Shown one piece after another: positions 1-64,000 of a stretch of 64,000 nt of DNA; positions within the stretch are counted from its first letter, which is position 1, and every line of letters starts with the position of its first letter. The notes under the pieces are model-generated. The model saw only the letters and a program-made list of their open reading frames with translations. It was not told the origin of the DNA and made no database searches. Origin of the DNA: Lachnospiraceae bacterium (GTDB taxonomy: Bacteria > Bacillota > Clostridia > Lachnospirales > Lachnospiraceae); contig JALELZ010000017.1 in NCBI GenBank assembly GCA_022768465.1, forward strand, positions 1 to 64,000. Direction: 5' to 3'. A program made the position numbers and the translations under genes.

Positions 1-27
1 GTAGCAATAGTTTTAGCCGTATTTCAC

Positions 28-148
28 CAACACTTTTTGTCCACCCTGTATCTTCTTCTAAACAACTTAAAACCGCGAATTAGCCTTATATACTTAGCTA
101 ATTCGCGGTTCAAAACAACACTTTTTGTCCTATAACCCTAAGTTGTTT
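28..148. repeat. Nested inverted repeats with a flanking 15-bp direct repeat
   Basis: CAACACTTTTTGTCC at 28-42 and 116-130. Inner inverted repeat AACCGCGAATTAGC (71-84)/GCTAATTCGCGGTT (97-110). Outer inverted repeat AAACAACTTA (60-69)/TAAGTTGTTT (139-148). Confidence 0.85.
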
Positions 149-175
149 TTGATAAATGATGGCTGTATGTTAAAA

Positions 176-217
176 ACGACTGCACAGAAGCCATTTTACT
201 CCTGTGCAGTCGTCTTT
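176..217 (-). terminator. Intrinsic terminator, likely bidirectional, downstream of the ABC-F gene
   Basis: ACGACTGCACAG (176-187)/CTGTGCAGTCGT (202-213) perfect 12-bp stem with an A-rich/T-rich flank. Confidence 0.8.
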
Positions 218-252
218 TATTCTTGTCTTTTATTCTGATATTATTCTTGTTA

Positions 253-1890
253 TCAGTTGTCTCCCGCATCATCGCCTGTAAGCGTGAAGGTGAAGCTCTT
301 TCTTGCGCCTTCATCGGCTGCAAGATACTCATCATAGGTAGTCATCTTATCGATGAGCTTACCGTCACGGATCTCCATGATACGGTTCGCTGTAGTCTCT
401 GTAACCTGATGATCTCTTGATGAGAAAATGATAACTCCCGGGAATCTGATAAGTGCATTATTAAGTGCTGATATAGATTCCATATCGAGATGGTCTGTAG
501 GCTCGTCAAGTATCAGTACGTTTGATCCGCTTATCATCATCTTTGAAAGCAGGCATCGAACCTTCTCTCCTCCTGAAAGGACATTTACTCTCTTCATTCC
601 GTCATCACCGCCGAACAGCATTCTGCCCAGGAAGCCTCTGACATATGTCACATCCTTCTCAGGGCTGTACTGCATGAGCCAGTCATAAATTGTATCCTCT
701 GAGTCAAACTCCTTTGTGCTGTCCTTAGGGAAATATGCCTGAGTAGTAGTTACTCCCCATTTATAATCTCCGCTGTCAGGCTTAAGCTCTCCAGTAAGTA
801 TACGGAAAAGTGTTGTCTTTGCAAGCTCATTAGGACCTACAAAGGCTACCTTATCCTCTCTTCCTATCATAAAGCTTATATTATCAAGCACTTTGACACC
901 GTCAATAGTCTTTGAAAGATTCTCAACTGTAAGCACATCATTTCCGATGCTTCTATCCGGCTTGAAATCAATATAAGGATATTTTCTGCTTGAAGGTCTC
1001 ATTTCCTCAAGTTCAATCTTCTCAAGAGCCTTTTTACGCGATGTAGCCTGCTTAGACTTAGAAGCATTAGCAGCAAAACGAGCGATAAATTCCTTTAATT
1101 CCTTTATCTGCTCTTCCTTCTTTCGGTTCGCTTCCTTCATCTGCTTGATCATGAGCTGTGATGACTCTACCCAGAAATCATAGTTTCCGGCATAAAGCTG
1201 TATCTTTCCGTAATCAATATCTGCAATAGCGGTACAAACCTTATTAAGGAAATATCTGTCATGGGAAACAGTTATAATAGTATTTTCAAAGTTGATCAGG
1301 AACTCCTCAAGCCATGCAATAGCATCCAGATCAAGATGGTTGGTAGGCTCGTCGAGAAGAAGTATATCAGGATTACCGAATAATGCCTTTGCAAGAAGTA
1401 CCTTGACCTTTATAGGGCTCGGAAGCTCGCTCATAAGCTTGTAATGCTCACTAACCTCTACTCCAAGACCTGAAAGAAGTGTTGCCGCATCTGTCTCGGC
1501 ATCCCAGCCGTTCATCTCAGCAAACTCACCTTCAAGCTCTGCAGCCTTTATCCCGTCCTCATCAGAAAAATCAGGCTTCATGTATATAGCCTCTTTTTCC
1601 TTCATAATGTCATAAAGACGCTTATTTCCCATTATGACAGTATCAAGCACAGTAAACTCATCATATTTGAAATGATCCTGCTCAAGGAATGACAGTCTCT
1701 GATCCTTGGAAATGACTACCTCTCCGTTGGTAGGTTCCAGCTGTCCTGAAAGTATCTTCAGAAACGTAGATTTGCCGGCACCGTTGGCGCCGATAAGTCC
1801 GTAGCAGTTACCTTCTGTAAACTTGATGGTAACATCTTCAAATAAAGCCTTTTTCCCGACACGGAATGTCAGATGTGAGGTTGATATCAT
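253..1890 (-). CDS. ABC-F family ATP-binding protein
   Basis: 545 aa with two ABC domains: GANGAGKST Walker A and LLLDEPTNHLD in the first; LSGGEK and LILDEPTDHLD in the second. Confidence 0.93.
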   Translation of the reverse strand: MISTSHLTFRVGKKALFEDVTIKFTEGNCYGLIGANGAGKSTFLKILSGQLEPTNGEVVISKDQRLSFLEQDHFKYDEFTVLDTVIMGNKRLYDIMKEKEAIYMKPDFSDEDGIKAAELEGEFAEMNGWDAETDAATLLSGLGVEVSEHYKLMSELPSPIKVKVLLAKALFGNPDILLLDEPTNHLDLDAIAWLEEFLINFENTIITVSHDRYFLNKVCTAIADIDYGKIQLYAGNYDFWVESSQLMIKQMKEANRKKEEQIKELKEFIARFAANASKSKQATSRKKALEKIELEEMRPSSRKYPYIDFKPDRSIGNDVLTVENLSKTIDGVKVLDNISFMIGREDKVAFVGPNELAKTTLFRILTGELKPDSGDYKWGVTTTQAYFPKDSTKEFDSEDTIYDWLMQYSPEKDVTYVRGFLGRMLFGGDDGMKRVNVLSGGEKVRCLLSKMMISGSNVLILDEPTDHLDMESISALNNALIRFPGVIIFSSRDHQVTETTANRIMEIRDGKLIDKMTTYDEYLAADEGARKSFTFTLTGDDAGDN

Positions 1891-1913
1891 TGCTTATTCC
1901 TTCCGTTCTAAAA

Positions 1914-2699
1914 TTAACTCTTCTTTTTCTTATTCTTCTGCTTTTCCAGGAACAGGCCCATGCGTTCCGTTCTTGCTGGTGATAAAAAAAGCTTATCAAA
2001 AGCCTTTTTTTCTATATCTAAGGCCGTATCTATATCGGCATTTTGTCCTTCACGCATAACTGCCTTTATTGCAGCAAGTGCTTCCGGACAGCGTTCCTTA
2101 AGTCCTACAGCTATTCTGTTGGCTTCTTCAAGCACAGGAACATCGTCCGCACAGATCTTTCCGACAAGGCCAAGCTCATAAGCTCGCTGTACGTCGATTC
2201 TTTCTTCTGTCATGCAATAATATTTGGCTGCTCCGAAGCCTATAACTCTTCCGAGTCGCTGCGAACCGCCGTAGCCCGGTATTATCCCGAGAGACGGCTC
2301 AGGAAACGCAAACTGTGTCTTTTTGCTTGCGATACGAATGTCACAGGCCAATGCGAGCTCAAGTCCTCCGCCTATAACATAACCGTCCAATGCAGCGATT
2401 ACAGGCTTCGGAAGTCTTTCTATTTCACACATAAGCGCCTGACCGTTTGCTATCATCTCACGGCCGCCCTGAGGTGTGAGTGCATGCATCTCTGCAATAT
2501 CCGCTCCTGCTGCAAACGCTCTTCCTCCTGCTCCGGTAATGATAACGGCCTTTACCTCATCGTCTCTGTAGGCGTACTCTATAGCATCTCTTAATTCTGA
2601 CACAGTGTCTATGTTGAGAGCATTTAATACCTGCGGACGATTTAAGGTGATGTATTCGATACCGTCATTAAGTTCTGCAACTATATTTTCAAATTCCAT
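1914..2699 (-). CDS. Enoyl-CoA hydratase/isomerase (crotonase) family protein
   Basis: 261 aa; AFAAGADIAEM and GYVIGGGLELALACDIRIA crotonase motifs. Confidence 0.92.
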   Translation of the reverse strand: MEFENIVAELNDGIEYITLNRPQVLNALNIDTVSELRDAIEYAYRDDEVKAVIITGAGGRAFAAGADIAEMHALTPQGGREMIANGQALMCEIERLPKPVIAALDGYVIGGGLELALACDIRIASKKTQFAFPEPSLGIIPGYGGSQRLGRVIGFGAAKYYCMTEERIDVQRAYELGLVGKICADDVPVLEEANRIAVGLKERCPEALAAIKAVMREGQNADIDTALDIEKKAFDKLFLSPARTERMGLFLEKQKNKKKKS

Positions 2700-2822
2700 A
2701 AGTATTTATACCATTTGTAATCGGGAATTTCCTGCTCAGTCTATGTTTATTTAACCGTCAGACAGATGAACCCCGCTATTTATCATTAAATACTGAAGTC
2801 CATCTGTCTTAAAGTCTTATTT

Positions 2823-4613
2823 TTACATTTTTTCAGGTGCGCTGAAGCCGAGCATATTTATGCTATCTGAAAGTACTCTGCGTGTAAGCTCAAGCAAAGC
2901 TATATATGCCTTCTTAAGCTCAGCATTTTCTTCCGAAAGGATCTTTACATTGTGATAGAAGCTGTTGAAAGCATTTGACAGTTCATAGATATACTGGCAA
3001 AGCTTGTGTGGTGCCAGCTGTGTCCAGGCCTGTCTTGCTGCTTCATTATAGCGCATAAGCACAAGTGCAAGTGCTCTTGCATCCTTAGAGGCGGCAACCG
3101 CCTTTGTGATAAGCTCCGCAGAAGCAGAACCTGAGTTTTCGTCAGCTGTCATGCCTAATGCCTCTGCATATTTTCTCAGAATGCTGCCGATACGAACTAT
3201 CGTATAAAGAATGTAAGGACCGGTATTTCCTTCAAAGCTTGTAAAGCGCTCCATATCAAAGATATAGTCCTTTGAAGCCTGATTTGAAAGATCTCCGTAT
3301 TTAAGCGCCGCAAGTCCTACAGTCTTTGCGATCTCTCTTGCCTCTTCCTCTGATATTTCATTATCATTTCTTGTGGCTCTTATCTTTTCGTAAACAGCAT
3401 CTGAGATGTCCTTTATCAATATCTCAAGTCTCATGACTCCGCCGGCTCTTGTCTTAAACGGCTTTCCGTCCTTACCGTTCATGGTGCCGAAGCCAAGGAA
3501 ATCAAGTGTTTCCTCCGGTCTTACAATGCCTGCCTTCCTTGCCACTCTGAAAAAGCTCAGATAATGCAGACTCTGTCTCTGATCCGCAACATAGATATAG
3601 GCATCAGGCTTATATAAAAGCTCTCTTTCAACAAGTGTAGCAAGATCCGTAGTAGCATAAAGCGCAGAACCGTCACTCTTTCTTACGATGCATGGAGGTA
3701 TTTCCTTGGTATCACTTTCCTCCTGAACATCTACTACCAGCGCTCCTTGTGACTCATATGCTATGCCCTTCTTCTCGAAATCTGAAAGCATATCAGGAAT
3801 ATACTTCTGAGCATCTGACTCACCCTTCCAAAGCTCAAAATGAACATCGAGTGAATCATAGTTCTTCTTAAGATCGGCAAGTGAAAGTTCCATGATCCTC
3901 TTCCAGACAGCCATGCATTCAGGGTCTCCGCTCTGAAGCAGTGATGTAGCATTAAGAGCTCTCTTTTTAAATTCTGCTGCAGCCGGTGTGAGCGTCTTAC
4001 CGTCTGCCTCTGTTTCCTTTGATTTCTTAGAGGCTGCCGGATATATCTCTTCAAGGTCTGCGATGCCGAATTCCTTCTGGTTTCTGTCTTTGAGCTCCTC
4101 AATGATGAGACCCATCTGCAGTCCCCAGTCTCCTAAATGAACGTCTCCGATCATTTCGTTGCCCATCCTGGCACCGATACGCTTTAATGCTTCACCGATA
4201 ACGGCTGAGCGAAGGTGTCCGACATGAAGAGGCTTTGCAACATTGGCTCCGCCGTAGTCAACTATGATCTTTTTCTTTTCCGGATCCTTTATAAGTCCTG
4301 CATCAGGATCCTCCTGCATGTCAAAAATATAGGATGCTATAAACTCATCCGACATGTCTAAGTTGATAAAGCCCGGCATGCAGGCCTCTGCCTTTGAGAA
4401 TGCCTTATTGTCTTTAAGTATATCAGCTACCGCATTGGCGATATCTATAGGCTTTTTATGCTCCTTTTTAGCAAGTGCCATTGCACTGTTGCACTGGTAC
4501 TCACAAAGGTCAGGTCGGTTACTTACATTAACACGACCAAAGCCGGCCCCAAAGCCGGCTTTTATAAATGCATCCTCAAGTATTGCATTAAGTAAATCGA
4601 TTGTATTGGTCAT
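2823..4613 (-). CDS. argS: Arginyl-tRNA synthetase
   Basis: 596 aa; class I signature ANVAKPLHVGHLRSAVIGEAL and typical ArgS C-terminus. Confidence 0.96.
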   Translation of the reverse strand: MTNTIDLLNAILEDAFIKAGFGAGFGRVNVSNRPDLCEYQCNSAMALAKKEHKKPIDIANAVADILKDNKAFSKAEACMPGFINLDMSDEFIASYIFDMQEDPDAGLIKDPEKKKIIVDYGGANVAKPLHVGHLRSAVIGEALKRIGARMGNEMIGDVHLGDWGLQMGLIIEELKDRNQKEFGIADLEEIYPAASKKSKETEADGKTLTPAAAEFKKRALNATSLLQSGDPECMAVWKRIMELSLADLKKNYDSLDVHFELWKGESDAQKYIPDMLSDFEKKGIAYESQGALVVDVQEESDTKEIPPCIVRKSDGSALYATTDLATLVERELLYKPDAYIYVADQRQSLHYLSFFRVARKAGIVRPEETLDFLGFGTMNGKDGKPFKTRAGGVMRLEILIKDISDAVYEKIRATRNDNEISEEEAREIAKTVGLAALKYGDLSNQASKDYIFDMERFTSFEGNTGPYILYTIVRIGSILRKYAEALGMTADENSGSASAELITKAVAASKDARALALVLMRYNEAARQAWTQLAPHKLCQYIYELSNAFNSFYHNVKILSEENAELKKAYIALLELTRRVLSDSINMLGFSAPEKM

Positions 4614-4627
4614 CTTGATCCCTATAA

Positions 4628-5182
4628 TTATACTCTCTTTAAGTACTCAGCTGTACGTGTATCGATCTGGATCTTGTCTCCGATGTTAACGAAAAGCGGA
4701 ACTGCAACCTGTGCACCTGTCTCAACGATAGCAGGCTTTGTAGCACCTGTAGCTGTATCTCCCTTGAATCCAGGCTCTGTATCTGTGATCTCAAGCTCTA
4801 CGAACATAGGAGGCTCTACTGAGAATACGTTTCCCTTGTATGAGCAGATCTTGCAGATATCGTTCTCCTTGACGAACTTCATAGCATCTCCTACAACGTC
4901 CTCAGGAAGTGCGATCTGATCATAAGTCTCAACGTTCATGAAGTTGTAGCTTCCGTCATTGTAAAGATACTGCATATCAACTCTGTCGATACGTGCACTT
5001 GGGAACTTCTCTGTAGGTCTGAAGGTCTTCTCTACAACACCGCCTGAGATAACATTCTTAAGCTTTGTTCTTACGAATGCTGCGCCCTTACCCGGCTTAA
5101 CGTGCTGGAACTCAACGATCTGAAGTACCTGTCCGTCGATCTCGACTGTTACACCATTTCTGAAATCACCTGCTGAAATCAT
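4628..5182 (-). CDS. efp: Elongation factor P
   Basis: [40 protein letters not shown] is the EF-P N-terminus. The ORF opens at 5242 but the internal ATG at 5182 fits the family. Confidence 0.96.
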
Positions 5183-5273
5183 TTGTTTTTCCTCCGAATT
5201 ATATATTGCCTTTTTCTCCTGCCGCCCTATACAACCGGCCACAGGTAATTATTATAAAAATGACTAATCTATT

Positions 5274-5792
5274 TTAGCTAAAATACTCGTCAAATGCAAG
5301 TTGTTTATCCTTAAAGAACTTGATTATAATAGGTTTTTCGAGTATTCTCTTGAATTTTATTTGAATTTCATCGGTTTTTCGGTCTATGGGACGTACCAAA
5401 ATGCTGTATATGCCAGCTCTTTTAGCTCCTATAATATCCGTAAATATCTGATCCCCGAAAAACAGAGTGCTGTTTTTATCTGATCCGCAAAGTGACATTG
5501 CTCTCTCATAGCCGTCTTTTTTGGGCTTTCCTGCCTTATAGACATAAGGGACATTAACGCTTTCACAAAAGGATCTCACTCTCGGTTCTTTGTTGTTTGA
5601 CACTGCACAAAGCTTAAAGCCCATACTCTTTAAGCTGTTAAACAGTTCCTTCGCCTTATCATCCGCCGGTGCGCCATGCGGCACTATTGTATTATCAATA
5701 TCAAAAAGTATCGACCTTTTACCTTTATTGTAGGCTTCCTTAAAGTCGTAATCCACGATGCTTTTTACATACTCATCCGGGTAAATCCTCAA
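5274..5792 (-). CDS. YqeG family HAD IIIA-type phosphatase
   Basis: 172 aa; LFDIDNTIVPHGAP HAD motif I and FFGDQIFTDIIGAKRAG. Confidence 0.88.
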   Translation of the reverse strand: MRIYPDEYVKSIVDYDFKEAYNKGKRSILFDIDNTIVPHGAPADDKAKELFNSLKSMGFKLCAVSNNKEPRVRSFCESVNVPYVYKAGKPKKDGYERAMSLCGSDKNSTLFFGDQIFTDIIGAKRAGIYSILVRPIDRKTDEIQIKFKRILEKPIIIKFFKDKQLAFDEYFS

Positions 5793-6298
5793 GCCTCTGC
5801 CTTCTTTCTGCCTGCGGCATCACTTGTTTTTCTTCCTGCTGCCTTATCTGTCTTCAGCAGCTTTCCGATCTCATCAATGAAGGTATTTACATCCTTAAAT
5901 TCTCTGTAAACGCTCGCAAACCTTACATAGGCAACCTCGTCTACATCCTTAAGCTTCTTCATGACCTTCTCGCCTATTACAGATGTAGGTATTTCCTTTT
6001 CGCCTAAGGCAAAGATCTCATTTTCAATATCATCGATCATTGCTGAGATCTGATCTGTGGAAACAGGTCTTTTATGACAGGAACGAACTATGCCGCTTTC
6101 TATCTTGGAGCGGTCATAGGATTCTCTGCTGTTATCCTTTTTTATGACCATGAGCGGCATCGTCTCAAGCTTTTCATAGGTAGTAAAACGCTTAAAGCAG
6201 GCTTCGCACTGACGTCTGCGTCTGATTGATGTATTATCATCGGCCGGTCTTGAATCAATAACTCTTGTATCATCCGATCCGCAAAACGGGCATTTCAT
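5789..6298 (-). CDS. nrdR: Transcriptional repressor NrdR
   Basis: MKCPFCGSDDTRVIDSRPADDNTSIRRRRQCEACFKRFTTYE zinc ribbon plus ATP-cone. Confidence 0.96.
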   Translation of the reverse strand: MKCPFCGSDDTRVIDSRPADDNTSIRRRRQCEACFKRFTTYEKLETMPLMVIKKDNSRESYDRSKIESGIVRSCHKRPVSTDQISAMIDDIENEIFALGEKEIPTSVIGEKVMKKLKDVDEVAYVRFASVYREFKDVNTFIDEIGKLLKTDKAAGRKTSDAAGRKKAEA

Positions 6299-7443
6299 AC
6301 GTTTTCTCCTTTATCAATGATATCTGTACTTACAGTTACTTCATTATCTTCTTTAAAATCATCTTTTGGCAGCCTGGTGCTGTTATCAGAAGCTTCCTCG
6401 GATCCATAACAAGCATCCTCATTGAGGGTTTCTGAATTATCAGTTTCATTTACTGAAACATTCATTTCAGGCTCTAAAGTATTTATTTCAGGTTCCGAAG
6501 CACTCATTTCAGGCTCTGTATCGTTTGCCTCAGACTCCGAAGCAATTGTTTTTGTCTCAATAACTTTTGCTTCAGCCTCAATATCTCCTGTTTCCGATCC
6601 TGCCTCAGTTACTGCTGCTGCGGCAGCTCTTTTTCTGTTCATCTCATCCTGAACAGATCCCGGAAGCTGCCAAAGCGTTTCCTCAGCCGCCATATAAAAA
6701 ACTATCTGAGAGCATCTGATATACGGTGTGATCCACAGCATTGCAAACGGACAGATCATACCAATAAGGCTCCACGGCAAAAAGCTCAGATACATAAACC
6801 AGAAGGCCTTAAGCTTCTTTCCCTTCATCAGAGATCTTGATAGCTTAAGTGAACCGAGAACACCTTTTTCCGGTCTGTCTACTGCGATCAGTTCACATAA
6901 GAACAGTGCACACGCAAGATATACAGTTATGAGGAACAATATTATATTTCCCACGATGTAAACCGCATCAAAAATATAACCATTGTCAAAGAACAATATG
7001 CGGAATCTGTACAGCATTCCCCACACCTGTGTGAGCAGTGTGCAGACATATATAAGGGCATATTTCACAAGCCCCGTGAGAACCAATGTCCATGTTCCTG
7101 CCCCGTGTCTGAAGCCGTAAAAGATATTGCCGACACTGTATTTTCTGCCTCTTAAAATGTTTATAAACAGTTTTGTCTGTCCGTAATAGAAAAACAAAAC
7201 AAGCAGGGTACCTCCTGCGAGAAAGAGCGTGAACAATAAAGAGCAGATAATGACCATTTTCAAATCATACGGCGCATGTCCTATAACATTGCCGTAATAA
7301 AGTGCAAAACAAAGCGCAGCTGCCGCAAGCATATAAACCAGTATAGTCAAACATGAACTTATAAGCTGAGCTCCGATAACGGTTGAGTATCTGCCAAGCA
7401 GGTTCTGTCTGGCATGTGATTTGCATTCACTTACCTTTATCAT
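6295..7443 (-). CDS. DUF975-like integral membrane protein with a repetitive acidic C-terminal tail
   Basis: 382 aa; multiple hydrophobic helices, then SEPE-type acidic repeats. Confidence 0.7.
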   Translation of the reverse strand: MIKVSECKSHARQNLLGRYSTVIGAQLISSCLTILVYMLAAAALCFALYYGNVIGHAPYDLKMVIICSLLFTLFLAGGTLLVLFFYYGQTKLFINILRGRKYSVGNIFYGFRHGAGTWTLVLTGLVKYALIYVCTLLTQVWGMLYRFRILFFDNGYIFDAVYIVGNIILFLITVYLACALFLCELIAVDRPEKGVLGSLKLSRSLMKGKKLKAFWFMYLSFLPWSLIGMICPFAMLWITPYIRCSQIVFYMAAEETLWQLPGSVQDEMNRKRAAAAAVTEAGSETGDIEAEAKVIETKTIASESEANDTEPEMSASEPEINTLEPEMNVSVNETDNSETLNEDACYGSEEASDNSTRLPKDDFKEDNEVTVSTDIIDKGENV

Positions 7444-7463
7444 AATGATATCCTTCCGTTACA

Positions 7464-7814
7464 TTAATGCATAGCTTTGATGGTGAAGAACAGCGCAAAC
7501 TGATCAAGGTCTGCGCCGTCATAAAGTTCGTAAGCTATAGCTTCCCACATTTGCATAACAGCTCCGGCAGCGAAAGCTATCACAAATATAATCACAAGCA
7601 GCCCTATGAGAATGCTTATTCCGGCCAGAACGATGCTAAGCACCGATAAGCCGTTCATTTTAGAAGAGCCTCTTGAAAGACAGGAAAGCGTTACCGCCAT
7701 GCCGGCATTAAAAGGTATCAGCATAACGGTCCAGCAGGTCAGCACCGACAGAATGCCGAAGATGAGTCCTGCTATACAAAGTCCGTTCACTTCGGCTTTT
7801 TTATTGCTGTCCAT
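7464..7814 (-). CDS. Small DUF4190-like membrane protein
   Basis: 116 aa; LCIAGLIFGILSVLTCW plus further hydrophobic segments. Confidence 0.6.
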   Translation of the reverse strand: MDSNKKAEVNGLCIAGLIFGILSVLTCWTVMLIPFNAGMAVTLSCLSRGSSKMNGLSVLSIVLAGISILIGLLVIIFVIAFAAGAVMQMWEAIAYELYDGADLDQFALFFTIKAMH

Positions 7815-7861
7815 ATCGTTCCTCCGTTTTGTATTTAGAAAAACCGTCTGCTAAAAACAAT

Positions 7862-9328
7862 TTATCTGCAAAGCTTAGCGATGCACATAGCATAAATGAC
7901 TGCAGCTTCCTTAAGCTCGCTTATAGGCATAAACTCATTAGGCCCGTGCATGCGTGTATCTGTTGTCTCTGCAACAGCTCCGAATGCAACTCCGTTTTCT
8001 ATGTCATGAACATAGGTTCCGCCGCCGAGTGCAACGCATGAGCCCTTCTTTCCTGTTACAAGCTCATACTGCGCAAGAAGAGTTTTGACAAAATCAGACT
8101 CTGAGCTTACGACGTGCGGCTGCTTAAAGGAATATTCAAATGTGAATCCATTCTCCTCAATAAGCTTTGCTGCCTTTAATATAGTATTGTCCTCGTCCGC
8201 AAGTATAGAAGTTCTTGAGTCGAAAACAATGCTGATATGCTCTTTATCAGCTATGAAAATGTCAGGTGTAATAGTTGTCTTGCCTGACTCGGCATCCTCT
8301 AATGCTATACCAAGGCCCTCACCGTAGAAGTCACCGTAAGGGAACAGTTTAATAAGTGCTGCTATTTTTTCGTTAATGCTGCTGTTTGCAAAGCAAAGCT
8401 CAGAAAGCACATTGAGAAGTATTATTCCTGAGTTAACGCCCTCCTGAGGTGTAGATGCATGAGCGCCCTTACCTACTACAGATATCATTATGTCATTTTC
8501 AGCTGTACCCTTTTCGGCATCATCACCACAGCTGGCTGTATTGATCATATACTCGGCTTTGATCCTGCTGCCGGCATTATCGATTGCCTTTTTAACCTCG
8601 GCCTCATCAAAGCCTCTTACTATTGCATAGCCCTTTCCAGGAACTATATTAGTAGTATCTCCGCTTTCCAACTTTACAAGCTCCTTAGCTGCCTGAACCG
8701 AATCAGCTTTTTCTGAATTATCTTTAAAGTATGACAGGAGCTTTCCTCTGAACTGTCCCTTTTCAATATTTATTACAGGAAATTCTCCGTCAGGGCTGAA
8801 GGTCATAGGTGCAGGCTGCTCCACTGCATAGTAATGAGGAATATCCGATGATCCGCATTCCTCGTCGGAACCAAGAATAAGTCTGCAGTTTTTGCTTGCC
8901 TCAATGCCAAGCTCTTTAACAGCTCTCATAGCATAAAGCGCTGCCATTGCAGGTCCCTTATCATCAGATGAGCCTCTTCCGAATATCGCTCCGTCTATAA
9001 CCTTAGGCTCAAACGGCTCTGTTACAGTCCAGCCGTCTCCTGCCGCAACTACGTCCATATGTGCAAGGATATCAAGGCACTTTTCGCCCTTATTCATATC
9101 TGCAGAAATAACACGGTTTGCGTACTCTTTTGTTCTGAAGCCATAGCCTGAACAGATCTCCTTTGCAGCCATAAGCGCCTTATAAGGTCCCTCTCCGTAA
9201 GGTCTTTCGTCTGTCTCTTCTGTTTTTACAGAATTGATACGGCAAAGCTTCATGACATCTTCTGTCATTTCATTTTCGTGCTCATCTATGTATTTCTCTA
9301 TTAATTCCTTGAGTTCTAAATCAGTCAT
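7862..9328 (-). CDS. Sapep/PepV-like M20 family dipeptidase
   Basis: 488 aa; LDILAHMDVVAAGDGW, GRGSSDDKGPAMAALYAM, LGSDEECGSSD M20 motifs. Confidence 0.92.
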   Translation of the reverse strand: MTDLELKELIEKYIDEHENEMTEDVMKLCRINSVKTEETDERPYGEGPYKALMAAKEICSGYGFRTKEYANRVISADMNKGEKCLDILAHMDVVAAGDGWTVTEPFEPKVIDGAIFGRGSSDDKGPAMAALYAMRAVKELGIEASKNCRLILGSDEECGSSDIPHYYAVEQPAPMTFSPDGEFPVINIEKGQFRGKLLSYFKDNSEKADSVQAAKELVKLESGDTTNIVPGKGYAIVRGFDEAEVKKAIDNAGSRIKAEYMINTASCGDDAEKGTAENDIMISVVGKGAHASTPQEGVNSGIILLNVLSELCFANSSINEKIAALIKLFPYGDFYGEGLGIALEDAESGKTTITPDIFIADKEHISIVFDSRTSILADEDNTILKAAKLIEENGFTFEYSFKQPHVVSSESDFVKTLLAQYELVTGKKGSCVALGGGTYVHDIENGVAFGAVAETTDTRMHGPNEFMPISELKEAAVIYAMCIAKLCR

Positions 9329-9410
9329 TGTTTTCCCTCATCATTTTCATATATTTTTCTGAACTATATATATAATACACATTAAAATACAGGCTTTCAA
9401 GGAAGTAAAA

Positions 9411-9462
9411 AAATATCTGACAAAGACTTGCACCTTAAGGTATAAATCTTCATCAGATATTT
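9411..9462 (-). terminator. Intrinsic terminator downstream of marR/fab cluster
   Basis: AAATATCTGA (411-420)/TCAGATATTT (453-462) with a T-run on the minus strand. Confidence 0.65.
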
Positions 9463-9474
9463 CTGTAAATGTCT

Positions 9475-9939
9475 TCAGACGGATCTTTTACCGCCGACAC
9501 CCTCAAAATAATCGGCAAGCTTGTCATTGATATGAGTAAACACCCTGTAAAATCTCAGCTCGTCCTCAATCGAAAGTCCGTCACTTATGGTCTTAACTAT
9601 ATCTTCAATGAGCTCACTCATCCTGAGCGTCAATTCCCGACCCTCCTCGGTCAGCATTATCTTTGAACGCCATCTGCGCTTAGGATCACTCTCGCTGTAT
9701 ACAACATAGCCTTTTTCGGCAAGAGAGTCGACTGTTCTTGATATAGCAGCCTTGTCCTCGCAGCATAATGCCGTAAGCTCGGCAGCTGTAAGTCCTTCCT
9801 TGTGCTTGCCCAGAAATATCATACACATGACATGTATACCCTTGATATCAAAATGTGCACTCTCGTGCTTTTTGATCTGTGATATATATTTGTATGCCCT
9901 CGTCACAGACATCACGAAAAGTTCAAATCTGTCGCCCAT
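9475..9939 (-). CDS. MarR family transcriptional regulator (FabT candidate)
   Basis: MGDRFELFVMSVTRAYKYISQIKKHE...LTAAELTALCCEDKAAISRTVDSLAEKGYV winged HTH. The ORF opens at 9948; ATG at 9939 has a better spaced RBS. Confidence 0.85.
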   Translation of the reverse strand: MGDRFELFVMSVTRAYKYISQIKKHESAHFDIKGIHVMCMIFLGKHKEGLTAAELTALCCEDKAAISRTVDSLAEKGYVVYSESDPKRRWRSKIMLTEEGRELTLRMSELIEDIVKTISDGLSIEDELRFYRVFTHINDKLADYFEGVGGKRSV

Positions 9940-10004
9940 AAGCCTCACCGCCTGTCAAATCTTCGTTAAATGAGTATAGCATACATCCCTGATTTTTTGA
10001 GTCT

Positions 10005-11657
10005 TTAATTATGCTTTTTTAGACTGTCGGCTCTTAGCACAGATTTCTTAATTTTACCACTGATGGTTTTCGGCATCTCTTTTACAAATTCAAGATACCT
10101 GATCCATTTATATTCGGCAAGCTCAAGATTACAGGATTCAATAATATCCTTTTTAAGCTCCGTTTCAGGCTCATAGCCCTCTGCCGGAACTATTACAGCC
10201 TTAACAGCCTGACCCCTGAGCTTATCCGGTATGCCTATAACACTGCACTCCGCAACAGCCGGATGCTTTATGATGACCTTTTCCACCTCATAAGGTCCTA
10301 TGCGGTAGCCTCCGCTCTTTATAATGTCATCAAAACGGCCGTGAAACCAAAAATATCCGTCGCTGTCACGCCATGCTGCATCCCCGGTATGATATACTCC
10401 GCCGCGCCAGCATTCGCGATATTTCTCCTCATTATCAAGATATCCCGAAAATACACCAAGCGGTTTTTTGCCGTTGTCGGATCTTATGCATATCTCGCCT
10501 ATTTCATTATCCTCTGCCGGCTTTCCGTCTCTTTTTAAAAGCACTATATCATACAATGGTGAAGGTTTGCCGAGTGAGCCGTCCTTTGATTCCATGCCTG
10601 CAAAATTAGCCATCAGCAGAGTGGTCTCCGTCTGTCCGTAGCCCTCATGAATGTCAAGCCCGGTTTTTTCTCTGAATTTTTCAAATACCTCAGGACTTAA
10701 GTATTCGCCCGCCGTTCCGGCACTTTTAAGGCTTGGCATTTCACCGGCATCTTTTCTTGTCAGATATCTGTAAACAGTAGGCGGTGCACAAAATGAACTC
10801 ACCTTATATTTATTTATAACAGCTGCAATCTGCTTAGGCTCAAAATTATCAAAATCATATACCAGCACTGCACAGCCCATCAGCCATTGTCCGTAAAGCT
10901 TTCCCCAGGAAGCCTTTGCCCAGCCTGTCTCGGATATAGTAAAATGCAGCCCGTCCTCTTCGTTTTGCTGCCAGTATCTTGCAGTTACATAATGTGCCAG
11001 CGGATAGGTGAAATCATGTATAACTCCTTTCGGAGCACCGGAGGTTCCCGACGTAAAGTAAAGTACCATAGGATCTTCGGCAAAAGTTTTTCGCCTTTCC
11101 ATTTGCTCCGAAGCGCCTTCGCATTCCCCGGTAAAATCGATAAAGCCTTCTTTTTTATCTTTAACTATAAAAAGCTTACAGCCGGTTGCTCCAAGACTTT
11201 CCTTAGCCTTTAATACTCTCTCCGGCACGCCGTTTTGTCCTGTGCAAACCACAGCCTTAACGTCTGCCGCTTTAAGTCTGCATATAAGATCATCTTCGGT
11301 AAGCATATGAGTCACAGGTATCATAACGGCTCCTATCCTGTGCAGTGCAACTGCGAGGAACCAGTATTCATAATGGCGCTTAAGTGCAAGCATCACTCTG
11401 TCGCCTCTCTTTATCCCGTGATTTATAAGCACATTCGCTGCCTTAATGCTTTCTCTTTTAATATCGGCAAATGTAAATATATGCTCCTCTTTTTCGGTAT
11501 TGCACCAGACAAGCGCTCTTTTATCCGGCTGTTCGTCTGCAATGACATCTACTACATCATAGCTGAAATTAAAATCGTCCGGCCGGCTTACCTTTATGTC
11601 CCCAAGCATCCCGTTTTCGTCGGTAATTTCCTCAAAAAATCTGCGATATACCGTCAT
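10005..11657 (-). CDS. AMP-binding acyl-CoA synthetase (acetyl/medium-chain type)
   Basis: 550 aa; LYFTSGTSGAPKGVIHD AMP-binding motif, GYGQTETT, KTISGKIKKSVLR. Confidence 0.92.
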   Translation of the reverse strand: MTVYRRFFEEITDENGMLGDIKVSRPDDFNFSYDVVDVIADEQPDKRALVWCNTEKEEHIFTFADIKRESIKAANVLINHGIKRGDRVMLALKRHYEYWFLAVALHRIGAVMIPVTHMLTEDDLICRLKAADVKAVVCTGQNGVPERVLKAKESLGATGCKLFIVKDKKEGFIDFTGECEGASEQMERRKTFAEDPMVLYFTSGTSGAPKGVIHDFTYPLAHYVTARYWQQNEEDGLHFTISETGWAKASWGKLYGQWLMGCAVLVYDFDNFEPKQIAAVINKYKVSSFCAPPTVYRYLTRKDAGEMPSLKSAGTAGEYLSPEVFEKFREKTGLDIHEGYGQTETTLLMANFAGMESKDGSLGKPSPLYDIVLLKRDGKPAEDNEIGEICIRSDNGKKPLGVFSGYLDNEEKYRECWRGGVYHTGDAAWRDSDGYFWFHGRFDDIIKSGGYRIGPYEVEKVIIKHPAVAECSVIGIPDKLRGQAVKAVIVPAEGYEPETELKKDIIESCNLELAEYKWIRYLEFVKEMPKTISGKIKKSVLRADSLKKHN

Positions 11658-11677
11658 TAAATATTACTCCTTATAAC

Positions 11678-12475
11678 TTAAAAACGTCCGATAGCTCTGA
11701 ATCTCTCATAACGCTTATTTGTAAGCTCTTCTTTGGACAATGCTGAGAGGCCATTTATTTCATTTGAAAGCTTACTTTTCAGTGCATTATAAAATTCCGG
11801 CTCTCCGATATTTTTCTCTGAAATGATCTCTTCGATAATTCCGTTTTTGAGAGAATCCTCTGCCGTGATTTTTAAAGCCTCAGCAGCATCTGCAGCTCTT
11901 TTGGCATCCTTATAGAGTATCGCGGCACAGCCCTCCGGCGAAATTACCGAATATACGGCATTTTCAAGCATCCAGACTCTGTCTGCAACAGCAAGTGCCA
12001 ATGCTCCTCCGCTTCCGCCTTCTCCTATAATTACTGATATTACCGGCACTTTCAGTCCCATAAGCGTTACAAGGTTTTCGGCAACGGCCTGCCCCTGTCC
12101 TCTTTCCTCGGCATCTATACCGCAGTAAGCTCCCGAAGTATCTACAAGACATATTACCGGGCGGTCAAATTTTTCCGCCTGCTTAAAAAGTCTCAAAGCC
12201 TTTCTGTAGCCCTCAGGAACAGGAGATCCGAAGCGTCTTATAGCCCTTTCCTTTACGGTATGTCCTTTTTCTATGGCAGCAACAGTTACCGGCACGCCGC
12301 ACAGTCTGCCTATTCCTCCTACAACCGCTGCATCATCAGAAAAGCGCCTGTCCCCGTGAAGCTCTATAAAATCCGTGAATATATTATTGATATAATCAAG
12401 CGCCGTAGGACGGTCATTGCTTCTTACTATCTTAACCTTCTCATACGCCTGGTTTACGGTATTATTCATTTTCAA
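11678..12475 (-). CDS. accA: Acetyl-CoA carboxylase carboxyltransferase subunit alpha
   Basis: 265 aa; FTDFIELHGDRRFSDD, IGEGGSGGALAL, YSVISPEGCAAIL. Confidence 0.95.
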   Translation of the reverse strand: MKMNNTVNQAYEKVKIVRSNDRPTALDYINNIFTDFIELHGDRRFSDDAAVVGGIGRLCGVPVTVAAIEKGHTVKERAIRRFGSPVPEGYRKALRLFKQAEKFDRPVICLVDTSGAYCGIDAEERGQGQAVAENLVTLMGLKVPVISVIIGEGGSGGALALAVADRVWMLENAVYSVISPEGCAAILYKDAKRAADAAEALKITAEDSLKNGIIEEIISEKNIGEPEFYNALKSKLSNEINGLSALSKEELTNKRYERFRAIGRF

Positions 12476-13331
12476 CCCCGTGTTTTTGTGTATGCATCCT
12501 TAAAAGCTCAGCAATTATCTTTTTCTGCCTTCCGCGCGGAACTATCATGTCAATAAATCCGTGTTCAAGCATGGATTCTGCCGTCTGGAAGCCCTTTGGC
12601 AGCGCTTTTCTTGTAGTCTGTTCCACAACTCTTGCTCCGGCAAAGCCTATAGTTGCTCCGGGCTCCGCCATGATAATGTCTCCTTCCATGGCAAAGCTGG
12701 CTGTAACACCTCCTGTAGTCGGGCTTGTAAGCACAGGCATGTAAAAAAGTCCGGCATCTGAATGTCTCATCACTGCTCCGCTCGTCTTTGCCATCTGCAT
12801 AAGAGAAAAAAGCCCCTCCTGCATTCTTGCTCCTCCTGAGACCGTAAAGCCAATTACCGGAAGCTTATTTTCAACTGCATACTCAAATATATCTACTATC
12901 TTTTCTCCGACAGCTGTTCCCATAGATCCCATCATAAAATTAGGATCCATGGCAAATATTGCCGTTTTTGTACCGCCTATACATGCTGTGCCGCAAATTA
13001 CCGCTTCTTCCTCGCCGCTTGCCGCACCTACTGCCTTCAGCTTTGATCTGTAGCCTTGAAACTTTAGCGGATCATGAGGCATTATGCCTTTAAAAAGCTC
13101 TGTAAAGCTGCCCTTATCCGCAATAAGCTTTATACGCTGTCTTGCACCTGTTCTGTAATGATATCCGCAGTACGGGCAGGTATTAAATCCCTGCCAGACA
13201 GTACTTGTAAGCGCCGTTTTTCTGCAATTCGGACAGCTTATCTCCGGATCTGTCTGATCGATCGTTATATGTGAGCGTCCGCCGCTTTCCAGCTTGTTGG
13301 CAGGACGTCTCATTATTTTTAAAAGAGGCAT
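12462..13331 (-). CDS. accD: Acetyl-CoA carboxylase carboxyltransferase subunit beta
   Basis: 289 aa; CPNCRKTALTSTVWQGFNTCPYCGYH zinc finger, FTVSGGARMQEGLFSLMQMAKTS. Confidence 0.95.
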   Translation of the reverse strand: MPLLKIMRRPANKLESGGRSHITIDQTDPEISCPNCRKTALTSTVWQGFNTCPYCGYHYRTGARQRIKLIADKGSFTELFKGIMPHDPLKFQGYRSKLKAVGAASGEEEAVICGTACIGGTKTAIFAMDPNFMMGSMGTAVGEKIVDIFEYAVENKLPVIGFTVSGGARMQEGLFSLMQMAKTSGAVMRHSDAGLFYMPVLTSPTTGGVTASFAMEGDIIMAEPGATIGFAGARVVEQTTRKALPKGFQTAESMLEHGFIDMIVPRGRQKKIIAELLRMHTQKHGVENE

Positions 13332-13332
13332 C

Positions 13333-14640
13333 TTATCTGCCCTCCATAAATGTCAAATCATAGTTTCCGCTTTCAAAATCATCTTCACTTATAAGCGAAA
13401 GCTGTTCTTCAATATTTGTCTCCACACCCTCTATTACGGTTTCACAGAGGGCTGCCTTCAGCTTTCTCACTGCTTCTTCTCTCGTTCCGGCATAGACGAT
13501 AAGCTTTCCTATAAGAGAATCGTAAAACGGTGTGACAACAGAATCCTGCAGCAACCACGTATCAAAGCGTACAAATGGTCCTCCCGGAACATGAAGTACA
13601 GACACCTTTCCCGGAGATAATGCATTTATTCTGCATTCAATGCATGATCCCGGAAATTCTTCTTTTCTTTTAAGTCTGCTTATATCAATTCCTGCCGCTG
13701 TCCTTATCTGCCATTTAACAAGATCAGTGCTTGTAAGCATTTCAGTGACTCCGTGCTCAACCTGAAGCCTCATATTCATTTCCATGAACCAGAATTTTCC
13801 TTCCTTATCGAGCAGAAATTCCATTGTGCCGACTCCGGTGTAGCCTATGCTTTTTACCGCACCCCTGCAGAGCTTCGAAAGAATTTTTCTCTGTGCTTCA
13901 TTAACTCCCGGTGACGGCGATTCTTCTATGAGCTTTTGATGTCTGCGCTGAACAGAGCAGTCTCTTTCACCTAAAAAGCTTACATTCCCCGACTCATCGG
14001 CAAGTATCTGTACCTCGATATGCCTTGCCGGATACACATACTTTTCAATATATAAGGCTCCGTCGCCAAATGCGGACTTTGCTTCCGCCTCAGCTAACGG
14101 AAAAGCTTTTTTCAGCTCTTCAACGCTGTTAATGACTCTTATACCTCGTCCTCCGCCTCCGGCAGAGGCTTTAAGCATAACCGGGTATCCGAATCTGTCA
14201 GCACTTTCAAGCGCCTCTTCAACGTCCTTTAAGGTCTCTGTTCCGGGTATTACCGGAAGTCCGGCAGCCGCCATCCTTTTCTTATTTTCAGCCTTATCGC
14301 TCATTGTTCGCATGAGCTCTGCCGGAGGTCCGATGAAAGCTATTCCGTTTTTCTCACAAAGTGAAGCAAACTCAGCATTCTCCGACAAAAATCCGTAGCC
14401 GGGATGAATTGCCGCTGCTTTTGTAACAAGCGCAGCGCTTATTATTTTTTCCGGATCAAGGTAGCTCTCCTTTGCCATTGCCGGACCTATGCAGATGCTC
14501 TCATCAGCTAATAGTGTATGAAGTGAATCCTTGTCAGCCTCAGAATATATGGCTGTGCTTTTTACACCCATTTCCTTGCAGGCTCTGATTATACGAACGG
14601 CTATCTCTCCGCGGTTAGCTATCAGTATCTTGTCAAACAT
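13333..14640 (-). CDS. accC: Acetyl-CoA carboxylase biotin carboxylase subunit
   Basis: 435 aa; MFDKILIANRGEIAVRIIRACKEMG, IHPGYGFLSENAEFA, FMEMNMRLQVEHGVTE. Confidence 0.95.
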   Translation of the reverse strand: MFDKILIANRGEIAVRIIRACKEMGVKSTAIYSEADKDSLHTLLADESICIGPAMAKESYLDPEKIISAALVTKAAAIHPGYGFLSENAEFASLCEKNGIAFIGPPAELMRTMSDKAENKKRMAAAGLPVIPGTETLKDVEEALESADRFGYPVMLKASAGGGGRGIRVINSVEELKKAFPLAEAEAKSAFGDGALYIEKYVYPARHIEVQILADESGNVSFLGERDCSVQRRHQKLIEESPSPGVNEAQRKILSKLCRGAVKSIGYTGVGTMEFLLDKEGKFWFMEMNMRLQVEHGVTEMLTSTDLVKWQIRTAAGIDISRLKRKEEFPGSCIECRINALSPGKVSVLHVPGGPFVRFDTWLLQDSVVTPFYDSLIGKLIVYAGTREEAVRKLKAALCETVIEGVETNIEEQLSLISEDDFESGNYDLTFMEGR

Positions 14641-14642
14641 CG

Positions 14643-15068
14643 TTATTTATCCTTTTTATCAACTATTGCGAAGGAGAATTCGCCCTTCACGCAAAGTCTG
14701 TCTCCGACGTATCCGCTTCCCTCTGCAAAATAAAACGGTCCCTTGGATCTTACTATCCTGCAGTGAGTCTCAAAGGTATCGCCTGGATGCACAGGCGACT
14801 TGAATTTTATATTATTCATGCCTGTATAAAACGGAAGCTTGTCCTCTCCTATGCTATCCTCAAGCAGTACACAGGCGGACTGAGCCATTATTTCGCAGAG
14901 TATAACTCCGGGTACGACAGGTGCATCAGGAAAATGTCCCTTAAGAAACCACTCATCACCCTTTATATAAAGTGAACCTATTGCTTCATCGTCAGATCTT
15001 TCCGCACTGTCTAAAAGGAGCATATTGTCTCTGTGCGGAAGTATTTTTTTTAATTCCTCTCTGTTCAT
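14643..15068 (-). CDS. fabZ: 3-hydroxyacyl-ACP dehydratase
   Basis: 141 aa; ILPHRDNMLLLD and GHFPDAPVVPGVILCEIMAQ. Confidence 0.94.
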   Translation of the reverse strand: MNREELKKILPHRDNMLLLDSAERSDDEAIGSLYIKGDEWFLKGHFPDAPVVPGVILCEIMAQSACVLLEDSIGEDKLPFYTGMNNIKFKSPVHPGDTFETHCRIVRSKGPFYFAEGSGYVGDRLCVKGEFSFAIVDKKDK

Positions 15069-15616
15069 TACACGCCTTTTCCTATGCTGAAAAGCTCTGT
15101 GCCGTATTCTACGACCTGTCCGTTTTTTGCTAAGACAGCTTCAATTATTCCGTCATCCTCTGCAGTGACCTCATTCATGAGCTTCATCGCTTCTATAATG
15201 CATAATACGGTTCCCTTTTTGACCCTGTCTCCGACCTTTACAAAGGCCTCGGCATTCTCGGCCGGAGCCGCATAAAATATTCCTACCGTAGGTGATACCA
15301 CACTGTGGCACTCGAAAGCTCCAAGCTGAGCCTTAAAGTCATTTGCTTTGGCATCTGAAGTATTTTCTGCAATGCTTGATTCAGAAGTTTCGGATTCATA
15401 ATCATTATCCGCTTCCGGCTTTAACATCGCTTCGGATCCAAAAGCTCCCTCCTGCGCCGTTTTCATTCTCAGATCAGATCTAACCTCAGAATTTCTATCA
15501 TTGTGACCGGCAGCTCTTTCAAGCCTTACGGTGCCTTCATTTTCATTTATTTCCATACCTGTGAGATCCAGCTCATTCATAAGAGCCGCATATCTCCTGA
15601 TATCTGCTTCCTTCAT
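15068..15616 (-). CDS. accB: Biotin carboxyl carrier protein
   Basis: 182 aa; VVSPTVGIFY and biotinylation motif CIIEAMKLMNE; acidic linker. Confidence 0.94.
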   Translation of the reverse strand: MKEADIRRYAALMNELDLTGMEINENEGTVRLERAAGHNDRNSEVRSDLRMKTAQEGAFGSEAMLKPEADNDYESETSESSIAENTSDAKANDFKAQLGAFECHSVVSPTVGIFYAAPAENAEAFVKVGDRVKKGTVLCIIEAMKLMNEVTAEDDGIIEAVLAKNGQVVEYGTELFSIGKGV

Positions 15617-15698
15617 ATATAATCAGACAGCCTTTCCAAAAAATCTTCTTCCGCTTTACTAAAAGCCTTTTACGGCAGCATACAGCTATGCCCTTCCC

Positions 15699-16940
15699 TT
15701 ACACTCTTCTGAAAGCAAGGCAGGCGTTGTGTCCTCCGAAGCCCAGTGAATTTGACAGACACATATCTATATCAGCCTTTACTGCCTTATTCGGAACATA
15801 ATTAAGATCACACTCCGGATCCGGCTCTTTAAGATTGATCGTCGGCGGAACTATACCGGTCTCAAGCACCTTTACACAAACTATTGCCTCAAGCGCACCG
15901 GCAGCTCCAAGCATATGACCTGTCATGGATTTTGTGGAGCTAATTAGAATATCTCTTGCCTTTTCCTCACCAAGTGCCGACTTAATTGCCTTGGTTTCTC
16001 CGGTGTCATTTAAAAATGTTCCGGTTCCGTGTGCATTTATATAAATGTTTCCATCTCCGGTGTATGCTGATTCCTTAAGTGCTTCCTTTATTGCTCTTGC
16101 TCCGCCCGAAGCATCCGGTCTCGGAGCTGTAATGTGATATGCATCACAGGTCGAGCCGTAGCCGGTGACCTCGGCATAAATTTTTGCACCTCTTGCCTTT
16201 GCATGCTCATACTCTTCAAGTATCAGAGCACCGGCACCCTCTCCTATAACAAAGCCCGCTCTTCTTTTATCAAACGGAAGCGATGCCGCGTCAGGATCCT
16301 CTGAAAGAGAAAGTGCCTTGATATTTACAAAACCCGCAACTCCGCAGTCAGTTATAGGAGCCTCAGAGCCGCCTGTTATTGCAGCATCCGCATAGCCGTG
16401 ACGTATTGCCCTTACAGCCTCACCTATCGCATTGGAGCCTGAAGCACATGCAGTAACTGCAGGGATAGCTGCGCCCTGACAGTTAAAGCGTATCGCAATT
16501 GCTCCGGCTGCCATATTGGCAATAAGCATCGGTATAAAATACGGAGAAACTCTTGACGGACCTCTTTCCATAAGCTTTTCATGCTCTCTTGAAAATGTTC
16601 CTATTCCTCCTATTCCCGATCCGAAATAAACAGCAAACCTTTCAGGCTCTACAGTGCCTATGATGCTGCTGTCCTCAACAGCCTGGCAGGCTGCTCCCAT
16701 GGCATACTGCGTGAAGCGGTCGCTCTTTAATATTTCGGTTTTATCCATGTATTCCTTTGCATCAAAACCCTTTATCTCAGCGGCAAGCTTGGCCTTATAT
16801 TCCGTCGTATCAAAATATGTTATAGGTGCTATACCGTTTTTTCCTTCTGTCAGGCTGTTCCAACAGCTTTCTACACTGTTTCCGACCGGAGAAATGACTC
16901 CGAGCCCGGTAACCACGACTCTTCTCATTACCTGTTCCAT
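15699..16940 (-). CDS. fabF: 3-oxoacyl-ACP synthase II
   Basis: 413 aa; RVVVTGLGVISPVGNSVE, TACASGSNAIGEA, INAHGTGTFLND, SLGFGGHNA. Confidence 0.95.
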   Translation of the reverse strand: MEQVMRRVVVTGLGVISPVGNSVESCWNSLTEGKNGIAPITYFDTTEYKAKLAAEIKGFDAKEYMDKTEILKSDRFTQYAMGAACQAVEDSSIIGTVEPERFAVYFGSGIGGIGTFSREHEKLMERGPSRVSPYFIPMLIANMAAGAIAIRFNCQGAAIPAVTACASGSNAIGEAVRAIRHGYADAAITGGSEAPITDCGVAGFVNIKALSLSEDPDAASLPFDKRRAGFVIGEGAGALILEEYEHAKARGAKIYAEVTGYGSTCDAYHITAPRPDASGGARAIKEALKESAYTGDGNIYINAHGTGTFLNDTGETKAIKSALGEEKARDILISSTKSMTGHMLGAAGALEAIVCVKVLETGIVPPTINLKEPDPECDLNYVPNKAVKADIDMCLSNSLGFGGHNACLAFRRV

Positions 16941-17058
16941 ATATATTTCCCGTAAACGATCCTATTCTCAAATATTGCTGTTGATGTTTATCCAAAGATG
17001 TTTTCTGACATTTCGTAATCAGACTTACTTTAATTTACTAAACGCCCCTTATTGCTGA

Positions 17059-17793
17059 TCACATGCCCATTCCGCCGTCAACACCTATTACCTGTCCTGT
17101 TATGTAGTTTGAAGAGACTAAGAATACGGCAGTCTCTGCAACCTCTTCGGCAGTTCCCGCTCTTCCGACAGGAATGTTTTTTATCCATTTTTCTTCGCTG
17201 TCCTTTAGGACATTTGTCATGTCCGTAGCTATAAAGCCCGGAGCAATGGCATTGCACAGTATATTTTTAGCTGCAAGCTCCTTTGCCGCAGATTTGGTAA
17301 GTCCGATAATTCCCGCCTTTGAAGCCGCATAATTACACTGTCCTGCATTGCCGTGAATACCCACAACAGAAGAGATGTTCACTATTCTGCCGTATCTTTT
17401 CCTTAAAAAAATCGGTGTACAGTGACGCATCATATTAAAACAGCCCTTTAAATTGACCTCTATGACCCTGTCAAAGTCATCTTCCTTCATGAACGGCAGA
17501 AGACCGTCCTTTGTAATGCCGGCATTATTTATAAGAATATCAATGCCTCCAAATTCCTCTTTTATCTTCGCGACAGTCTCTCCGGAATTCTTAAAATCAG
17601 AAACATCACAGCAATAGCTTTGTGCTTTTATCGCAAACCTTTCTTCAAGCTCACAGCAGAGCGCCTCTGCCTTTTCTCTGTTTCCGGCATATATTATCGC
17701 AATGTCATTTCCCATTTCCGCAAGCTTTGAAGCCGTTGCCGACCCTATGCCTCTTGATCCTCCGGTAATGACCGCAGTTTTTCTTTCATTCAT
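17059..17793 (-). CDS. fabG: 3-oxoacyl-ACP reductase
   Basis: 244 aa; TGGSRGIGSATA, NNAGITKDGLL, NISSVVGIHGNAGQCNYAASKAG. Confidence 0.95.
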   Translation of the reverse strand: MNERKTAVITGGSRGIGSATASKLAEMGNDIAIIYAGNREKAEALCCELEERFAIKAQSYCCDVSDFKNSGETVAKIKEEFGGIDILINNAGITKDGLLPFMKEDDFDRVIEVNLKGCFNMMRHCTPIFLRKRYGRIVNISSVVGIHGNAGQCNYAASKAGIIGLTKSAAKELAAKNILCNAIAPGFIATDMTNVLKDSEEKWIKNIPVGRAGTAEEVAETAVFLVSSNYITGQVIGVDGGMGM

Positions 17794-18809
17794 AGTTCTT
17801 TCTTAAGCCTTTCGATCCCGTCCGTATCGCTGACTGCGAAGACACGCACATTTTTGTCAATTCTTTTAATCATTCCCGAAAGAGTCTCTCCCGGTCCGAT
17901 CTCAATAAATGTATCCGCTCCGTCAGAAATCATATTTCTTATGAGCTGTTCCCAAAGCACCGGTGATACTATCTGCTTTGAAAGCATATCTGCCATTTGA
18001 TTTCTCTTAGCATTGCATTCAGTCTCTGATGCAGCTATCCTATACGGCTTCGCCGTAAGATCTGAATAAACCTTAAAGCTCGGTACAGTTAAATTCTTAT
18101 CTGCAACTTCCTTTTTAAATGCTTCAGCCGCACCTGTCATAAAAGGAGAATGAAAACCGCCGTTAACCTTTAACGGTAACATTCTTCCTCCTGCAGCTTT
18201 TACTTCCTCGGCAAATAAAGGCATGATTTCAGCTTCCGCAGAAACCGATACTTGTCCGGGACAATTAAAATTTACCGGATAAACCTTCTCAAACTTTCTG
18301 CACAGCTCTTCAGCCTTGTCATTTGAAAGCTTAAGCACTGCAGCCATCGAGGCCGGATTTTTCTCTGCCGACTCCTGCATTAATTCAGCTCTTTTTATAA
18401 CAAGCTCTAAAATATTAGAAAATATATTATCTTTTTCTTTTAAAATAGATTTATTTTCGTTATTTGTTTCGATTAAAGAAAAGGCTGACTCATCAGCTTC
18501 TCTCATATAGGCATAGCAGAGTGCGCTAAGTTCTCCTAAAGAAAACCCTGCTGTCATATCAGCTTCTATGCCCTCTTCATGTAATGCCTCTGCTATTGCA
18601 AGCTCTGCCACAAACAGACAAGGCTGCGTATTTGCCGTTATGCTGAGTTCATTTATATCAGCACTGAAGCACTGCTCTTTTGTACCTGGTCTTAGTGCTT
18701 CAGCCCATCCGAATATTTCCTTAGCTGTTGCATGGCTTTTATATAGCTCGGCCCCCATGCCGCTTGCCTGTGCTCCCTGTCCCGGGAACACAAACGCCGT
18801 TTTTCCCAT
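17790..18809 (-). CDS. fabD: ACP S-malonyltransferase
   Basis: 339 aa; FVFPGQGAQASGMG, GFSLGELSAL, GGFHSPFM. Contains an extra segment after the GFSLGE motif. Confidence 0.92.
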   Translation of the reverse strand: MGKTAFVFPGQGAQASGMGAELYKSHATAKEIFGWAEALRPGTKEQCFSADINELSITANTQPCLFVAELAIAEALHEEGIEADMTAGFSLGELSALCYAYMREADESAFSLIETNNENKSILKEKDNIFSNILELVIKRAELMQESAEKNPASMAAVLKLSNDKAEELCRKFEKVYPVNFNCPGQVSVSAEAEIMPLFAEEVKAAGGRMLPLKVNGGFHSPFMTGAAEAFKKEVADKNLTVPSFKVYSDLTAKPYRIAASETECNAKRNQMADMLSKQIVSPVLWEQLIRNMISDGADTFIEIGPGETLSGMIKRIDKNVRVFAVSDTDGIERLKKEL

Positions 18810-18858
18810 ATGAATCCGCCTTTCTTTTTAGGCTAATAAGCGCCTGCTTAATAAAATA

Positions 18859-19806
18859 TCAATTAATAAAGTCCGGTGCCTTCAACAATATCTGCTCTGC
18901 TCCCTCACAGACTTCCTTAACGATCTCTGCTGCCGGCTGCACTTTATTGACCATTGCAGCAGCCTGTCCGCAGAGAAAGCAGCCCTTTTCAAGATTTCCG
19001 TCCTGAACCGCCATACGGAATCTGCCTGCTGAAAGTCCTGCCAGCTCTTCATCCGTACTGCCGCCGTATTCTGCATTTTGAAATTCTCTTACAAATGCTG
19101 TCCTTAAGCTTCGTGCGGCATGATTGATCCTTTTTCCGGTAACTGCTGTCGAAAGATCATTGGCCTTCAAAACTCTTTCTCTGTATACCGGATGAATCGT
19201 ACATTCTTCGGCGCTTAAAAACCTGGTTCCCATCTGCACTCCGCATGCTCCCAGCATAAAGGATGCTGCCATTCCTCTGCCGTCCGCAATGCCTCCGGCA
19301 GCAATAACAGGAAGGTCGCCGGCAGCATCACATATGAGCGGAACCAGTACCATTGTAGTAAGCTCTCCTACATGTCCGCCGCTCTCTCCGCCTTCGGCTA
19401 TAAGCGCATCGGCTCCGAGTCTTTTCATCATCTTTGCCATCGCTACAGATGCAACCACAGGTATCACCTTTATGCCTGCTGTTTTCCAGGCCGACATGAA
19501 TTTTGAAGGATTTCCGGCTCCGGTAGTAACAGCAGCAAGCTTTTCTTCCACTGCAAGCTCTGCTATCTCATCCGCATAGCGGTTCATAAGCATTATGTTA
19601 AGTCCGAAGGGCTTATCGGTCAGCTCTCTTGCAATGTTTATCTGCTTTCTGATATCCTCTGCCCTCTGATTTCCTGCGGCAATGATACCAAGCCCGCCGG
19701 CTTCTGAAACCGAAGCTGCAAGTCTTCCGTCAGCGATCCATGCCATACCGCCCTGAAACAGCGGATATTTAATATCTAAAAGATCGCATACAGCTGATTT
19801 AATCAT
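18859..19806 (-). CDS. fabK: Enoyl-ACP reductase II (FabK)
   Basis: MIKSAVCDLLDIKYPLFQGGMAWIADGRLAASVSEAGGLGIIAAG. Start moved to 19806 so that it does not overlap acpP. Confidence 0.94.
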   Translation of the reverse strand: MIKSAVCDLLDIKYPLFQGGMAWIADGRLAASVSEAGGLGIIAAGNQRAEDIRKQINIARELTDKPFGLNIMLMNRYADEIAELAVEEKLAAVTTGAGNPSKFMSAWKTAGIKVIPVVASVAMAKMMKRLGADALIAEGGESGGHVGELTTMVLVPLICDAAGDLPVIAAGGIADGRGMAASFMLGACGVQMGTRFLSAEECTIHPVYRERVLKANDLSTAVTGKRINHAARSLRTAFVREFQNAEYGGSTDEELAGLSAGRFRMAVQDGNLEKGCFLCGQAAAMVNKVQPAAEIVKEVCEGAEQILLKAPDFIN

Positions 19807-19810
19807 TTTA

Positions 19811-20032
19811 TCAGCCCTTCTTTTTCTCAACTAAAGCTGCAAGCTCTCCGACTGTTTCAACCTTTTCATCAAGCTCAACACTGATTCCGAGCTCATCCTC
19901 AAGACTCATAAGAAGATCTACAGTATCGAGGGAATCGATTCCGAGATCATGGAAGGTATCCTCTGCCTTTATAGATGCAGGATCGCAGTCAAGTCTGTCA
20001 GCAAGAAGCTTTGCAATAGTTTCAAAAATCAT
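19811..20032 (-). CDS. acpP: Acyl carrier protein
   Basis: 73 aa; FHDLGIDSLDTVDLLMSLEDELGI with the DSL phosphopantetheine site. Confidence 0.95.
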   Translation of the reverse strand: MIFETIAKLLADRLDCDPASIKAEDTFHDLGIDSLDTVDLLMSLEDELGISVELDEKVETVGELAALVEKKKG

Positions 20033-20048
20033 AATTATGTCCTCCGTT

Positions 20049-20104
20049 AACTTGTTGATAAATCAATAAGTTGCATTATATACTAGGCTTGTTGATATGT
20101 CAAC
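20049..20104 (-). promoter_or_regulatory. Consensus promoter of the acpP-fab operon with two TTGAT-type palindromes
   Basis: Minus strand TTGACA (98-103), 17-bp spacer, TATAAT (75-80). Palindromes GTTGATATGTCAAC (20091-20104) and AACTTGTTGATAAATCAATAAGTT (20049-20072). Confidence 0.85.
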
Positions 20105-20514
20105 AAAAAAGCTGTCGCTTTGGAGTTTTTATTCTCTAAAGCAACAGCACAATTTTCAGCCTCGTCGACCTTGAATCCGTGTTTAACGAGTATCGTCTCG
20201 GCAATTTCCCTGTTCAGTTCATTATCCTCTACAAGCATTATGCGCTTATTCTTATAGTCACTATCAGTGTATATCTTACTTTCTTCGGATTTCTCACTGC
20301 TCCCGCATCCGTCTTCTTTTATACGAAGTGGAACACGGATAATGAACTCACTGCCCACATCTTTTTCTGTACGAAGTTCTATTGTTCCTCCCATCATATC
20401 CACGATGTTCTTGGTAATAGCCATGCCAAGTCCGGTTCCTTGTATCTTGCTTACCGTAGAGCTTCGTTCACGTTCAAAAGGATTAAATATCTTTTCTGCA
20501 AATTTATGGCTCAT
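20083..20514 (-). pseudogene. Remnant of a hybrid sensor histidine kinase (end of HATPase plus start of receiver domain)
   Basis: KFAEKIFNPFERERSSTVSKIQGTGLGMAITKNIVDMMGG and KRIMLVEDNELNREIAETILVKHGFKVDEAEN. No N-terminal sensor/dimerisation domain and the receiver stops early. Confidence 0.85.
20105..20148 (-). terminator. Intrinsic terminator at the end of the histidine kinase remnant
   Basis: GCTGTCGCTTTGGAG (111-125)/CTCTAAAGCAACAGC (134-148), 15-bp stem with two G-U type positions, followed on the minus strand by TTTTTTG. Confidence 0.75.
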
Positions 20515-20646
20515 TCATCTCAATGTAATATAATGCGTAGGCTCTGCAATCAAAACATCACTTTTGTAGCAGTTCTTAAGTGAATGTTATCGAAGCTATA
20601 TTTGATGACATTTTAAGATTGAGTGCTGAATACGCCTGATATGCAA

Positions 20647-20684
20647 AAAAGGCATCTGCTGCATTTCCACAACAGATGCCTTTT
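20647..20684. terminator. Intrinsic bidirectional terminator downstream of prfC
   Basis: AAAAGGCATCTG...CAGATGCCTTTT perfect inverted repeat. Confidence 0.85.
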
Positions 20685-20764
20685 AGAAACCAATATAATC
20701 GCTCTATGTGTCTATGAACATAGAATATCACTAACAGTTTTATTTTTCCATATATTATTATCTA

Positions 20765-22372
20765 TCAGTCTTTCACTGAACCGAATTCAGAAAGCTTAAG
20801 ACCTTCATTTCTGTCAAGAACCATGCGAACACTCCATTCATGTGCAAAAAGCAGCAATGGATTGCCCTTCAGATCCTGAACCTTCTTCATATCGCTTGTA
20901 CCCTGTATCTTGTCAATATTGATTTCTGAAGCATTGTCCACCCAACGAACATACTCATAAGGAAGCTGTTCGAGTCCGACCTCGACATTATACTCATTTT
21001 TAAGTCTGTAGGTAAGTACCTCGAACTGAAGCACTCCGACTACTCCGACAATGATCTCCTCCATACCGGAATTGATCTCCTGGAATATCTGAATAGCACC
21101 CTCCTGAGCGATCTGCATAACACCCTTTAAGAACTGTTTTCTCTTCATGGTGTCTATCTGACGCACTCTCGCAAAATGCTCCGGTGCGAAGGTAGGTATT
21201 CCCTCGTATTTAAACTTCTTATTTGAAAGGCAAAGTGTATCTCCAATTGAGTATATACCCGGATCAAATACACCTATAATATCTCCGGCATAGGCCTTCT
21301 GAATGATCTGTCTTTCATCTGCCATCATCTGTGTAGGCATTGTAAGACGAATCTTTCTTCCTCCCTGTACATGGTTTACTTCCATGCCGGCTTCATATTC
21401 TCCGGAACAGATCCTCATAAACGCGATACGGTCTCTGTGCGCCTTGTTCATATTGGCCTGTATCTTAAATACAAATGCTGAGAAATCCTCTTCAACCGGA
21501 TCTATCACGCCCTGATCGCTCACTCTCGGAAGCGGAGGGGTGGTCATTGTTAAGAAGCTCTTTAAGAATGGCTCAACACCGAAGTTTGTAAGAGCTGATC
21601 CGAAGAAAACAGGGCTCAGCTTACCATGAAGCACCTTATCAAGATCAAGCTCATCTGCAGCTCCGTCTATAAGCTCCATGTCCTCCATCAGCTTATCATA
21701 GTTCATAAAGCCGATGACATCCTTGACATCAGGATCATCGATATGATAGTTATGAGTCTCAAGCTCCTTGGCTCCGCCCATTTCAGCCTTAAAGGTTATG
21801 ACATTTTTAGACTCGCGCTCATATACTCCCTTGAAGTTCTTTCCGCAGCCTATAGGCCAGTTTACAGGACAGGTATGAATACCGAGTACGTCCTCTATCT
21901 CAGAAAGAAGCTCAAACGGATCCCTTGCCTCACGGTCGAACTTATTTATAAATGTAAAGATCGGAATGCCTCTCATGACACAGACCTTGAAAAGCTTAAT
22001 AGTCTGTGCCTCAACACCCTTTGAACCGTCAATGACCATGACTGCGGAGTCTGCCGCCATAAGTGTACGGTAGGTATCCTCAGAGAAGTCCTGGTGTCCC
22101 GGGGTGTCAAGAATGTTGATGATCTTTCCTCCGAACTCAAACTGCATGGCTGATGAGGTTACAGAGATACCTCTTTCCTTCTCTATCTCCATCCAGTCAG
22201 ACACAGCGTGCTTTGCTGCCTTTCTGCCCTTAACCGTGCCTGCTAAATTGATGGCTCCTCCGTAAAGAAGGAACTTCTCGGTAAGTGTTGTTTTACCGGC
22301 GTCAGGGTGTGATATTATCGCAAATGTGCGTCTTTTCTCAATTTCCTTTTTTAGCTGTTCGTTCTTTGCCAT
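20765..22372 (-). CDS. prfC: Peptide chain release factor 3
   Basis: RRTFAIISHPDAGKTTLTEKFLLYGGAI, DTPGHQDFSEDTYRTL. Start chosen at MAKNEQLKKEI (22372), which clears the coaX stop. Confidence 0.95.
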   Translation of the reverse strand: MAKNEQLKKEIEKRRTFAIISHPDAGKTTLTEKFLLYGGAINLAGTVKGRKAAKHAVSDWMEIEKERGISVTSSAMQFEFGGKIINILDTPGHQDFSEDTYRTLMAADSAVMVIDGSKGVEAQTIKLFKVCVMRGIPIFTFINKFDREARDPFELLSEIEDVLGIHTCPVNWPIGCGKNFKGVYERESKNVITFKAEMGGAKELETHNYHIDDPDVKDVIGFMNYDKLMEDMELIDGAADELDLDKVLHGKLSPVFFGSALTNFGVEPFLKSFLTMTTPPLPRVSDQGVIDPVEEDFSAFVFKIQANMNKAHRDRIAFMRICSGEYEAGMEVNHVQGGRKIRLTMPTQMMADERQIIQKAYAGDIIGVFDPGIYSIGDTLCLSNKKFKYEGIPTFAPEHFARVRQIDTMKRKQFLKGVMQIAQEGAIQIFQEINSGMEEIIVGVVGVLQFEVLTYRLKNEYNVEVGLEQLPYEYVRWVDNASEINIDKIQGTSDMKKVQDLKGNPLLLFAHEWSVRMVLDRNEGLKLSEFGSVKD

Positions 22373-22376
22373 ATTA

Positions 22377-23171
22377 TTATGCTCTGCACTCCTTATTGAA
22401 GCTGTCTTTATTGAGCTCATAAAGCCTCATAAGACCCTTCATGAGCAGCTTTTCATCTATAACTATACTGCGTTTGCAGTAAGGTATCGCAAATCTTGCC
22501 ATACCTCCGCATGCAACCACATTGCACTTCTTGCCGAGCTCCTGCTCTGCCTTTTCAATAATAGTATCAATGCCTCCGGCTATACCGTAAACGATACCGC
22601 TTCTCATACACTGAACGGTATCTCTGGATATAACTCTTCCCGGCTTATCAAGATCGATCTCAGGAAGGATAGCAGTACTGCTCGCAAGTGAATTTGCACT
22701 CTGCTTCATGCCCGGCATTATTGATCCGCCTAAGAATTCTCCGTCGGAATCTACTACTGTTACAGTTGTAGCAGTACCCATGTTTATCACTATGCAAGGC
22801 GTAGTGTACTCTTTAAATGCTGCCTGGGCTCCTACAATAAGATCTGCTCCTATACCCTTTGGATATTTGAATTTACTCAATGCAATATCCATCTTCATAT
22901 CGCTGGAAACGATCATAGGCTCAAGGTTGAGCACCTTTCTTACCGCTGTGGTAACGATGCCTGTAAGCGGTGGTACTACAGATGATATAATCGCCCCGCT
23001 TATATCCTTTTTCTTAAGATCATGGAAATCGAGCACAGACATAATGTCACTCGCATATTCAAGGCTTGTCTTTTCGTAGGCTGTTGTAACTCTTTCCTCT
23101 ATTACATAGTCATTTTCACCGACTATACCTATTTTAATGTTTGAATTGCCCATATCTATGGCAAGTATCAT
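22377..23171 (-). CDS. coaX: Type III pantothenate kinase
   Basis: MILAIDMGNSNIKIGIV, PYPKGIGADLIVGA-like KYPKGIGADLIVGAQAA, INMGTATTVTVVD. Confidence 0.94.
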   Translation of the reverse strand: MILAIDMGNSNIKIGIVGENDYVIEERVTTAYEKTSLEYASDIMSVLDFHDLKKKDISGAIISSVVPPLTGIVTTAVRKVLNLEPMIVSSDMKMDIALSKFKYPKGIGADLIVGAQAAFKEYTTPCIVINMGTATTVTVVDSDGEFLGGSIMPGMKQSANSLASSTAILPEIDLDKPGRVISRDTVQCMRSGIVYGIAGGIDTIIEKAEQELGKKCNVVACGGMARFAIPYCKRSIVIDEKLLMKGLMRLYELNKDSFNKECRA

Positions 23172-23240
23172 AGCTTTTCTCCTAATAAAGCCGTTACAGG
23201 CTGTTGATTTTATATATGTGCACACCGAAGCTTTTTATAG

Positions 23241-24527
23241 TTACTCCTTATCCTCCTTATGAACTTCAGGATCCTCCTTCGGCATAAAAATATGCACCTT
23301 ATCTATATGATTGTGATCTACAGAAATGACCTTGAGTCTGATGCCATCAGGCGTAATGACCTCGTCTCCGTCATCAGGAAGCCTGTCAAGCAGTCCTATG
23401 ATAACGCCGCCTATGGAGTCATACTCTTCACTGGTAATATCAAAATCCGGGATTCTGTCACTTATATCATCAAGATTTGCCGAGCCGTCAACTATATATT
23501 CGCCCGGTTTGATCTCAACAATACTGTTTTCCTCTTCCTCGTCATACTCGTCACGAATATCTCCGACGATTTCCTCAAGAAGATCCTCTATGGTAACGAG
23601 TCCGACGGTATCACCGTATTCATCCAGGACTATTGCCAGGCTTATGCAGTTCTTAAGCATTTCCTGCATGAGCTCTGAGGTCTTTTTATATTCATGTGTA
23701 AAATATGCCTCTCTCAGAATATCTCTTACTGAAAATGCCTTCTTCTCGTCACGCAGAAGCAGATCCTTTATATTGAAAAGGCCGATGACATTATCAGTGT
23801 CTCCTTCATATACCGGAAGTCTTGTATACATATGCTCACGATACACATTCAATATTTCCTCATAGCTTGAGTCAACATTAAGGAACACCATGTCGACTCT
23901 AGGCACCATGACATCCCTTGCCATGCTCACGCCAAGGTCGAACACATTGTTTATCATCTCGCGTTCTTCAGTCTCTATCTCTCCGTCTTCATGGCTTTCG
24001 TCAACTATGGTTCGGATCTCATTTTCTGTATAGGTATCCTTCCATTCCGAATCCATGCCTGCTATGCGCATAATTATTTTAACTATGCTGTTTAAAACTA
24101 TGCTGACCGGCGTTACTATCCTCATCCATGAATAGACGATCCCGCCTACCTTGAGTGAAACATCTTCAGCATAAATAGCTGCGCAGTTTTTCGGTGTTAT
24201 CTCTCCGAAAATAAGAATGAGTATAGTGAGAACACCTGTTGCAAGGCCGACATATATATTGCCGAAAAGCTCCGAAACAGTCACTGTTGCAAGAGCTGTA
24301 AGCCCTGTATTTACGATGTTGTTGCCGATAAGAAGTGCACTTATCATGCGCGGCTGATCATCAAGCAGTTTTTCTACCGTAACTGCTCTCTTATCGCCGT
24401 CGTTGGCAAGTGTTTTAATACGAATTTTGTTGACTGCTGTAAGGGCAGTCTCTGAGGATGAAAAAAATGCCGAAAGGCCTAAAAGAACGATCAAAATTAA
24501 CAATCGCGTCGCGTCACCGGAATCCAA
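23241..24527 (-). CDS. HlyC/CorC (CNNM/CBS) family membrane protein
   Basis: 428 aa; N-terminal DUF21 helices, two CBS regions, C-terminal CorC_HlyC domain. Confidence 0.93.
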   Translation of the reverse strand: MDSGDATRLLILIVLLGLSAFFSSSETALTAVNKIRIKTLANDGDKRAVTVEKLLDDQPRMISALLIGNNIVNTGLTALATVTVSELFGNIYVGLATGVLTILILIFGEITPKNCAAIYAEDVSLKVGGIVYSWMRIVTPVSIVLNSIVKIIMRIAGMDSEWKDTYTENEIRTIVDESHEDGEIETEEREMINNVFDLGVSMARDVMVPRVDMVFLNVDSSYEEILNVYREHMYTRLPVYEGDTDNVIGLFNIKDLLLRDEKKAFSVRDILREAYFTHEYKKTSELMQEMLKNCISLAIVLDEYGDTVGLVTIEDLLEEIVGDIRDEYDEEEENSIVEIKPGEYIVDGSANLDDISDRIPDFDITSEEYDSIGGVIIGLLDRLPDDGDEVITPDGIRLKVISVDHNHIDKVHIFMPKEDPEVHKEDKE

Positions 24528-24656
24528 AATATTTCTCCTTTTCTCTTAATTCCCTTTAATAAAATATGGTTTTATAAAATTCTTCCTGTAAAGCCGGAAG
24601 CTGCTGTCTTATATTTACCGCAATATCCCTTTATTTGCGGTAACGCCTAATAATAA

Positions 24657-24685
24657 AATATAACCTACATATATGTAAAATGCAA
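24657..24685 (-). promoter_or_regulatory. Predicted promoter for the CorC-like gene
   Basis: Minus strand TTGCAT (24680-24685), 17 bp, TATATT (24657-24662). Confidence 0.6.
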
Positions 24686-24924
24686 GTATATGGCTTATGT
24701 TCGGTTATCTAAAATATATTGGGGGTTTTCTTATAATTAATGGTTCAAAAACCTCACAGTTAAAAGTATGTTGTGTTGGGGGTTGGTAGTTGTGCGGATG
24801 ATTACTCCTGTTTCATAAGACCTTTAGGTTTATAATTACATCAGGGGTGCCGCGTACTGCAAAGTGACATTTGTTTACAGAAAAGAGCATTTCCAAACCA
24901 TAATTATATATGGAGGATATGCTT

Positions 24925-25602
24925 ATGTATTTTGGAACAACGTTTTACCGTTTAAAAAGAATAAAGAGCACACCGACTGCTAAAGTAAAAGAGCCAAGAG
25001 GTGTAAAGCTCCCGGTACTTACGTACAGACAGCTTGCAATCATGGAAGGAAAAGCTTCAAATGTACGCAAGAATGAGTTGTCGGTATTGCTCGATAAACT
25101 GAACCGCCTGGACATGCAGAACGAATTACAGGAACTGCTGAACCGGTACGCACATTTCTTTGAATCAGAGCCTTCAGCTCCGCCAAAGTATACGCCGGTA
25201 GAAGCACATGCCCTGTTGCAGGCTATGACACCCTGGAAATTACCGTACAAGGAGACTGATGACGATATGAAACAGGACGGATTCAAGGACAGACTTCGCA
25301 TTGCCATGGAGACTGCCGGTCTGAAACAACACGATCTGGTAAGCATGACGAAGATCAGCGCAGGCAACATCTCAAGATACCTTCAGGGAACGATGAACCC
25401 GAGACCGGATAAGATCAAAGTAATGGCTGATGCACTTGGCGTCGATGCTGCATGGCTGGCAGGAGAAAGCGGAGGCAACGGCGGGAAAATGGAACTTGTG
25501 ACGCTCTTCGACAAGCTGGACAAGCAGGACCGTAAACTTGTTATGGGGCTTGCAACGGCTCTTCTGAAGGACGTAAAGTATGCTGAAGCTGCAGCAGAAT
25601 AA
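24925..25602 (+). CDS. XRE/cI-like helix-turn-helix regulator
   Basis: FKDRLRIAMETAGLKQHDLVSMTKISAGNISRYLQGTMNPRPDKIKVMADALGVDAAWLAG HTH_3. ORF opens at 24910; ATG at 24925 is 8 nt after GGAGG. Confidence 0.85.
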   Translation: MYFGTTFYRLKRIKSTPTAKVKEPRGVKLPVLTYRQLAIMEGKASNVRKNELSVLLDKLNRLDMQNELQELLNRYAHFFESEPSAPPKYTPVEAHALLQAMTPWKLPYKETDDDMKQDGFKDRLRIAMETAGLKQHDLVSMTKISAGNISRYLQGTMNPRPDKIKVMADALGVDAAWLAGESGGNGGKMELVTLFDKLDKQDRKLVMGLATALLKDVKYAEAAAE

Positions 25603-25693
25603 TCTGAAGTTTTAGGTATATAATTGTCTCTGTACGAGACAGGAAGTCACTATAAGTGTAAATTAGCATTACAACAAAAAAAATAAGCATAAC

Positions 25694-25719
25694 AAAAGCG
25701 GGACCTAAATCCCGCTTTT
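25694..25719. terminator. Shared terminator between the HTH gene and the transposase gene
   Basis: AAAAGCGGGA (25694-25703)/TCCCGCTTTT (25710-25719) perfect inverted repeat. Confidence 0.85.
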
Positions 25720-25732
25720 ATCATGCCCGTAT

Positions 25733-27223
25733 TTAAGAATAAAGCAAATCCCGTTCGGTAAGTTCGAGCAATTTGTCGATATAGGCGCCTCGAGGATAAA
25801 CTATAGTGGTTTCCTCTATGCGCTTTGACGGAAAATGAATCGTCATTCCCATCCCTCCGGAAGGAGCAAAACCGTGGTCATAAACATATTTGTATTCGGT
25901 TACGGTCCTCTTCGGAAGTGCCGCACTCTTACTGTACAATGCCTTCAGACGCAGTACTTCGAATCCGTATCCGCGTCCCTGGGTGTTTATTGCCTGTATC
26001 AGCGAGTTAAGCCCCTCGGCAGCCGCGTTGGTATAACGGCATCCCGGTTCGAAGTATCGAAAGATTTCCGTCTTCCATGCAGTCACGGTGCGTCCGAACT
26101 TCTTGAATTCCGCGAACAGCGTCTTATCCGCAGAACGGAGGAGCTTTTTCCATTCCTCGTATTCGGCTATTGCTTCAAGATAACCGTCGCATTTATAGAT
26201 GTTTGCAAATCCGTCTTTCAGCAGTCTCAACGTATCAAACTCTGGGAAGGCATAACACAGTTCAGCCGTAAGACTGAGTCTTTCAGGATTCTCGGATACT
26301 CTGTCCTCGTTGAATTTGAACAGATAGCTGTCTTTACCGGCCCTGGTCAATAAGGACTTGAAATAGGCTTTCTGGTGGCATTCAGGCATTGCATTGACCG
26401 TTGCATGGGCTTCCTCCGTCAGAAGCGTTCTCGTGCGTTTTGTGGCCTGCTGGAGCAGCTGTATGACGTGATACTTATCCACTACCTGAACGGCATTCGG
26501 AAGCAGTTCTTCAATAATCGGGCGGTAACCCTGTGCCATGTCCGTTGTTACTACTTTGATGTTCTCATAACCCTTCATGGACTTGATGAGATTCTCAACG
26601 GTTTCACGCTTATTATCCTTCGTCATCTCAAGCAGAACGCCACTTTCGATGTCCACATAGATGGCGCGCATCTTATGCTCGATATGCTTCTCATCGATTC
26701 CAAGCACCTTCGGAGCTATGAGCGGATGCGCTTCATCCATTTCACGGCCCGCCGTAACCATGATATCGGATATGGTCGGTATAGTTACAGCGTATTCCTC
26801 CGCAAGCTTCGAAAACGGCTCTGCAAAGCTTCTCAACCGGATCTGTTCATACAACCTTGTGGTGAATTTCGTACCCGGTACAAGACATTCAAATTTATGG
26901 CTGAATTTGTGCCCGCAGTCCTGGCATTTATATCTTGGAACTTCTACCTGAAGAGATACACGGATGAGTCCCTGGCTTATGTCACTGACCTTACGGTCTT
27001 TTGATTTGCCGTCAACATGATAATAGAGCGAACCGCACTCGTCACATGCCTGATTACGCTTTGAAACCGGTGATACGTGAAATATGTACTCGTAGTCATT
27101 ATCCTTCGGTTTAATGCACTCGTTTTCCTTCAGTTCCGGAATGTTCAGGCTGGGTATGGGGCGGACATACTCATACAGGTCTTTGAGTTCTTCTTTAATT
27201 GTATGATTATTATCTGCAGCCAT
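25733..27223 (-). CDS. ISL3-family-like DDE transposase
   Basis: 496 aa; N-terminal CxxC zinc motifs (CDECGSLYYH, YKCQDCGHKFS), VLGIDEKHIEH, VVTTDMAQGYRPIIEELLPNAVQVVDKYHVIQLL, NAAAEGLNSLIQAINTQGRGYGF. Confidence 0.92.
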   Translation of the reverse strand: MAADNNHTIKEELKDLYEYVRPIPSLNIPELKENECIKPKDNDYEYIFHVSPVSKRNQACDECGSLYYHVDGKSKDRKVSDISQGLIRVSLQVEVPRYKCQDCGHKFSHKFECLVPGTKFTTRLYEQIRLRSFAEPFSKLAEEYAVTIPTISDIMVTAGREMDEAHPLIAPKVLGIDEKHIEHKMRAIYVDIESGVLLEMTKDNKRETVENLIKSMKGYENIKVVTTDMAQGYRPIIEELLPNAVQVVDKYHVIQLLQQATKRTRTLLTEEAHATVNAMPECHQKAYFKSLLTRAGKDSYLFKFNEDRVSENPERLSLTAELCYAFPEFDTLRLLKDGFANIYKCDGYLEAIAEYEEWKKLLRSADKTLFAEFKKFGRTVTAWKTEIFRYFEPGCRYTNAAAEGLNSLIQAINTQGRGYGFEVLRLKALYSKSAALPKRTVTEYKYVYDHGFAPSGGMGMTIHFPSKRIEETTIVYPRGAYIDKLLELTERDLLYS

Positions 27224-27414
27224 TACTTTGCCTCACCACCGTTACTGATAAGTTTCATCTTTTCATAATAATCATCGATATACATTGCTAATGCTCTTTC
27301 AACTGCGACTGTTTTAGGCTGTCCGGAATCTTCACAGAACTGGTTTAACCTTTCATATAAAGCCTGTTCCAAACGAACTGTTACCGGATGGTTAGGTTTT
27401 GATGGTCTTGCCAT
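27223..27414 (-). CDS. Ribbon-helix-helix (CopG-like) small protein
   Basis: MARPSKPNHPVTVRLEQALYERLNQFCEDSGQPKTVAVERALAMYIDDYYEKMK. ATG at 27414 follows AAAGGAG in the helicase 3' end; its stop overlaps the transposase ATG (TAATG). Confidence 0.8.
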   Translation of the reverse strand: MARPSKPNHPVTVRLEQALYERLNQFCEDSGQPKTVAVERALAMYIDDYYEKMKLISNGGEAK

Positions 27415-27416
27415 GA

Positions 27417-30400
27417 TCACTCCTTTCCAAGCACTGAGCCAAACAGCTCGATCAACTTATCTTCAAGGGTACCTTCCTTTGCATACTGCAAAGAATCGCA
27501 CAGACGGATGTTGTGCTTCTGAATCTCAATTTCTTCCGTAAATCCAAGGATATACGCAAGAGAGATACGGTAAATGATCTCCGTAGGCGCAAGGCCGAAT
27601 ACCTGCTTTTCAAAGATATGTCGCAGTCTTTCATGGCTGTCAGGATACAAGGCTTTCATCTGCTCACTCTGGTAGAGTCGTTTTACGATTTCTGCGATAT
27701 ACATACCGGATTTCATGTAGAGATCCGCAAACGTCTTGTTCTGATCATCAAAGCATCCCGGATTCTCTTTCTCAAGACGATCTACCATATCCTTTACGAT
27801 ACGCTTTGGAGTGAATATCTGGTTGGTCTTCTGCGGAGGAATATAATCGAAGATATCCTCCGTGCTTGCCTCATCAAAGTAGTCTGCAAGACGCTTTTTA
27901 AGTACCAGGAACTCCTTTACGGAATCATTGAATACTACTGGATCAAACAGATGTCCTTTGAAGAATTCTTCCTTCCCCGTCTCCGCATTGGTGTACGGAC
28001 CACCATCACGAAGGAAACGGAACTGGTCAAGTGTGATGCTCGTAACTTCGATAAATACATTGTCCGGAATGATAAGGTCGAATGTATCGAGTGTTACTTC
28101 ATTCTCTTCGCCATAAGCCATCAGGAACGACGGAATGGTACGCGAGAAGCCTCTCAGGTGGTCTCTGATGCCATCCTCAATCGTGCGCTTCTTAGCTTCC
28201 TTTTTATCAGTTTCTACGCGTCTTACAACCTCCTCACCGGCAGACTTGACCATATCTTCAACGGATGCCGCTACAGCCTCCTTAAAGTCCTCTACGACCT
28301 GCTTCTTCTTCTCCTCGAAGGTTTTCTTTATCTCGACAGCTTCTTCCTTTGTGGCAGTGTCCAGAGCATCCTGCATGTCTGCTTCAAGGGTTGCCTGCTG
28401 TATACGAAGATCACCAAACGCACGGTTCAGCATGCTGTCTGCGTCATTATTGAGCTTCTTCTGAAGAGCGTTCTGGGTGGATTTCGTCATGTCAGAGCCA
28501 TATTTCTCGGAAGCAGTCTCCATTACTTTGTCTGTAACGTTCGTATGGAATGTCTGCTTTAATTGCTCGAGATATGCTTCCTCACGCTTTCTTTGTTCTT
28601 TTAAGTCAGCTTCAACCTGATCAAGCTGAATCGTATCAAGAATGTCATCGATCTTGTCAGCAGCCTTACTGAATATCTTTTCTCCGAAGGTCTCTGCAGC
28701 AGTGCCGATAACAAGTTCAGGCGCAAGTTCAACCTCACCGTCATCGTTAAGAGATAGTTCTTCACCCGTGCTTGTAGTAAGATCGCCCGGGTCCTTTGCC
28801 GGATCGATGGCAGTAATGATATCAAGAACTTCCTGCGGTGCATGGAAGACGTTGCTGATGTTCTGGAACAGGAAATCAGACATGAATCCACGACGCACTA
28901 CTTCTTTCGATTTAATCTTTCGAGGGATGGAAAGCACCTTCTCTGCGTCGAGCTGAATCATCTCGCCGTTCTCATCCTCACCGATTACCGGGAAGAAGTT
29001 CAGAAGCTCCCTTATGTGCTCTTCACGCGTTCCAGTATCGCCCTTGCCGGAAGATGTACTTTCAGAAAGGTCGTTTGCGAACTGCTCGAAGATGATAAGC
29101 GTTCTTGCCGGATCAAAGTCAAATACATAGGCGTTCTTCTTACGGAAGAATTCCTTGCCGTTAGTGAACAGACACGGATTCTGCGCACGGAATGCAGCCT
29201 GCATGTAAAGAGCAGGGCTCTTGATGCTTGAGAGCATCAGGACAGCCGTCCACTCCTTGATGGTGACGCCGGTCGTAAGCTGTCCAACGGACAGTGTGAT
29301 CGTCTTATCGTAGTTGGCGATTGCCTCTTTTACACGGTCAAACGACTTTGCCGCTTCCTCATCATCGTCCATACGGCCGTCACCGGCTGCGAGAACGACT
29401 TTATAGTCCTTAAATACAGGATGTTTCTCTAATTTCTTTGCAAGCGCTTTTGCACTGTCTACGCGGTTTAAGAGCCATAACGTATGTTTCAGTTCATCAC
29501 GGAGTTCCGGTGTTGAGAACGGGAACTTTTCCTGGGTGGTCATAGCATCGAGGAAACGGTTCACAGAGTCATTATGCGTGAAGCGTCCTGACTCATTGGT
29601 AGAGAAGAACTCGTTAAGATCAAATGCGTACTCAACGGTTTCTCCCTGTACTTCCGTGCCCTGTTCAAGCTCATCACGGATGATCTCTGACATCTGGTAA
29701 GTGAACATGTTGAGCTGCGGAAGGTTCTGATATGGATTCTCAGTGCCTACTTCCTGCTTCCAATCACGTTTTGCCTTCTGCTCATCGGCGTAGGTCCAGT
29801 TGTAGATAGCATTCGCCGGGAACTTCTCGTTAGCGAGCGCCTTGAATGGCGTACCGGAGAGGTGCAGAGTATGCTTGCGCTTGATATGGTCAAAAGCCAC
29901 ATCTGTCTTATATGTATCTACGCCCTCGTGTGCCTCATCGATAACGAGGATGTCCCATTCGAGATCAGCCACTTCACGCAGCTTATCGTATTTTCCACCG
30001 AAGTATTTGGAGCCCTTCAGGTCCTGAAGCGATACGAATTCGATGCATCCATACTCCTCACCCTCATTACGGGTGCGAAGCTCCATTATGTATTCCTGAC
30101 GCGTCATAACGAGAGGACGGTCTTTAATACCATCAACGGTACTTACAAAGCGATATCCGTGTTCGGTGCCGACAAATCTCTCGTAATCTTCGTACCATGA
30201 GTTAGCGATAGCAGGTCTGTTCGTAACAACAAGAACTCTCTCTGCGCCAAGTGTCATGCAGAGATCGTAAACGCCAAGTGTTTTGCCAAAACGTGGTTTT
30301 GCATTCCAGAGGAATTCGCCGTTCTCATGCATGGCAAAGTAGTCAAAAGCCTTCTCTACGGCTTCCTTCTGTTCATTGCGAAGAGAGTACGGAACAACTC

Positions 30401-30776
30401 CTGAAGTAGTCTTTAATACTCCTCGATTGCTCTTAAAATCGAAGAACATACCTCGGGATACGGGTCCCGTAACATGGAACCACTCATTATCCTTGGTCTT
30501 ATCGTTCTCAATGCCATTTTTACGAAGGTATGCATGGAAATCAGTGTCATGGAATGTTTCACCCGAACCATCATCAAAGATGGCAGTACCACGCCATTCC
30601 TCTTTATATTCAACATCGGCAGTATGCGTCTGCTGCTCAAGACGCTTATCTACGTCCTGTTCTGTATAGCCGATTTTAGTCCAGCCATCGTGTCTTTTGA
30701 TCTCCGGAGTGGTATAGGCATAGATCATCGGCACGATCTTTTTGGCAGTCTGAAGTTCAATCTTTTTAGTTGCCAC
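27417..30776 (-). CDS. GIY-YIG-like nuclease/SF2 DEAH helicase/methyltransferase-like fusion (restriction-type protein)
   Basis: 1119 aa; N-terminal YAYTTPEIKRHDGWTKIGYTEQDVDKRLEQQ; helicase motifs KPRFGKT, VIDEAHE, LSGTPFKA, QAAFRAQNP; C-terminal FTPKRIVKDMVD...FADLYMKSGMYIAEIVKRLY...VFGLAPTEIIYRIS. GTG start directly follows the previous stop. Confidence 0.85.
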   Translation of the reverse strand: MATKKIELQTAKKIVPMIYAYTTPEIKRHDGWTKIGYTEQDVDKRLEQQTHTADVEYKEEWRGTAIFDDGSGETFHDTDFHAYLRKNGIENDKTKDNEWFHVTGPVSRGMFFDFKSNRGVLKTTSGVVPYSLRNEQKEAVEKAFDYFAMHENGEFLWNAKPRFGKTLGVYDLCMTLGAERVLVVTNRPAIANSWYEDYERFVGTEHGYRFVSTVDGIKDRPLVMTRQEYIMELRTRNEGEEYGCIEFVSLQDLKGSKYFGGKYDKLREVADLEWDILVIDEAHEGVDTYKTDVAFDHIKRKHTLHLSGTPFKALANEKFPANAIYNWTYADEQKAKRDWKQEVGTENPYQNLPQLNMFTYQMSEIIRDELEQGTEVQGETVEYAFDLNEFFSTNESGRFTHNDSVNRFLDAMTTQEKFPFSTPELRDELKHTLWLLNRVDSAKALAKKLEKHPVFKDYKVVLAAGDGRMDDDEEAAKSFDRVKEAIANYDKTITLSVGQLTTGVTIKEWTAVLMLSSIKSPALYMQAAFRAQNPCLFTNGKEFFRKKNAYVFDFDPARTLIIFEQFANDLSESTSSGKGDTGTREEHIRELLNFFPVIGEDENGEMIQLDAEKVLSIPRKIKSKEVVRRGFMSDFLFQNISNVFHAPQEVLDIITAIDPAKDPGDLTTSTGEELSLNDDGEVELAPELVIGTAAETFGEKIFSKAADKIDDILDTIQLDQVEADLKEQRKREEAYLEQLKQTFHTNVTDKVMETASEKYGSDMTKSTQNALQKKLNNDADSMLNRAFGDLRIQQATLEADMQDALDTATKEEAVEIKKTFEEKKKQVVEDFKEAVAASVEDMVKSAGEEVVRRVETDKKEAKKRTIEDGIRDHLRGFSRTIPSFLMAYGEENEVTLDTFDLIIPDNVFIEVTSITLDQFRFLRDGGPYTNAETGKEEFFKGHLFDPVVFNDSVKEFLVLKKRLADYFDEASTEDIFDYIPPQKTNQIFTPKRIVKDMVDRLEKENPGCFDDQNKTFADLYMKSGMYIAEIVKRLYQSEQMKALYPDSHERLRHIFEKQVFGLAPTEIIYRISLAYILGFTEEIEIQKHNIRLCDSLQYAKEGTLEDKLIELFGSVLGKE

Positions 30777-31850
30777 TTATACCATCTCCTTTACATTAGT
30801 TTCGATGAAGTCGATTTCTTCCTTGCTTAAGCCATACTTGCGGTATAGCTGAAGATCGATTTCGTGAATCGATTTTGACCAGTCAATGCTTGAAGATGAA
30901 GAAAAGTCTTCAAGAGGAATGTATTTAAAGTTACCTGGTGTAATGTTTTGGGTTTTCTTCAACACTGATAACAGAGTTCTTGAAAACTTACATTTTAAGT
31001 ATTTGAGTAAGTTCTCAGCTTCGTTTTTATCATTGAAAAATCCAATACTAAAAAAGGTTTCAGTATGACCCATTCGAGGCTCCGCAACAAAGGATGGCCC
31101 TAACGTTTCTCCAAAGGCACCTATTCCACTAGCCTTTGGAATAAAGACTTTATATTTATCCAGATTAGATACTTCGTTAATGTATCTCGCCTTAATAAAA
31201 CGATTTACTCTTTCATTATTTGCTCTACCGACAATAATGATATAGTCATCTGAATCCGGCTTGCTGTTGTGAAATACCATTGGCAATTTTTCAATTACAT
31301 TTGATTTCAAATCATATTCATGACCCTTGCTCATCAATGGACGTTCTTTCCCGTCAACAATGATAGTCATTTTCTTTATTTCCGGATGATCAGCATGCAT
31401 TGTTTCTGTAAAATGATATGAATATCCAGAAACGCCAATATCTGCAATAGATTTTTTCTGAACATACGGAAGCACTTTTTTAAGAATTGTATTAAGAGTT
31501 TCGTATGGAGTGAATATATCAATTGCACCAAAGTCTCTGCTTTCATCGCGATAAGTAATTGCTACACCACCTTTAATATCTGTGTTTGGGAAAATATTGG
31601 TTGCGTCTTCTTCATAATGAAGCACCTTAAAATGCGGATCGTGAAGCATTTTTTCATTCCATGCCTTTGGCGTAGAACCTGCATTAAACAAAAATCTTGC
31701 TGGATGTATCATTTCTACGCAATCCGCTACTTTTGCAGATTCGTCTAAAAATTTATCATATACTGGTGGTGCAAACCCTTTATTATCTCCAATGGTTTGA
31801 TCCTGATAAGGGGGATTGCCAATAACAAAATCAAATATCTTCTTTTTCAT
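30777..31850 (-). CDS. Eco57I-type adenine methyltransferase polypeptide (catalytic NPPY half plus putative target recognition region)
   Basis: 357 aa; starts MKKKIFDFVIGNPPYQ (motif IV at the very N-terminus), no motif I. C-terminus SIDWSKSIHEIDLQLYRKYGLSKEEIDFIE. Confidence 0.85.
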   Translation of the reverse strand: MKKKIFDFVIGNPPYQDQTIGDNKGFAPPVYDKFLDESAKVADCVEMIHPARFLFNAGSTPKAWNEKMLHDPHFKVLHYEEDATNIFPNTDIKGGVAITYRDESRDFGAIDIFTPYETLNTILKKVLPYVQKKSIADIGVSGYSYHFTETMHADHPEIKKMTIIVDGKERPLMSKGHEYDLKSNVIEKLPMVFHNSKPDSDDYIIIVGRANNERVNRFIKARYINEVSNLDKYKVFIPKASGIGAFGETLGPSFVAEPRMGHTETFFSIGFFNDKNEAENLLKYLKCKFSRTLLSVLKKTQNITPGNFKYIPLEDFSSSSSIDWSKSIHEIDLQLYRKYGLSKEEIDFIETNVKEMV

Positions 31851-31852
31851 AG

Positions 31853-32803
31853 TTACCCACGCTCCTTACACTTTCTATATTCATAAGTTCTGTCAGCGCG
31901 CCAATCATAAATTCTACAATACGGCGCTTTGTCATCTACTTCCTGTGTTTCCGCCATCATAAGTTCCGGATAGAGATCAAACAATGATGTCTGTTCATAC
32001 TCCTGAACTGGTTTGCCGAGTGGCACAGTGTCCTTCAAACCATCCATCTGCCAGATGTTCCAGCTAATGATGCCTGCAATATGCTGCATCAGCTTCTTAT
32101 CTGGTTCCTTGTTCCACCGTTGCTTGTAATATTCATAATACGTCAGGAATACGTTGCATCTTGCCAGTAAGAGACTGTCACCTTGCCATTCAAAGCCGTA
32201 GCAGCTCTGTACAGCACGTTCTGCCCATTTAAGCCATTCATCCTCGGTGGCTGCATTCTCATTAACTACACGAAGTTTTCTATCAAGCATTCCGATTCGT
32301 CTGATTGGCGGAACAATGAGTTCACCGGTGGTGGTATCGTAGCGTGAAACAAGATACGGTGCTTCACCACACGTGATTTCAAGTCTTCTGGAATCAACAT
32401 ACGCCTTCCAGGTATTTTTTTCATCAAACAGGATCGGCCCTTCTGTCACTGTCCAACTGTTATCTTCATTCTCGTGATTGAAAACATCAGGTCTTCCAAA
32501 CCACTGCTCATCCGCATAGTTGTTCATCTTATTGCAAAGCCATACGGGCGTCATTACCTCTGCCTTCTTGCGAGTGCGTTCCTGCTGTTCCTCAAGAGTT
32601 TTACTGATGCGTGGCTGAAGCACAATGGAGAAAGGGCCCGTGATCGCACTCTTGGAAATATGACTTCTATCTGTAAACTCTGGACCATATGATTCATAAG
32701 CATCCGTAGCCCATATGATATTCTGTTTAGTCGTCTTATCGCGAAGAAGAATGGTTAATACATCTCTTAACGGATAAGTCTTAATATCAATCAACTCTGA
32801 CAA
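31853..32803 (-). CDS. Methyltransferase-like restriction subunit M polypeptide (SAM-binding half, no NPPY)
   Basis: 316 aa; VMTPVWLCNKMNNYADEQWFG, LEITCGEAPYLVSRYD, YGFEWQGDSLLLARCNVFLTYYEYY. TTG start after AAGGAG. Confidence 0.7.
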   Translation of the reverse strand: MSELIDIKTYPLRDVLTILLRDKTTKQNIIWATDAYESYGPEFTDRSHISKSAITGPFSIVLQPRISKTLEEQQERTRKKAEVMTPVWLCNKMNNYADEQWFGRPDVFNHENEDNSWTVTEGPILFDEKNTWKAYVDSRRLEITCGEAPYLVSRYDTTTGELIVPPIRRIGMLDRKLRVVNENAATEDEWLKWAERAVQSCYGFEWQGDSLLLARCNVFLTYYEYYKQRWNKEPDKKLMQHIAGIISWNIWQMDGLKDTVPLGKPVQEYEQTSLFDLYPELMMAETQEVDDKAPYCRIYDWRADRTYEYRKCKERG

Positions 32804-32861
32804 ATATATTCTCCTTATTTCAATAATAAAGTGATAGTCAATATGTATCTATTATATGTTG

Positions 32862-32890
32862 ATTATAAAAGCGTATTCTTGTTTATGCAA
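32862..32890 (-). promoter_or_regulatory. Promoter of the R-M/transposase operon
   Basis: Minus strand TTGCAT (32885-32890), 17 bp, TATAAT (32862-32867), just inside the right inverted repeat. Confidence 0.75.
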
Positions 32891-32961
32891 TACAAAACAG
32901 TACAAATTGCATTTTTATCAAAATACAAAACCCCCAACATATTTTACAGAATCTCTCCACT

Positions 32962-32991
32962 AAAAAAGGAGGCTGAGATTACTCAGCCCCC
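32962..32991 (-). terminator. Intrinsic terminator of the TPR lipoprotein gene
   Basis: Minus strand GGGGGCTGAG-TAAT-CTCAGCCTCC-TTTTTT. Confidence 0.8.
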
Positions 32992-33010
32992 AATAAATTT
33001 AATATATCCC

Positions 33011-33661
33011 TTATGTTCTGCTTCTGCAGAATTCATACTCCTTTTTTGCTGCCTCATCATCCGGGAATTTCTCCGTATATTGATTTAAAAGCTCTGCTGC
33101 CTCATCAAATTTACCGAGATATTCCTGGCAGACCGCCATGTTGTACCAGGCTGTGCGGCCTGCAAGTGTGCCGTCAAGCACAGCGTACTTTTCAAGCTCC
33201 TCATAAGCCGATCTGTATTCACCGGCTTCAAACATCTCATTTGCACTTTTTATGGCATCAAGAGCATCCAGCTGAGTAAGAAGCTTATTATACTCATCTG
33301 TATTTTCCTTGACTTCATCAAGCTTTACGAGCGCTTCATAAGCAGTCTTGGCCTCGCTGTAATCGCCTATTCGAAGCTCACACTCCGCCTTATATTTAAG
33401 TATGTCATACTGCAGGCCCGATACCTGACCGTCAGATGCCTCAAGAGCCTCATCAAGCTTTGAAAGAGCCCCCTGATAATCACCCTGCTGATAAAGAGCT
33501 ACAGCTTCATCTCTTAATTCATAGCGATCAGCACCCCTTGTACAGCCTGTAAAGCAAATACATACAGCTGCCGCAAATGTCAGTAGTCTTGCAGTATATG
33601 ATTTATCTGATATTCTTTTCTTCTGCATTGATTTTCCGTGATCAAAACTCATCTTTGTCAA
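33011..33661 (-). CDS. TPR-repeat putative lipoprotein
   Basis: 216 aa; signal with lipobox-like CFTGC, then tetratricopeptide-like repeats (YQQGDYQGALSKLDEAL). Confidence 0.75.
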   Translation of the reverse strand: MTKMSFDHGKSMQKKRISDKSYTARLLTFAAAVCICFTGCTRGADRYELRDEAVALYQQGDYQGALSKLDEALEASDGQVSGLQYDILKYKAECELRIGDYSEAKTAYEALVKLDEVKENTDEYNKLLTQLDALDAIKSANEMFEAGEYRSAYEELEKYAVLDGTLAGRTAWYNMAVCQEYLGKFDEAAELLNQYTEKFPDDEAAKKEYEFCRSRT

Positions 33662-33713
33662 ATCTGGTTTATATAAGCTAATTATTCAAAGCCTTATTAT
33701 TTATCCCTGTATC

Positions 33714-34238
33714 TTATCTTCCGGTACTTCCGAAGCCGCCGTTTCTTCCTGCGTCGACAGCATCATCCTCCGTAATGCCGTAAACAGTAAATATTCCCTG
33801 AACAAATGCATCTTTAGCCTTGAGTACTACGGTCTTATCCTCTCTGGAATCATTTATCATCGGCACAAATATATGCCCTTCATTGTCGCTGTTATAGTAA
33901 TCGCTGTCAATGACTCCGGTCGTATTATTGAGCTGGAAGCGAAATTTAGAGCCAAGCCCGCTTCTCGGCATTATGAAAAGGCAATAGTCCTCTCTCATGC
34001 GAACCCTTATGCCTGTAGGGATCTTAATGCTTTCACCCGGCTTTAAGGTGATGTCTATAGGTGTGCATATATCATAACCTGCAGAACCTGAGGTTGCTCT
34101 TTGCGGCAGCTTTACGGCTTCATAAATTTCCTTTGCTTTCTGCTCATCCATGCCGCCATGATCCGCAAACAGCTTCATCATATCCTTAGTAAACTGCTCT
34201 ATGGAAACCTTTTCAAATTTTGCTATTCTTTCCATCAT
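33714..34238 (-). CDS. dut: dUTP diphosphatase-like protein
   Basis: 174 aa; SGSAGYD, PRSGLGSK, NTTGVIDSDYYNSDNEGHI, GGFGSTGR. Confidence 0.9.
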   Translation of the reverse strand: MMERIAKFEKVSIEQFTKDMMKLFADHGGMDEQKAKEIYEAVKLPQRATSGSAGYDICTPIDITLKPGESIKIPTGIRVRMREDYCLFIMPRSGLGSKFRFQLNNTTGVIDSDYYNSDNEGHIFVPMINDSREDKTVVLKAKDAFVQGIFTVYGITEDDAVDAGRNGGFGSTGR

Positions 34239-34261
34239 TATTTATGTTCCTTTTTCTTAGC

Positions 34262-34948
34262 TTATGTGTTATCCGTATCTGCCTCTTCTCCGAGTATATC
34301 CCTGATCTCGACCTGAACCTCATCTTCAATAAGAGATTCCGTTTCTGCTCCTACCTTCGGCATTCTATGCTCCTTATCCACACCGAAGCGCCTGTAGAAT
34401 TCATCTGTAGGGCCAAACAATATTGGCTTACCCGGTGCATTAAGTCTGCCCTTTTCCTCAACAAGCCCGTACTCTATGAGCTTATTTACAGCAAAATCGC
34501 TCTTAACTCCTCTTATTTTTTCTATCTCGACCTTTGTCGATGGGTTTTTATTGGCTATAATGGCTAATGTCTCCATCATGACCTCACTGAGCTCAGGTTT
34601 TTTAGGTGTTGATACAACTCTTACAAGATTATCAAAAACCTCCGGACTCGTGCACATCTGGTATTTGCCGTCTATATCCTTTATAATAAGTGAGCTCTTC
34701 TCATCGTTCAGAAGCTTTATAAGTGCCTTTGTTTCTTTTTCAGCCTCGGAATTTTCCACACCGCAGGCTCTTGCAAGCTCAGTAACACTTACAGGTCTTG
34801 ATAATGTAAAAAGCACCGCCTCTATCACCTTCTGCGCATCGCTTTTTACAGGCCTTGGAGCAATGCTCACTCCGCCTATCTCAAGACAGAGCTGTTCATC
34901 GCCGGGCTGTTCATTTTTATTAATTTTTTTATCCATTTCCATGTCCAT
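34262..34948 (-). CDS. scpB: Segregation and condensation protein B
   Basis: 228 aa; VIEAVLFTLSRPVSVTELA, LAIIANKNPSTKVEIEKIRGVKSDFAVNKLIEYGLVEEKGR. Confidence 0.93.
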   Translation of the reverse strand: MDMEMDKKINKNEQPGDEQLCLEIGGVSIAPRPVKSDAQKVIEAVLFTLSRPVSVTELARACGVENSEAEKETKALIKLLNDEKSSLIIKDIDGKYQMCTSPEVFDNLVRVVSTPKKPELSEVMMETLAIIANKNPSTKVEIEKIRGVKSDFAVNKLIEYGLVEEKGRLNAPGKPILFGPTDEFYRRFGVDKEHRMPKVGAETESLIEDEVQVEIRDILGEEADTDNT

Positions 34949-35037
34949 AATCAGTCAGTATGTTAATGTCAAAATATCAATGCAGCCTGATCCTCATCCT
35001 TAAGTAAAGCTTATCTTAAGGTACAGCCTGCCAATGA

Positions 35038-35835
35038 TCATTCATCAATGATATTGCTTAAATCTATATCATCAAGATCTGCATCGCTTATGACCTCGAC
35101 CTCAAGCTCATCATCAGGTTCGTCCTGAGTTGCCGTTATCTTGCCGAGCTTCATAAGCTCTAAGACGGCCAAGAAAGACACCACAACCTCGGTCTTGTCA
35201 GCTCCGCTGTTAAGCATTTGTCTGAATGAAAATTTTCTGTGCCCTCTTGCATAGTTTCTGAGTCCTTCTATGCATTTGACCAAAGACACTCTTTCCTTCT
35301 TGATAACTCCGAAGCCCTGAACCGCAGTATTTACAGCGCTTTTCATTCGCTTCATCACTCTTTCATAGATCTCACCCAGAAGCTCCGTATCTACGCCGTT
35401 AAGAAGCTGATCCAGATCCACCGGAGGCACATAACTTTTAAGCTCCTCAGGAAGCTCTGCATCCTTATACAGATATCCCTCCGCTAGCTCCTCATACTGT
35501 CTGAGGCCCTTTGAGATATATTTATATCTCTTATATTCAAGAAGTCTGTTTACGAGCTCTTCTCTCGGATCTGTTTCCTCTTCCTCTTCAGTTTCTTCCT
35601 TAGGAAGCAGCATGCGTGATTTAATATCGAGCAGGGTCGTTGCCATGACCAAAAACGCAGATATAATATCGAGATCTGCCTCTTCCATGCTCTGCACATA
35701 GTCAAGATACTGATTCGTAATTTCTGCTATAGGTATGTCATAAATATCTACCTTGTTCTTTTCAAGAAGCTTAAGCAGAAAATCCAGCGGTCCGTCAAAA
35801 TTCAGTTTTTCAAGCTTATATATCGGCTCTGCCAT
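35038..35835 (-). CDS. scpA: Segregation and condensation protein A
   Basis: 265 aa; FDGPLDFLLKLLEKNKVDIYDIPIAEITNQYLDYV. Confidence 0.95.
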   Translation of the reverse strand: MAEPIYKLEKLNFDGPLDFLLKLLEKNKVDIYDIPIAEITNQYLDYVQSMEEADLDIISAFLVMATTLLDIKSRMLLPKEETEEEEETDPREELVNRLLEYKRYKYISKGLRQYEELAEGYLYKDAELPEELKSYVPPVDLDQLLNGVDTELLGEIYERVMKRMKSAVNTAVQGFGVIKKERVSLVKCIEGLRNYARGHRKFSFRQMLNSGADKTEVVVSFLAVLELMKLGKITATQDEPDDELEVEVISDADLDDIDLSNIIDE

Positions 35836-36706
35836 CAGATTTCCTTATATCTATAATACTAAGCTCCGGAAGATCATTGATCCTGAGCTTTACACTGTGC
35901 GTGCCTATGCCTCGATTCACTATCATGGTGCAATTCTTTTCCTTATGCACACCGGCACATTCCTTTACAAAAAACTGAAACTGCGGTGTCATAAGGCCTC
36001 CCAAAAGTGGAAGTCTTATTGTCCCTCCGTGGAAATGTCCCGATAAAACAAGGTCTGCACCCCATTCCCCGGCCTCCTTAAGATACATAGGAGAATGCAT
36101 CAGCAGCACATTCATTTTCTTAGTATCAGGTATTCCTAATTTTTTGATCAGATAGGACTGCGGCATCCTTTGCTTTCCTCTGATACCAGGAAACATTTTC
36201 CTGTAATATTCCTGTCCTAATGCAGCACAGTAAAAATCAATTCCCTTATACGTAAGTCTGCTGTCTGAAAGCAGCAGTGCTCCCTTTAATTTGCATTCTA
36301 AAGTAAATGCTTCATATTCAGAAGGTAAAGCTTCCTTAAACTTAAGCTCGTGATTTCCCTCTGCATAAAAAACAGGACCTGCGCCAGACAGCTTTTCTAT
36401 AAGCTCTGCTGCAAGCCTTGTATCACAAATAAGTCCCTTTTTCCTGTTAAAGGTAATAATGTCTCCGCCTAATATGACCACATCTGGTTTTTCCGCTCCG
36501 GCAGCTGCTGCGATCTCTTCTATGCCGCTTGTTGTAAGTCTGTCGTGCACATCTGAAATAAAAGCGATGCGAAGTCCGCCTTCCGGTGAATGAATATTAT
36601 CGATATTATATTTTTCGACCCTGAGCTGCTTTCGTTCGTGACTGCTTCTTAGTAAAAACAGTCCTGCTACAGCCGCTGCAAGCAATATGCACGTCATCGC
36701 GATCAT
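35816..36706 (-). CDS. Metallophosphoesterase
   Basis: 296 aa; IAFISDVHDR, ILGGDII, AEGNHE, LSGHFHGG. Confidence 0.9.
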   Translation of the reverse strand: MIAMTCILLAAAVAGLFLLRSSHERKQLRVEKYNIDNIHSPEGGLRIAFISDVHDRLTTSGIEEIAAAAGAEKPDVVILGGDIITFNRKKGLICDTRLAAELIEKLSGAGPVFYAEGNHELKFKEALPSEYEAFTLECKLKGALLLSDSRLTYKGIDFYCAALGQEYYRKMFPGIRGKQRMPQSYLIKKLGIPDTKKMNVLLMHSPMYLKEAGEWGADLVLSGHFHGGTIRLPLLGGLMTPQFQFFVKECAGVHKEKNCTMIVNRGIGTHSVKLRINDLPELSIIDIRKSDGRADI

Positions 36707-36736
36707 TTAAGTAAAGAATATCCTTTAAACTCTTAA

Positions 36737-36808
36737 CGTTCCCAAGCGGAATCGAACCGCTATCAACAGCTCCGGAGGCTATCGTGTTATCCGTTACACT
36801 ATGGGAAC
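36737..36808 (-). tRNA. tRNA-Arg (anticodon CCG)
   Basis: Minus strand GTTCCCA...TGGGAAC acceptor; anticodon arm ATAGC-CTCCGGA-GCTGT; T arm AGCGG-TTCGATT-CCGCT. CCA not encoded. Confidence 0.93.
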
Positions 36809-37003
36809 CTAATTAATAACTTTATCATATTTATGGCTATTTTACAAATTTCCGTTTCAAAATATCATCAAAATACAGACTCCGATTTTGTATTGATTTT
36901 ATATTTGATTCGGCTTTTGCATTTTGAATCTAAAGTCCCTCTGCATACCGCATATCCATGCAGAATACAGAGGGACGTGATTTTGCCCTGATCTCACTTT
37001 GCT

Positions 37004-37747
37004 TTAAGCATTTACAATGCTTCCGAATTCTTCCTTTAATGAAGCTCCGCCTACAAGTCCGCCGTCAATGTCAGGCATATTAAAAAGCTCTGCTGCATTT
37101 GAAGCATTGACAGATCCGCCGTACTGAACTCTCAGCTTATCGGCAACCTCAGCTCCGTAGAGCTCTGCTATGCACTCTCTTATAGCACGGCACACCTCTT
37201 CGGCCTGCTCGCTTGTTGCTGTCTTTCCTGTTCCGATAGCCCAGATAGGCTCATAGGCTATTACACAGTTTTCAGCGTCCTCTGCCTTAATACCATCAAA
37301 GCCTGCCTTAACCTGTGATTTTATATGGCTGAGCGTAATACCATCTTCCCTCTGCTTAAGAGTTTCTCCGCAGCACATTATAGGTGTGATGCCGTATTCT
37401 ATGGCCTTTTTCATCTTTTTATTAATAGCTTCGTCTGTTTCCCCGAAAAGCATACGGCGCTCAGAATGTCCTAAAATAACATAGCTTACGCCGGCATCCT
37501 TGAGCATTGCTGCTGAAATTTCACCGGTATATGCACCCTTTTCCTCAAAGTACATATTTTCGGCTCCGACCTTAACCAAAGTTCCCTTTACAGCCTCCGC
37601 TACAGGCATGATATCTATAGCAGGCACACAGTAAACAACATCGACCTCAGGATTATTTACAAGACCTTTAAGCTTTTCACACAATATGACTGCCTCGCTC
37701 GGAGTCATATTCATTTTCCAGTTTCCGGCTACTATTCTTCTTCTCAT
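37004..37747 (-). CDS. tpiA: Triosephosphate isomerase
   Basis: 247 aa; [36 protein letters not shown]. Confidence 0.96.
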
Positions 37748-37822
37748 ATCATCACCTCTTACGGTATCCTAAGCTTTGAATTTTATTTTTTTACTACAGC
37801 TTTTCAAAGCTCTTTTTCTTAG

Positions 37823-37858
37823 AAAAAGGCTGCTGCAAGCTCTGCAGCAGCCTTTTTT
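37823..37858. terminator. Intrinsic terminator between tpiA and pgk
   Basis: AAAAAGGCTGCTGC (823-836)/GCAGCAGCCTTTTTT (844-858). Confidence 0.85.
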
Positions 37859-37878
37859 GTATTAATTAAATATTTATA

Positions 37879-39090
37879 TTACTTTGTCTGTACAGCTTCG
37901 ATTCCAGGAAGTGTTCTGTTCTCCAAAAACTCTAATGAAGCTCCGCCGCCTGTAGAAACATGTGACATCTTATCGGCATATCCGAGAGATTTAACTGCAG
38001 AAACAGAATCTCCGCCGCCAACGATGGTTATAGCATCTGTTTCTGTGAGAGCCTTTGCTACTGCAAGTGTACCTGCTGAAAGCTCAGGGTTCTCAAATAC
38101 TCCCATCGGTCCGTTCCAAAGAACTGTCTTTGCATGCTTTACGGCATCAGCAAAAAGCTCCATGGTCTTAGGTCCGATATCAAGACCCATTCTGTTTCTC
38201 GGTATCTTATGGCTGTCAACATATTCTATATCTATATGTGCATCTATAGGAGAAGGGAAATCCTCTGCCACTGTAGTATCTACAGGAAGAACAAGCTCTT
38301 TTCCGAGTTTCTTGGCCTTTTCCATCATCTCTCTGCAATATTCGATCTTTGTCTCGTCAAGAAGAGATTTTCCAACCTCATGACCTTGTGCCTTGATAAA
38401 GGTATAGGCCATTCCGCCTCCGATGATAAGTGTATCGCACTCTTCAAGAAGAGTTGAAATAACTCCGAGCTTTTCGGCTACCTTTGCTCCGCCCAGGATC
38501 GCAACGAATGGTCTTTCAGGCTCCTCTACGGCTCCGCCGAGATACTCCAATTCCTTCTTCATAAGATAGCCGATAGCTGATTCCTCAACATATTCGGCAA
38601 CACCTACAGTTGAGCAGTGTGCACGATGTGCGGTACCGAATGCATCATTAACATAGATATCGCAGAGATCTGCAAGCTCCTTTGAGAAATTCGGATCGTT
38701 CTTTTCTTCCTCAGCTCTGAATCTTGTGTTCTCAAGCAGGATCACATCACCCGGCTTCATAGCCGCTGCAGCATCCTTTGCCCTCTTGCCTGTTACATTA
38801 ATATCGGATATAAATGTAACCTCCTGCTCTAAAAGCTCAGACAGTCTGTTTGCTACAGGTGCAAGTGACAGCTCTGCAACTGCCTTGCCCTTAGGCTTGC
38901 CCATGTGTGAGCAGAGGATGATCTTTCCTCCGTCATTAATAAGCTTTTTGATAGTAGGAATTGCTGCTGTGATACGGTTGTCATCAGTAATGACGCCGTC
39001 CTTCATAGGCACATTGAAATCACATCTGACAAGGATCCTCTTGTCCCTGACATTAATGTCATCAATGGTCTTCTGGTTTAGCTTACACAT
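37879..39090 (-). CDS. pgk: Phosphoglycerate kinase
   Basis: [35 protein letters not shown]. Likely start [14 protein letters not shown] at 39090. Confidence 0.96.
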
Positions 39091-39228
39091 TTTTGGTTTC
39101 CTTTCATAACGCTCTGTTTGCATTATCATTTGGTATTTATTTGAGCCTGCCGTATGCTCTTGTTAATAGTGGCAGGGTTCAATACGATTTCTTCCCCAAA
39201 ACCAGTGTTTATCCAGTCTTTTTTTCTG

Positions 39229-39846
39229 TTATAATATTCCCTTATCTCTAAGTATACGCTTCATGCTGCGCAGCACCTTGCCTCTGTGGGAGATGGCATT
39301 TTTTTCTTCCTCAGAAAGCTCTCCGGATGTCTTTCCAAGCTCAGGAAGATAAAATATAGGATCATATCCGAATCCCTCTTTTCCTCTTGACTCATGCGCT
39401 ATCATTCCGGGCATTTCGTCCTCTGCATCATATCTTACTCCGTTTTCGTCTATAGCGCAGATATGGCACACAAACTGTGCGCCCCTTTCTTCGTCAGGGA
39501 TGCCGTCAAGCTTTGCAAGTATTGCCGCATTCTTTATGCTGTAATCCGTATCATGACCCATGAATCTTGCAGAATGCACTCCCGGCTCTCCTCCGAGATG
39601 ATCTATGCACAGTCCGCTGTCATCAGCCATGACTACAGTGTCATTCATTTGTCCTAAGCTGTTAAGCTTTTTATATATTTCGTCCGCCTTGATGAATGCA
39701 TTTGTGCCGAAATCCGTTCCGTTTTCTTCGGCCTCTGCAGTGAGTGAAAGATCCTTAAGTGAAAAAACCTCAGCACCGGTATCATCAAGTATGTCTTTAA
39801 TTTCTCTTATTTTTCCGGCATTGCCGGTCGCAAATACTATTCTCAT
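39229..39846 (-). CDS. XTP/dITP diphosphatase (RdgB/HAM1 family)
   Basis: 205 aa; IVFATGNAGKIREIKDIL, ADDSGLCIDHLGGEPGVHSARF, GYDPIF. Confidence 0.93.
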   Translation of the reverse strand: MRIVFATGNAGKIREIKDILDDTGAEVFSLKDLSLTAEAEENGTDFGTNAFIKADEIYKKLNSLGQMNDTVVMADDSGLCIDHLGGEPGVHSARFMGHDTDYSIKNAAILAKLDGIPDEERGAQFVCHICAIDENGVRYDAEDEMPGMIAHESRGKEGFGYDPIFYLPELGKTSGELSEEEKNAISHRGKVLRSMKRILRDKGIL

Positions 39847-40017
39847 AAAACTTTTGATTATGGATAATTTGCTCTCGAATTACCTTTTAAAAGATAACGC
39901 TAAAAGCAGATTAAGTCCATAGATTATGTAAAAAATATGTAAATTTTCGATTAAAAATACAAAACAGTAGTTAAAATGTATACATTTGTTAGCCTTGGTA
40001 TCCAAACCACTGCTGAA

Positions 40018-41241
40018 TTATATTTTTAAGTGCTCCTTATTTAAGGCAGGCGGCTTTGCTCCGAGGTATGAATAGAAGTAGGTCTTCATCATACCGTTAT
40101 ATATCTTTCTGTTTTTGTCAGCCTTCCTGCCGAGATATTTTTCGGCATCCTCCCATGCTGTGATAACATACATGCTCCAGTCATCAAGTGCCGCATAGCG
40201 GTCTCCCAAGGCCTTATAAAGCTCAGGAAGATCCTCTTTTTCTTCAAGTCGCTCTCCGTACGGCGGATTTGTAACAATGAGTCCGTATTTTTTCGGATGA
40301 CTTAAAAGAGCAACATCTCTTGACTGAAAATGTATCAGGTCCCTGACCCCGGCTCTTTCCGCATTTTCTCTCGCGGCGTAAAGCACCTCGGGATCTATAT
40401 CATACCCCTGTATATCCGTATGCTCGCCGTATTGCTTAAGGCCGTCTGACTTTAAGCCTCTTGCCTCATCATATGTCGCATACCATAAAGTCTTGTCCAT
40501 GATATTTGACCATCTTGTAGCTGCAAAGTTTCTCTCCATTCCCGGAGCGATATTTGCAGCCATCATTGCAGCCTCTATGCAGAATGTTCCGGAGCCGCAG
40601 AACGGATCAACAAGTATTCTGTCATTTCTCCACGGTGTAAGCATTAAAAGAGCTGCTGCCAGTGTCTCTGTTATAGGTGCCTTTGCGGTAAGCTTACGAT
40701 AGCCTCTCTTATGAAGGCTTTCTCCGCTCGTATCTATGCCTATGGTAATGACATCCTTATAGGCAGAAACTCTTAAGGCATAATCCGCGCCGTCCATAGG
40801 AAGTCTTTCGCCTTCTCTTTTGTATGCCTTCTGCAGTCTCTTTACTATAGCCTTCTGTATTATCGTCTGGAAATCTCTCGGTGAAAAAAGCTTTGATTTT
40901 ACCGATGCAGCCTTAGCCACCCAGATACGGCCGTTCCATGGTATAACATCCTCCCAGCTTACGGCATACACCAGCTCAAAAAGCTCATCCCAGGTATAGG
41001 CCTTGAATTCGCACACCTTAAGCAATATGCGTTCTGTTGTGCGCATAAAAATGTTGGAACGGCATATAGCCTGTGCATCTCCCTTAAAGCTCACTTTGCC
41101 GTCCGAGACCTCGCTTATTTCATAGCCTAGCCTCATTATCTCTTTTTTTGTACATGCCTCCAGTCCGAAATGACATGGAGCTATGAATTCGTATGTTTCG
41201 GATCTTCCTGCCATCTGCCTTCCTATCCTGATAAAACACAT
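40018..41241 (-). CDS. THUMP-domain class I RNA methyltransferase (RlmL/YpsC-like)
   Basis: 407 aa; VDPFCGSGTFCIEAAMMAANIAPG, LIVTNPPYGERL. Confidence 0.9.
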   Translation of the reverse strand: MCFIRIGRQMAGRSETYEFIAPCHFGLEACTKKEIMRLGYEISEVSDGKVSFKGDAQAICRSNIFMRTTERILLKVCEFKAYTWDELFELVYAVSWEDVIPWNGRIWVAKAASVKSKLFSPRDFQTIIQKAIVKRLQKAYKREGERLPMDGADYALRVSAYKDVITIGIDTSGESLHKRGYRKLTAKAPITETLAAALLMLTPWRNDRILVDPFCGSGTFCIEAAMMAANIAPGMERNFAATRWSNIMDKTLWYATYDEARGLKSDGLKQYGEHTDIQGYDIDPEVLYAARENAERAGVRDLIHFQSRDVALLSHPKKYGLIVTNPPYGERLEEKEDLPELYKALGDRYAALDDWSMYVITAWEDAEKYLGRKADKNRKIYNGMMKTYFYSYLGAKPPALNKEHLKI

Positions 41242-41293
41242 GCAGCCTGTACCGCTTTTAATGGTGCAGGCCGCTGTATATCATATCTAAATC

Positions 41294-41875
41294 TTATTTA
41301 AGTTTTATCTCTTTTATAATGTTTCCCTCAAAATCCTTAACTGTAAACTTAAGCTCATCATCAAGGATCGCATAGCTGTTTTTATAACCACCCTTAGGTA
41401 TGCTTGTTGAGCCCGGGTTAAGAAGATAAAAGCATTTATTTCCTACTGATACCTTATCAGCTGAAGGAATGTGAGTATGTCCGTGCAGCAGAATGTCTCC
41501 GTCCCCTAAGCCTGCCGGAAGGTGTTCACCCTCTCCGTTTGCATTCACCTTATGTCCGTGAGTGATATAAAACAGTCTGTCATTTAAGATTATACGCTTG
41601 CAGCCCGGTACTAACGGGAAATCAAGCACCATTTCGTCAACCTCGGCATCACAGTTTCCTCTCATGCAGACATAAACCTTGTCCTTAAGTGCATTGATAT
41701 CTGTGATGACCTTCTTCGGAAGATACTCTTCCGGAAGATCGTTTCTCGGACCGTGATACAAGATATCGCCGAGGAAAACAAAGGCATCCGCATGCTCATC
41801 CTCAAAGGCCTTAAGCATTTTTCCGCACCAATACTCCGAACCATGTATATCAGATGCTATAAGATATTTCATCAA
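41294..41875 (-). CDS. YfcE-like phosphodiesterase
   Basis: 193 aa; MKYLIASDIHGSEYW, FLGDILYHGPRND, LLHGHTHIPS. Confidence 0.9.
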   Translation of the reverse strand: MMKYLIASDIHGSEYWCGKMLKAFEDEHADAFVFLGDILYHGPRNDLPEEYLPKKVITDINALKDKVYVCMRGNCDAEVDEMVLDFPLVPGCKRIILNDRLFYITHGHKVNANGEGEHLPAGLGDGDILLHGHTHIPSADKVSVGNKCFYLLNPGSTSIPKGGYKNSYAILDDELKFTVKDFEGNIIKEIKLK

Positions 41876-42439
41876 CTATCTCCTTCTTCCGAGCAGCCAC
41901 ATTATCAGAAGCACCACAAAAAGCGGTGCCAGTACAGGGCTCAGGAAACTTAATGCCGCTCCTATTACAGAAAACAGGCACATCATAACCAGGAATACTA
42001 CTATTCCTACAAAGCATCCGTTGCCGGTTGTATATACATGCCATCTGCCGGGATTACGATTCATGCCGCTTTCGTTCGTTCCCTGCTGACCGAAGCCTCC
42101 CGTGCTGTCGGCCCTGTAAGAGCCGTTATCGTATGAAGAGTCAAATCCGCTGCTGCCGGATCCCGGTACATTGCCGCCTCCGTAGACCTCACCTGTGAAA
42201 TCAACATCGTCAGGTGTATTCGGAATACCATCGCTTCCTGATTTTGCGGCATCTATAATACTTTTTGCTATGAGCTGAGGATCACCGAGGTCATCAAGAA
42301 TGTCCTTCGATGTTCTTCCCTTGCCGAGCTCATCATCTATATAGTCGTTGTAATACCTGACATTCTTCTCCACAAATCTCTGCGGAAGCTCATATGAAAG
42401 ATATTCAGTCAGTTTCTGAAGAAATTCTCTTTTATTCAT
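41876..42439 (-). CDS. HAAS/DUF1700-like membrane-associated protein
   Basis: 187 aa; MNKREFLQKLTEYLSYELPQRFVEKNVRYYNDYIDDE...LGDPQLIAKSI. Confidence 0.7.
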   Translation of the reverse strand: MNKREFLQKLTEYLSYELPQRFVEKNVRYYNDYIDDELGKGRTSKDILDDLGDPQLIAKSIIDAAKSGSDGIPNTPDDVDFTGEVYGGGNVPGSGSSGFDSSYDNGSYRADSTGGFGQQGTNESGMNRNPGRWHVYTTGNGCFVGIVVFLVMMCLFSVIGAALSFLSPVLAPLFVVLLIMWLLGRRR

Positions 42440-42466
42440 TCGATCAATTCTATACTTTATTTATAA

Positions 42467-42512
42467 AAAAGGCATACTTCACTCAAATATTACCGGATTT
42501 CGTATGCCTTTT
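42467..42512 (-). terminator. Intrinsic terminator of aspS
   Basis: AAAAGGCATAC (467-477)/GTATGCCTTTT (502-512). Confidence 0.75.
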
Positions 42513-42545
42513 CATTAATGCATGCAGCATTGATTCCCTGACTTA

Positions 42546-44345
42546 TTATTCCTCCTCAGGGATATCTATGCAGATCGCAAGATCCTTAAGCTGCTGCTCG
42601 TCAACCTTTGCCGGAGCGCCCATCATAGCATCGGATGCATCCTTAAGCTTAGGGAATGCCATAACATCTCTGATGCTCTCTGCGCCTGCCATCCACATAG
42701 CAACTCTGTCAAGACCGTATGCAAGACCTGCGTGAGGCGGTACTCCGTATTTGAATGCTTCAAGCAGGAATCCGAACTGCTCATTTGCTCTTTCAGGTGT
42801 AAATCCGAGAACCTCGAGCATCTTCTCCTGAATGTCTGCCTGATGAATACGTACAGAACCTCCGCCTATCTCAGTTCCGTTAAGTACGATATCATAAGCC
42901 TTTGCTCTTACTCTGCCCGGGTCAGAATCGATATACTGCCAATCCTCATCCATAGGTGCTGTGAACGGATGATGCATTGCTGTAAAGCGATTCTCTTCCT
43001 CACTCCACTCTAAAAGCGGGAACTCTGTAACCCATACAAAGCGCCATGCGCTCTTATCTATTAGATCAAGTGACTTTCCGAGCTCAAGACGAACATTTCC
43101 GAGCACATTTCTTACTATATTAAGCTTGTCTGCCGCAAATACGATAAGGTCACCCTTCTCAGCTCCTACGGCCTCTATGATCCTGTCAAGTTGCTCCGGA
43201 GTCATAAACTTTGCGAATGAGCACTTATGTGAACCGTCATCGGCAGCATTTACACAAAGATATGCAAGTCCCTTGCCTCCGAAGAGCTTTGCCACCTCAA
43301 CAAGCGCATCGATCTTCTTTCTAGGCATATGTCCCTGTCCCGGAACTCTTATGGCTCTTACTGCACCGCCTGCTTCAAGTGCACTCTTAAATACAGCAAA
43401 TTCTGTATCCCTTACTGCATCAGATACATCCTGTATAGGAAGTCCGAAACGAAGATCAGGCTTATCTGAACCGTATACATCCATGGCTGTCTGCCAGGTC
43501 ATGCGCTCTATCGGAAGCTCAACATCTACATTTAAGACATCCTTGAACATGCGCTTTATAAGACCCTCATTGACTGCAATAACTGTATCAACATCGGCAA
43601 ATGAAAGCTCCATATCTATCTGTGTGAACTCAGGCTGTCTGTCAGCTCTTAAGTCCTCATCTCTGTAGCAGCGTGCAAGCTGAAAGTATCTGTCAAAGCC
43701 CGATACCATAAGAAGCTGCTTTAAAAGCTGCGGAGACTGAGGAAGTGCATAAAACTCTCCCTGATGAACTCTTGACGGCACGAGGTAATCACGTGCTCCC
43801 TCAGGAGTTGACTTGATGAAGGTCGGTGTTTCAATCTCCAAGAAACCGTTCTCTGCCATATAGTTTCTCACGCTCATAGCTAACTTTGAACGAAGTGCTA
43901 TATTCTTTTGAAGCGGTCCTCTTCTTAAATCAAGATATCTGTATTTAAGTCTGAGCTCTTCTCTTGTATTAGTTTCATCCTCTATCTGGAAAGGCAGTGT
44001 GGCTGACTCACTTAAGATACGCAGCTCCTTTGCCTCTATCTCTATAGCACCTGTTGCAATATTGGTATTGGCATCTGTACCACGGCTTCTGACATCACCT
44101 ACTACCGCGATGCAATACTCATTATGAAGTGAGCCTGCCTTTGCAAATACCTCGCTTCCGCAGATCTCTTCCTCAAATATCACCTGAATGATACCGCTTC
44201 TGTCTCTTACATCAGTGAATACAAGACCGCCCTTATTTCTGGTCTTCTGTACCCATCCCATGACTGTGACAGTTTTGCCAATATCCTCAACCGTAAACTC
44301 TGCACATCTTGCAGTTCTCTTAAGCCCCTGCATGCTTTCTGCCAT
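42546..44345 (-). CDS. aspS: Aspartyl-tRNA synthetase
   Basis: 599 aa; VMGWVQKTRNKGGLVFTDVRDRSGIIQVIF, YRDEDLRADRQPEFTQIDMEL, GLAYGLDRVAM. Confidence 0.96.
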   Translation of the reverse strand: MAESMQGLKRTARCAEFTVEDIGKTVTVMGWVQKTRNKGGLVFTDVRDRSGIIQVIFEEEICGSEVFAKAGSLHNEYCIAVVGDVRSRGTDANTNIATGAIEIEAKELRILSESATLPFQIEDETNTREELRLKYRYLDLRRGPLQKNIALRSKLAMSVRNYMAENGFLEIETPTFIKSTPEGARDYLVPSRVHQGEFYALPQSPQLLKQLLMVSGFDRYFQLARCYRDEDLRADRQPEFTQIDMELSFADVDTVIAVNEGLIKRMFKDVLNVDVELPIERMTWQTAMDVYGSDKPDLRFGLPIQDVSDAVRDTEFAVFKSALEAGGAVRAIRVPGQGHMPRKKIDALVEVAKLFGGKGLAYLCVNAADDGSHKCSFAKFMTPEQLDRIIEAVGAEKGDLIVFAADKLNIVRNVLGNVRLELGKSLDLIDKSAWRFVWVTEFPLLEWSEEENRFTAMHHPFTAPMDEDWQYIDSDPGRVRAKAYDIVLNGTEIGGGSVRIHQADIQEKMLEVLGFTPERANEQFGFLLEAFKYGVPPHAGLAYGLDRVAMWMAGAESIRDVMAFPKLKDASDAMMGAPAKVDEQQLKDLAICIDIPEEE

Positions 44346-44432
44346 GACTTTTATCTCCTGTATATGTTTATCTTTCGCTTCGGCTCATATACTTTACCGT
44401 AAGCATATATGGTCTGTTATATAAAAGCTGTA

Positions 44433-45734
44433 TTAGTGTTTAAGCTCTTCTCTGTAAATGTCTCTGAACTCTTTGTAGCCCTGTGCCGTAAGATTGTCCT
44501 TCTGGAACTTTTTGTTCTTTGCCATCCATACGGTAAGTATCTGTCTGCCGTTTGCTCTTTCTTTTCCCGCCTCGTCAAATATCTGAGCAAGTCTGTCAGC
44601 AGGCATTCCCTTTTCTATAAGCCATGCACATTTAGAATCAGAGGATATAAGCTCACTCATATCAGAATCCATAAGTATAGTCATTATACGCTCAAATCCG
44701 ATTGAAAAGCCTACAGCCGGAACATTCTGACCGGTAAATCTTCCTACCATCTTGTCGTAGCGTCCTCCGCCGCCTACAGATGATCCGAATGCCTCTGTCT
44801 TTATCTCGAATATCGTTCCTGTATAATAACCCATTCCTCTTACAAGTGTAGGATCAAATCTTACATTGATATTTCTTCCGCTTACTCCGGCAACAGATTC
44901 CATGATATCGGCAACATTCTCACCTGCCGATAATGCCTCATCACTTCCTATCTTAGCTGCAAACGCTCTTACGCCCGCAGCATCTGTTGTGAAGCTGTCA
45001 AGGATCTCTCTTAAGCGCCTGGTTTCTTCCTCGCTGCATCCCATATCCATAAGCTCTTTATCTACGCCGTCTGCGCCTATCTTATCTGCCTTATCAAGAG
45101 TTATGAGTATTTCCTCAGCCTTTGCCTCATCCATACCTGCATACTTTATAAGCTCAAAAAGGAAACGTCTGTCATTAATAACTATATAGAAGTTATATTT
45201 TGAAAAACCTATCTTTTCGAGTGCCTCGCTGGTTGCAAGCATAAGCTCCTTTTCTGCAAGATTGGTCGCATCTCCCAGAATATCAATGTCGCACTGCATG
45301 AACTGTCTGAAACGCCCCTTCTGCGGACGATCCGCTCTGAACACCGGTCCCATCTGCAGTGCCTTGAAAGGCTGTGGAAGTGAAGCTGAGTTTGCAGCAT
45401 AATATCTTGAAAGCGGAAGTGTCAGATCATATCTTAATCCTTCCTCTGTAAGAGCATCAAACGCTTCTTCTTCGTTATCCGCACCTTCTCTGATCTTTGC
45501 AAGACCTCTCCTTAAATTATCCCCGCGCTTAAGGATCTTAAAGATAAGCTTCTCATTTTCTCCGCCCTGCTTTGAAGTAAGGTTTCCTATATGCTCAACA
45601 AGCGGAGTTTCGATCTCCGTAAAGCCGTATCCTGAATATGTTTCTCTGATAATGCCCTGAAGCTTTATTCTTACTTCCATTTCTGCCGGAAGTATATCTC
45701 TCATGCCTGTAACAGGCTTTTTATTGAATGCCAT
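44433..45734 (-). CDS. hisS: Histidyl-tRNA synthetase
   Basis: 433 aa; GMRDILPAEM, LTLPLSRYYA, GMGYYTGTIFEI, VGGGGRYDKMVGRF. Confidence 0.92.
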   Translation of the reverse strand: MAFNKKPVTGMRDILPAEMEVRIKLQGIIRETYSGYGFTEIETPLVEHIGNLTSKQGGENEKLIFKILKRGDNLRRGLAKIREGADNEEEAFDALTEEGLRYDLTLPLSRYYAANSASLPQPFKALQMGPVFRADRPQKGRFRQFMQCDIDILGDATNLAEKELMLATSEALEKIGFSKYNFYIVINDRRFLFELIKYAGMDEAKAEEILITLDKADKIGADGVDKELMDMGCSEEETRRLREILDSFTTDAAGVRAFAAKIGSDEALSAGENVADIMESVAGVSGRNINVRFDPTLVRGMGYYTGTIFEIKTEAFGSSVGGGGRYDKMVGRFTGQNVPAVGFSIGFERIMTILMDSDMSELISSDSKCAWLIEKGMPADRLAQIFDEAGKERANGRQILTVWMAKNKKFQKDNLTAQGYKEFRDIYREELKH

Positions 45735-45871
45735 TTCGCCTCCGAATATCTGATATTTCGCGTCGTCAACATGTTATTATAACAAAATATAAACTAAACG
45801 TCCATATGGCCTGAAGCGGCTTTGAAACAGACTTTTTAATTATTTTTATCGCAGCCTGTGCTTATTTTCTC

Positions 45872-47398
45872 TTACTTATTCTGATAAGCCTCATAAACCT
45901 GTCTTTCAAGCTCCTTTACCGCTGCTGCGATCTGCTTATCCTTCATAATATCCGGCTGTGCTGCACCGTTCGCGTAATTTACTGTTTCTGCAGTCACACC
46001 GTCATATTCCTCAAAAGGCACCTCTATAGTCGGGGTAATGCCCTTTCCGTGTATAAGCTCTCCGCCGGGCAGTCTGTACTGCTGTGTTGTGAATTTAACA
46101 GCAGAGCCGTCGCTTAAAGGATAAAGAGACTGTACTATACCCTTTCCGAAGGTCTTTTCTCCTACTATCTGATAACCGTAATCTCTCAGTACTCCTGCAA
46201 ATATTTCCGAAGCAGATGCGGAATTTCCATTTACAACTACAACAATAGGAACATCATTGCCCCAGCCGTCTGCCGCATAATACTTGTCTGCCTCACCTAT
46301 TTTGTTTTCAATGCTGAGAAGCAGTGTTCCTGTTTCATCAGTCTCATCTCCCTCAGGAGTAAGATTTTTACCGAGACTGTATTTATTGTCCTGCTTCTTT
46401 TCATTTTTATCAGTCTTATCAGAGGTTTTTCCGTTATTGTCGGTAAGCTCTAAGCCTGCTTCCTCTTCATCTGCTGCTTTTTCAGAATTCTTACCTTCTT
46501 CGATTGTGACTAAAGGCTCAAGATCGTCCGGCAGTATCATATCAAGCATCTCAAGGCAGATATTCATATCTCCGCCGCCGTTATTTCTTAAATCTATAAC
46601 TATACCGTCAACCTGCTTATCCTCAGCAAGCTCGTCAAGCTCATCCACAAACTCCTGCATAGTTGTCTGATTGAAGGTGTTAATGCTTATATAGCCGATA
46701 TTCGTTCCGTTAATGCTGTTTTTTGGATCCGGAGCAATAGAGCCTGCTATATTGCCCTCATTCAAGACATCACTCTGAACGCTTATAGTGGTTATATTAG
46801 CTCGCTCAACAGTGAACTCTAGCTCCTTACCGTCTCTGAGCAGGGTTATATTAACAGTAGTTCCCACCTCTCCGGTAATCAGACTTACCGCAAAATCCGC
46901 ATCCTTTTGCGTAAGATCATTGCCGTCAGCCTTGATGATTATATCTCCCGGCTGAATGCCTGCCTTTGCTGCAGGACCCTCACCGTTAACAGCATTTACA
47001 AGGATCCCTCCGGTCTCCGGGTCCTTTGTTATGGTTACGCCTATTCCTACATAATTACCGTTGAGCCTCTTTTTTTCCTCATCAAATACTGATTTTGAGT
47101 AATAAGCAGAATAATTATCATCTGTGAGTCCGTACACCAGTCCGGTAAACATACCGTCCTCCATCTTCTGCTTGTCGGCATCATAAAGATAGGTATAGTT
47201 GATAAGCGATTCTATTTCCTTAAGCTTTTTATCTACCTTTATAAGATCAAGGTCATCCCCTGAATTTATAAATTTTAATGCTCCGGCTTCAAGGATCAGT
47301 ACCGCTGCCGCTCCAAGAGCTATGCCTCTTTTAAAGCCATTAAGCTTTCCTTTCTTTTTGCCGGAAGATTCATTTATTTCATTTAAGTTATTATCCAT
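45872..47398 (-). CDS. S41 family C-terminal processing peptidase
   Basis: 508 aa; PDZ domain AGIQPGDIIIKADG; IVIDLRNNGGG; catalytic VNGNSASASEIFAGVLRDY...KTFGKGIVQ. Confidence 0.93.
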   Translation of the reverse strand: MDNNLNEINESSGKKKGKLNGFKRGIALGAAAVLILEAGALKFINSGDDLDLIKVDKKLKEIESLINYTYLYDADKQKMEDGMFTGLVYGLTDDNYSAYYSKSVFDEEKKRLNGNYVGIGVTITKDPETGGILVNAVNGEGPAAKAGIQPGDIIIKADGNDLTQKDADFAVSLITGEVGTTVNITLLRDGKELEFTVERANITTISVQSDVLNEGNIAGSIAPDPKNSINGTNIGYISINTFNQTTMQEFVDELDELAEDKQVDGIVIDLRNNGGGDMNICLEMLDMILPDDLEPLVTIEEGKNSEKAADEEEAGLELTDNNGKTSDKTDKNEKKQDNKYSLGKNLTPEGDETDETGTLLLSIENKIGEADKYYAADGWGNDVPIVVVVNGNSASASEIFAGVLRDYGYQIVGEKTFGKGIVQSLYPLSDGSAVKFTTQQYRLPGGELIHGKGITPTIEVPFEEYDGVTAETVNYANGAAQPDIMKDKQIAAAVKELERQVYEAYQNK

Positions 47399-47411
47399 GA
47401 GTTATTTCCTG

Positions 47412-48743
47412 TTATGGTGAAACATAGGACATCGGATTAACATAGCTTCCGTTGATCCTTATTCCGAAATGCAGGTGAGGTCCTGTCGAATATCCGGTCG
47501 AGCCAACCGCACCGATTTTCTGACCTGCGCTTACCTCTGCTCCCTGTGATACAGCTATTGAAGACATATGCATATACACAGTGTACACACCTCCGCCGTG
47601 ACTCAGCATTACATAATTGCCGGCTGATGCGGAATATGTGGCAATGACTACTGTGCCGGAAGCTGCAGCTAATACTGAAGAGCCGCTTGCCGCACCTATA
47701 TCAACACCCTTATGGTTTGTAGATGCTCCCTCTGTAGGAGACTCACGATCTCCGAATTTAGAAGTGATGCGGCTTGAGCTTGGACACGGCCAGGTGAAGC
47801 TTATGTCACCTATTGATTTCCTGACATAGGTCTGACCTGATGCCTCAGCCTTTTTCCTTGCCGCCTCTTCTTCAGCCTTTATCTTTGCCTCCATTGCAGC
47901 TATGTTATTTTCCTCAGCCTGAATAGCCTTTTTAATTCCTGCTATATCGGCATTCATACCGGCTATGTCTGACTCAGCTGCATTTATCTTTGCATTATAG
48001 CTCTCAAGCTCTCGCTGTTTGTCCGTCTGAAGCTTTTCGACGTCAGCCTTCTGCTCATTAAGCTTTGAATTGCTGGTCTTAAGTACTTCATGCTCAGAAT
48101 TAAGCTCTTCTTCCTTGGCTTCTATCTTCTTTTTTGTATCAACATATTCATCCAGCTTGTTTCTGTCATATTCGGTAACATTGCTGATGTACTCGGCCTT
48201 GTTGATCATATCGGAAAAGCTCCCGGATCTGAATAAAGCATCCAAGAGCGACTGACTTCCGCGCTCATACATGTATTTTATCCTGAGCTTCATAGAAGCA
48301 TACTGCTTTTCCTCATCTGCTTTGGCGGCCTCAAGCTCAAGCTTTGTTGCGCTTATCTGTGCCTCTATATTTGCTATCTCCTCTGTAAGCTCATCTACCT
48401 TTGCATTGATATCCGAAAGCTCTCCGTCAAGCTTTGTTATATACTGAGCCGCGTCCTTTTTCAGCTGACTGAGCTCATCAAGCTTTTTATCAACATCATT
48501 CTTCTGGCTGTTCAGCTCATCCAGCTTCTTTTTATTTTCGTTTATTCGGTCCTTGGAATTTTTGATCTCACTTTTGGCATCGGATGTGACTGCATATGCC
48601 TTATCCGGAATAATTCCGTATACATTTCCAATGGCAGCCACAGAAAAAATCGATGCAAAAAACACAGCCTTAAGCCTTTTTTTCAGCTTGATGCCGCTAT
48701 TATCCTTTAAGCATGTGAAGTTTATGTGATTATTACGTTTCAT
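47412..48743 (-). CDS. Murein hydrolase activator / M23 peptidase (EnvC-like)
   Basis: 443 aa; long coiled coil then NHKGVDIGAASGSSVLAAASGTVV, GPHLHFGIRINGSYVNP. Confidence 0.92.
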   Translation of the reverse strand: MKRNNHINFTCLKDNSGIKLKKRLKAVFFASIFSVAAIGNVYGIIPDKAYAVTSDAKSEIKNSKDRINENKKKLDELNSQKNDVDKKLDELSQLKKDAAQYITKLDGELSDINAKVDELTEEIANIEAQISATKLELEAAKADEEKQYASMKLRIKYMYERGSQSLLDALFRSGSFSDMINKAEYISNVTEYDRNKLDEYVDTKKKIEAKEEELNSEHEVLKTSNSKLNEQKADVEKLQTDKQRELESYNAKINAAESDIAGMNADIAGIKKAIQAEENNIAAMEAKIKAEEEAARKKAEASGQTYVRKSIGDISFTWPCPSSSRITSKFGDRESPTEGASTNHKGVDIGAASGSSVLAAASGTVVIATYSASAGNYVMLSHGGGVYTVYMHMSSIAVSQGAEVSAGQKIGAVGSTGYSTGPHLHFGIRINGSYVNPMSYVSP

Positions 48744-48751
48744 TTATTAGG

Positions 48752-49675
48752 TCAAACTTTAAGATGTTTTCTGATTGTTACAAACGATACTACAAAGCCT
48801 ATTCCTACTCCGAGTGCCGTTCCGGCAAGTACAAGCTTTGGATAGATCTCATTAAACGGAATAAGCCTGGCTATATCAGAAAGTGAGCTGAGTGCCCCTG
48901 ATCTGCTGATGTAGGCTGCTGCCGATTGCTCCGCTTGGTGATAAATATAGTACATAAGCCCGAGTGGTATCACAGCTCCTATAAATCCTATGATCGTTCC
49001 TTCTATCACAAACGGAGCTCTTATCATGCCGTTAGTCGCGCCGATCATCTTCATGATCTCATTTTCGCGCTTCCTGAAATGCGCCGTAAGATTAATTGTA
49101 TTGCTGATAAGAAATACAGAAATCGCAAACAGTATTCCTATAAGTACCACTGAAACGGCATAAATGATCCTATTCAGTGATTTAAGCGCAGATACAACAG
49201 TATTTGCATAGTTGACCTCTCTGACAATGTCAAAGCTCCTTATAAATTCCGCTTCACTGTCCTGGTCCTCTATATTGTTAAGAAAAATTTCATAGCTGTC
49301 GCTGTGTGCCAGAGGGTTGTCATCTGCAAATGCTTCTGCAAGCTCCTCTGACTGTTCTCCGAAATAATCCTCTTTGAAATCCTCCCACGCCTCATCAGCC
49401 GATTTATAATTAATCTCTTTAATGCCGCCATGCTCTATGACTGCATCTCTGAAGGCTTCCTTTTCATCCATGCTGACGCCTTCATTAAAGAAGACACTGA
49501 TTCCTATCGTAGTTTCAGCATTGTATGCTATATGCTGCACATTCATTACCAGACAGTAAAAAAGGCAGAACAGGAAAATGCAGGCTGATATAGTAACTGT
49601 TGATGCGATTGAAAACAGCAGATTTTTTTTCAGATTGGATATTCCCTGACGAAAGCAGTATATGACAGTGCTCAT
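48752..49675 (-). CDS. ftsX: Cell division protein FtsX
   Basis: 307 aa; four hydrophobic helices, EIMKMIGATNGMIRAPFVIEG; adjacent to ftsE. Confidence 0.94.
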   Translation of the reverse strand: MSTVIYCFRQGISNLKKNLLFSIASTVTISACIFLFCLFYCLVMNVQHIAYNAETTIGISVFFNEGVSMDEKEAFRDAVIEHGGIKEINYKSADEAWEDFKEDYFGEQSEELAEAFADDNPLAHSDSYEIFLNNIEDQDSEAEFIRSFDIVREVNYANTVVSALKSLNRIIYAVSVVLIGILFAISVFLISNTINLTAHFRKRENEIMKMIGATNGMIRAPFVIEGTIIGFIGAVIPLGLMYYIYHQAEQSAAAYISRSGALSSLSDIARLIPFNEIYPKLVLAGTALGVGIGFVVSFVTIRKHLKV

Positions 49676-50469
49676 CTTTCATGCCTCCTTCCGTTATCCG
49701 GATCATTTCCCGGCATTGCAGAAAATTCCGGATTTCTCCTTGAACGTCCTCGCTGCTTTGGAGGCTCAGAGCAGAAAAAGTTCTTTAACGGAGGCGAATT
49801 CTTCATTGAAACATAGTCATCGACCACAGTACCCTTATCCATAACGATTACTCTTTTGTCCACGGATTCAACCAACTGCTTGGAATGCGTGATGACAATA
49901 ACTGTTGTTCCCATTTGATTTATCTCAAGAAGGAGTCTTAATATCTCCTCTGAATTTCTCTCATCCAGATTGCCTGTAGGCTCATCCGCAAGAATAACAG
50001 AGGGTCTGTTGATGAGCGCTCTGGCTATTGCCACTCTCTGCTGCTCACCTCCGGAAAGCTGATTAGGCATATTTTTATATTTTGCCGAAATTCCTGTGAG
50101 TTTCATCATCTCCGGAACATTTCTTCTTATTTCGGCTCCGGAAGCTCCTATTACTCTCTGCGCAAAAGCTATATTTTCAAAAACATTTCTGTCATTTAAC
50201 AGTCTGAAATCCTGGAAAACTATACCAAGCTGACGTCTGTAGCGCGGAATCTCTCTTTCCCTAAGTCTTCCTATATCTCTTCCTGCTACGAGTACCTCTC
50301 CCTCGGTAGCCTTAAGCTCTCTTGTAATAAGCTTTAACAGCGTCGATTTACCCGCGCCTGACCTTCCGGTCACGAAAACAAACTCACCGTCTCCAACAGT
50401 GAGGTTAATATCTCTTATTGCTCTATTTCCGGTATCATATACCTTGCTGACATTATTGAATTCTATCAT
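49672..50469 (-). CDS. ftsE: Cell division ATP-binding protein FtsE
   Basis: 265 aa; [49 protein letters not shown]. Confidence 0.94.
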
Positions 50470-50571
50470 GTTCTGCGTTCGTATTATATTGTCGTATGTA
50501 ACAGTTATGCAGGCAGAATTACTCCGCCTGCATAAACATTTGCCGAATAGATCTGAAGTGCTTTACGTTTA

Positions 50572-51660
50572 TCAGTAATCTATCCTGTCCATATAGTCGA
50601 TGTATTTTACTACCATGAGAGCGATCTTAAAGGTAATAGCATCTTCAAAAACTCTAAGATCAAGACCGGTCTGTTTCTGCAGCTTGTCGAGTCTGTAGAC
50701 GAGAGTATTTCTATGGATAAAGAGCTGCCTTGAGGTCTCTGAAACATTCAGATTGTTCTCAAAGAACTTATTAATGGTAGTAAGTGTCTCTTCATCAAAT
50801 TCATCGATAGTTCTTCCGCCGAATATTTCTTTAATGAACATACGGCAGAGATTTATCGGAAGCTGATAAATAAGACGTCCGATACCGAGTCCGCTGAATG
50901 AAATTATCTTTCTGTCTTCGTAGAAAATACTGCGGACATCGTGAGCAAGTCTTGCTTCCTTGTATGATTTTGAAACGTCCTTAAGCTCCTCAACAATAGA
51001 ACCATAGGCGATATCAGCATCAAGACCTGCATCGTTTATAGCTTTGAGCATGCTCTCGGCATAGGCCTTAAGCTCCTCATCACGATCATTCTTATTCTTT
51101 ACGGCATGAACAACTATCTGGTTATTCTCATCCGTGCCGGTGATGAAATCATCTGCATTGGCAGATACGATCTGCTTTAAAAGTTCATGAATAGGCAGCT
51201 GCTCGCGTCCTTCGCTCTTTACGATAAATACCGCTCTAGGCTCCTTGAATTCTATGTGAAGTCTGCGCGAACGGTTGAAAATATCTATCTGCAGAAGATT
51301 ATCAAGAAGAAGATTCTTGATGAAGCTGTCCTTATCCATCTTCTCCTTATAAGCAAGCATCAGACCTTCCATCTGAACCGCTATGAGCTTGGAAGCCATC
51401 AGTGAATTATCAGAGTCCTTTCTTACTGCAGAAATAAACTCCGTTTCGCCTTCCTGACAGATACGGTTAATGTAAAAGCTGCCATTATCGTTGGCAGAGT
51501 CTCCGCTCAAGATGAATGCAACGATTTCTCTTTCGTCAATGCCGCTCATGTCCCCCTTCACAGCAACGTTTTTACCGTCGCTTGCATATATAGCCGCATT
51601 AACATTTGTGATCGTTGCTATTTCAACCAGTACATTCTGTACTATCTGATTAGAAACCAT
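50572..51660 (-). CDS. CdaR/PucR-type transcriptional regulator
   Basis: 362 aa; sugar-diacid recognition-like N-terminus, C-terminal HTH FFENNLNVSETSRQLFIHRNTLVYRLDKLQKQTGLDLR. Confidence 0.88.
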   Translation of the reverse strand: MVSNQIVQNVLVEIATITNVNAAIYASDGKNVAVKGDMSGIDEREIVAFILSGDSANDNGSFYINRICQEGETEFISAVRKDSDNSLMASKLIAVQMEGLMLAYKEKMDKDSFIKNLLLDNLLQIDIFNRSRRLHIEFKEPRAVFIVKSEGREQLPIHELLKQIVSANADDFITGTDENNQIVVHAVKNKNDRDEELKAYAESMLKAINDAGLDADIAYGSIVEELKDVSKSYKEARLAHDVRSIFYEDRKIISFSGLGIGRLIYQLPINLCRMFIKEIFGGRTIDEFDEETLTTINKFFENNLNVSETSRQLFIHRNTLVYRLDKLQKQTGLDLRVFEDAITFKIALMVVKYIDYMDRIDY

Positions 51661-51964
51661 ATCGCTCTCCTCCTAATCATAATTAAAATTGCACAAAACC
51701 TATACTAATTTTATCAAATATTCAGTGATTTACAATAAGTAAATATAAAAATTCACAAACTTTTATCAATCAATTTATGCATTGTAAGCAAAGTGTTTTT
51801 TTTGCAATCGTCAAGTCGTATTCTCTCACGAAATTTAGCCTGATAAATCATCAAAATGTGACCAATATTATTTCTCTCGTTCATATTTTCGTCAAAAGAT
51901 GGTACTATATTTATAGGATATTTAAGCGGATGTCCTGCATTGTCCGCATTTTATGGGAGATATC

Positions 51965-52438
51965 ATGAATATACTGTTTTATCTTACACCTAAGTGTGAC
52001 TGTGCTTTTTTAGAAGAGGATGACACACTGCGTCAGGCTCTCGAAAAAATGGAAGTACGCCGCCACGCGGCTATACCTCTTTTAAGTAAAAACGGTCAAT
52101 ACATAGGCACCATCACAGAAGGCGATCTTTTGTGGAACATTAAAAACAAATACAATCTCGACCTGCATGAAGCCGAACGCATCAAGATAACCTCTATAGA
52201 CCGAAGACGGGATTATATGCCGATTTCTATCCGTTCCAATATGGAGGATCTTTGCGAATTAGCGGTTCATCAGAATTTTGTTCCTGTATGCGATGACAAC
52301 GACAGCTTTATAGGCATTGTCACCAGACAGGAAATCATCAAGTACTTCAGAAATCAACTCGCTGCTGCTGAGAATGCAGTCAAAAAGGAAGAACCCTTAA
52401 AGCTTCATTCAACACGCGAGCCGGCTGCCGTATTCTGA
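51965..52438 (+). CDS. CBS domain protein
   Basis: MNILFYLTPKCDCAFLEEDDTLRQALEKMEVRRHAAIPLLSKNGQYIGTITEGDLLW and a second CBS motif. ORF opens at 51953. Confidence 0.85.
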   Translation: MNILFYLTPKCDCAFLEEDDTLRQALEKMEVRRHAAIPLLSKNGQYIGTITEGDLLWNIKNKYNLDLHEAERIKITSIDRRRDYMPISIRSNMEDLCELAVHQNFVPVCDDNDSFIGIVTRQEIIKYFRNQLAAAENAVKKEEPLKLHSTREPAAVF

Positions 52439-52465
52439 GAGCTTCAACTAAACATTTTTATCAAA

Positions 52466-52502
52466 GCCGCTCCGGCAATTTCTAACGGAGCGGCATTTTT
52501 TA
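52466..52502. terminator. Intrinsic terminator between convergent CBS and cvfB-like genes
   Basis: GCCGCTCCG (466-474)/CGGAGCGGC (486-494) followed by ATTTTTT. Confidence 0.85.
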
Positions 52503-52520
52503 TATCGATCTGTCAGTCTT

Positions 52521-53975
52521 TCAATCTTTAATGAGAGTAACAGTATCCTTTTCTCTATCCAGTTCAACTATACGGTTTCTGTACAGATGTCCTAAAGCAC
52601 GCTTAAACTGATTCTTGCTCATTGCATAAGTCTCTTCGATAAACTCTGCATCAGCCCTGTCTCCGTAAGGAAGAAAGCCGTTATTTCTTCTAAGCTCATA
52701 AAGAATAACATCAGCATCCTCCTGAACAGTCTTATAAAGCTTTTCTCTTATAAGAAGATCAAGCTTTCCGTCTTCTCTTACCTTAGCAACTCTTGCCTCG
52801 ACCTCATCTCCGTACTCATAGTTTTTGAAGGTCTCGTTTATAGGTACAAGTCCGTAGTACTTATTGTCTACTGCAATAAATATGCCTAACTTAGGATTGA
52901 TCTCATATACAAATCCGGTTACTCTGTCATCTTCCTTATATGGGCTGTGCTTATCAAGATGAGCATAGACTCTCATAGTAGCAGCCTGTCTGCCTGACTT
53001 ATCAGAATAGAGCCATACAAGCACTTCATCGCCAACCTCAGGCGCTGTTATCTGCTCCTTGAACGGAAGCAGCACCTGCTTTGGTACTCCGTTGTCGAGA
53101 AATACTCCGATGCGGGTAGAAGCAGCAACTCTTAATATGCCGACCTCGCCCTCTTTAAGGATAGGAGTTCTCATGGTGCAGGCCATTCTTCCGCCCTTGT
53201 CCTCATAAAAATGAACGCTTACTATATCTCCGGCCTTCGGTCTGCCGAGTTGCTCTGCAAAAGGAAGAAGTATACGTCTGTTTTCTCCGATTTTTCTTCC
53301 GAACGGGCTGTTTAAAATTTCTTCAGGTGCATTTACAAATGCTCCTATCTCTGAGGTAGTCTCGATCTTAACCTTATAGGCCTTGCTGAAAATTGATTCA
53401 GGTGACTTTTCTCTTTCTTTGCCTCTGTGATTTCTGCCGCGCCCGTCACGGTCTCCGAAACGGCGGTCTCTGTCATGATCACGATCTGATCTGTTGAAGC
53501 CGCGTCTTTCTCCGTCTCTTCCGCTTCTGTCAAAGCTGCGTCCGCCGCGATCATTTCTGTCATTAAAGCTTCTTCCATCTCCGCGGTCTCTGAAATCTCT
53601 TTTCTCTCTTCTGTCTCCGTCAAAGTCTCTGCGGAAGCCTCTGCCTCTGTCTGCACGGTCATGGCCTGCTCCAAAGTCCTTATTGTCTCTGTCCGCATTT
53701 GTACGATCATTTCTGCTCTTTGCAAACACTCCTGAATTTACAACCTTGGAAAATGCAGAATTCCCTCCTCTTCTGCCCTTTCCTTTTACCGGCTTTGATT
53801 CGGATGCCTCAGTAAATCCCTGCTCTCCGCCTTCATATGACGAAGTGTTTTTTGCATCAGAAAAGGCCTCATCGCACGGATATGAGCTTCTTTCGGCAGG
53901 ATCATCGCATGGGTAGCTTTTTCTTTCTGTCGGCTCATCGCATGGGTAGGCCTTATTTTCAAAATCATTATTCAT
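52521..53975 (-). CDS. CvfB-like S1 RNA-binding protein with an Arg/Asp/Gly-rich N-terminal extension
   Basis: 484 aa; C-terminal S1-like repeats and winged helix (FKRALGHLYRNRIVELD); N-terminal YPCDEP triplication and a long RD/RG-rich tract. Confidence 0.85.
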   Translation of the reverse strand: MNNDFENKAYPCDEPTERKSYPCDDPAERSSYPCDEAFSDAKNTSSYEGGEQGFTEASESKPVKGKGRRGGNSAFSKVVNSGVFAKSRNDRTNADRDNKDFGAGHDRADRGRGFRRDFDGDRREKRDFRDRGDGRSFNDRNDRGGRSFDRSGRDGERRGFNRSDRDHDRDRRFGDRDGRGRNHRGKEREKSPESIFSKAYKVKIETTSEIGAFVNAPEEILNSPFGRKIGENRRILLPFAEQLGRPKAGDIVSVHFYEDKGGRMACTMRTPILKEGEVGILRVAASTRIGVFLDNGVPKQVLLPFKEQITAPEVGDEVLVWLYSDKSGRQAATMRVYAHLDKHSPYKEDDRVTGFVYEINPKLGIFIAVDNKYYGLVPINETFKNYEYGDEVEARVAKVREDGKLDLLIREKLYKTVQEDADVILYELRRNNGFLPYGDRADAEFIEETYAMSKNQFKRALGHLYRNRIVELDREKDTVTLIKD

Positions 53976-54323
53976 TTTAAGTCTCTCCGTTCTTTTTTCA
54001 ATTTCTGCAATATATGCAGATAGGTTAATGGTGCTTCGCGCAGATATCCGTACCTTCTAATTATTCATTTCCATCGGATATCAGTCACACATTTTATACA
54101 CCAAAAGGGCTTCAAAGTCCATCATTTTTTTATGCTTTGACGCATTTTATTGTCTTTTTTTATCATGATTTTGGAATTATGTACAGATAACAAGAGTTTT
54201 TATACAACCTTTAAATATTCCAATACAACATTCATATAAATATATTTTCAGCTCGTCGAAGATTGTATTTACATTTGTGCAATCTGTCGAATTCTTCCAA
54301 GTGAAAATCGGATAATCCGCGAA

Positions 54324-54352
54324 TTGTTTCAGCGTGATGCGCATGTTATTAT
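54324..54352 (+). promoter_or_regulatory. Predicted promoter of the ncRNA candidate
   Basis: TTGTTT (54324-54329), 17 bp, TATTAT (54347-54352). Confidence 0.55.
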
Positions 54353-54358
54353 ATAGTC

Positions 54359-54620
54359 AACTTAAGAAAGAACTTATCCGAAGTTCACATATATACCGAC
54401 AAAAGTCACATATGCAAGATTACAAATGTAATACTTATACATAGTACGAAAAGGGTAAAACTTCCGACGAAGTAATGAAAAGATATCCTTCGGATAGGAA
54501 TCAGACTTAAGATAATATAAAACTGAATATCGATGAGAGGACGTTTATTCCAGGAAAGAAGGTAAATGCCAATGGAAATCTCAAACTAAAGACCACCGTG
54601 TAAAGAAACGGTGGTCTTTA
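54359..54620 (+). ncRNA. Candidate structured non-coding RNA, family unassigned
   Basis: No credible ORF. Long-range helix CTTATCCGAAG (54373-54383)/CTTCGGATAGG (54488-54498) capped outside by CTTAAG pairs (54361-54366/54506-54511); local hairpins ATTAC-AAAT-GTAAT and ACTTC-CGAC-GAAGT; promoter upstream and terminator at the 3' end. Confidence 0.6.
54588..54619. terminator. Intrinsic terminator at the end of the ncRNA candidate
   Basis: AAAGACCACCGT (588-599)/ACGGTGGTCTTT (608-619) perfect 12-bp stem. Confidence 0.88.
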
Positions 54621-54628
54621 ATTTACGT

Positions 54629-55879
54629 TTATCCGTATGCCAGTGTCAGTCTGGACAATATTGTACTTTCAGTCATAAATGGAAGACATATATTATTCTC
54701 TCCCTTTGCTATAATGAGATCCTCGCCTCTCTGACTGATCAGTACGGAGTATGTTTCGCTTATGTAGTTAGGTCCGTCTGCAGTGCCGTAGCTGTTACCT
54801 CCGACTCTGGAAAGATCTATAGTTACAAGACTTGGCTTTTCGATACTTGTCTGGATAGTCCAGAATCCGCTCCACTGCTCTTCATATTCCGTTTCACCTT
54901 CGTAGCACCAGTCAAGGTCTGCTGCACCTCCGTTTTCATCGCCCGGATAAAAGGTCAATACGAAATGCCCTCTTTTATCAGTCTCCCATGCAGTCGTGGT
55001 TATGCTCCATGTCATTCCCCATTCATCAGAGCCTGCAAGCCCCAATGCTGTAGGTCCGCACCATCCGTCTGCCATCCATGTTTTTAATTCAAGCGGTACA
55101 TAGCTCGGGCCGTACTCTGTAAAATCCCATGAATAACAATTGCCGTCTTCAGGTATACACGGGATAACAGTATCTTCGTCTCCGAGTCCCGGATACCACG
55201 TGCAGGTGTTTCCGCTGTTATCAGTGATATTTACCTGTGTGTCAAAATCAGCATCCGGATCCATTCCCAAATTCGCAAACAGAAGAATAGGTTCTCCGCT
55301 TTCAGATCTGTATATAACATCTGAAACATCCTCTATCTCCCAGGTATCTGTATTCCACTTTATGCGATTTGCAGCAATAGTTGCATTTTCATCTACAGGA
55401 ACTATAACATACAGATTTCCTACACTGCCTACTATATGGTCTTCATCAATTTCTCTGATGAAAGGATATTTCTCTAGGAGCTCTGCATTATTCTCTTCAA
55501 GCCATTTCGGGAAGCCCTTTTCAAAGCCTTCATCAAAAAGTCCGCCTACATTTCCCAGATAAGCCACACCGAACATGACAGGATCATTGTCGATCATCTT
55601 ATGCAGTTCGGCTAATGATGCTGCACCTTCTGCGCTCATTTCCTTTGTTTTTGCTGCATTATCCTTTGTCTTACCGCTTAAACTGCGGTCATGACCGGAC
55701 TTCTTATTCGGAGTTTTTTCATCCTCTTTGGTTAAATCAGGCTCATCCTTGTCTTCTGTTACTTCTGTTGCTTCAGATGCTTCTTTTTTCCCGCCAAGCT
55801 TTGAACATGCTCCTAACAGAAACAGTGCTGCAAATACTGTGAGCAATAAAGCCATTTTTTTATAAATTTTGTTTTTCAT
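54629..55879 (-). CDS. Putative lipoprotein of unknown function
   Basis: 416 aa; signal sequence with lipobox LLGAC, charged linker, then a globular region. Confidence 0.7.
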   Translation of the reverse strand: MKNKIYKKMALLLTVFAALFLLGACSKLGGKKEASEATEVTEDKDEPDLTKEDEKTPNKKSGHDRSLSGKTKDNAAKTKEMSAEGAASLAELHKMIDNDPVMFGVAYLGNVGGLFDEGFEKGFPKWLEENNAELLEKYPFIREIDEDHIVGSVGNLYVIVPVDENATIAANRIKWNTDTWEIEDVSDVIYRSESGEPILLFANLGMDPDADFDTQVNITDNSGNTCTWYPGLGDEDTVIPCIPEDGNCYSWDFTEYGPSYVPLELKTWMADGWCGPTALGLAGSDEWGMTWSITTTAWETDKRGHFVLTFYPGDENGGAADLDWCYEGETEYEEQWSGFWTIQTSIEKPSLVTIDLSRVGGNSYGTADGPNYISETYSVLISQRGEDLIIAKGENNICLPFMTESTILSRLTLAYG

Positions 55880-55900
55880 GCTTCCCTCCTTTCATAATCA

Positions 55901-57115
55901 TCAGAACGATCCGCTTCGGCCTGAGCCTCCGCCTCCGGATTCGCTTACGCTGCCGCCTCCTGACGATGATGAGCCTCCTCCTGAGCTTCGTTCTATTTTT
56001 CGCTTTGTTGTTGTCTGATGCGTGAACTCATCTGTATTTCTTGTAAGATTAAGCTTTCCTGATACAAATTCCTTTGCCGTTGTTTTTTCGGCTACAGGGT
56101 TCATGGTCTTCCACATTAACTGAAGCGGCAGCAATCCTGCTAACAATGACAATCCCACAAAAATCATTATATTGACTGCAGGGCTTCTGCGAACCGGATC
56201 GTTATCGGCTGCTTTTGAAAGATATATCGAACATTCCTCGACATAATCATTGAAACCGCCATACCAGTCATTATCTGCAAAATCATCCAGGAATACCTTT
56301 TCTAATTGTAGCTGTCCGTATTTATCAAAGGCATACTCACAATTCTTTCCGTAACAGAATAAGCCGAATTTCCTGTTTTTCATGCTAAGGAGAAGTATTA
56401 TGCCGTCACGGCCTTCGCCTTCACCCATTTCATTATTATGATATATTGTGTAGGTGGCTTCATAAGGACCTTCGCTGTTATAGTCGTAGTAATCCTCACA
56501 GGTATAGATATATACACCAACTCCGTATTTCTTCGAAACAGCTTCTGCTTTTTGCTGAAGCTCTGCTCTCTCGTCACTGCTTAGGATCTTCGCTTCGTCA
56601 ACGACATTTTCAAGCTCAAGCTGCAAGACTTCCGAAAAGCATTCCGAGCATTCCTCAATATAGTCCTCAAAGCCTCCGTACCAATCATTCTCGATGAAGT
56701 CATCCAGACAAGCATTTACAACATTTTCATAACCATAGCTCTCAAAGGCTTCTTTGCAGTTTTCTCCGTAATAGTAGATCCCGTAATCACGGCTGTTGAC
56801 GCTTAAGAGAAGCATTACGCCTTCGCTGCCCTCGCCTTCACCCATAGTATAATCATGGTATATCTCTTGGGTTGCCGTGAAAACGTCTCCATCGCTTAAG
56901 TCTCTGTAATCCTCGCAGGTGACTATATAAACTCCGATTCCGAACTGCTCCGTAACAGCTTCCGCTTTTTCAGTAAGCTCTGCCTCCTCTTCATCCGTAA
57001 AGATATACGCTGCGTCGGTGACCGTATAAAGCTGAGGCTGTGCAGCCATTGATGTGATAGTAAGCGAAAAGAACGTCAGCAGTATGATAAGCATAAAGCT
57101 TTTAATTTTCTTCAT
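55901..57115 (-). CDS. TPM-domain membrane protein with two tandem TPM-like domains and a Gly/Ser-rich tail
   Basis: 404 aa; two copies of GVGVYI-TCEDY...YH--MGEGEG..G..LLLS...NDWYGGF.DY.EEC; tail SSGGGSSSSGGGSVSESGGGGSGRSGSF. Confidence 0.8.
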   Translation of the reverse strand: MKKIKSFMLIILLTFFSLTITSMAAQPQLYTVTDAAYIFTDEEEAELTEKAEAVTEQFGIGVYIVTCEDYRDLSDGDVFTATQEIYHDYTMGEGEGSEGVMLLLSVNSRDYGIYYYGENCKEAFESYGYENVVNACLDDFIENDWYGGFEDYIEECSECFSEVLQLELENVVDEAKILSSDERAELQQKAEAVSKKYGVGVYIYTCEDYYDYNSEGPYEATYTIYHNNEMGEGEGRDGIILLLSMKNRKFGLFCYGKNCEYAFDKYGQLQLEKVFLDDFADNDWYGGFNDYVEECSIYLSKAADNDPVRRSPAVNIMIFVGLSLLAGLLPLQLMWKTMNPVAEKTTAKEFVSGKLNLTRNTDEFTHQTTTKRKIERSSGGGSSSSGGGSVSESGGGGSGRSGSF

Positions 57116-57125
57116 ATCAGCCCTC

Positions 57126-58361
57126 CTATCTCATCATATAAAGTATCAGGCTCACACTTGCCGCGGAAAGCACGGATGCTACTGCAAGATAAAGCTTAAG
57201 AGCCTGCTTTTTACATACCGGTAGACTGCCGGCAAGCTTTCCCGTCTGTCCGTTAACTGTAAATAAGAAGTCCTGCCCTTCCCATTTAGTATTCAGTACC
57301 CATACCGGCAGGAGTGCATAATGCACCTTTCCTCGCTTAAGCTTAAAGTCCTTACTTGTAATAGAGTGTGTAGTATAGCCTGTTACGGTTTTCTCTATTT
57401 CATTCGTAAATGAGTTGATGCATCGCTTGTCAGCCCTTTCACTGCATTCATTTACACTGACATCATACTTATCGGCCAAAAAGCCCGGCAGATATGCTGT
57501 TGAAAAAGGCTTCAGCTCGTTATAATCATATGGTTCTACAGAATCCATATAATCGTCCGGCATTTTGCTTGAGCCGTCTACAGGAACCTTTTCAAAGGCA
57601 AGATCTCCGGATCTTGTTAAATGATAATGATCCGTGACTGTTATCTCATAATCGCCGGATTTATGAGTATGTGACCTTGTAGCATTAAAATGTACCGTTC
57701 CTTTTGCCTGCCCGTCAAACAGCCAGAATGGCACGTAGACTCCTTTGATTTCCGTTAAATGATTCTTGTTTGAAAATGCTCTCGGAAGCAGCGGTTTTCT
57801 GAGATAAAACCTTTTAAGTGCTTTGATTGCGTCATCCTTAGTTAGTTTAAAAGGAATAACATAATCAGGTTTTAATGCTCCGGCAAACTTTCCAGGTATG
57901 ATAGTTGGATTCCCGCAGTAAGGGCAGGAGGTCGCTATAGTAGTTTCCGTACACATAAGCTCTGCTCCGCAGGAAGGACAGGAATAAACCTTGATATCCT
58001 CTGTATCCTCGCCCCAGTCATCATTGATTTCTGAGGCATCCCACGCGGCTTCAGCTTCTGTCTCCTTGTCTGCATTCCCTCCATCTGCATTTTCAGTTGT
58101 ATCTTCAGCCTCATTATCTATACCGGCAGCTGCTTTCCCGGCTTTTTCCTCTTCCTTTTGCATTTCTGCAGCAGCCTTTGTTTCCTTTTCGGCATAGAGT
58201 GCTTCTATCTCTTCGACACTGAAGCTGGAGCCGCAGTAATCACACTCAAGCCTACCGGAGTTTTGTGAATAATGAAGCGGTCCCGTACATGAAGGACATT
58301 TATAATTTGTTACCTGTACTGCCATAACCTCTATTCCTCCGCACGCCTTATATTTCCGCAA
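57126..58361 (-). CDS. Zinc-ribbon membrane protein (TFIIB-type zinc finger-like)
   Basis: 411 aa; two CxxC pairs at YKCPSCTGPLHYSQNSGRLECDYCGSSF and YSCPSCGAELMCTETTIATSCPYCGNP; C-terminal TM helix. Confidence 0.78.
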   Translation of the reverse strand: MRKYKACGGIEVMAVQVTNYKCPSCTGPLHYSQNSGRLECDYCGSSFSVEEIEALYAEKETKAAAEMQKEEEKAGKAAAGIDNEAEDTTENADGGNADKETEAEAAWDASEINDDWGEDTEDIKVYSCPSCGAELMCTETTIATSCPYCGNPTIIPGKFAGALKPDYVIPFKLTKDDAIKALKRFYLRKPLLPRAFSNKNHLTEIKGVYVPFWLFDGQAKGTVHFNATRSHTHKSGDYEITVTDHYHLTRSGDLAFEKVPVDGSSKMPDDYMDSVEPYDYNELKPFSTAYLPGFLADKYDVSVNECSERADKRCINSFTNEIEKTVTGYTTHSITSKDFKLKRGKVHYALLPVWVLNTKWEGQDFLFTVNGQTGKLAGSLPVCKKQALKLYLAVASVLSAASVSLILYMMR

Positions 58362-58397
58362 TCAGTACGATATGGGTTTTTACGGTTTTTACTGTTC

Positions 58398-58757
58398 TTA
58401 CTGTTTTTTCTGATTTTTTTGCTTTTTCTGTTTGTTATTTTTCTTTTTGTTCTTATTACCCGGCTTTTCTTCCGGATCCTTAGTAAGCATAAAGGCCAGA
58501 CATACACCAAAAAGACCGGAGCCTGCAAGTGACAGTAGTTCAAATATCCCGCCTGATTCGCGGATTGTGATAATCAATCCTATATAGATCAAGACCAATC
58601 CTACGCCTGACAATATCCCTATCGGCTTACCAAACCTTTTTGCACTGATAATACTTCCGGACATACATAAAAATGAGCCGATAAATGAAATGCTTACTCC
58701 TACGATCCAAAACTCGTAAAACATACCTGCCAATAACTTAGCTGCGGACTCTCCCAT
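58398..58757 (-). CDS. Small membrane protein with Lys/Asn-rich tail
   Basis: 119 aa; hydrophobic helices followed by KNKKKNNKQKKQKNQKKQ. Confidence 0.65.
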   Translation of the reverse strand: MGESAAKLLAGMFYEFWIVGVSISFIGSFLCMSGSIISAKRFGKPIGILSGVGLVLIYIGLIITIRESGGIFELLSLAGSGLFGVCLAFMLTKDPEEKPGNKNKKKNNKQKKQKNQKKQ

Positions 58758-58777
58758 ATTTATGCTCCTTTATTTAA

Positions 58778-58877
58778 AAACACTCTCACAGCCTGCCCTT
58801 TGTGCCGACTTACGATCGTTGGATATTAAAATCTAACTTGCGAATCAGTACATTTACCAGTTACTGTGAGAGTGTTT
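58778..58877 (-). repeat. Long-range inverted repeat between gap and the small membrane protein gene
   Basis: AAACACTCTCACAG (58778-58791)/CTGTGAGAGTGTTT (58864-58877), 14 bp perfect, 72-nt loop; T-rich after the distal arm on the minus strand. Confidence 0.85.
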
Positions 58878-58942
58878 AAGTTATTGTTTGTTTCGTTGTC
58901 TGTTCAGAAATCAAAAAGATATAGTGATGGCAAAAGTTTATA

Positions 58943-59968
58943 TTAAACTCCTGCTTCAGCGTCTACCTTTGCCATATGGCTAATCATGCGAACGAGGTTG
59001 CTTGTGTAGCCCCACTCATTATCATACCATGCAAGGACCTTTACGAACTGATCGTCAAGAGCAATTCCGCCCTTTGCATCAAATACGCAAGGTGCATTGT
59101 TTCCGAGAACGTCTGCTGATACGATAGGATCATGAGTTACCTCAAGTATACCCTTAAGTTCTCCTTCTGCTGCCTTCTCCATAGCTGCCACGATTTCATC
59201 GTATGTAGCCGGCTTCTTTAATCTTACTGTAAGATCAACGATAGAAGCATCTGCTGCAGGTATTCTGAAGCTCATGCCTGTAAGCTTTCCGTTAAGCTCA
59301 GGGATAACCTTTCCTACCGCCTTTGCAGCGCCTGTTGTTGAAGGAATAATATTGCCGTAAACTGAACGACCTATTCTCCAATCCTTCTTATCACGAGCAT
59401 CAACTGTGTGCTGCTTTGATGTTGAAGAATGAATTGTTGACATAAGTCCCTGCTCTACTCCGAAGTTGTCATTGAGGACCTTCGTCATAGGTGCAAGACA
59501 GTTAGTGGTACATGAAGCGTTAGAAACTATCTTCATGTCTGCTGTGTATGTGTTGTGGTTAACACCTACTACGAACATAGGAGTGCTGTCCTTTGCAGGA
59601 GCTGACATAATAACCTTCTTAGCTCCGCCTGCAAGATGTGCGCCTGCTGTCTCAGCTGTGAGATAAACACCTGTAGATTCGATGATATACTCAGCACCGC
59701 ACTCGCTCCACTTAATGTTTGCTGCATCTGACTCTCCGAAAACTCTGACCTTCCTGCCGTTGATCACAAGTCCTTCGTCATACTTATCAACTGTACCATC
59801 AAATCTGCCGAATACTGTATCGTACTTGAGCTGATAAACCATGAAGTCAAGATCAGTGTTTCTGATATTGATTCCACAGATTTCAAACTCATCAGGTCTG
59901 GCTGCCATGATCCTGATAGCTACACGGCCAATGCGGCCAAAACCATTGATACCAACTTTAATCGCCAT
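58943..59968 (-). CDS. gap: Glyceraldehyde-3-phosphate dehydrogenase, type I
   Basis: 341 aa; IKVGINGFGRIGRVAIR, SNASCTTNCLAPMTKVLND. Confidence 0.96.
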   Translation of the reverse strand: MAIKVGINGFGRIGRVAIRIMAARPDEFEICGINIRNTDLDFMVYQLKYDTVFGRFDGTVDKYDEGLVINGRKVRVFGESDAANIKWSECGAEYIIESTGVYLTAETAGAHLAGGAKKVIMSAPAKDSTPMFVVGVNHNTYTADMKIVSNASCTTNCLAPMTKVLNDNFGVEQGLMSTIHSSTSKQHTVDARDKKDWRIGRSVYGNIIPSTTGAAKAVGKVIPELNGKLTGMSFRIPAADASIVDLTVRLKKPATYDEIVAAMEKAAEGELKGILEVTHDPIVSADVLGNNAPCVFDAKGGIALDDQFVKVLAWYDNEWGYTSNLVRMISHMAKVDAEAGV

Positions 59969-60190
59969 TTTTTGCCCATCCTTATTGTTTTGACATTTTT
60001 ATCCGCCGTGACTTAAGCCTTGCGAAGCACTAAGCATTTCTGTTTATGCCTGCACATATACCGCCGAACCACGTCACAACGAATACGGTTCATAATTATT
60101 ATACACTCTTATTGAGGATATTAACAGATTTATATTAAACACCTTCGGTTTTTATTTGTATTTTTATTATTTCAGCGTACTGATAATAGT

Positions 60191-60976
60191 TTAACATACA
60201 GTATCAACAAGCTTATATCCCTTATCAGTAAGGTACTTCTCCCATTCATCAAAGCCAAAAAGCAAAGTATTGACAGAATGACTGTCGCTTGACAATATAA
60301 ATGTTCCTCCTCGTTTTCCTATGTAATCAATGATATCGATTGCCGGATACGGTTTTGTTCTATAGCCTCTTGATATTGCCCCTGTATTTATTTCAAAAGG
60401 CTTTTTATATTTCAGTAAATTGTCTGCTGCATTCTGCCAGGCTCTTATATAGCGCTCGTTATCTGTATCGAATAGTAAATTGCCCTCATTAAACTTTGTT
60501 ATCAGATCGAAATGTCCGACTATATCAGCACCTGTTTTTTCAAGAACATTTCCGACATTTCTGTAATAATCTTCGGCACATGCATAATAATCTCCGCCAT
60601 AAAGCGTATTTACAAGTGCTGAAAAATTATCTTTGTTTTCATCTACTGTTTTTCTGATGCCATCACGCTCAATATAATGCACCGAGCCTATACGGTATTC
60701 AAATTTCTCACTTGGTCCGTCAGAAAAATAATCCCATTCTGCCCCACAATATATCTTTATACTATTTGCAAATTCTTTCTTTAATTCTTTAATATCAGAT
60801 ATATACTTTTCGGTATTTTCAAGTGACATGCACCATTCAGTGTCGAATGATGTATATGCATGTCCCGTGAAGCCTATCGCCGTCATCTTTTTTTCTATAG
60901 CTGCAAGCACCATTTCTCTCGGTGTATTGTTGCCATCACAGTAAAGCGTATGTGTATGAAAATCTGTAGTTATCAT
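60191..60976 (-). CDS. PHP-domain histidinol-phosphatase-like protein
   Basis: 261 aa; TDFHTHTLYCDGNNTPREMV, GHFDLITKFN, LSSDSHSVNTL. Confidence 0.85.
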   Translation of the reverse strand: MITTDFHTHTLYCDGNNTPREMVLAAIEKKMTAIGFTGHAYTSFDTEWCMSLENTEKYISDIKELKKEFANSIKIYCGAEWDYFSDGPSEKFEYRIGSVHYIERDGIRKTVDENKDNFSALVNTLYGGDYYACAEDYYRNVGNVLEKTGADIVGHFDLITKFNEGNLLFDTDNERYIRAWQNAADNLLKYKKPFEINTGAISRGYRTKPYPAIDIIDYIGKRGGTFILSSDSHSVNTLLFGFDEWEKYLTDKGYKLVDTVC

Positions 60977-61015
60977 TTTTATTCTTCCTTGTTTGTTCTA
61001 TATGCCTTTAGAATT

Positions 61016-61390
61016 TCAAAACCTGCTGCCGCATTTAGGACAATATTCAAAGTCCTCTGCAGTTTCATAGCCACAGTTATTGCAGCGCTTATAACCGTTT
61101 GTATACTGTCCCTGATTAAGCCTGTATAAATGCTCAGGCAGGATCTCAACCTCTGCTCCGTGCTCTATTGCTCTTCCGACTTCCGGATCAAGCTCATAGA
61201 GAGTATTGCAGCAGCTTGTCTGTACATAATAATGTCTGTTCCACTTAAAACACGGTATAAAAAACAGCGACAGCACGGTATATGTCATGAATACCTGATA
61301 ATTTCCGTATCTTCCGCATGAGTCACATATAATTGTTTGGGAAAAGTTCAAATTTTTTCTTGCATCATTGATCCCAAGCATAAAAAACAT
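61016..61390 (-). CDS. Zinc-ribbon protein
   Basis: 124 aa; CDSCGRYGNYQ and C-terminal CNNCGYETAEDFEYCPKCGSRF. Confidence 0.75.
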   Translation of the reverse strand: MFFMLGINDARKNLNFSQTIICDSCGRYGNYQVFMTYTVLSLFFIPCFKWNRHYYVQTSCCNTLYELDPEVGRAIEHGAEVEILPEHLYRLNQGQYTNGYKRCNNCGYETAEDFEYCPKCGSRF

Positions 61391-61463
61391 ATTGTAGTTT
61401 GTTCCTTTCAGTTTTGATGCGAGCAGACGCTCCTCCTAAGTATACTTCAATTATATCCTATTT

Positions 61464-61721
61464 CGCAAATCGGACTTCGTCCTTTTTTGCTTTTGGACGT
61501 TCCTCTTCCTTGCTTTTTTTATTATTGACGCATTACGTGCTTCTCCGCACTTCGTGCTCTCAAAGCACTACGTCCATTCGCAAATCGGACTTCGTCCTTT
61601 TTGCTTTTGGATGTTCTTTATCTTTCCTTTTTTTATTATTGACGCATTACGTGCTTCTCCGCACTTCGTGCTCTCAAAGCACTACGCCCATTCGCAAATC
61701 GGACTTCGTCCTTTTTGCTCA
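61464..61721. repeat. Tandem repeat, about 115-bp period, two full copies plus a partial third
   Basis: CGCAAATCGGACTTCGTCC recurs at 61464, 61579 and 61693. Each full unit also has GCACTTCGTGC and GACGCATTACGTGC. Confidence 0.9.
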
Positions 61722-61790
61722 TGTTCGTTTGCATCTCAAAAAGTAAACAGGTCATAAGTAAACTTCTGCCCTGTTTTCTTTCCGATCTGC

Positions 61791-62441
61791 TTAATGCGTC
61801 ATTTTTTCCTGTTTCACTTTATGATCGATGATGTGTCTTGAGGCCAGTTCTTTTTGTATGTCTTCTACGCTGATGCCTGCCTCTACCATAAGTACCATTA
61901 CATGGTATGCAAGGTCTGCGATTTCGTATATTGTTTCTTTTTTGTCCTCGGCTTTGCCGGCTATTATTACCTCTGTGCACTCTTCTCCGACTTTTTTCAG
62001 TATTTTGTCGAGTCCTTTCTCGAACAGGTATGTGGTATATGAGCCCTCAGGTTTTTCTTCTTTTCTTCCTTCCAAAAGCTCATACAGTCCTTCTATTGAG
62101 AATTCATGTCTATCCTCGCTCTGCCATACTGGATATTCAAAGCAGGAATCTGTTCCCTTATGGCATGCCGGGCCGTCTTTTTCAACTACGATGGTGAGTG
62201 CATCTTTGTCACAGTCTGCAGTTATTGATACTATGTGCTGGTAGTTTCCTGAAGTTTCTCCTTTTAACCACAGCTCCTGTCTTGAACGGCTCCAAAAGCA
62301 GGTCAAGCCCTTTTCCATTGATATTTTCAGGCTTTCTTTGTTCATGTATGCAAGTGTCAGTACTTTTTTACTGTATGCATCCACTACTACTGCAGGTATG
62401 AGTCCCTTTTCATCAAATTTAAGCTCGTCTATGTTTATCAT
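61791..62441 (-). CDS. hisIE: Bifunctional phosphoribosyl-AMP cyclohydrolase/phosphoribosyl-ATP pyrophosphatase
   Basis: 216 aa; [39 protein letters not shown]-terminal [15 protein letters not shown]. Confidence 0.95.
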
Positions 62442-62486
62442 TTAAAGCCTCCCAAATCCCCTTAATATTTGAAATTTTCTTTTCTA

Positions 62487-63245
62487 TTATATTCTGACCG
62501 GTATGCCTATCTCAGAAAGTCGCTTTTTCAGGTCGCTGATCTTTACTTCTCCGAAATGGAATATTGAAGCAGCAAGTCCGGCATCTGCCTTAGGCAGTTC
62601 TTTAAAAAGCTTTTCGAAATCTTCTATGCAGCCTGCACCGCCCGAAGCTATAACCGGAACATCTACTGCATCGCAGACAGCCTTAAGCATTTCAATATCA
62701 AACCCGTTTTTTACTCCGTCCGTATCTATTGAATTTAGTACAACCTCTCCGGCTCCGAGCTCGACACAGTGCTTTATCCAGCTGATAGCTTCCATGCCGG
62801 TGTCCTCACGTCCTCCTTTTGCAAATACTCTGTACTCTCCGTTCACTCGCTTTACATCTGCCGAAATGACTACACACTGATTTCCGTATTTTTCCGCTGC
62901 CTCTTTTATAAGCTCAGGTCTTTTTATTGCTCCCGAATTCACGCTCACCTTATCGGCTCCGCATTTTAATACCCTGTCAAAATCTTCAAGCGAGTTTATT
63001 CCTCCGCCTACCGTAAGCGGTATGAATATTTTAGAAGCAACCTCCTTCAGAATATCGGTAAAAAGTGCTCTTCCTTCTGCTGAAGCTGTTATATCGTAGA
63101 AAACAAGCTCATCGGCTCCGTTATCACTGTAATATCCTGCCAGCTCAACCGGTGAGGAAACATCATTAAGCCCTTTAAAATTAACTCCTTTTACAACTCT
63201 TCCGTCTTTGACATCCAGACACGGAATGATTCTTTTTGTAAGCAT
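62487..63245 (-). CDS. hisF: Imidazole glycerol phosphate synthase subunit HisF
   Basis: 252 aa; RIIPCLDVKDGRVVKGVNF, LTVGGGI, VIASGGAG. Confidence 0.96.
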   Translation of the reverse strand: MLTKRIIPCLDVKDGRVVKGVNFKGLNDVSSPVELAGYYSDNGADELVFYDITASAEGRALFTDILKEVASKIFIPLTVGGGINSLEDFDRVLKCGADKVSVNSGAIKRPELIKEAAEKYGNQCVVISADVKRVNGEYRVFAKGGREDTGMEAISWIKHCVELGAGEVVLNSIDTDGVKNGFDIEMLKAVCDAVDVPVIASGGAGCIEDFEKLFKELPKADAGLAASIFHFGEVKISDLKKRLSEIGIPVRI

Positions 63246-63354
63246 TTATGCTCCTTTATAATTGCACGACTTCGCATTTAACCTCACGTTCTAATGGTAT
63301 AAACGCATTCCTCTTCATTTCTTTCTGTTTTTTTGCGCTGTGCTCTAATACATT

Positions 63355-64000
63355 TTAATTTTCTGCCAGTTTAACGGCCTCTTTTAGGTCAATAGCTCCG
63401 GTATAATAAGCCTTACCAATGATAGCTCCGTATAAGTTCATTTCCTTAAGCTTAATAATGTCATCAATGCCGGATACTCCACCTGAAGCAACTATATCCA
63501 TTGAAAACTGCTCCGAAAGCTTTTTATATAGCTCAAGGTTCGTTCCTCTCATAGCACCGTCTCTTGATATATCGGTACATATGATAGTTTTTATACCAAG
63601 CTCCTGCATTTCACGGCAAAACTCGAAGGCGTCCCTCTCAGATTTCTCAGTCCAGCCCTTTATTGCGACCATTCCGTCCTTTATGTCAATGCCAACGGCT
63701 ACATGCTCTGCATAATCTGCTGCCGCCTTTTCAAGGAAGGCTCTGTCAGTAACTGCTGCCGTACCGAGAATTACCCGGTCGACTCCTGCTGACAGATATT
63801 TTTCTATTACATCAAGGCTTCTTATGCCGCCTCCGATCTCAGTGAATAGATCTGTCCTGCCGGCTATTTTCTTTACTGTTTCAATATTGGGAGTATCTCC
63901 GTTTTTGGCTCCTTCAAGATCCACCATATGTATGCACTTGGCTCCGCAGCTTTTAAAATCAGCTGCAACATTCTCCGGATACTCACTGTATACGGTCATC
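63355..64000 (-). CDS. hisA: Phosphoribosylformimino-5-aminoimidazole carboxamide ribotide isomerase, N-terminus cut by window edge
   Basis: HMVDLEGAKNG, IGGGIRS, GVSGIDDI; the expected HisA N-terminus lies beyond 64000. Confidence 0.93.
   Translation of the reverse strand, partial: MTVYSEYPENVAADFKSCGAKCIHMVDLEGAKNGDTPNIETVKKIAGRTDLFTEIGGGIRSLDVIEKYLSAGVDRVILGTAAVTDRAFLEKAAADYAEHVAVGIDIKDGMVAIKGWTEKSERDAFEFCREMQELGIKTIICTDISRDGAMRGTNLELYKKLSEQFSMDIVASGGVSGIDDIIKLKEMNLYGAIIGKAYYTGAIDLKEAVKLAEN

Follow-up and report, generated by a model that had tools for sequence, protein, structure and literature searches.

The window, a 64,000-nucleotide stretch of DNA from a Lachnospiraceae bacterium, contains a block of accessory genes bounded by repeats. 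From left to right these are an accessory gene with an XRE-type domain on the plus strand, followed on the minus strand by an ISL3 transposase, a ribbon-helix-helix (RHH) protein and the restriction-modification (R-M) genes RES, MT and MU. The five minus-strand genes touch or overlap, giving the operon order MU-MT-RES-RHH-transposase. The features of the locus are as follows, where L163 and L156 denote the elements with the closest transposases and TPR the gene at the right-hand border.

24694..24702 (+): CTTATGTTC, target duplication, copy on the left; the 9-bp direct repeat is exact and adjoins each tip
24703..24725 (+): terminal repeat of the left end (tip), GGTTATCTAAAATATATTGGGGG, rank 1 of 127,952 in the L163 and L156 tip model
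24774..24784 (+): left subterminal repeat TGTTGGGGGTT, 57 bp inward of the left tip copy
24910..25602 (+): accessory gene, N-terminal clade domain and XRE-type HTH (Pfam HTH_31/HTH_3), with homologues beside the L163 and L156 transposases
25685..25728 (-): terminator-like hairpin past the transposase, in the gap that separates it from the convergent accessory gene
25733..27223 (-): ISL3-family transposase of 496 aa with zinc ribbon and DDE core, closing the operon (NF033550, PF01610)
27223..27420 (-): RHH (CopG/Arc-like) protein (PF01402), with 1-4 nt overlap with both neighbours
27417..30776 (-): RES, comprising a T5orf172 (GIY-YIG type) nuclease domain, an SF2 helicase and the N-terminal half of an adenine methyltransferase (PF10544, PF04851, PDLC03626, motifs)
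30777..31850 (-): MT, methyltransferase half with the NPPY motif IV and a presumed target-recognition part (PF07669 Eco57I, PDLC03375)
31853..32803 (-): MU, third R-M component and first gene of the operon (MTase_II-type model PDLC03390, 2.9e-108)
32927..32953 (-): subterminal repeat of the right end, GATTCTGTAAAATATGTTGGGGGTTTT, second in the tip model, containing the right arm of the sequence-only reading
32968..32991 (-): terminator-like hairpin within the right end, facing transcription arriving from the TPR side
32987..33009 (-): terminal repeat of the right end (tip), GGATATATTAAATTTATTGGGGG, third in the tip model, matching the left tip at 19/23
33010..33018 (+): CTTATGTTC, target duplication, copy on the right, including the TPR stop codon (33011-33013)

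The sequence-only reading had placed an ISL3-type transposase inside the block, and the profiles agree: the protein matches NF033550 at 225.3 bits (cut-off 180) and PF01610 at 143.6 bits (cut-off 23; 1.2e-41). It is an intact ISL3 DDE transposase, with conserved DDE and zinc-ribbon residues, and is present as a single copy in its genome. All ORFs of the element are open. RES and MT together carry the helicase motifs GKT, DEAH and SGTP and the methyltransferase motif I-like and NPPY sequences, the latter at the start of MT, and MU is kept upstream of MT and RES in relatives. A PDB sequence search with RES, MT and MU gave zero matches to solved structures, an Rfam search returned no match, and the AlphaFold models of the accessory protein (pLDDT 52) and MU (pLDDT 41) are of low confidence.

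Within the family, relatives of the transposase are remote (best 28-32%), and a single-sequence search of GTDB species genomes and IMG/VR yielded remote matches only or none. The closest transposases are those of L163, an IMG/VR contig (42%), and L156, an 8.35-kb scaffold from human faeces that is labelled as phage (41%); with the window transposase they form one clade with 100/100 support in the tree. L163 is a complete 3,080-bp element with tips GGCTATGTAAAATCTGATGTGGGTT and GGCTATGTAAAATTTGATGTGGGTT, a perfect duplication AAAAAGGG and internal repeat copies beginning TTTCTGTAAAAT, the same plan of tip plus internal repeat as in the window. Convergently to its transposase, L163 carries a homologue of the window HTH gene, matching the N-terminal part of the latter (BLASTP 7e-11), and a search of 50,697 phage records with the L163 protein found L156 as the sole record. 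The N-terminal domain of the accessory protein thus adjoins the transposase in all three clade members, and its homologues in L163 and L156 indicate that the accessory gene belongs to the conserved make-up of this transposon clade. In L156 a tip stands at 8135 (GGATATCTAAGATTTGATGTGGGATT), and the transposase is adjoined by hsdR, divergently oriented, and by part of an hsdS-like gene. The hsdR gene probably lies inside that element, whose other end is off the scaffold.

These relatives allowed the ends of the window element to be placed. When inverted pairs without gaps were scored across the two intergenic flanks, the highest score (17.5) went to 24710-24729 with 32927-32946, followed by 24703-24725 with 32987-33009 (13.0) and 24774-24784 with 32929-32939 (11); all others score 10 or less. 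The first of these is the 19/20 inverted repeat TAAAATATATTGGGGGTTTT / AAAACCCCCAACATATTTTA on which the sequence-only reading was built, and it is indeed the best inverted pair of the 9.3-kb region, far above chance. The three pairs are copies of one terminal/subterminal repeat, two per end. Each end has an outer tip repeat and an inner copy some 56-57 bp inward (GGGGG copies are spaced by 57 bp on the left and 56 bp on the right), and the two ends are inverted relative to each other.

A 25-mer position-weight tip model, taken only from the tips of L163 and L156 and containing zero window sequence, was run on both strands of the window (127,952 positions). Its top three positions were 24703(+) at 20.7 bits, 32953(-) at 18.1 and 33009(-) at 16.9, with the fourth at 9.8. 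GG forms the first bases at 24703 and 33009, while 32953 begins GATTCTG, resembling the internal copies of L163, which are also matched by TTCTGTAAAAT within the right subterminal repeat (32927-32953). We rejected an intermediate reading that put the right tip at 32953, there being no duplication at that position and the sequence being like internal, not tip, copies. The comparison with L163 and L156, together with a perfect duplication at both positions, identifies 24703 and 33009 as the true ends, with a precision of one base. The resulting tips, GGTTATCTAAAATATATTGGGGG and GGATATATTAAATTTATTGGGGG, match at 19/23 positions and have the form of ISL3 inverted terminal repeats, which are about 15-40 bp long and begin with GG. 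The right tip is further from the tip consensus than the left (10/13 vs 11/13).

The sequence-only reading had drawn the borders differently, with arms exactly at the edges of the block and an element at 24721-32935 that had 9-bp ends GGGGGTTTT and a one-mismatch 8-bp duplication, AATATATT / AACATATT. The copies of GGGGGTTTT are perfectly inverted and the outside 8-mers match at 7/8 positions. However, the inverted match extends outward through the supposed duplication (19/20; 22/25), and AATATATT is its own reverse complement, so that an inverted repeat there looks direct. In related elements the sequence opens GG(C/A)TAT...TAA, with GTGGG some 19 bp in from the tip, and a perfect duplication flanks 24703 and 33009 instead. 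We therefore regard those borders as very unlikely. The 8-mers are present as described but are terminal-repeat sequence rather than a target duplication, and the supposed right arm is the subterminal repeat, the right tip lying 63 bp further out.

The perfect 9-bp repeat CTTATGTTC must be read as an 8-bp duplication plus one chance base, since 8 bp is expected for ISL3 and 8-bp duplications occur in five related elements. An 8-bp match at the given tips, allowing one base either way, arose in 27 of 200,000 random trials, or about 1 in 7,400. The ISL3-type duplication that had been proposed is thus upheld, at the corrected tips. Insertion took place at the TPR stop codon and left the protein unchanged, its end still reading ...EYEFCRSRT before the stop. 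None of the neighbouring ORFs is broken. The earlier claim of a landing between the TPR terminator and the promoter of a CorC-like gene, disrupting neither, is accordingly right as to the intact reading frames and wrong as to the site, and the hairpin taken for the TPR terminator (32968-32991) lies inside the right end of the element.

With ends, duplication and landing place all misplaced, the empty site that had been predicted was also wrong. The corrected prediction joins GTATATGGCTTATGTTC to TGCTTCTGCAGAATTC, giving GTATATGGCTTATGTTCTGCTTCTGCAGAATTC. The pattern from the uncorrected junction was absent from 19 relatives, which says little now that the junction has been corrected, and in the genomes searched neither an empty site nor a second copy of the element was found. 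In other species of the genus the site is not syntenic, and TPR is followed by nrdD in many of them. The assembly comprises 33 contigs, with the locus inside a single one.

The cargo is best understood by comparison with Pediococcus plasmid pRS5, where one 1,417-aa protein aligns to both RES (1-1079) and MT (1074-1417) and the preceding gene aligns to MU. The window system is thus a split, order-swapped form of a Type ISP/IIG-like enzyme, and the operon looks complete and would be expected to be active. It departs from the canonical Type ISP form, a single polypeptide with Mrr-type nuclease, helicase, coupler, methyltransferase and recognition domain, in having three genes, a T5orf172 nuclease domain and a methyltransferase split between RES and MT. 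Nor is it a Type I system (hsdM, hsdS, hsdR), as no HSDR_N, HsdM or HsdS match occurs among the window proteins. The presence of only one transposase gene sets the element apart from composite transposons, in which R-M genes lie between two IS copies.

Homologues of RES are present in about 5% of 397 family genomes and also on plasmids; most of the full-length ones are 51-68% identical. In the contexts of R-M homologues examined in other genomes and on plasmids, several of them cut by contig ends, RHH and ISL3 genes were absent, which suggests that R-M system and transposase joined in this lineage. Cargo and transposase thus appear to have separate histories. The occurrence of such R-M systems in many contexts without a transposase also fits a genomic or defence island acquired by another route, with the ISL3 transposase as a later, IS-like passenger. 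Against this, transposase, RHH and R-M genes share one operon with 1-4 nt overlaps, the only tip and subterminal repeats flank the whole block and not the transposase alone, and the duplication adjoins the whole-block tips. We consider an island origin very unlikely.

The association of ISL3 transposases with R-M genes extends to a second clade. In two other genera of the family, L068 and L069 are transposons of 11.3 and 9.6 kb in which hsdM-hsdS-hsdR is followed by an ISL3 transposase on the same strand. Both have perfect 8-bp duplications (GTTTTTTA and AATATTTT, respectively), and their ends carry up to four inverted repeat copies, a tip-plus-internal plan like that of the window. The same hsd-transposase order is found in plasmid elements, namely L150 and L151 from Acinetobacter and the ISSm4-type L152 and L153, with perfect 8-bp duplications in L151 (TTTATTTC) and L153 (TTTATTTT). 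In the tree, the transposases of these elements form their own clade (100/98), apart from that of the window. R-M-bearing ISL3 transposons are recurrent, and the separate clade with Type I cargo implies that R-M operons differing in type were probably acquired by ISL3 elements on more than one occasion. In the window and the second clade alike the transposase lies 3' of the restriction gene on the same strand, the exception being L156 with its divergent hsdR.

The features observed directly, namely the tips and subterminal repeats, the duplication, the genes carried, the place in the clade and the perfect duplications of related elements, lead us to conclude that the 8,307 bp of 24703-33009 very probably make up an autonomous transposon of the ISL3 family, with the split Type ISP/IIG-like R-M operon of three genes as its passenger. 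This supports the earlier proposal that R-M operon, HTH gene and ISL3 transposase form one mobile unit of about 8.3 kb with inverted ends. Such an element could have arrived by transposition and since become immobile, an account compatible with the same origin. It would fit the single copy in the genome and the differences between left and right tips at 4/23 positions; yet the ORFs are all open, the transposase core is intact, the duplication is perfect, and the two tips of a related element, L069, also differ from each other. We judge an immobile relic somewhat unlikely, though a real possibility.

Several known systems resemble parts of this element. ISL3 ends beginning with GG and flanked by 8-bp repeats are documented, for example in ISPst2 (with GGGTATCCGGAATTTCTGGTTGAT), a 2,985-bp element with GGGTAT... 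ends, 8-bp duplications and two passenger genes (PMC6305408). The window element shares with ISPst2-type ISL3s the transposase family, GG-starting inverted repeats of 23-25 bp, 8-bp duplications and passengers beside the transposase. It differs from these 3-kb elements in its 8.3-kb size, whole R-M operon with the transposase last, own accessory gene and subterminal copies. The ISSm4-type and Acinetobacter elements (L150-L153) likewise have an R-M operon directly followed by a same-strand ISL3 transposase, with GGCTAT tips and, in L151 and L153, perfect 8-bp duplications. Their cargo is instead Type I hsdM/S/R, their clade is another, well supported one, and no window-type accessory or RHH gene was seen in them. 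In the Type ISP enzymes LlaBIII and LlaGI (PMC4666363, PMC4872093), nuclease, SF2 helicase-like ATPase, methyltransferase and recognition parts have to work together. The window system carries such parts too, but with a nuclease domain of the T5orf172/GIY-YIG type, an additional protein, MU, and a methyltransferase whose two genes stand in swapped order.

R-M systems on transposons are already known (PMC3031569, PMC4176335, PMC8649781), and database annotation already puts ISSm4-type ISL3 transposases next to Type I hsdR. In the literature searched, no description of R-M-bearing ISL3 transposons was found, ISSm4 being merely named. New here are the ISL3 clade, a different one with an accessory gene of its own, the split Type ISP/IIG-like cargo, and the precision of the ends. 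Takahashi et al. 2011 showed in E. coli that the IS-linked integration of an R-M system is selected for by that same system (PMC3031569), and Furuta et al. 2010, as cited in PMC4176335, treated R-M systems as selfish, IS-linked mobile units. As presented in these sources, such units also have R-M genes on transposable DNA, with post-segregational killing as a reason for the partnership; they are IS-flanked, composite or long-duplication insertions, whereas the window element has its own single transposase and ends.

Movement of the 8.3-kb element and activity of its R-M system are predictions from its sequence. With the transposase last in the operon, R-M expression should also yield transposase. 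Following ISL3 biology, this protein would bind the tip and subterminal repeats and synapse the ends, and DDE transposition would proceed from both tips with the subterminal repeats assisting. By the same analogy, and from the duplications seen, the unit would insert where the target is A/T-rich, duplicating 8 bp. Regulation of the operon or of the ends is the probable role of the accessory/HTH and RHH proteins. The R-M system would restrict unmethylated DNA, as an anti-phage defence, and post-segregational attack should make loss of the element costly. The selection for IS-linked integration seen by Takahashi et al. makes a partnership of R-M system and transposon plausible. We speculate, as a rather unlikely proposition, that ISL3 transposases and R-M operons are functionally coupled partners, that this recurrent association arose at least twice, and that, with the transposase as last gene of the R-M operon, transposition is controlled by R-M expression, by methylation state or by breaks that restriction induces, while the R-M system guards the element against loss.

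With this element, the ends of an autonomous R-M transposon from a Clostridia-type genome are placed exactly and can be put to the test. Large R-M operons that differ in type but close with the transposase gene are carried by two separate ISL3 clades. R-M systems have long been noted to spread horizontally, and transposons of this kind offer them a tangible vehicle, one that would need no flanking IS copies, plasmid or phage.

The adenine methyltransferase of the transposon's Type ISP/IIG-like restriction-modification (R-M) operon is divided between two genes, RES and MT (27417-31850), with motif I at the end of RES and motif IV at the start of MT. The order of the two genes is swapped. In Pediococcus pRS5, both parts are united in a single 1,417-aa protein, and a fusion of MT with MU, the third R-M component, occurs in two further genomes (L104, L106). 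At L104 and L108, from two other genomes, R-M genes of this family have a serine recombinase gene upstream (L104:4322-4927, L108:3736-4338), perhaps representing another mobility route.

To the right of the transposon, the TPR-dut-scpB gene order is conserved within the genus (window 33011-34948; L114, L117, L122, L124-L134). TPR is followed by nrdD with NrdR-box-like repeats in many relatives, whereas CorC occupies this position in the window.

In G262, from another genus of the family, the ISL3 transposon bearing a Type I R-M system also includes a PIF1-like helicase, along with a small gene, between its transposase and right end (L068:10925-13010). On a phage-labelled scaffold from human faeces (MT836889), the transposase is followed by a small protein (L156:6961-7188) that appears RHH-like by eye, with no family match, and whose position recalls the RHH gene adjoining the window transposase. 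In Bacillus phage BSP9 (L157:5453-7350) and Vibrio phage K256 (L158:5007-7347), a DNA methyltransferase gene is directly followed by an ISL3 transposase, possibly a solitary-methyltransferase form of the R-M/ISL3 partnership.
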